From Thermoleophilia bacterium (lineage in GTDB: Bacteria; Actinomycetota; Thermoleophilia; Gaiellales; Gaiellaceae), in NCBI GenBank assembly GCA_016844515.1, contig JAERMP010000137.1, forward strand, positions 1 through 14,096: DNA of 14,096 nucleotides, in the 5' to 3' direction. The position numbers and the translations under genes are program-made. The notes under the pieces are model-generated. The model ran no database searches and was not told the origin of the DNA. It saw only the letters and a program-made list of their open reading frames with translations. Shown in pieces: positions 1 to 14,096 of this stretch (position 1 is the stretch's first letter; each line of letters opens with the position of its first letter).

Positions 1-491
1 GGAATCCCAGCGGCGCGGATCTTCCGCTTCGCCCGGACGAGCCGCTGCGCCATCGCCTGCTCGGCGACGAGGAAGGCATGAGCGATCTCACCGGTCGAAA
101 GACCGCCGACCTCGCGAAGCGTCAGCGCCACCCGACTCTCGGCCGCCAGCGCCGGGTGGCAGCAGGTGAAGACGAGCGCCAAGCGGTCATCCGGGATCGC
201 GCTCACATCGTCCTCGTCAGTCGAGAGGTCCTGGAGTCGCGCGAGCAGCTCGGCCTTTTCCTGGAAGACCCGATCGCGCCGAATTCGATCGATCGCCCGG
301 TTGCGGGCGGTGGTGACGATCCAGGCTCCGGGGTTCCGTGGGACACCGTCGCGAGGCCAGCGTTCGAGTGCCGTGGCGAAGGCGTCCTGCACCGCGTCCT
401 CGGCCAGCTCGAGGTCGCCGAGAACGCGGGTAAGGATCGCGACACCATGGCTCCACTCCTCGCGGAAGACCTGCTCGACGCGCGGCTCCAT
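1..491 (-). CDS. ECF42-like RNA polymerase sigma factor (C-terminus cut by window edge)
   Basis: An ECF sigma factor that would direct RNA polymerase to a small set of promoters. 163 residues are visible. Region 2 spans about residues 15-80, with VQDAFATALERW and WIVTTARNRAIDRIRR. Region 4 spans about residues 105-160; it holds DDRLALVFTCCHPAL (102-115) and the helix-turn-helix part REVGGLSTGEIAHAFLV. The CCHPAL segment and the DGPF neighbours point to the ECF42/DUF6596 group, whose members are about 400 residues long with a TPR-like C-terminal extension. That extension lies outside this window. The ATG at 491 is preceded by GGGAG, 7 bases after the stop of the DGPF gene upstream, so it is the last visible gene of that operon. 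The family is clear; the ECF42 group call is strong but inferred. Confidence 0.93.
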   Translation of the reverse strand, partial: MEPRVEQVFREEWSHGVAILTRVLGDLELAEDAVQDAFATALERWPRDGVPRNPGAWIVTTARNRAIDRIRRDRVFQEKAELLARLQDLSTDEDDVSAIPDDRLALVFTCCHPALAAESRVALTLREVGGLSTGEIAHAFLVAEQAMAQRLVRAKRKIRAAGI

Positions 492-498
492 GCTCCCG

Positions 499-858
499 TT
501 ATTGCACGACAGGGCGGATCTCGATGGATCCGCTGCCCTGTGCCGCCGGGATCAGGGCGGCCAGCCGGATCGCCTCGTCGAGGTCGGGAAGCTCGGTGAG
601 GAAGACGCCTCCGAGGATTTCCTTCGTCTCCGCGAACGGGCCGTCGGTGACGATGCGCTCGCCGTCGCGAACACGGACGACCTTGGCCGTACCGCGCCCG
701 TCGAGCTCCTTACCCGAGACGTTCGGATCGGCCTTGCCGAGCTCCTCGAAGAGGGCGACCCACTTCGGCATCTCCTCCGCGCGGAGGGCCGTCTTCTCCG
801 CGTCGGGGAGGTCGACCCAGGCCGAGTCGTCGTCGTAGATGAGCATCGCGTACTTCAC
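499..858 (-). CDS. DGPF/YCII-family protein, second copy
   Basis: A 119-residue YCII-related (DGPF-domain) protein, small and cytoplasmic, with a ferredoxin-like fold. The N-terminal strand MKYAMLIYDDDSAW and the signature DGPFAETKE (residues 72-80), followed by GGVFL, define the family. No enzymatic activity is established for these proteins; they are the typical partners of ECF42 sigma factors. The start is GTG at 858, overlapping the TGA of the previous gene as GTGA, with AGGAGG a few bases upstream inside that gene. Translation is therefore probably coupled to the first DGPF gene and feeds into the sigma factor gene 7 bases downstream. It shares plan and motif with the neighbouring copy but differs through most of its length, so it is an old paralogue and not a recent duplication. 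Confidence 0.92.
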   Translation of the reverse strand: MKYAMLIYDDDSAWVDLPDAEKTALRAEEMPKWVALFEELGKADPNVSGKELDGRGTAKVVRVRDGERIVTDGPFAETKEILGGVFLTELPDLDEAIRLAALIPAAQGSGSIEIRPVVQ

Positions 859-1220
859 AGCTGCACCTCCTCGGGATCAACGTGCACCGGCCGGACTTCG
901 ATCGCCCCGTGCTCCGCCGCAGGGATGCGGGCGGCCCAGTCGAGCGCGGCGTCCATCGAGTCGCACTCGAAGAGGAAGTAGCCGCCGAGCGCCTCCTTGA
1001 CCTCGGCATACGGCCCATCCGTGACCAACGTCTCGTCTGCGCGCACGCGGACGGTGGTCGCGTCACGGGTCGGACCGAGCTCGTTGCCGCCCGCCATGAC
1101 ACCGGCAGCCCCCGCATCCTGTGACAGGACGCGGTAGCGGTCGTAGATGACCTCTCGCTCATCGGCCGAGAGGGCCGCCCACTGCTCCTCGTCCGAGTAG
1201 ATCAACGCCATGTACTGCAT
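855..1220 (-). CDS. DGPF/YCII-family protein, first copy
   Basis: A 121-residue YCII-related protein and first gene of the operon. It begins MQYMALIYSDEEQW, a strand typical of the family, and carries the signature DGPYAEVKE (residues 68-76) with Tyr in place of the usual Phe, followed by GGYFLFEC. The ATG at 1220 has a strong ribosome site AAGGAGG (1225-1231) and lies about 30 bases downstream of an ECF42-type promoter. Its TGA overlaps the GTG of the second copy. The likely role is as a target and partner of the sigma factor encoded two genes downstream; the biochemical function is unknown. Confidence 0.92.
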   Translation of the reverse strand: MQYMALIYSDEEQWAALSADEREVIYDRYRVLSQDAGAAGVMAGGNELGPTRDATTVRVRADETLVTDGPYAEVKEALGGYFLFECDSMDAALDWAARIPAAEHGAIEVRPVHVDPEEVQL

Positions 1221-1250
1221 GCGGCCTCCTTTTCTTCGCTTCCATCATGA

Positions 1251-1277
1251 GACGAACCGGACACACTGAAATCGACA
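1251..1277 (-). promoter_or_regulatory. Candidate ECF42-type promoter of the DGPF-sigma operon
   Basis: On the minus strand, TGTCGA (1277-1272) is followed by 17 bases and then CGTC (1254-1251), about 30 bases before the ATG at 1220. ECF42 sigma factors are known to use TGTCGA at -35 and CGA/TC at -10 in front of DGPF genes, so this matches the expected target of the sigma factor encoded in the same operon and implies positive autoregulation. The motif and position are seen; use as a promoter is inferred. Confidence 0.75.
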
Positions 1278-1281
1278 GCCG

Positions 1282-1698
1282 TCACCTGCCTGAGCAGGTC
1301 AACCCGAAGACCATCGCCTCGACGAGCACCACGAGCGGAATCACGACGGCGACCGCACCTGCCGCCAGATGCCACAGGAGCATGCCGCCTCGCCGACGCG
1401 CGTCCGCCCAGAGCGCGGCGAGCACGACGCCGCCGACTACCGGCGCGAGCAGGGTCGAGAGCACGACCACGACCTCCGCGAGGCTCGGCCCCGATTCGCA
1501 CCGGGTCGTCGCCGGCGCCGCGAGGCGTGCGAGCATCGCTGTAGTTACCGCCACGGCTGCCAGCACTTCCACGCCGAGGCCGACTAAACCGAGCCGACCC
1601 GCCCTGTCCGCACTTGCGACGAAGGACGAGCGCATGGCAAGCGTGACGGCAAGCAGCAGGACGAGCGGCGGCCCGAAGAGTGTAAGGATCGTTGTCAG
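1282..1698 (-). CDS. Four-helix integral membrane protein, probable CTG start
   Basis: A 138-residue hydrophobic protein of unknown function. Four membrane segments are visible at about residues 4-22 (LTLFGPPLVLLLAVTLA), 36-57 (LGLVGLGVEVLAAVAV), 73-97 (AEVVVVLSTLLAPVVGGVVL) and 106-133 (LLWHLAAGAVAVVIPLVVLV). The start chosen is CTG at 1698, which overlaps the TGA of the helicase (CTGA) and gives MTTILTLFGPP. The next ATG (codon 22, AMRSS) would remove the first helix. The same reading frame is open upstream through the helicase gene, which can make the two look like one protein; the shifted helicase tail shows they are separate. No family recognised. Confidence 0.7.
   Translation of the reverse strand: MTTILTLFGPPLVLLLAVTLAMRSSFVASADRAGRLGLVGLGVEVLAAVAVTTAMLARLAAPATTRCESGPSLAEVVVVLSTLLAPVVGGVVLAALWADARRRGGMLLWHLAAGAVAVVIPLVVLVEAMVFGLTCSGR
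1284..1299 (-). terminator. Weak hairpin at the end of the membrane-protein gene
   Basis: A 6-bp stem (ACCTGC/GCAGGT) with a 4-base loop overlaps the stop codon of the membrane-protein gene, just before the ECF42-type promoter. It could attenuate read-through from the upstream operon. There is no T-run and the stem is short, so terminator function is uncertain. Confidence 0.25.
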
Positions 1699-3918
1699 CG
1701 GAGCATCCGTTCGAGAAGCGTCAGCGCGCCGGCTTTGTCGAGCGGCTCGTTGAGGCTGCCGCACTTGGGGCTCTGCACGCAAGAAGGGCACCCTGCTGCG
1801 CACGGGCAGCGTTGGAGCAGGTGGACAACGTCCTCGACCCAGTCCTCGAAGCGGCCGAACCCTCGTGCGGTGATTCCGACTCCTCCGGCGTGGCCGTCGT
1901 ACACGAAGATCGTCGGGCGGCCCGTCTGGTAGTGCACGTTGGTCGAGAGCCCGCCGATGTCCCAGCGGTCGCACATCGCCCACAGCGGAAGCAGCGCGAT
2001 GAGCGTGTGCTCGGCTGCGTGCAGTGTCCCGAGCAGCTTCGGCATCTGCGAGCTGACCGGCGGTGGGGGAGAACCAGATTGCTTCCGTCTCGAAGGTCGT
2101 CTCGGGCATGAGCATTCCGACGACGTCGATCGTCGAGCCGTCTCGCACGGCCTTGCGCGCGAACGCGACGACCTGCTCCGAGACGGAGACTCGTCCGAAA
2201 TGGAGGTCGACACCGAGGCGGCTCTCGACGCGCTCCGCCGCCTCGATGGTCGTCTCCGTCTCCTTCTTCACTTGCGTGTACCAGTCGACGCTCGCAGGCG
2301 CGACGACAGCGACGCCGGCCTCGAGGTCGAGCGTCTCCACCAGGTACTGCTCGCCGAGGTGGAGGTAGACGGCGCCCTCGTGGACGGTCGAGTACGCGCG
2401 GTCGCGCTCGACGAGGCCGAGAAGCGAGCCTGTGGCGGCGTCGACCACCGTGAGCGCATCGCCGTCTCCGGAGCGGAGGGAGAAGCGGGCCGCAGGGTAG
2501 TCGCGGCCCTTCCAGACGAAGCCGGCCGATGTGTGCTCGAGCTCGGTGAGCTCTGCCGCGCGTCGCAGGGCCTCGCTGCCGAGCGTGGCGACGTCCTCCT
2601 CGTCGAGCGGGGCCTCGTAGGCGGCTGAGAGGACGTGCGGGTCGAGGATGCGGGGGTTGGCGTGGTCGAGGATGGCCGCCTCGACACGGCGTGAGAGCAG
2701 CGCCTCCGGCTCGCGCGCGAAGAACTGGTCGAGTGCGTCGTCGCTCGCGACCAGGATCGCCAGCCCGTGACCGCGTCGGCCCGCTCGTCCCCACTGCTGG
2801 CGGAGCGACGCGATCGTGCCAGGAAACCCGACCGAGATCGCGCAGTCGAGGAGACCGATGTCGATCCCGAGCTCGAGCGCGTCGGTTGCCGTGACGCCGA
2901 GTAGCTCGCCCTCGACGAGCCTACGCTCGATCTCGCGGCGCTGCTCGGGTGTGTAGCCGGCTCGGTACGGCGCAAGGCGTGCTGCTGTGGCGGTGTCGAC
3001 GCGCTCCACGGTGAAGCGGTGAATCAGCTCGGCGGCCTTGCGGCTCTTGGCGAAGCAGATGGTTCGAAGCCCTCGCGACGTGAGCTGAGCGAGGAGCCGC
3101 GCGGCATCGCCGAGCGGGCTCGCGCGCAATCCGAGCTCCGTGTCGAGGAGCGGCGGGTTCCAGATGACGACGTCGCGCTCGGCCTTCGGCGACGTGTCGA
3201 GGTCGATCACCGTCGCGCGCTCGCCGATCAGCGCCTCCGCTAGCTCGCCCGCGTTCGCGATCGTCGCTGAGGCAAGCAAGAACTGCGGGTCGGCGTCGTA
3301 GATCCGTGCGAGCCGCCGGAGCCGGCGCAGGACGTTCGCGACATGTGACCCGAAGACGCCGCGGTAGACGTGGGCCTCGTCAACGATGACGAAGCGAAGG
3401 TTCGAGAGCACGTCTCCCCAGCGGTCATGGTGCGGAAGAACGCCGACGTGGAGCATGTCCGGGTTCGTCAGGATGACGTTCGACCACTTTCGGATCTGCC
3501 AGCGCCGCTCGCTCGGCGTGTCGCCGTCGTAGATGGCAGGACGAAGTCCCTTCAGCCGGAGCTCGGCGAGCGCGCGAGCCTGATCCTGCGAGAGAGCCTT
3601 CGTCGGGTAGAGGTAGAGCGCCCGCGTCTTCGGATCTCGAGCGATTGCGTCGAGAACGGGGAGGTTGAACGCGAGCGACTTCCCCGATGCCGTCCCGGTG
3701 GTAACGATGACGTTCTCACCGCGCCGGGCGGCCTCCCAAGCCTCGGCCTGGTGCCGGTAGAGCGAAGTGACACCGGTAGCGATGAGCGCCGACGCCACGC
3801 GTGGGTCGAGGTCGTCGGGAAGCGGCTCGATGCGAGCCTCGCGAGAAGGCTCGCTCCCGCTGTACGCGACCTCCTCGCCTTCGAGAAGATCGCTCCAGCT
3901 CGCCGCGACGGTGGTCAG
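1695..3918 (-). CDS. mrfA: MrfA-type DEAH-box DNA helicase with C-terminal DUF1998/four-Cys domain; frameshifted in this sequence
   Basis: A superfamily 2 helicase of the MrfA/Hrq1-like group, which unwinds DNA 3'-5'; in Bacillus subtilis MrfA repairs mitomycin damage independently of UvrABC. From a CTG start at 3918, Walker A TGTASGKS lies near residue 74, DEAH near 180, SAT near 217 and QQWGRAGRRG near 374. The frame breaks at a five-base G run (2065-2069, plus strand); removing one base joins IWFSP to PPVSSQMPKLLG and continues through LHAAEHTLIALLPL, DRWDIGG and the Cys cluster CPCAAGCPSCVQSPKCG to the stop at 1695. The corrected length is 740 residues, close to B. subtilis MrfA. Residues before the first GTG (3798) match the family's N-terminus (SWSDLLEGEE, PLPDDLDPRVASAL), so that GTG is too late. 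No MrfB-like nuclease is adjacent. Confidence 0.88.
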
Positions 3919-4292
3919 TCCGCTCGTCGTTCGCCCGAGCAGACGAGGTTCATCCAGGTGATGCCACCCTCGTCGATCTCGGCGTAGGCGGTCTGCTCGT
4001 AGACCGTGCGTCCAAGCGCAGGATCGGTTGCTGCGACGCGCCAGCGAATCCTGACGACATCGGCCATGTTTTCTGAGTCGGCTTCGAGGAGCTCCCAGTC
4101 CTCAACGCCGTCGTTCCAGATGCGAAAGCGCTCGGCGATCGCTTCGCGCCCTTCCGCTTCTCGAAGACCGGGCGGCACGAGTCCGCGCATGCGTCCGTCT
4201 TCCTTGAACATCGACGCGAGCCCGTCGTAATCCCTGCGGGACAGCGCTTCGAGGAAGCCACTCGCAACGTCGCGTGCCTGGACCGCTGTCAT
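3915..4292 (-). CDS. SnoaL-like / nuclear transport factor 2 fold protein
   Basis: A 125-residue small cytoplasmic protein with the NTF2/SnoaL pattern: an N-terminal helix (VASGFLEALSRRDYDGLASMF), then an acidic strand-loop (EDGRMRGL), a helix (GREAIAERFRIW) and a run of strands (ADVVRIRWRVAATD, RTVYEQTAYAEID, GGITWMNLVCSGE). The fold is used by ketosteroid-isomerase-like enzymes, polyketide cyclases and many ligand-binding proteins, so the substrate cannot be named. The ATG at 4292 lies 28 bases after the thioredoxin gene. Its TGA overlaps the proposed CTG start of the helicase. The frame is open upstream of the ATG, but that part overlaps the thioredoxin gene and lacks family features. Confidence 0.82.
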   Translation of the reverse strand: MTAVQARDVASGFLEALSRRDYDGLASMFKEDGRMRGLVPPGLREAEGREAIAERFRIWNDGVEDWELLEADSENMADVVRIRWRVAATDPALGRTVYEQTAYAEIDEGGITWMNLVCSGERRAD

Positions 4293-4320
4293 GGCGCCGA
4301 AGGTAGCACGGTGACGGATG

Positions 4321-4635
4321 TCACACGAACGGGCTGAAGTCGCGCTCGAACCGTACGCGCGGCTGCGCCCCGTACACCGTGGCACGGGCCTCGCCGTCGG
4401 CGAAGAGGACGACCGTTGGCAACGAGAGCACTCCGTACCGCCCGGACACGGCAAGGTTTGCGTCGACGTTGACGCGCACCAGCCGAACGCGGTCTTCCCA
4501 CTGATCGGCGAGCGCCCGCAGGTGCGGCTCGATCGCTTCGCACGGCTTGCACCACGGCGCCCAGAAGTCGACGATCACGGGGATCGGTGAGGCGAGCACC
4601 TCCTCCGCGAAGGTCGCGTCGGTCACCTCGTGCAC
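4321..4635 (-). CDS. Thioredoxin
   Basis: A 104-residue thioredoxin, a small cytoplasmic dithiol-disulfide oxidoreductase. The active site is WCKPC (Cys29 and Cys32) in IVDFWAPWCKPC; Lys replaces the Gly of classical WCGPC, a common variant in actinobacterial thioredoxins. The conserved VNVDAN and the cis-Pro motif SLPTVVLF (Pro73) are present. No signal peptide or membrane anchor precedes the fold. The GTG at 4635 shares its G with the TAG stop of the glycosyltransferase gene (TAGTG), so translation is likely coupled; GTG a few codons later is possible. No thioredoxin reductase gene is nearby in the window. Confidence 0.92.
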   Translation of the reverse strand: MHEVTDATFAEEVLASPIPVIVDFWAPWCKPCEAIEPHLRALADQWEDRVRLVRVNVDANLAVSGRYGVLSLPTVVLFADGEARATVYGAQPRVRFERDFSPFV

Positions 4636-5357
4636 TAGAGCCTCCCGATCAGCGCTCGTAGCCGGAGGAGCGGCACCTTCCAGATCGCCTCGGCGACGAT
4701 CGAGCCGGTCATCTTCGACGCACCCGCCCGCCGTTCGACGAACGTGATCGGGACCTCCTTCACGCGAAGCCCTGCCCGATGAATCCGGTACGTCGTCTCG
4801 ATCTGGAACGCGTACCCGTGTGCTGACAAGGCGTCGAGGTCGATCGCCTCGAGCGCGGCCCGGCGGAAGCACTTGAATCCCCCGGTCAGGTCGCGTATTC
4901 GCATGCCGAGGAGGATCTGGGCGTACAGGCAGCCGCCGCGGGATACGAACCGCCGCACGAGCCCCCAGTTCTCGGTTCCACCTCCAGGTGCGTACCGGGA
5001 ACCGAGCACGAGGTCGGCATCCGCAGCCGCCTCGATCAAGCGGGACACTTCAGCAGGGTTGTGCGAGAAGTCGCAGTCCATCTCCAGCACGAGCTCCGCC
5101 CCATCCGCGAGCGCCCACCGGAAGCCGGCGATGTACGCGGGGCCGATGCCCTCCTTGCGCTCGCGGTGCAAGACGGAGACCCAGAAAAGCTCGGTAGCGA
5201 GCCGGTCTGCGATCTCGCCGGTGCCGTCCGGCGAGGCGTCGTCGATGACGAGGACACGGTCTCGCGCGGTGTCGAGGACGGCCCCGAGCTCGCGGATCAT
5301 CGCCTCGAGGTTCTCGCGCTCGTTGTAGGTGGGGAGGCAGAGGACGGCGCGAGGCAT
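4635..5357 (-). CDS. Polyprenol-phosphate mannosyltransferase (GT2, Dpm1-type)
   Basis: A 240-residue family 2 glycosyltransferase that would transfer a sugar, most likely mannose from GDP-mannose, to polyprenyl phosphate at the cytoplasmic face of the membrane; the lipid-linked sugar serves glycolipid or protein glycosylation. Motifs in order: CLPTYNERENLE (7-18), VIDDASPDGT (37-46), EMDCDFSHNP (92-101) with the metal-binding DxD, LGSRYAPGG, RDLTGGFKCFRR (155-166) and ERRAGASKM (208-216). It is the single-domain type with no C-terminal membrane helices or fused acyltransferase. The ATG at 5357 is the first gene of its operon and lies 17 bases from the divergent PolX start, with a -10-like GATGAT placed as for a leaderless message. 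Mannose specificity is inferred from the family. Confidence 0.9.
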   Translation of the reverse strand: MPRAVLCLPTYNERENLEAMIRELGAVLDTARDRVLVIDDASPDGTGEIADRLATELFWVSVLHRERKEGIGPAYIAGFRWALADGAELVLEMDCDFSHNPAEVSRLIEAAADADLVLGSRYAPGGGTENWGLVRRFVSRGGCLYAQILLGMRIRDLTGGFKCFRRAALEAIDLDALSAHGYAFQIETTYRIHRAGLRVKEVPITFVERRAGASKMTGSIVAEAIWKVPLLRLRALIGRL

Positions 5358-5362
5358 CGCCG

Positions 5363-5369
5363 TATCATC
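5363..5369. promoter_or_regulatory. Candidate shared divergent leaderless promoter core
   Basis: The 17 bases between two divergent start codons hold TATCAT on the plus strand (5363-5368), six bases before the PolX ATG, and GATGAT on the minus strand (5369-5364), six bases before the glycosyltransferase ATG. Both sit at the distance expected when transcription starts at the first base of the start codon. Neither gene has a ribosome site. The sequence is seen; promoter use is inferred. No convincing -35 was recognised. Confidence 0.5.
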
Positions 5370-5374
5370 GCGGG

Positions 5375-7084
5375 ATGGCCAAGGCGCTGCCCCGGAACGC
5401 CGAGCTCGCCGACCAGCTCGACCTGCTCGCCGACCTCTCGGAGATCCTGGATGAAGAGTCGTTCAAGGTGATCGCGTACCGGCGCGCCGCGACAAGGATC
5501 CGAGAGTCGCCGCTCCCGGTGGCCGAGCTCGCGCTCGAGGGGAAGGCGAAGGACCTCCCCGGGATCGGCCGGACGATCGAGAACAAGGTGGTTGAGGTCG
5601 CCAACGTCGGCGAGATGGAGGCGCTGACTCGGCGAAGGCAGCGTGTGCCCGCCGGAGTCGTCGATTTTCTCCGGCTCCCCGGAGTCGGGCCGAAGACCGC
5701 TGCCCGGTTCTGGACGCAGCTCGGCATAACTTCGCTCCCGAGCCTGAAGGCAGCCGCCGACGACGGCAGGCTTCGGGAGCTTCCGGGGATGGGCGCCCGC
5801 AGCGAGGAGAAGATCCTGAAGGCGCTCGAAGCCGGCGTCGGCGAGCAGGACGAACCGCGCCGCCTTCTCGGCACCGCACTGCCCGCCGTTCGGCGAGTGG
5901 CCGCGGAGCTCGAGGCGCATCCCGCTTCGATCGCCGTCTGCGAGGCAGGGAGCGTCCGGCGTCGCAAAGAGACCGTGCGCGACCTCGACCTGATCGCTAC
6001 CTCGAGTGACGCGCCTGCGCTGATCGCCGCCTTCTGTGACGGTACGTGGGTCGCCGAGGTCATTGCCCGCGGCGACACGAAGGCGACAGTCGTCGGGCAC
6101 GACGGCTTGCGCTTCGACCTGCGAGTCGTACCGCCCGAGTGTTACGGCAACGTCCTCCAGCACTTCACGGGATCGAAGGACCACAACATCGCGCTGCGCG
6201 AAGAGGCGCAGCGTCGCGGTCTCTCGATCTCGGAGTACGGAGTGACGACGGTTGAGACCGGCGAGGTCGTCACCCATGCAAGCGAGGACGAGCTCTACGC
6301 GTACCTCGGCTACGGACCGATCGCTGCGGAGCTCCGCGAGGGAACCGACGAGATCGCGGCAGCGCGAGATCGCGCTCTACCGGAGCTCGTCGAGTTGGCA
6401 GATCTTCGGGGAGAGATGCACTGCCACTCGACCTGGTCCGCGGACGGGAGGAACACGATCGAGGAGATGGCGCGAGCCGCGAAGGGCCGGGGCTACCGAT
6501 TCCTCTGCCTAACCGACCACTCGCACTACTTGCGCGACGGCCGCCTGGAGGCGCAGTGGGAGGAGATCGCGGCAGTCAACGCCCTCGTCAAGCCGTTTCA
6601 CGTGCTGCGCGGGATCGAGGTGAACATCCGCGCGGACGGGTCGCTCGACGTCTCCGACGACCTGCTCGCGCAACTCGACTGGGTCGTTGCCTCGCTCCAC
6701 ACCTCGTTCGACCGCAGCCCCACCGAGCGGATCCTGGGCGCAATCGACAACCCGCACGTCGACTGCATCGGCCATCTCACCGGACGCCGACTTCTGAAGC
6801 GGGAAGCTGCGACCGTCGATGTCGAGCGGGTCGTGGAGCGTGCCGCCGAGACCGGAACCGCACTCGAGATCAACTCGCAGTCGGACCGGCTCGACATGCG
6901 GGACACGCACGCGAGACTTGCCGGCGAGGCCGGCGTTCGTATTCCGATCACGACCGACGCCCACTCGCTTGGCGCGTTCGACTACGCGGAGCTCGGTGTC
7001 GCCCAGGCCCGCCGCGCCTGGCTGACGAAGGAGCAGGTGTTGAACACGCGTCCGTGGCGCGAGATCGAGAAACTCCGCGCATGA
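5375..7084 (+). CDS. polX: DNA polymerase X family protein with C-terminal PHP domain
   Basis: A 569-residue bacterial PolX, a gap-filling repair polymerase fused to a metal-dependent PHP phosphoesterase. Three helix-hairpin-helix elements (LPGIG 61-65, LPGVG 101-105, LPGMG 136-140) bind DNA. The nucleotidyltransferase core has GSVRRRKETVRDLDLIA (192-208) with acidic residues Asp203 and Asp205, and a third Asp248 in RFDLRV. The PHP domain runs from about 340 with EMHCHSTWSADG (His349, His351), LTDHSHYL (Asp381, His382, His384), GIEVNI (Glu415), SLHTSF (His442), CIGHLTG (His467) and TTDAHSLG (Asp528, His530), so its metal ligands appear intact. Length is as usual for PolX. The ATG at 5375 has no ribosome site and fits a leaderless start. 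Its TGA overlaps the next gene's ATG. Confidence 0.96.
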   Translation: MAKALPRNAELADQLDLLADLSEILDEESFKVIAYRRAATRIRESPLPVAELALEGKAKDLPGIGRTIENKVVEVANVGEMEALTRRRQRVPAGVVDFLRLPGVGPKTAARFWTQLGITSLPSLKAAADDGRLRELPGMGARSEEKILKALEAGVGEQDEPRRLLGTALPAVRRVAAELEAHPASIAVCEAGSVRRRKETVRDLDLIATSSDAPALIAAFCDGTWVAEVIARGDTKATVVGHDGLRFDLRVVPPECYGNVLQHFTGSKDHNIALREEAQRRGLSISEYGVTTVETGEVVTHASEDELYAYLGYGPIAAELREGTDEIAAARDRALPELVELADLRGEMHCHSTWSADGRNTIEEMARAAKGRGYRFLCLTDHSHYLRDGRLEAQWEEIAAVNALVKPFHVLRGIEVNIRADGSLDVSDDLLAQLDWVVASLHTSFDRSPTERILGAIDNPHVDCIGHLTGRRLLKREAATVDVERVVERAAETGTALEINSQSDRLDMRDTHARLAGEAGVRIPITTDAHSLGAFDYAELGVAQARRAWLTKEQVLNTRPWREIEKLRA

Positions 7085-8381
7085 GCTCCTTCCGCGCCGA
7101 CGGCGCACTGGCGCTGGACTGGGTTGCGTCGTATCTCGAGCGCATCCGAGAGTTTCCGGTGCTGTCGCAGGTCGAGCCCGGCCAGATCCGGGCTGCGCTC
7201 CCGACTTCGCCGCCCGAGAGTCCGGAGTCGTTCGAAGCCGTACTTCGTGACCTCGACGACGTTCTTCTCCCGGGACTCACGCACTGGCAGAGCCCGCGCT
7301 TCTTCGCGTACTTCGCGACGACGGGCTCGGAGCCGGGCGTTCTCGCCGAGCTTCTCATCGCGGGCCTGAACCAGGTCGGGATTCTCTGGCGCACTTCGCC
7401 GGCTTTGCAGGAGCTCGAGGAGGTGACACTCGACTGGTTGCGGCAGCTCGTCGGACTTCCCGAGGGGTTCCACGGCCACATCGAGGACACGGCGTCGACC
7501 GGTGTTCTCGCCTCGCTCGCGGTCGCGCGCATGCTTCGTCCCGACCGGCGGGTCGTCGTCTGCTCCGAGCACGCGCACTCGGTGGCGGACAAGGCGGCGA
7601 GGCTGCTCGAGCTCGAGTTGAGGAAGGTTCCGGTCGACGACGCGTTCCGGCTCCGACCCGAGCTTCTCGAGCTCGATGACGCGTGCGCGGTTATCGCGAC
7701 GATCGGGACGACCGGAGCGGCGGCGGTCGACCCGGTGCCCGCGATCGCCGATGCCTGCTCCCAAGGCGGCGTCTGGTTGCACGTCGACGCCGCCTACGCG
7801 GGATCAGCAGCCGTTTGCACGGAGCTCCGCCACCACTTCGTGGGTTGGGAGAGAGCCGACTCCATCGGCGTCAACCCGCACAAGTGGCTCGGCGTCCCGA
7901 TGGACTGCTCTGCGCTGTGGACACGCCGTCCGGAGGATTTCCGGCGAGCGTTCAGCCTGAGTTTCTCCAGTCCGCCGACGATGTCGTGAACCTGAGTGAG
8001 CTCTCGATCCCGCTCGGTCGCCGGTTTCGTGCGCTCAAGCTCTGGGCGGTTTTGCGCTGCTACGGACGGCAAGGGCTACAGGAGAAGATCCGTGAGCACG
8101 TCCGCCTCGCAGCGCTCTTCGAGGAATGGGTGAGCGACGAGCCCGGCTGGGAGATCGTCGCTCCACGCCTCTTCTCGCTCGTCTTCTTCCGCAAGGAGGG
8201 ATCGGACGAGGAGAACGAACGGCTTCTCGAGCGCGTCAACGACTCCGGCGAGGTCTTCCTCTCTCATGCTCGGCTCGCCGATCGGTACTCGCTGCGGTTG
8301 GCGGTGGGCAACTTCCGGACGACCGAGGACGACGTGCGCCTCGCCTGGGATGTGCTCAGGCGCGAGGCTGCGCGATTCTGA
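7081..8381 (+). CDS. PLP-dependent (group II, aromatic L-amino acid type) decarboxylase, frameshifted in this sequence
   Basis: A pyridoxal-phosphate decarboxylase of the tyrosine/DOPA/tryptophan family; the substrate amino acid cannot be read from sequence. Typical segments are THWQSPRFFAYF (67-78), HIEDTASTGVLASLAVAR (133-150), WLHVDAAYAGSA (232-243) with the cofactor-binding Asp236, and SIGVNPHKWLG (261-271) with Lys268 for the Schiff base. The first frame ends in PPTMS at 7989; the real C-terminus (PEFLQSADDVVNLSELSIPLGRR, then RFRALKLW to EAARF) lies in the -1 frame from about 7951-7962, so one base appears to be missing. Joined length is about 433 residues, slightly short for the family. 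The start ATG overlaps the PolX stop (ATGA), implying coupled translation. If the shift is real, the product lacks the C-terminal small domain and is probably inactive. Confidence 0.87.
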
Positions 8382-9036
8382 GGAAAACCTGCGAGGCGGT
8401 GAACGAGCGCCCCCCGTCTGTTGTGCGAGTGATGCCGCCAGAGGCGAGGAGGCCCTCGGGTGCGATCAAGGCCGCTTCGGCCTGCTTCAGCGTTTTAGGT
8501 GCTAAGCGCGCCGGTCCCAGATCGACGTCGGAGACGGTGACGCGGTACGACCTGTTCAGCCGCCAGGCACGGAACGAGAAGCACGGCGCCCGGATGCAGC
8601 GTATGCCGATGTCGCGAAGGCGGAAGAAGCCGCCTGTCGGCTGATCCTGAGTAACCGGCCTCCAGATCTCGGCGACGGCGACGGCTCCGAGCTCTCCGAA
8701 TCCCTCGAACGTCCACGGGCCGATGGCGGCTCGTACAAGGGCGTTTGCTGGCAGCCCCGTAACGAGCGGCTTTCGAGTCAGCGTGCTGACGGCGATCGCG
8801 ACGTAGCAGCGAGGACGAAGCAGGCCGTCGTGGCAGCGGGTGCGTGCGTGGTTCGCACGCGACACCCAGTAGCCTCCGCAGAGCGGTGACGGGCACAGCC
8901 TCGGGTCGGGCTGGACGACGTATATGGAGCGGGCCAGGACAGGGGGCGGAAGCGCAGTCCCCGGGCTTGCCCCGGCAAGTAGGCCGACAAAGGCGACCGT
9001 AACACTCGCTGCCGTCAGGCGGGGCGCGATCCTCAT
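8356..9036 (-). CDS. Secreted cysteine-rich protein, DUF6748-like
   Basis: A 226-residue exported protein of unknown function. The N-terminus (MRIAPRLTAASVTVAFVGLLAGASPGTA) is a classical signal peptide with probable cleavage near residue 28. The mature part starts with SIYVVQPDPRLCPSPLCGGYWVSRAN (37-62), a pattern I associate with DUF6748 proteins. Six cysteines (48, 53, 68, 77, 147, 152) in pairs suggest disulfides outside the cell. It resembles secreted or lipoprotein-like surface proteins, but no lipobox is visible. The ATG at 9036 has GGAAG just upstream. The 3' end overlaps the convergent decarboxylase gene by 26 bases, and the start lies 20 bases from the divergent TauE start, so it is a single-gene unit. 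Confidence 0.82.
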   Translation of the reverse strand: MRIAPRLTAASVTVAFVGLLAGASPGTALPPPVLARSIYVVQPDPRLCPSPLCGGYWVSRANHARTRCHDGLLRPRCYVAIAVSTLTRKPLVTGLPANALVRAAIGPWTFEGFGELGAVAVAEIWRPVTQDQPTGGFFRLRDIGIRCIRAPCFSFRAWRLNRSYRVTVSDVDLGPARLAPKTLKQAEAALIAPEGLLASGGITRTTDGGRSFTASQVFLRIAQPRA

Positions 9037-9043
9037 TGCTTCC

Positions 9044-9050
9044 TAGGATA
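9044..9050. promoter_or_regulatory. Candidate divergent promoter core with palindromic -10
   Basis: TCCTAGGA (9041-9048) is an 8-base palindrome. Overlapping it, TAGGAT (9044-9049) reads as a -10 on the plus strand, seven bases before the GTG of the first TauE gene, and TATCCT (9050-9045) reads as a -10 on the minus strand, placing transcription start about two bases before the ATG at 9036. The two promoters would share the same bases. Inferred from spacing only. Confidence 0.45.
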
Positions 9051-9056
9051 CGGACG

Positions 9057-9401
9057 GTGCGCCTTATAGCCATCGGGCTCGCGGCGGGGGTCTTCTCCGC
9101 ATTCTTCGGGGTCGGCGGCGGCATTCTGGCCGTCCCGCTGCTCATCCTGTTCGCGCACATCCCCGAGCGCATCGCGACGGCCACTTCGCTGCTCGCGATC
9201 GCGATCACCGCGACGGCGGGGGTCGTCGTGTTCTCGCTTCGAGGTCACGTCGAGGTCGAGTACGCGGCGCTCGTCGGCCTGCCCGCCGCTGTGGGCGCAC
9301 TTGCCGGCACGGCGCTCCAGCAGCGCGTCCGGACGAGCACGCTGACCTACGGATTCGCCGTGCTCCTGACGAGCGTCGGCGTGTGGCTCCTCGTCTCGTG
9401 A
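9057..9401 (+). CDS. Half-size TauE/SafE (TSUP) membrane transporter subunit, first
   Basis: A 114-residue integral membrane protein matching one repeat of the TauE/SafE family, whose members export sulfite, sulfonates or related organic anions. It has the glycine-rich signature GLAAGVFSAFFGVGGGILAVPLL (7-29), followed by ATATSLLAIAITATAGVVVF (40-59), a helix VEYAALVGLPAAVGALAGTAL and a C-terminal helix YGFAVLLTSVGVWLLVS. Usual family members hold two such repeats in about 250 residues; here the second repeat is the next gene. The GTG at 9057 is chosen because TAGGAT lies seven bases upstream (leaderless geometry); an in-frame TTG at 9036 would add seven residues (LPRIRTV) and overlap the divergent gene. 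Its TGA overlaps the next start (GTGA). Confidence 0.85.
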   Translation: MRLIAIGLAAGVFSAFFGVGGGILAVPLLILFAHIPERIATATSLLAIAITATAGVVVFSLRGHVEVEYAALVGLPAAVGALAGTALQQRVRTSTLTYGFAVLLTSVGVWLLVS

Positions 9402-9793
9402 GCACCACCACGATCGTGATCGGCATCTCCCTCGGGCTCGCCGCCGGTGTCATGGCAGGCCTCTTCGGCGTCGGAGGCGGCATCCTGTTCGTGCCGGCGC
9501 TCGTCGCTCTCGGGCTCGGGCAGCTCGATGCTCAGGGGACGTCTCTGCTCGCAATCCTCCCAACGGTTGCTGCGGGTACCTGGAACCAGCGCCGATACGG
9601 CAACCTTCGAGTGCGGACGGCGGTCGTGGTCGGGCTCGCGTCGATCGTCGGCGTCGAGGTCGGCGCCAGGATCGTCGTCGAGCTTCCCGAGAGCGCAGTG
9701 CGTCGGCTGTTTGCCGTTCTGCTGTTCGCCGTCGCTGCGCAGCTCGTGTGGCGGACGCGTCGCGCTACCCCGCGCTACCCTGACTCGCCGTGA
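9398..9793 (+). CDS. Half-size TauE/SafE (TSUP) membrane transporter subunit, second
   Basis: A 131-residue membrane protein with the same repeat as its neighbour: GLAAGVMAGLFGVGGGILFVPAL (13-35), then AQGTSLLAILPTVAAG (45-60), RTAVVVGLASIVGVEVGARIV (73-93) and RRLFAVLLFAVAAQLVW (102-118). The two proteins together equal one full-length TauE/SafE transporter and probably assemble as a heterodimer. The start GTG at 9398 overlaps the previous TGA; an earlier in-frame GTG at 9383 would overlap more of that gene. The C-terminal tail RRATPRYPDSP is basic and probably cytoplasmic. Its stop overlaps the GTG of the M23 peptidase gene, so the three genes form one translation-coupled unit. The substrate is unknown. 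Confidence 0.86.
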   Translation: MSTTTIVIGISLGLAAGVMAGLFGVGGGILFVPALVALGLGQLDAQGTSLLAILPTVAAGTWNQRRYGNLRVRTAVVVGLASIVGVEVGARIVVELPESAVRRLFAVLLFAVAAQLVWRTRRATPRYPDSP

Positions 9794-11169
9794 TCCGCGT
9801 AGCTGTCACCATCGCCGGGATCCTGGTCGTCTCCGCAACGCTGGCGGCGGCTGCCCCCCCGCCCAAAGGTGCAGCCACCGCAGCGACGGCGGTCCTGCTT
9901 CGTATGACCGTCCCCGGGCAGGACACTGTGTCGCTCGGCGAGTTGCAGTGGCCGACGAGCACCACATCGGACGTTCAGTCATTCCAGTACCCGGATGACG
10001 GCTCGATCATCAGCTTCGGTCGGTCTCGCGCGGCGGTCTTCGCGCAGCCTGGGGACGCGGCAGCCGCTCAGTCCTTCGCCGAAGTGATCGTGCTCTCGCT
10101 GTTCGGCGGCGAGGTGGTCGCCGCGCAAGTGACGGCGTCGGCGTCCGCGGGCGCGAGCGAGCGCTCCGTTGGAGCGGACGTGTCAGCATCGGAAGTGCAG
10201 GGACTGCGCGCTCTCGGGCGAGACATCTCAACCGCTCCCGGCTCAACCGCCTCGCTCGAGGACTGGGGGTCGCTCTCCGTCTTGTCCGTCAGCAGCGGTA
10301 CGCGCAAGTCAGGGCCCCCCGGCGCCCAGGGGTCGGTAGCCGGCCTATTGGTACGGCTGACGGCCGCTCACGGAGGACTTCCAGCTGGCGCCGAGATCCT
10401 CGTCGGAAGTGTGCAGGCCACCGCCGTGGCCGAGCCGTCTTCGACACCCCGGCCGGATCCGGGGACGAGCCCTCGCCTGCCTCTGGTCCGGCCATCGCTC
10501 CCGAGCGCTCCGGAGCCCGATGTGGGCGGCGAGGTTCCCGGCGGGCCAGTGCTCGTCGCGCCGGAGGTCTCCGCGCGGTTCACCGGTGGCGGGTACGTGT
10601 TTCCGGTGTACGGAACCGCCTCTTTCGGGGACAGCTTCGGCGGGCCAAGGCCGAACGTTCCCGGCGGCTGGCACCATGGTGAGGACATTTTCGCGCCCGC
10701 CGGCACGCCACTGCTGGCCGTCGCGGAGGGCACGCTGCACACGATCGGGTTCAACAAGCTCGGCGGCTACCGGCTCTGGCTGCGTGACACCGCCGGCAAC
10801 GAGTTCTACTACGCGCACCTCTCCGCGTACTCACCCCTCGCCGTCGAAGGAAGACGGGTCGAGGCAGGCGACGTGATCGGCTTCGTGGGGGATACGGGCG
10901 ACGCCGGCGGCACGCCACATCTCCACTTCGAGATCCATCCGGCTGCAATGGCGGGCCTGGGCTACGACGGAGTCGTGGCGCCCTATCCGATCCTGCTCGC
11001 CTGGCGGCGAGCGGACGACGTCTCCTTTGCAGCCGGACGGATCTACATACCCTTGGGACCGGGCAGCGTAACGCTCCCGCCCCCAGGGGCGGTTCTCCTC
11101 GAAGCCGATGACATCGGTCCGACGAGTGGGCTCGTGCCAGGCGCGCTCGAGCGGGCTCTCAGCCGGTAA
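9790..11169 (+). CDS. Secreted M23 (LytM-type) metallopeptidase
   Basis: A 459-residue exported protein. A signal peptide (MIRVAVTIAGILVVSATLAAAA) is followed by a region of about 180 residues (30-212) with repeated small residues (QVTASASAGASERSVGADVSASEVQGL), resembling the beta-rich segment of choice-of-anchor P surface proteins. A Pro-rich linker follows (215-260). The M23 domain begins at VFPVYG (270) and has HHGED (His295, Asp299) and HLHFEIH (His377, His379), the expected zinc ligands, so it should cleave peptide cross-links in peptidoglycan. About 75 residues follow the HxH motif, longer than a minimal LytM domain. GTG at 9790 overlaps the TauE stop (GTGA). A strong hairpin lies downstream. 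The N-terminal domain assignment is tentative. Confidence 0.9.
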   Translation: MIRVAVTIAGILVVSATLAAAAPPPKGAATAATAVLLRMTVPGQDTVSLGELQWPTSTTSDVQSFQYPDDGSIISFGRSRAAVFAQPGDAAAAQSFAEVIVLSLFGGEVVAAQVTASASAGASERSVGADVSASEVQGLRALGRDISTAPGSTASLEDWGSLSVLSVSSGTRKSGPPGAQGSVAGLLVRLTAAHGGLPAGAEILVGSVQATAVAEPSSTPRPDPGTSPRLPLVRPSLPSAPEPDVGGEVPGGPVLVAPEVSARFTGGGYVFPVYGTASFGDSFGGPRPNVPGGWHHGEDIFAPAGTPLLAVAEGTLHTIGFNKLGGYRLWLRDTAGNEFYYAHLSAYSPLAVEGRRVEAGDVIGFVGDTGDAGGTPHLHFEIHPAAMAGLGYDGVVAPYPILLAWRRADDVSFAAGRIYIPLGPGSVTLPPPGAVLLEADDIGPTSGLVPGALERALSR

Positions 11170-11192
11170 CGCTTGATGCTAGAAACAGCGCC

Positions 11193-11211
11193 GCCGCCGC
11201 GAAGCGGCGGC
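11193..11211. terminator. GC-rich hairpin after the M23 gene
   Basis: GCCGCCGC, loop GAA, GCGGCGGC: an 8-bp all-GC stem 23 bases after the M23 stop codon, between two convergent genes. There is no T-run. It may act together with the longer hairpin that follows. Confidence 0.5.
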
Positions 11212-11229
11212 CTTCAGGGATCTTCGCGC

Positions 11230-11259
11230 GACCAGAATCCGCGCTAGCGGATTCTGGTC
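11230..11259. terminator. Strong bidirectional hairpin between convergent genes
   Basis: A perfect 13-bp stem, GACCAGAATCCGC (11230-11242) with GCGGATTCTGGTC (11247-11259), and a GCTA loop. It lies 8 bases before the stop codon of the opposing YtxH-like gene and 60 bases after the M23 stop, as expected for a terminator shared by convergent genes. No T-run follows on either strand, which is common in high-GC actinobacteria. Confidence 0.7.
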
Positions 11260-11267
11260 TTGCGGAG

Positions 11268-11720
11268 CTATTCAGGCTCGGCGCCGTTGCCAACGTTGGC
11301 GGCTTCGGCTTCGAGCTCGTCCAGCCCCTCGCCGTCACCGCCCGCGACGCGTTCCATGATCCACTCACGCGTCGACTCGCCCGTCCACGGGTTGTACAGG
11401 ACGCCGAGTGTCACGCCGGTGAGCAGGAACACGCGGTTGCGCGCCTTGTGGCTCTTGCGCTTGGCCTTGCCCTGAATGCGGTCCGAGGCGTCCGAGAGCT
11501 CTGCGACGAGGCCCTGGAGCTGCTTCTGGAAGTCCTTCTCCGTGGCCTTCTCCGCCTTACCCTTGACCCCGCGTCCCTTCGCCATCTGCCCATAGAGGCC
11601 GCGTGCGGCGACAAAGGCTGCGAGAAGATCGTCCCGGAGATCCGGGTCCGTCATCGCGCGCTGGACGTAGGGCCGCAGCGCCTCAGTGGTCAGCGCCGGC
11701 TTCTGCTTGGTCTTTCCCAT
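11268..11720 (-). CDS. YtxH-like protein with one membrane segment
   Basis: A 150-residue protein. The first half is charged and helical (LRPYVQRAMTDPDLRDDLLAAFVAARGLYGQMA, then a Lys/Gly-rich stretch around 48-62). A further helix (DFQKQLQGLVAELSDASDRIQ) leads to the basic KAKRKSHKARNR and a short hydrophobic stretch with FLLTGVTLGVLYNPWTGESTREWI (98-121). That end resembles YtxH/gas-vesicle-associated proteins, in which a Gly-rich helix is followed by a YxPxxGxxTR motif. The C-terminus is acidic (EGLDELEAEAA). The ATG at 11720 is preceded by AAAGGTGG. It is divergent from a small membrane protein and convergent with the M23 gene. The function is unknown; an envelope or stress role is only a guess from the family. 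Confidence 0.72.
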   Translation of the reverse strand: MGKTKQKPALTTEALRPYVQRAMTDPDLRDDLLAAFVAARGLYGQMAKGRGVKGKAEKATEKDFQKQLQGLVAELSDASDRIQGKAKRKSHKARNRVFLLTGVTLGVLYNPWTGESTREWIMERVAGGDGEGLDELEAEAANVGNGAEPE

Positions 11721-11762
11721 TCGGGTACCACCTTTCTTCGACTCGACCTGAAGTATGTCGGC

Positions 11763-11768
11763 TACGAT
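11763..11768 (+). promoter_or_regulatory. Candidate leaderless -10 element
   Basis: TACGAT lies seven bases before the GTG at 11776, the same spacing as TAGGAT before the first TauE gene. If used, the message would start at or one base before the start codon, and the upstream ATG at 11755 would not be in the transcript. Confidence 0.4.
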
Positions 11769-11775
11769 CGCCCAG

Positions 11776-11961
11776 GTGCGGGGGGTCCTGTTTTTCGCTC
11801 TCCATCCGAAGCGCTTGCTCGGTCTGATCGCAGCGTTGTTTGCCGGCGCGTTTTACGTCTGGTTCGCGGCGGTTCGTTCCGTTCCCGGCGTTCAGCGCCG
11901 CAAGTCGGTCGCCCGCGAAGCCTGGCGAAGGCGTGACCGAACGAGGTCGGGCTCGTCGTAG
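11776..11961 (+). CDS. Small single-helix membrane protein
   Basis: A 61-residue protein of unknown function: a short N-terminal segment (MRGVLFFALHPKR), one membrane helix of about 20 residues (LLGLIAALFAGAFYVWFAAV, 14-33) and a strongly basic tail (QRRKSVAREAWRRRDRTRSGSS) that would stay in the cytoplasm and could bind an acidic partner or nucleic acid. The GTG at 11776 is preferred because of TACGAT upstream. An in-frame ATG at 11755 would add seven residues (SATIAQV) but has no clear ribosome site. It ends 49 bases before the rmlA-like gene and could be cotranscribed, though that gene has its own -10 candidate. Codon use (GC-rich third positions) matches its neighbours. Confidence 0.6.
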   Translation: MRGVLFFALHPKRLLGLIAALFAGAFYVWFAAVRSVPGVQRRKSVAREAWRRRDRTRSGSS

Positions 11962-11998
11962 ACGTGCGGCGGCTGAGCGAGTCGCCAGCATCTACCAC

Positions 11999-12004
11999 TA
12001 GCAT
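11999..12004 (+). promoter_or_regulatory. Candidate leaderless -10 element before the rml genes
   Basis: TAGCAT lies six bases before the GTG at 12011, the same geometry as TATCAT before PolX. No ribosome site is present between it and the start codon. A -35 could not be recognised. Confidence 0.45.
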
Positions 12005-12010
12005 CCACGC

Positions 12011-12805
12011 GTGGTTCCGAAGGGTCTCATCTGTGCCGGCGGCGAGGCGACGCGCCTCGGCGAGCTGACGCGTGTGGCGAACAAGCACCTGCTTCCGGTC
12101 GGGAGCTGGCCGATGATCTACTACCCGCTTCAGCTCTTGCAGCTCGCTGGGATACGTGACGTCCTCCTCGTGACGGGGAAGGGTCATGCAGGCCAGATGA
12201 TCGACCTCCTAGGCGACGGCCGGCTCGCGCCACGTGGCGGCGGTGACCCGATCCTCGAGCTCGATCTCACGTACAAGGTGCAGACCGAACCGGGCGGAAT
12301 TGCCCAGGTGGTCGGCATGGCGAGAGACTTCGCAGCCGGTGCACCGCTCGTGGTTGTGCTCGGTGACAACATCTTCGAGTTCGCGCAGTCCGAAGCGCTG
12401 CACGACTGGGCCGAGAGGCCGAACCGTGCCCGGATCTTCGTCAAGGAAGTCGACGATCCCGAGAACTTCGGCGTCGTCGTCTACGACGAGCAAGGCGCCG
12501 TCGCGGACCTCGTCGAGAAGGCCGGTGTGGTCGACACACGGTTCGACGAGCCCCCTTCAGCACATGCCGTCGTCGGCCTCTATTGCTACCCGCCGGACGT
12601 CTTCGACGTCATCGAGAAGCTGGCACCTTCGATCCGAGGCGAGCTCGAGATCACCGACGTGAATCGTCACTACGCGCTGGCCGGCAGACTGGACGCCTCC
12701 GAGGTCGCGGGCTGGTGGGAGGACGCCGGAAAGCACTGGAAGCACCTCGCGGACATCGGGCGCCGGATCGACGAGACCGGCGCGAACAAACGAGATTCGG
12801 CGTGA
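12011..12805 (+). CDS. rmlA: Sugar-1-phosphate nucleotidyltransferase (RmlA-like, probable glucose-1-phosphate thymidylyltransferase)
   Basis: A 264-residue enzyme that would join a sugar 1-phosphate to dTTP, forming dTDP-glucose in the first step of dTDP-rhamnose synthesis. The Rossmann N-terminus is GLICAGGEATRL (5-16), followed by NKHLLPVGSWPMIYYPL (24-40) with the conserved Lys25, YKVQTEPGGIAQVV (88-101), VVVLGDNIF (114-122) with metal-binding Asp119, DDPENFGVVVYD (148-159) and ELEITDVN (211-218). The first motif has Ala where most RmlA enzymes have Gly (GGxGTRL), and the late motif reads WEDAGKHWKHL where WxDTGT is usual, so it is a divergent short form. The start is GTG at 12011. Its stop overlaps the epimerase GTG. 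Order with rmlC- and rmlD-like genes supports the pathway; sugar specificity is inferred. Confidence 0.87.
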   Translation: MVPKGLICAGGEATRLGELTRVANKHLLPVGSWPMIYYPLQLLQLAGIRDVLLVTGKGHAGQMIDLLGDGRLAPRGGGDPILELDLTYKVQTEPGGIAQVVGMARDFAAGAPLVVVLGDNIFEFAQSEALHDWAERPNRARIFVKEVDDPENFGVVVYDEQGAVADLVEKAGVVDTRFDEPPSAHAVVGLYCYPPDVFDVIEKLAPSIRGELEITDVNRHYALAGRLDASEVAGWWEDAGKHWKHLADIGRRIDETGANKRDSA

Positions 12806-13269
12806 TCGACGGACTGACGCGGATCCCACTGCATGTGCACGAGGACGACCGCGGCTGGTTTCTGGAGCTCCGGCGCGACAGCGGACTTCCGACGCGAATG
12901 GCACAGACCAACGTTTCGTTCTCCCGCGCCGGAGTCGTCCGCGGACTCCACTACCACGAACGCGGCCAGGACGACCTCTTCGCGTGCCTGCGCGGCACGG
13001 CACGCGTCGTCGTGCTCGATCGCGCGACGGGAGAGACGTTCACCGAGGACATCGGCGAGGAGAACCCCGTAGCCGTCTACATTCCCGGCCATCACGCCCA
13101 CGGGTTCGAGGCACTGACGGACATCATCTTCTGCTACCACGTCACGGTCGAGTACGACCCCGAAGACCCCGACGAGCACACGGTTCCCTGGAACGACCCG
13201 CGCGTCGCGCACCTATGGAGCTCGAGCAGCCCGATCCTGTCCGCGCGGGACGCCGCCGTCGAATCCTGA
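12802..13269 (+). CDS. rmlC: dTDP-4-dehydrorhamnose 3,5-epimerase-like protein (RmlC)
   Basis: A 155-residue cupin-type epimerase acting on dTDP-4-keto-6-deoxyglucose. It has FLELRR near the start, QTNVSFSRAGVVRGLHYHERGQDD (35-58) with the catalytic-type His50, a beta strand GTARVVVLDRATGETF (65-80), VYIPGHHAHGFEAL (92-105) and the family ending YHVTVEYDPEDPDEHTVPWNDP (112-133) followed by HLW. His replaces the Gln of the usual RGLHYQ. It is shorter than typical RmlC (about 180 residues), mainly at the C-terminus, so a related sugar epimerase is possible. GTG at 12802 overlaps the stop of the nucleotidyltransferase gene (GTGA). The reductase gene begins inside its 3' end. Confidence 0.87.
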   Translation: MIDGLTRIPLHVHEDDRGWFLELRRDSGLPTRMAQTNVSFSRAGVVRGLHYHERGQDDLFACLRGTARVVVLDRATGETFTEDIGEENPVAVYIPGHHAHGFEALTDIIFCYHVTVEYDPEDPDEHTVPWNDPRVAHLWSSSSPILSARDAAVES

Positions 13270-14075
13270 TCACGGGAGCGGGCGGCCAGCTCGGCCGTGC
13301 GCTTCAGCAGGAGTTCGCGGACGCCGACGTCGTCGCTCTGACCCACGCCGAGTGGGACGTTGCCAACCCGCCAAGTAACAGTCTGTTACAAGGTGGTGTC
13401 GATCTCGTCCTGCACGCGGCGGCCTGGACGGACGTCGACGGAGCAGAGGCGGACCCACAAGCCGCTGCAGCCGTGAACATCGCCGGCACGGCGAACGTGG
13501 CTTCGCTCGGCGCTCCCCTCGTCGCGTTCTCCACCGACTACGTGTTCGACGGCCTGAAGCGGGAGCCATATGTCGAGTCCGACGGTGTCAACCCGCTTTC
13601 GGCCTACGGGCGGACGAAGCTCCACGGTGAGGCCGCTGCAGGCTCGGACGCGTGGATCGTCCGAACCTCCTGGCTCTTCGGTCCGACTGGCCACAATTTC
13701 GTTAGGACCATGCTCCGGCTGGGGGCCGAACTCGACGAGGTCGCGGTTGTCGACGACCAACGGGGCTGTCCCACCTACGTCGGCCACCTGGCGCAGGCGG
13801 TGCGCGAGCTCGTCGACACCGATCGGCCACGCGGCGTCTGGCACGTCGCAGCGCAGGGGGACTGCACATGGGCCGACTTCGCCGAAGCGGTCTTCGCCGA
13901 GGCCGGCCTCGACTGCAGGGTGCGACGGGTCTCGACCGAGGAGCTCGGCCGCCCCGCGCCCCGGCCTGCATATGCGGTCTTACGGAGCGAGCGAGCGGGA
14001 GCGCCGACGCTCCCGCACTGGCGTGAGGGATTACACGCGTGCATGGCTGCTCTCGGCACGACGGAGGCCAAGTAA
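13215..14075 (+). CDS. rmlD: dTDP-4-dehydrorhamnose reductase (RmlD)
   Basis: A 286-residue short-chain-type reductase that makes dTDP-L-rhamnose with NAD(P)H. It has the nucleotide-binding loop ILITGAGGQLGRAL (17-30), HAAAWTDVDGAE (67-78), AFSTDYVFDG (104-113), the catalytic YGRTK (Tyr131, Lys135), RTSWLFGPTGHNFV (150-163) and VVDDQRGCPTYVGHLA (178-193). The ATG at 13215 is chosen because it keeps the full first beta strand (RRRILITG); it overlaps the rmlC-like gene by 55 bases. A CTG at 13266, overlapping that gene's TGA as CTGA, would start directly at MITGAGGQ. Residues PSNSLLQ (53-59), between WDVANP and GVDLVLH, are encoded by a copy of a palindromic repeat, and a second copy covers the stop codon. 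No rmlB is visible. Confidence 0.93.
   Translation: MELEQPDPVRAGRRRRILITGAGGQLGRALQQEFADADVVALTHAEWDVANPPSNSLLQGGVDLVLHAAAWTDVDGAEADPQAAAAVNIAGTANVASLGAPLVAFSTDYVFDGLKREPYVESDGVNPLSAYGRTKLHGEAAAGSDAWIVRTSWLFGPTGHNFVRTMLRLGAELDEVAVVDDQRGCPTYVGHLAQAVRELVDTDRPRGVWHVAAQGDCTWADFAEAVFAEAGLDCRVRRVSTEELGRPAPRPAYAVLRSERAGAPTLPHWREGLHACMAALGTTEAK
13371..13393. repeat. Palindromic repeat, copy 1, inside rmlD coding sequence
   Basis: Left arm CCAAGTAACAG, centre T, right arm CTGTTACAAGG. Nine of the eleven arm positions pair; the AA near the right end breaks symmetry compared with copy 2. It is in frame and encodes PSNSLLQ plus two bases of the next codon. Twenty of 23 positions match the copy at 14068-14090. 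Its AT content stands out from the GC-rich surroundings. Confidence 0.8.
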
Positions 14076-14090
14076 CAGACTGTTACTTGG
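14068..14090. repeat. Palindromic repeat, copy 2, across the rmlD stop codon
   Basis: Left arm CCAAGTAACAG (14068-14078), centre A, right arm CTGTTACTTGG (14080-14090): a perfect 11-bp inverted repeat around one base. The TAA stop of rmlD (14073-14075) is part of the left arm. It is the near-twin of the copy inside the same gene about 700 bases upstream. A one-base loop makes an RNA hairpin strained, so a protein site or mobile palindrome is as likely as a terminator. Confidence 0.85.
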
Positions 14091-14096
14091 CGGGGG

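Follow-up and report, generated by a model that had tools for sequence, protein, structure and literature searches.

Short dispersed palindromes in genomes of an uncultured Thermoleophilia family, a probable REP-like repeat family

Classic REPs reach hundreds of copies per genome, and REPINs consist of two inverted REP units which form one hairpin and are mobilised by RAYT transposases. REPs of the GTAG and CGTC superfamilies are described as palindromes of 20–40 bp, found as singles and dimers near 3′ ends, in convergent and unidirectional gaps, with termini that supply stop codons, and inside replication and repair genes; at nearly the same position of recB, two Xanthomonas species carry REPs that differ from each other (PMC3733652). 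According to a second report, Rickettsia palindromic elements (RPE) are in-frame repeats inside conserved genes and encode a recurrent peptide (PMC10969869). A third source reports that RPEs lose repeat identity and describes perfect inverted repeats of up to 284 bp inside protein genes of nematomorph mitochondria, which are apparently kept in step over time (PMC6649704).

Here, two copies of a short palindromic element were analyzed in and around a rmlD gene. The window, i.e., the whole stretch of DNA analyzed, comprises 14,096 nucleotides. The features discussed below are (coordinates, strand, description):

12011..12805, plus strand, rmlA-like nucleotidyltransferase gene (context only)
12802..13269, plus strand, rmlC-like gene (dTDP_sugar_isom; Pfam match on 12817–13269), overlapping the start of rmlD (context only)
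13215..14075, plus strand, rmlD, dTDP-4-dehydrorhamnose reductase; ATG at 13215, stop codon at 14073–14075; hosts copy 1 and has its stop inside copy 2
13371..13393, plus strand, palindromic element copy 1, CCAAGTAACAGTCTGTTACAAGG; inside rmlD, in frame as P-S-N-S-L-L-Q, residues 53–59 counted from ATG 13215
14067..14091, plus strand, palindromic element copy 2; arms of 12 bp that pair perfectly, across the rmlD stop (AAG TAA)

The rmlD product was named by Pfam (RmlD_sub_bind, E 4e-81). The rmlC and rmlD frames share about 55 bases (window 13215–13269). An earlier note on this DNA had described two near-identical 23-base copies at 13371..14090, and both could be recovered with mismatches at 3 of the 23 positions. 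The 23-letter form of copy 2, CCAAGTAACAGACTGTTACTTGG, lies at 14068–14090, and a flanking G and C extend its perfect pairing to 14067–14091. A check of gene and frame agreed with the note in that copy 1 is translated in the rmlD frame as PSNSLLQ, and copy 2 was likewise found to lie across the rmlD stop, AAG-TAA being the last codon and the stop codon. Both copies had been called palindromic, which is correct for copy 2. The symmetry of copy 1 is incomplete: its AA..AA feet are unpaired, and pairing is limited to the outer CC/GG and the core of 15 bases. Two exact matches to the core are present in the window. Even with three mismatches allowed, shuffled windows held a mean of 0.10 matches, and at least two matches were found in 1 of 200. 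A search of the phage collection gave no match for window 13200–14096, and a phage origin was rejected on this ground.

The earlier note had proposed a dispersed palindromic unit and had counted a genome with only the two copies against it. In relatives, the unit is not limited to two copies. Of 103 genomes belonging to one Thermoleophilia family, 42 carry the core GTAACAGNCTGTTAC; the richest hold 34, 32 and 26 exact copies, and the reversed core was found in none of the 103. This family is termed Gaiellaceae-like because RmlD homologues (79–94% identity) include proteins labelled Gaiellaceae by their source. In a class-wide draw, the 19-mer was found in 3 of 61 genomes, and all three belong to the core-bearing family. 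A scan of species genomes returned at least 120 matching stretches; among the 80 matches listed, the high-GC ones were mostly from drafts of Thermoleophilia and other Actinobacteria, and the outer bases were missing in many of the low-GC ones. A relaxed pattern gave up to 46 matches per genome (G106), and its reversed control in five genomes gave one match in G106 and none in the other four. A chance origin was rejected, since the reversed patterns had no matches throughout, save this one. The palindrome is also present, at 70% G+C, in an AMP-binding gene of a contig titled Burkholderiales (L017); this contig is possibly wrongly binned.

The copies are numerous per genome, are placed at gene 3′ ends and in frame inside genes, occur in genome dialects and are found at sites common to species. 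We consider it probable, at roughly 0.7, that the element represents a short dispersed palindromic repeat family of an uncultured Thermoleophilia family, REP-like in size and location. The main idea of the earlier note, a REP/MITE-like unit or regulator site that lies in frame in tolerated loops and at gene ends, is supported. The family is filed as REP-like and not as REP, since tests revealed neither a GTAG/CGTC tag nor an association with Y1 transposases.

For the analysis of the unit, 302 distinct sites were obtained from 292 loci (1.41 Mb), most of which had been chosen for carrying the palindrome, so that per-locus rates do not equal genome rates. Duplicate sites and loci under 62% G+C (64% for another locus set) were left out before counting, and genes were called by an own codon-usage script instead of a standard caller. 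The reversed pattern gave no site in the same 292 loci. The profile of the 302 sites is a unit of 23 bp, CC-WW-GTNACAN-N-NTGTNAC-WW-GG, with a free centre and mirrored halves. Outside the unit, base composition is close to background, and 40 of 601 arms have an additional stretch of some 17 bp in common (about GTTCGACACGGCC). The feet were AA..TT in 69 sites, AA..AA or TT..TT in 71, TT..AA in 6 and mixed in 156. In 149 sites of nine genomes, pairing of the A/T foot positions across the dyad was no higher than expected, and pairing at position −9 was below expectation (0.36 vs. 0.47).

Neighbouring sites form 72 pairs with a spacing of 53–118 bp, and none was found at 119–220 bp. When 60 non-redundant pairs were compared with a smoothed null, a weak exploratory period near 10 bp was detected (p 0.0045, many periods having been scanned), which is only suggestive of helical phasing. 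Both units are clearly oriented in 7 of the 72 pairs, with six direct and one inverted. The pair spacers fold no more strongly than shuffles (fold z −0.26 vs. −0.22 in control flanks). Two closely spaced short palindromic units are a recurrent arrangement here as in REPINs, but spacer and orientation make no single long hairpin, and a REPIN hairpin was rejected as the spacers are without unusual folding.

The element shares several features with REPs. A palindrome within the range of 20–40 bp (here 23 bp) is present in many copies (up to 34 exact and 46 relaxed per genome), as singles and dimers, near 3′ ends, in convergent and unidirectional gaps, with stop codons supplied by its termini, with in-gene copies in replication and repair genes and with different palindromes at the same site. 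In contrast to REPs, draft genomes hold tens of copies, the oriented pairs are mostly direct with spacers that fold no more than shuffles, and the feet carry no GTAG/CGTC tag. Within 14 nt of the core, GTAG was found 10 and CGTC 28 times at 603 feet, compared to 9 and 92 times in controls about 100 nt away.

A link to Y1 transposases (RAYT), as known for REPs, was also not identified. Y1_Tnp was detected in 38 of 48 genomes with and 40 of 55 genomes without the palindrome (Fisher p 0.50) and was not found in the copy-rich G106 and G102, where, as throughout, drafts may be incomplete. Furthermore, the palindrome was present in none of the 10 Y1_Tnp loci read, which also separates it from REPINs. 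A Y1 transposase link was rejected on the lack of association across genomes and in these loci, and a common transposase neighbour was rejected because none of the 10 neighbours or hosts that were compared with Pfam is a transposase. The analysis revealed no mobilising enzyme.

Placement at gene ends, as suggested by the earlier note, was confirmed. A gene 3′ end lies inside or within 30 bp of 136 of the 302 sites, compared to 194 of 4,260 random positions, and 71 of the 302 copies supply the stop codon of a gene, as copy 2 does for rmlD. Gaps of at least 23 bp hold a site in 46 of 109 cases if the flanking genes are convergent, in 94 of 423 if they are in tandem and in 21 of 189 if they are divergent. 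The accumulation at 3′ ends and the preference for convergent gaps would be expected if the palindromes were transcription terminators or 3′ RNA hairpins. However, TTTT was found within 20 nt past the core in none of the 71 stop-supplying sites, and stem mismatches show no G-U preference where the sense strand is clear (10 GU, 9 AC or CA and 31 other). In addition, 53 copies lie inside genes and the window is without a match in Rfam at gathering scores. The terminator reading, which we regard as most improbable, was rejected for the lack of T-tracts and of a G-U bias.

The half-sites differ between genomes in the form of dialects (GTAACAG, GTGACAC and GTTACAA). GTGACACNGTGTCAC was found in 8 of the 103 genomes, mostly in G106 (25) and G105 (12). 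Among the listed places of the relaxed pattern, G069 has mainly GTTACAA, and G003, G005, G018, G015 and G017 have GTAACAG forms. Dialects are mixed in G102 (GTTACAA, GTGACAA and GTAACAC), and G106 has two classes, with GTGACAC mostly single and GTNACAA mostly paired. The probability of half-site agreement within a genome was 0.62–1.0 in seven genomes and 0.26–0.43 in G106, G102 and G051, a measure that is partly circular as the loci were fetched by pattern; the whole-genome dialect and core counts are free of this circularity.

The existence of dialects, and the fact that they change in place, would fit a protein-binding site as well. The palindrome might be bound by a dimeric DNA-binding protein of the host, such as a chromosome organiser, an insulator or a roadblock terminator, and be kept by selection while changing genome-wide together with the protein. 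The sharp 23-bp boundary, the bounded pair spacing with its weak exploratory period, and the foot positions that are A/T yet unpaired across the dyad point in the same direction, as does the comparison of five sets of shared gene-end sites. There, cores are 94% identical (311/330) and spacers 68% (523/773), a contrast that is biased because every member was picked for having the core. Against this, few copies are located in the divergent, promoter-bearing gaps and three genomes (G106, G102 and G051) have mixed dialects. Together with the loop comparisons below, this makes a binding site an unlikely account of the family.

The repeat family also extends into coding sequences. In total, 53 in-gene copies were read in frame, of which 39 encode (P)SN[SR]LL[QL] or dialect forms of it and 14 encode VT-x-CY; the rmlD loop itself contributes 6 of the 53. 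The empty third frame is built in, because the main dialects close it by a stop and the gene caller cannot pass stops. The hosts include DnaE, PolA (two loci), a UvrD-type helicase, glycosyltransferases, an AIR-synthase-like protein, an AMP-binding enzyme and biotin carboxylase, with Pfam names obtained for eight hosts. This is consistent with the in-frame landing in tolerated loops that the earlier note had suggested. The likeness to RPE lies in the in-frame position in conserved genes and in the recurrent peptide, here of the PSN[SR]LLQ or VT-x-CY type. The unit is, however, 23 bp and not about 150 bp in length, the organism is unrelated, and, unlike what is reported for RPE, the symmetry is often kept. 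On the sense strand, the feet of the 53 copies were AA..AA in 20, AA..TT in 3, mixed in 30 and TT..TT in none, though TT..TT would also leave open frames.

For the comparison of DnaE, dnaE loci were picked by protein. The DnaE of G106 contains one single unit and one pair. In loop 1, both fragments of G104 carry the same palindrome as G106, G102 carries GTAACACAGTGTTAC, G113 GCTTGCAACAGACTGTTGCAAGC, G051 GTAGGGGCGACATATATGTCGCCCCTAC and G069 a similar GTAGGGGCGAGGCTTGCCTCGCCC. No clear palindrome is present in this loop in G028 and G022, the loop of G028 being equal in length to that of G106, and G103, G105 and G101 are barely or not covered. In loop 2, the whole pair is inserted in G106, G051 and G069 are empty, other palindromes are found in G028, G022, G113 and G103, and remnants in G105 and G101. 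Of the two G104 fragments, one is without a palindrome there and the other, like G102, does not cover the loop. Sister genomes carry different palindromes in the same two DnaE loops, some of them from another family. In the biotin carboxylase of G106, a second copy is present as +9 residues. These inserted blocks and the unrelated palindromes in identical loops argue against a binding site kept by selection.

In a census of palindromes with arms of at least 10 bp, 197 were counted in the same 1.41 Mb, compared to 34 in a Markov control, many of the loci having been chosen for palindromes. Samples of 400 kb each, spaced along the genome with one stretch taken to include dnaE, gave 51 vs. 13 (control) in G113 and 35 vs. 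12 in G028. A second paired palindrome family, GGTGTCSGACTNNAGTCSGACACC, was observed in G113 (L363, L364, L370 and L379), with two units about 38–54 bp apart.

The loop at residues 53–59 of RmlD was compared among 121 proteins including the query. It reads PSNSLLQ in 24 and PSNRLLQ in 10; the others read PSDTVSQ or PSDKVSQ or are without the element. The rmlD loci of 30 relatives, picked by protein and not by palindrome, contain GTGACACCGTGTCAC and GTGACACGGTGTCAC in two genomes and near-palindromes in several more. In the remaining relatives no palindrome was found, and the stretch is 2–5 residues shorter in nearly all of them (L217 has the same length). From this comparison of the loop DNA, the rmlD loop site is common to relatives and its sequence has changed with the arms in step.

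The earlier note had considered residues 53–59 as a possible inserted block, which was not confirmed. There is no net insertion of 7–8 residues, as this stretch is 0–5 residues shorter in element-free RmlDs of the family and has about the same length in RmlDs of known structure. The note had counted homologues with unrelated DNA but the same length and residues against its idea; with these lengths such a finding was made in part, and residues 53–59 are not a simple added block. In the predicted RmlD model (mean pLDDT 83.8), residues 55–58 from the ATG (54–57 of the folded stretch) would form a short helix between two strands.

In a tree built without the loop, the two telling RmlD residues, which are encoded by the two arms, co-change on 10 branches, always in a compensating manner. 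Of the 160 branches, 5 show a lone change at one of these residues and 4 at the other. This is in favour of a binding site, but on well-supported branches only 3–4 independent co-change pairs were counted, too few to reach significance, and the test on 3 pairs cannot reach it. The compensating changes would also be expected if the symmetry were kept only by quasipalindrome correction, i.e., template switching from arm to arm, with neutral changes in place and no need of a protein or of re-insertion. This mechanism is documented in other systems, and the report on nematomorph mitochondria names template switching as possible for their coding palindromes (PMC6649704). These share with the present case the inverted repeats within protein genes and the arms in step; here, in contrast, one short sequence family with genome dialects is found. 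Correction by itself leaves the shared dialect among unrelated sites of one genome unexplained, as well as the conserved CC..GG feet and the A/T positions, and in the GTNACAA class of G106 the arms match at N in only 2 of 14 sites. We consider it very unlikely as the sole cause of the symmetry.

At the rmlD stop, 31 ends (30 relatives and the window) were compared. A palindrome with arms of at least 8 is present only in the window and in L212, L217 has a less perfect palindrome pair at its rmlD end, and L225 has an unrelated palindrome 115 bases further on. The stop-codon site is therefore not generally kept, which is a further point against a binding site. The arrangement mentioned in the earlier note, in which the copies flank most of the catalytic region, has no evident meaning. 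In G051, a perfect palindrome with 26-bp arms was observed near the end of the called rmlD (L211 1456).

Under the preferred reading of a REP-like dispersed family, new copies of the unit, alone or as two units 53–118 bp apart, would be made by a putative palindrome-recognising enzyme, whose target would probably be the hairpin form or a dimer site in the duplex. Copies may survive where they do the least harm, either in the space between the ends of genes, where the stop codon they carry could serve, or in permissive loops in the stop-free frame. Old copies would then persist at orthologous sites, often still symmetric, and the symmetry may be kept because the same factor still uses the copies or via template-switch repair between the arms. 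In the comparison with MITEs (terminal inverted repeats and target-site duplication), no exact DNA-level empty site was found here, and no target duplication was seen, without such an empty site to compare.

Several in-gene copies (RmlD, DnaE loop 1 and biotin carboxylase loop 1) show little or no net length change. This counts against simple insertion, which does not predict it. We tentatively suggest as one possibility that permissive loops of housekeeping proteins are lasting docking places for palindromes. Such a loop could carry different palindromes over time, and the resident could switch to the dialect of the genome in place, both arms together, with the protein remaining functional. 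If true, this would be a self-renewing, protein-coding symmetric element instead of a decaying insertion.

The element looks like a new family of short palindromic repeats of a sort known from other bacteria. Among the papers of the searched open literature that share at least two core-derived strings, as far as their accessible text extends, the 15-base core was not found in print, only two 9-base pieces of it. Nothing joining Gaiella to repetitive extragenic palindromes was found there, and for Thermoleophilia and palindromes the accessible records gave only unrelated titles. With these results, in-frame palindromic repeats, for which Rickettsia is the best-known case, extend to a group of uncultured Actinobacteria, in DnaE, PolA and other core genes. 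Through the dialects and orthologous sites, the spread and persistence of such repeats can be followed, as can the question of whether new protein loops evolve from them. For annotation, a recurrent peptide of the SN[SR]LLQ kind does not necessarily indicate homology in these genomes.

Two further palindromic structures were observed. In the window, a 30-base stem-loop, GACCAGAATCCGCGCTAGCGGATTCTGGTC, with 13-bp arms lies at 11230–11259 between convergent genes. A similar GCAGGAATCCGC..GCGGATTCCTGC was found twice in one G113 stretch (L376 16658 and 16785).
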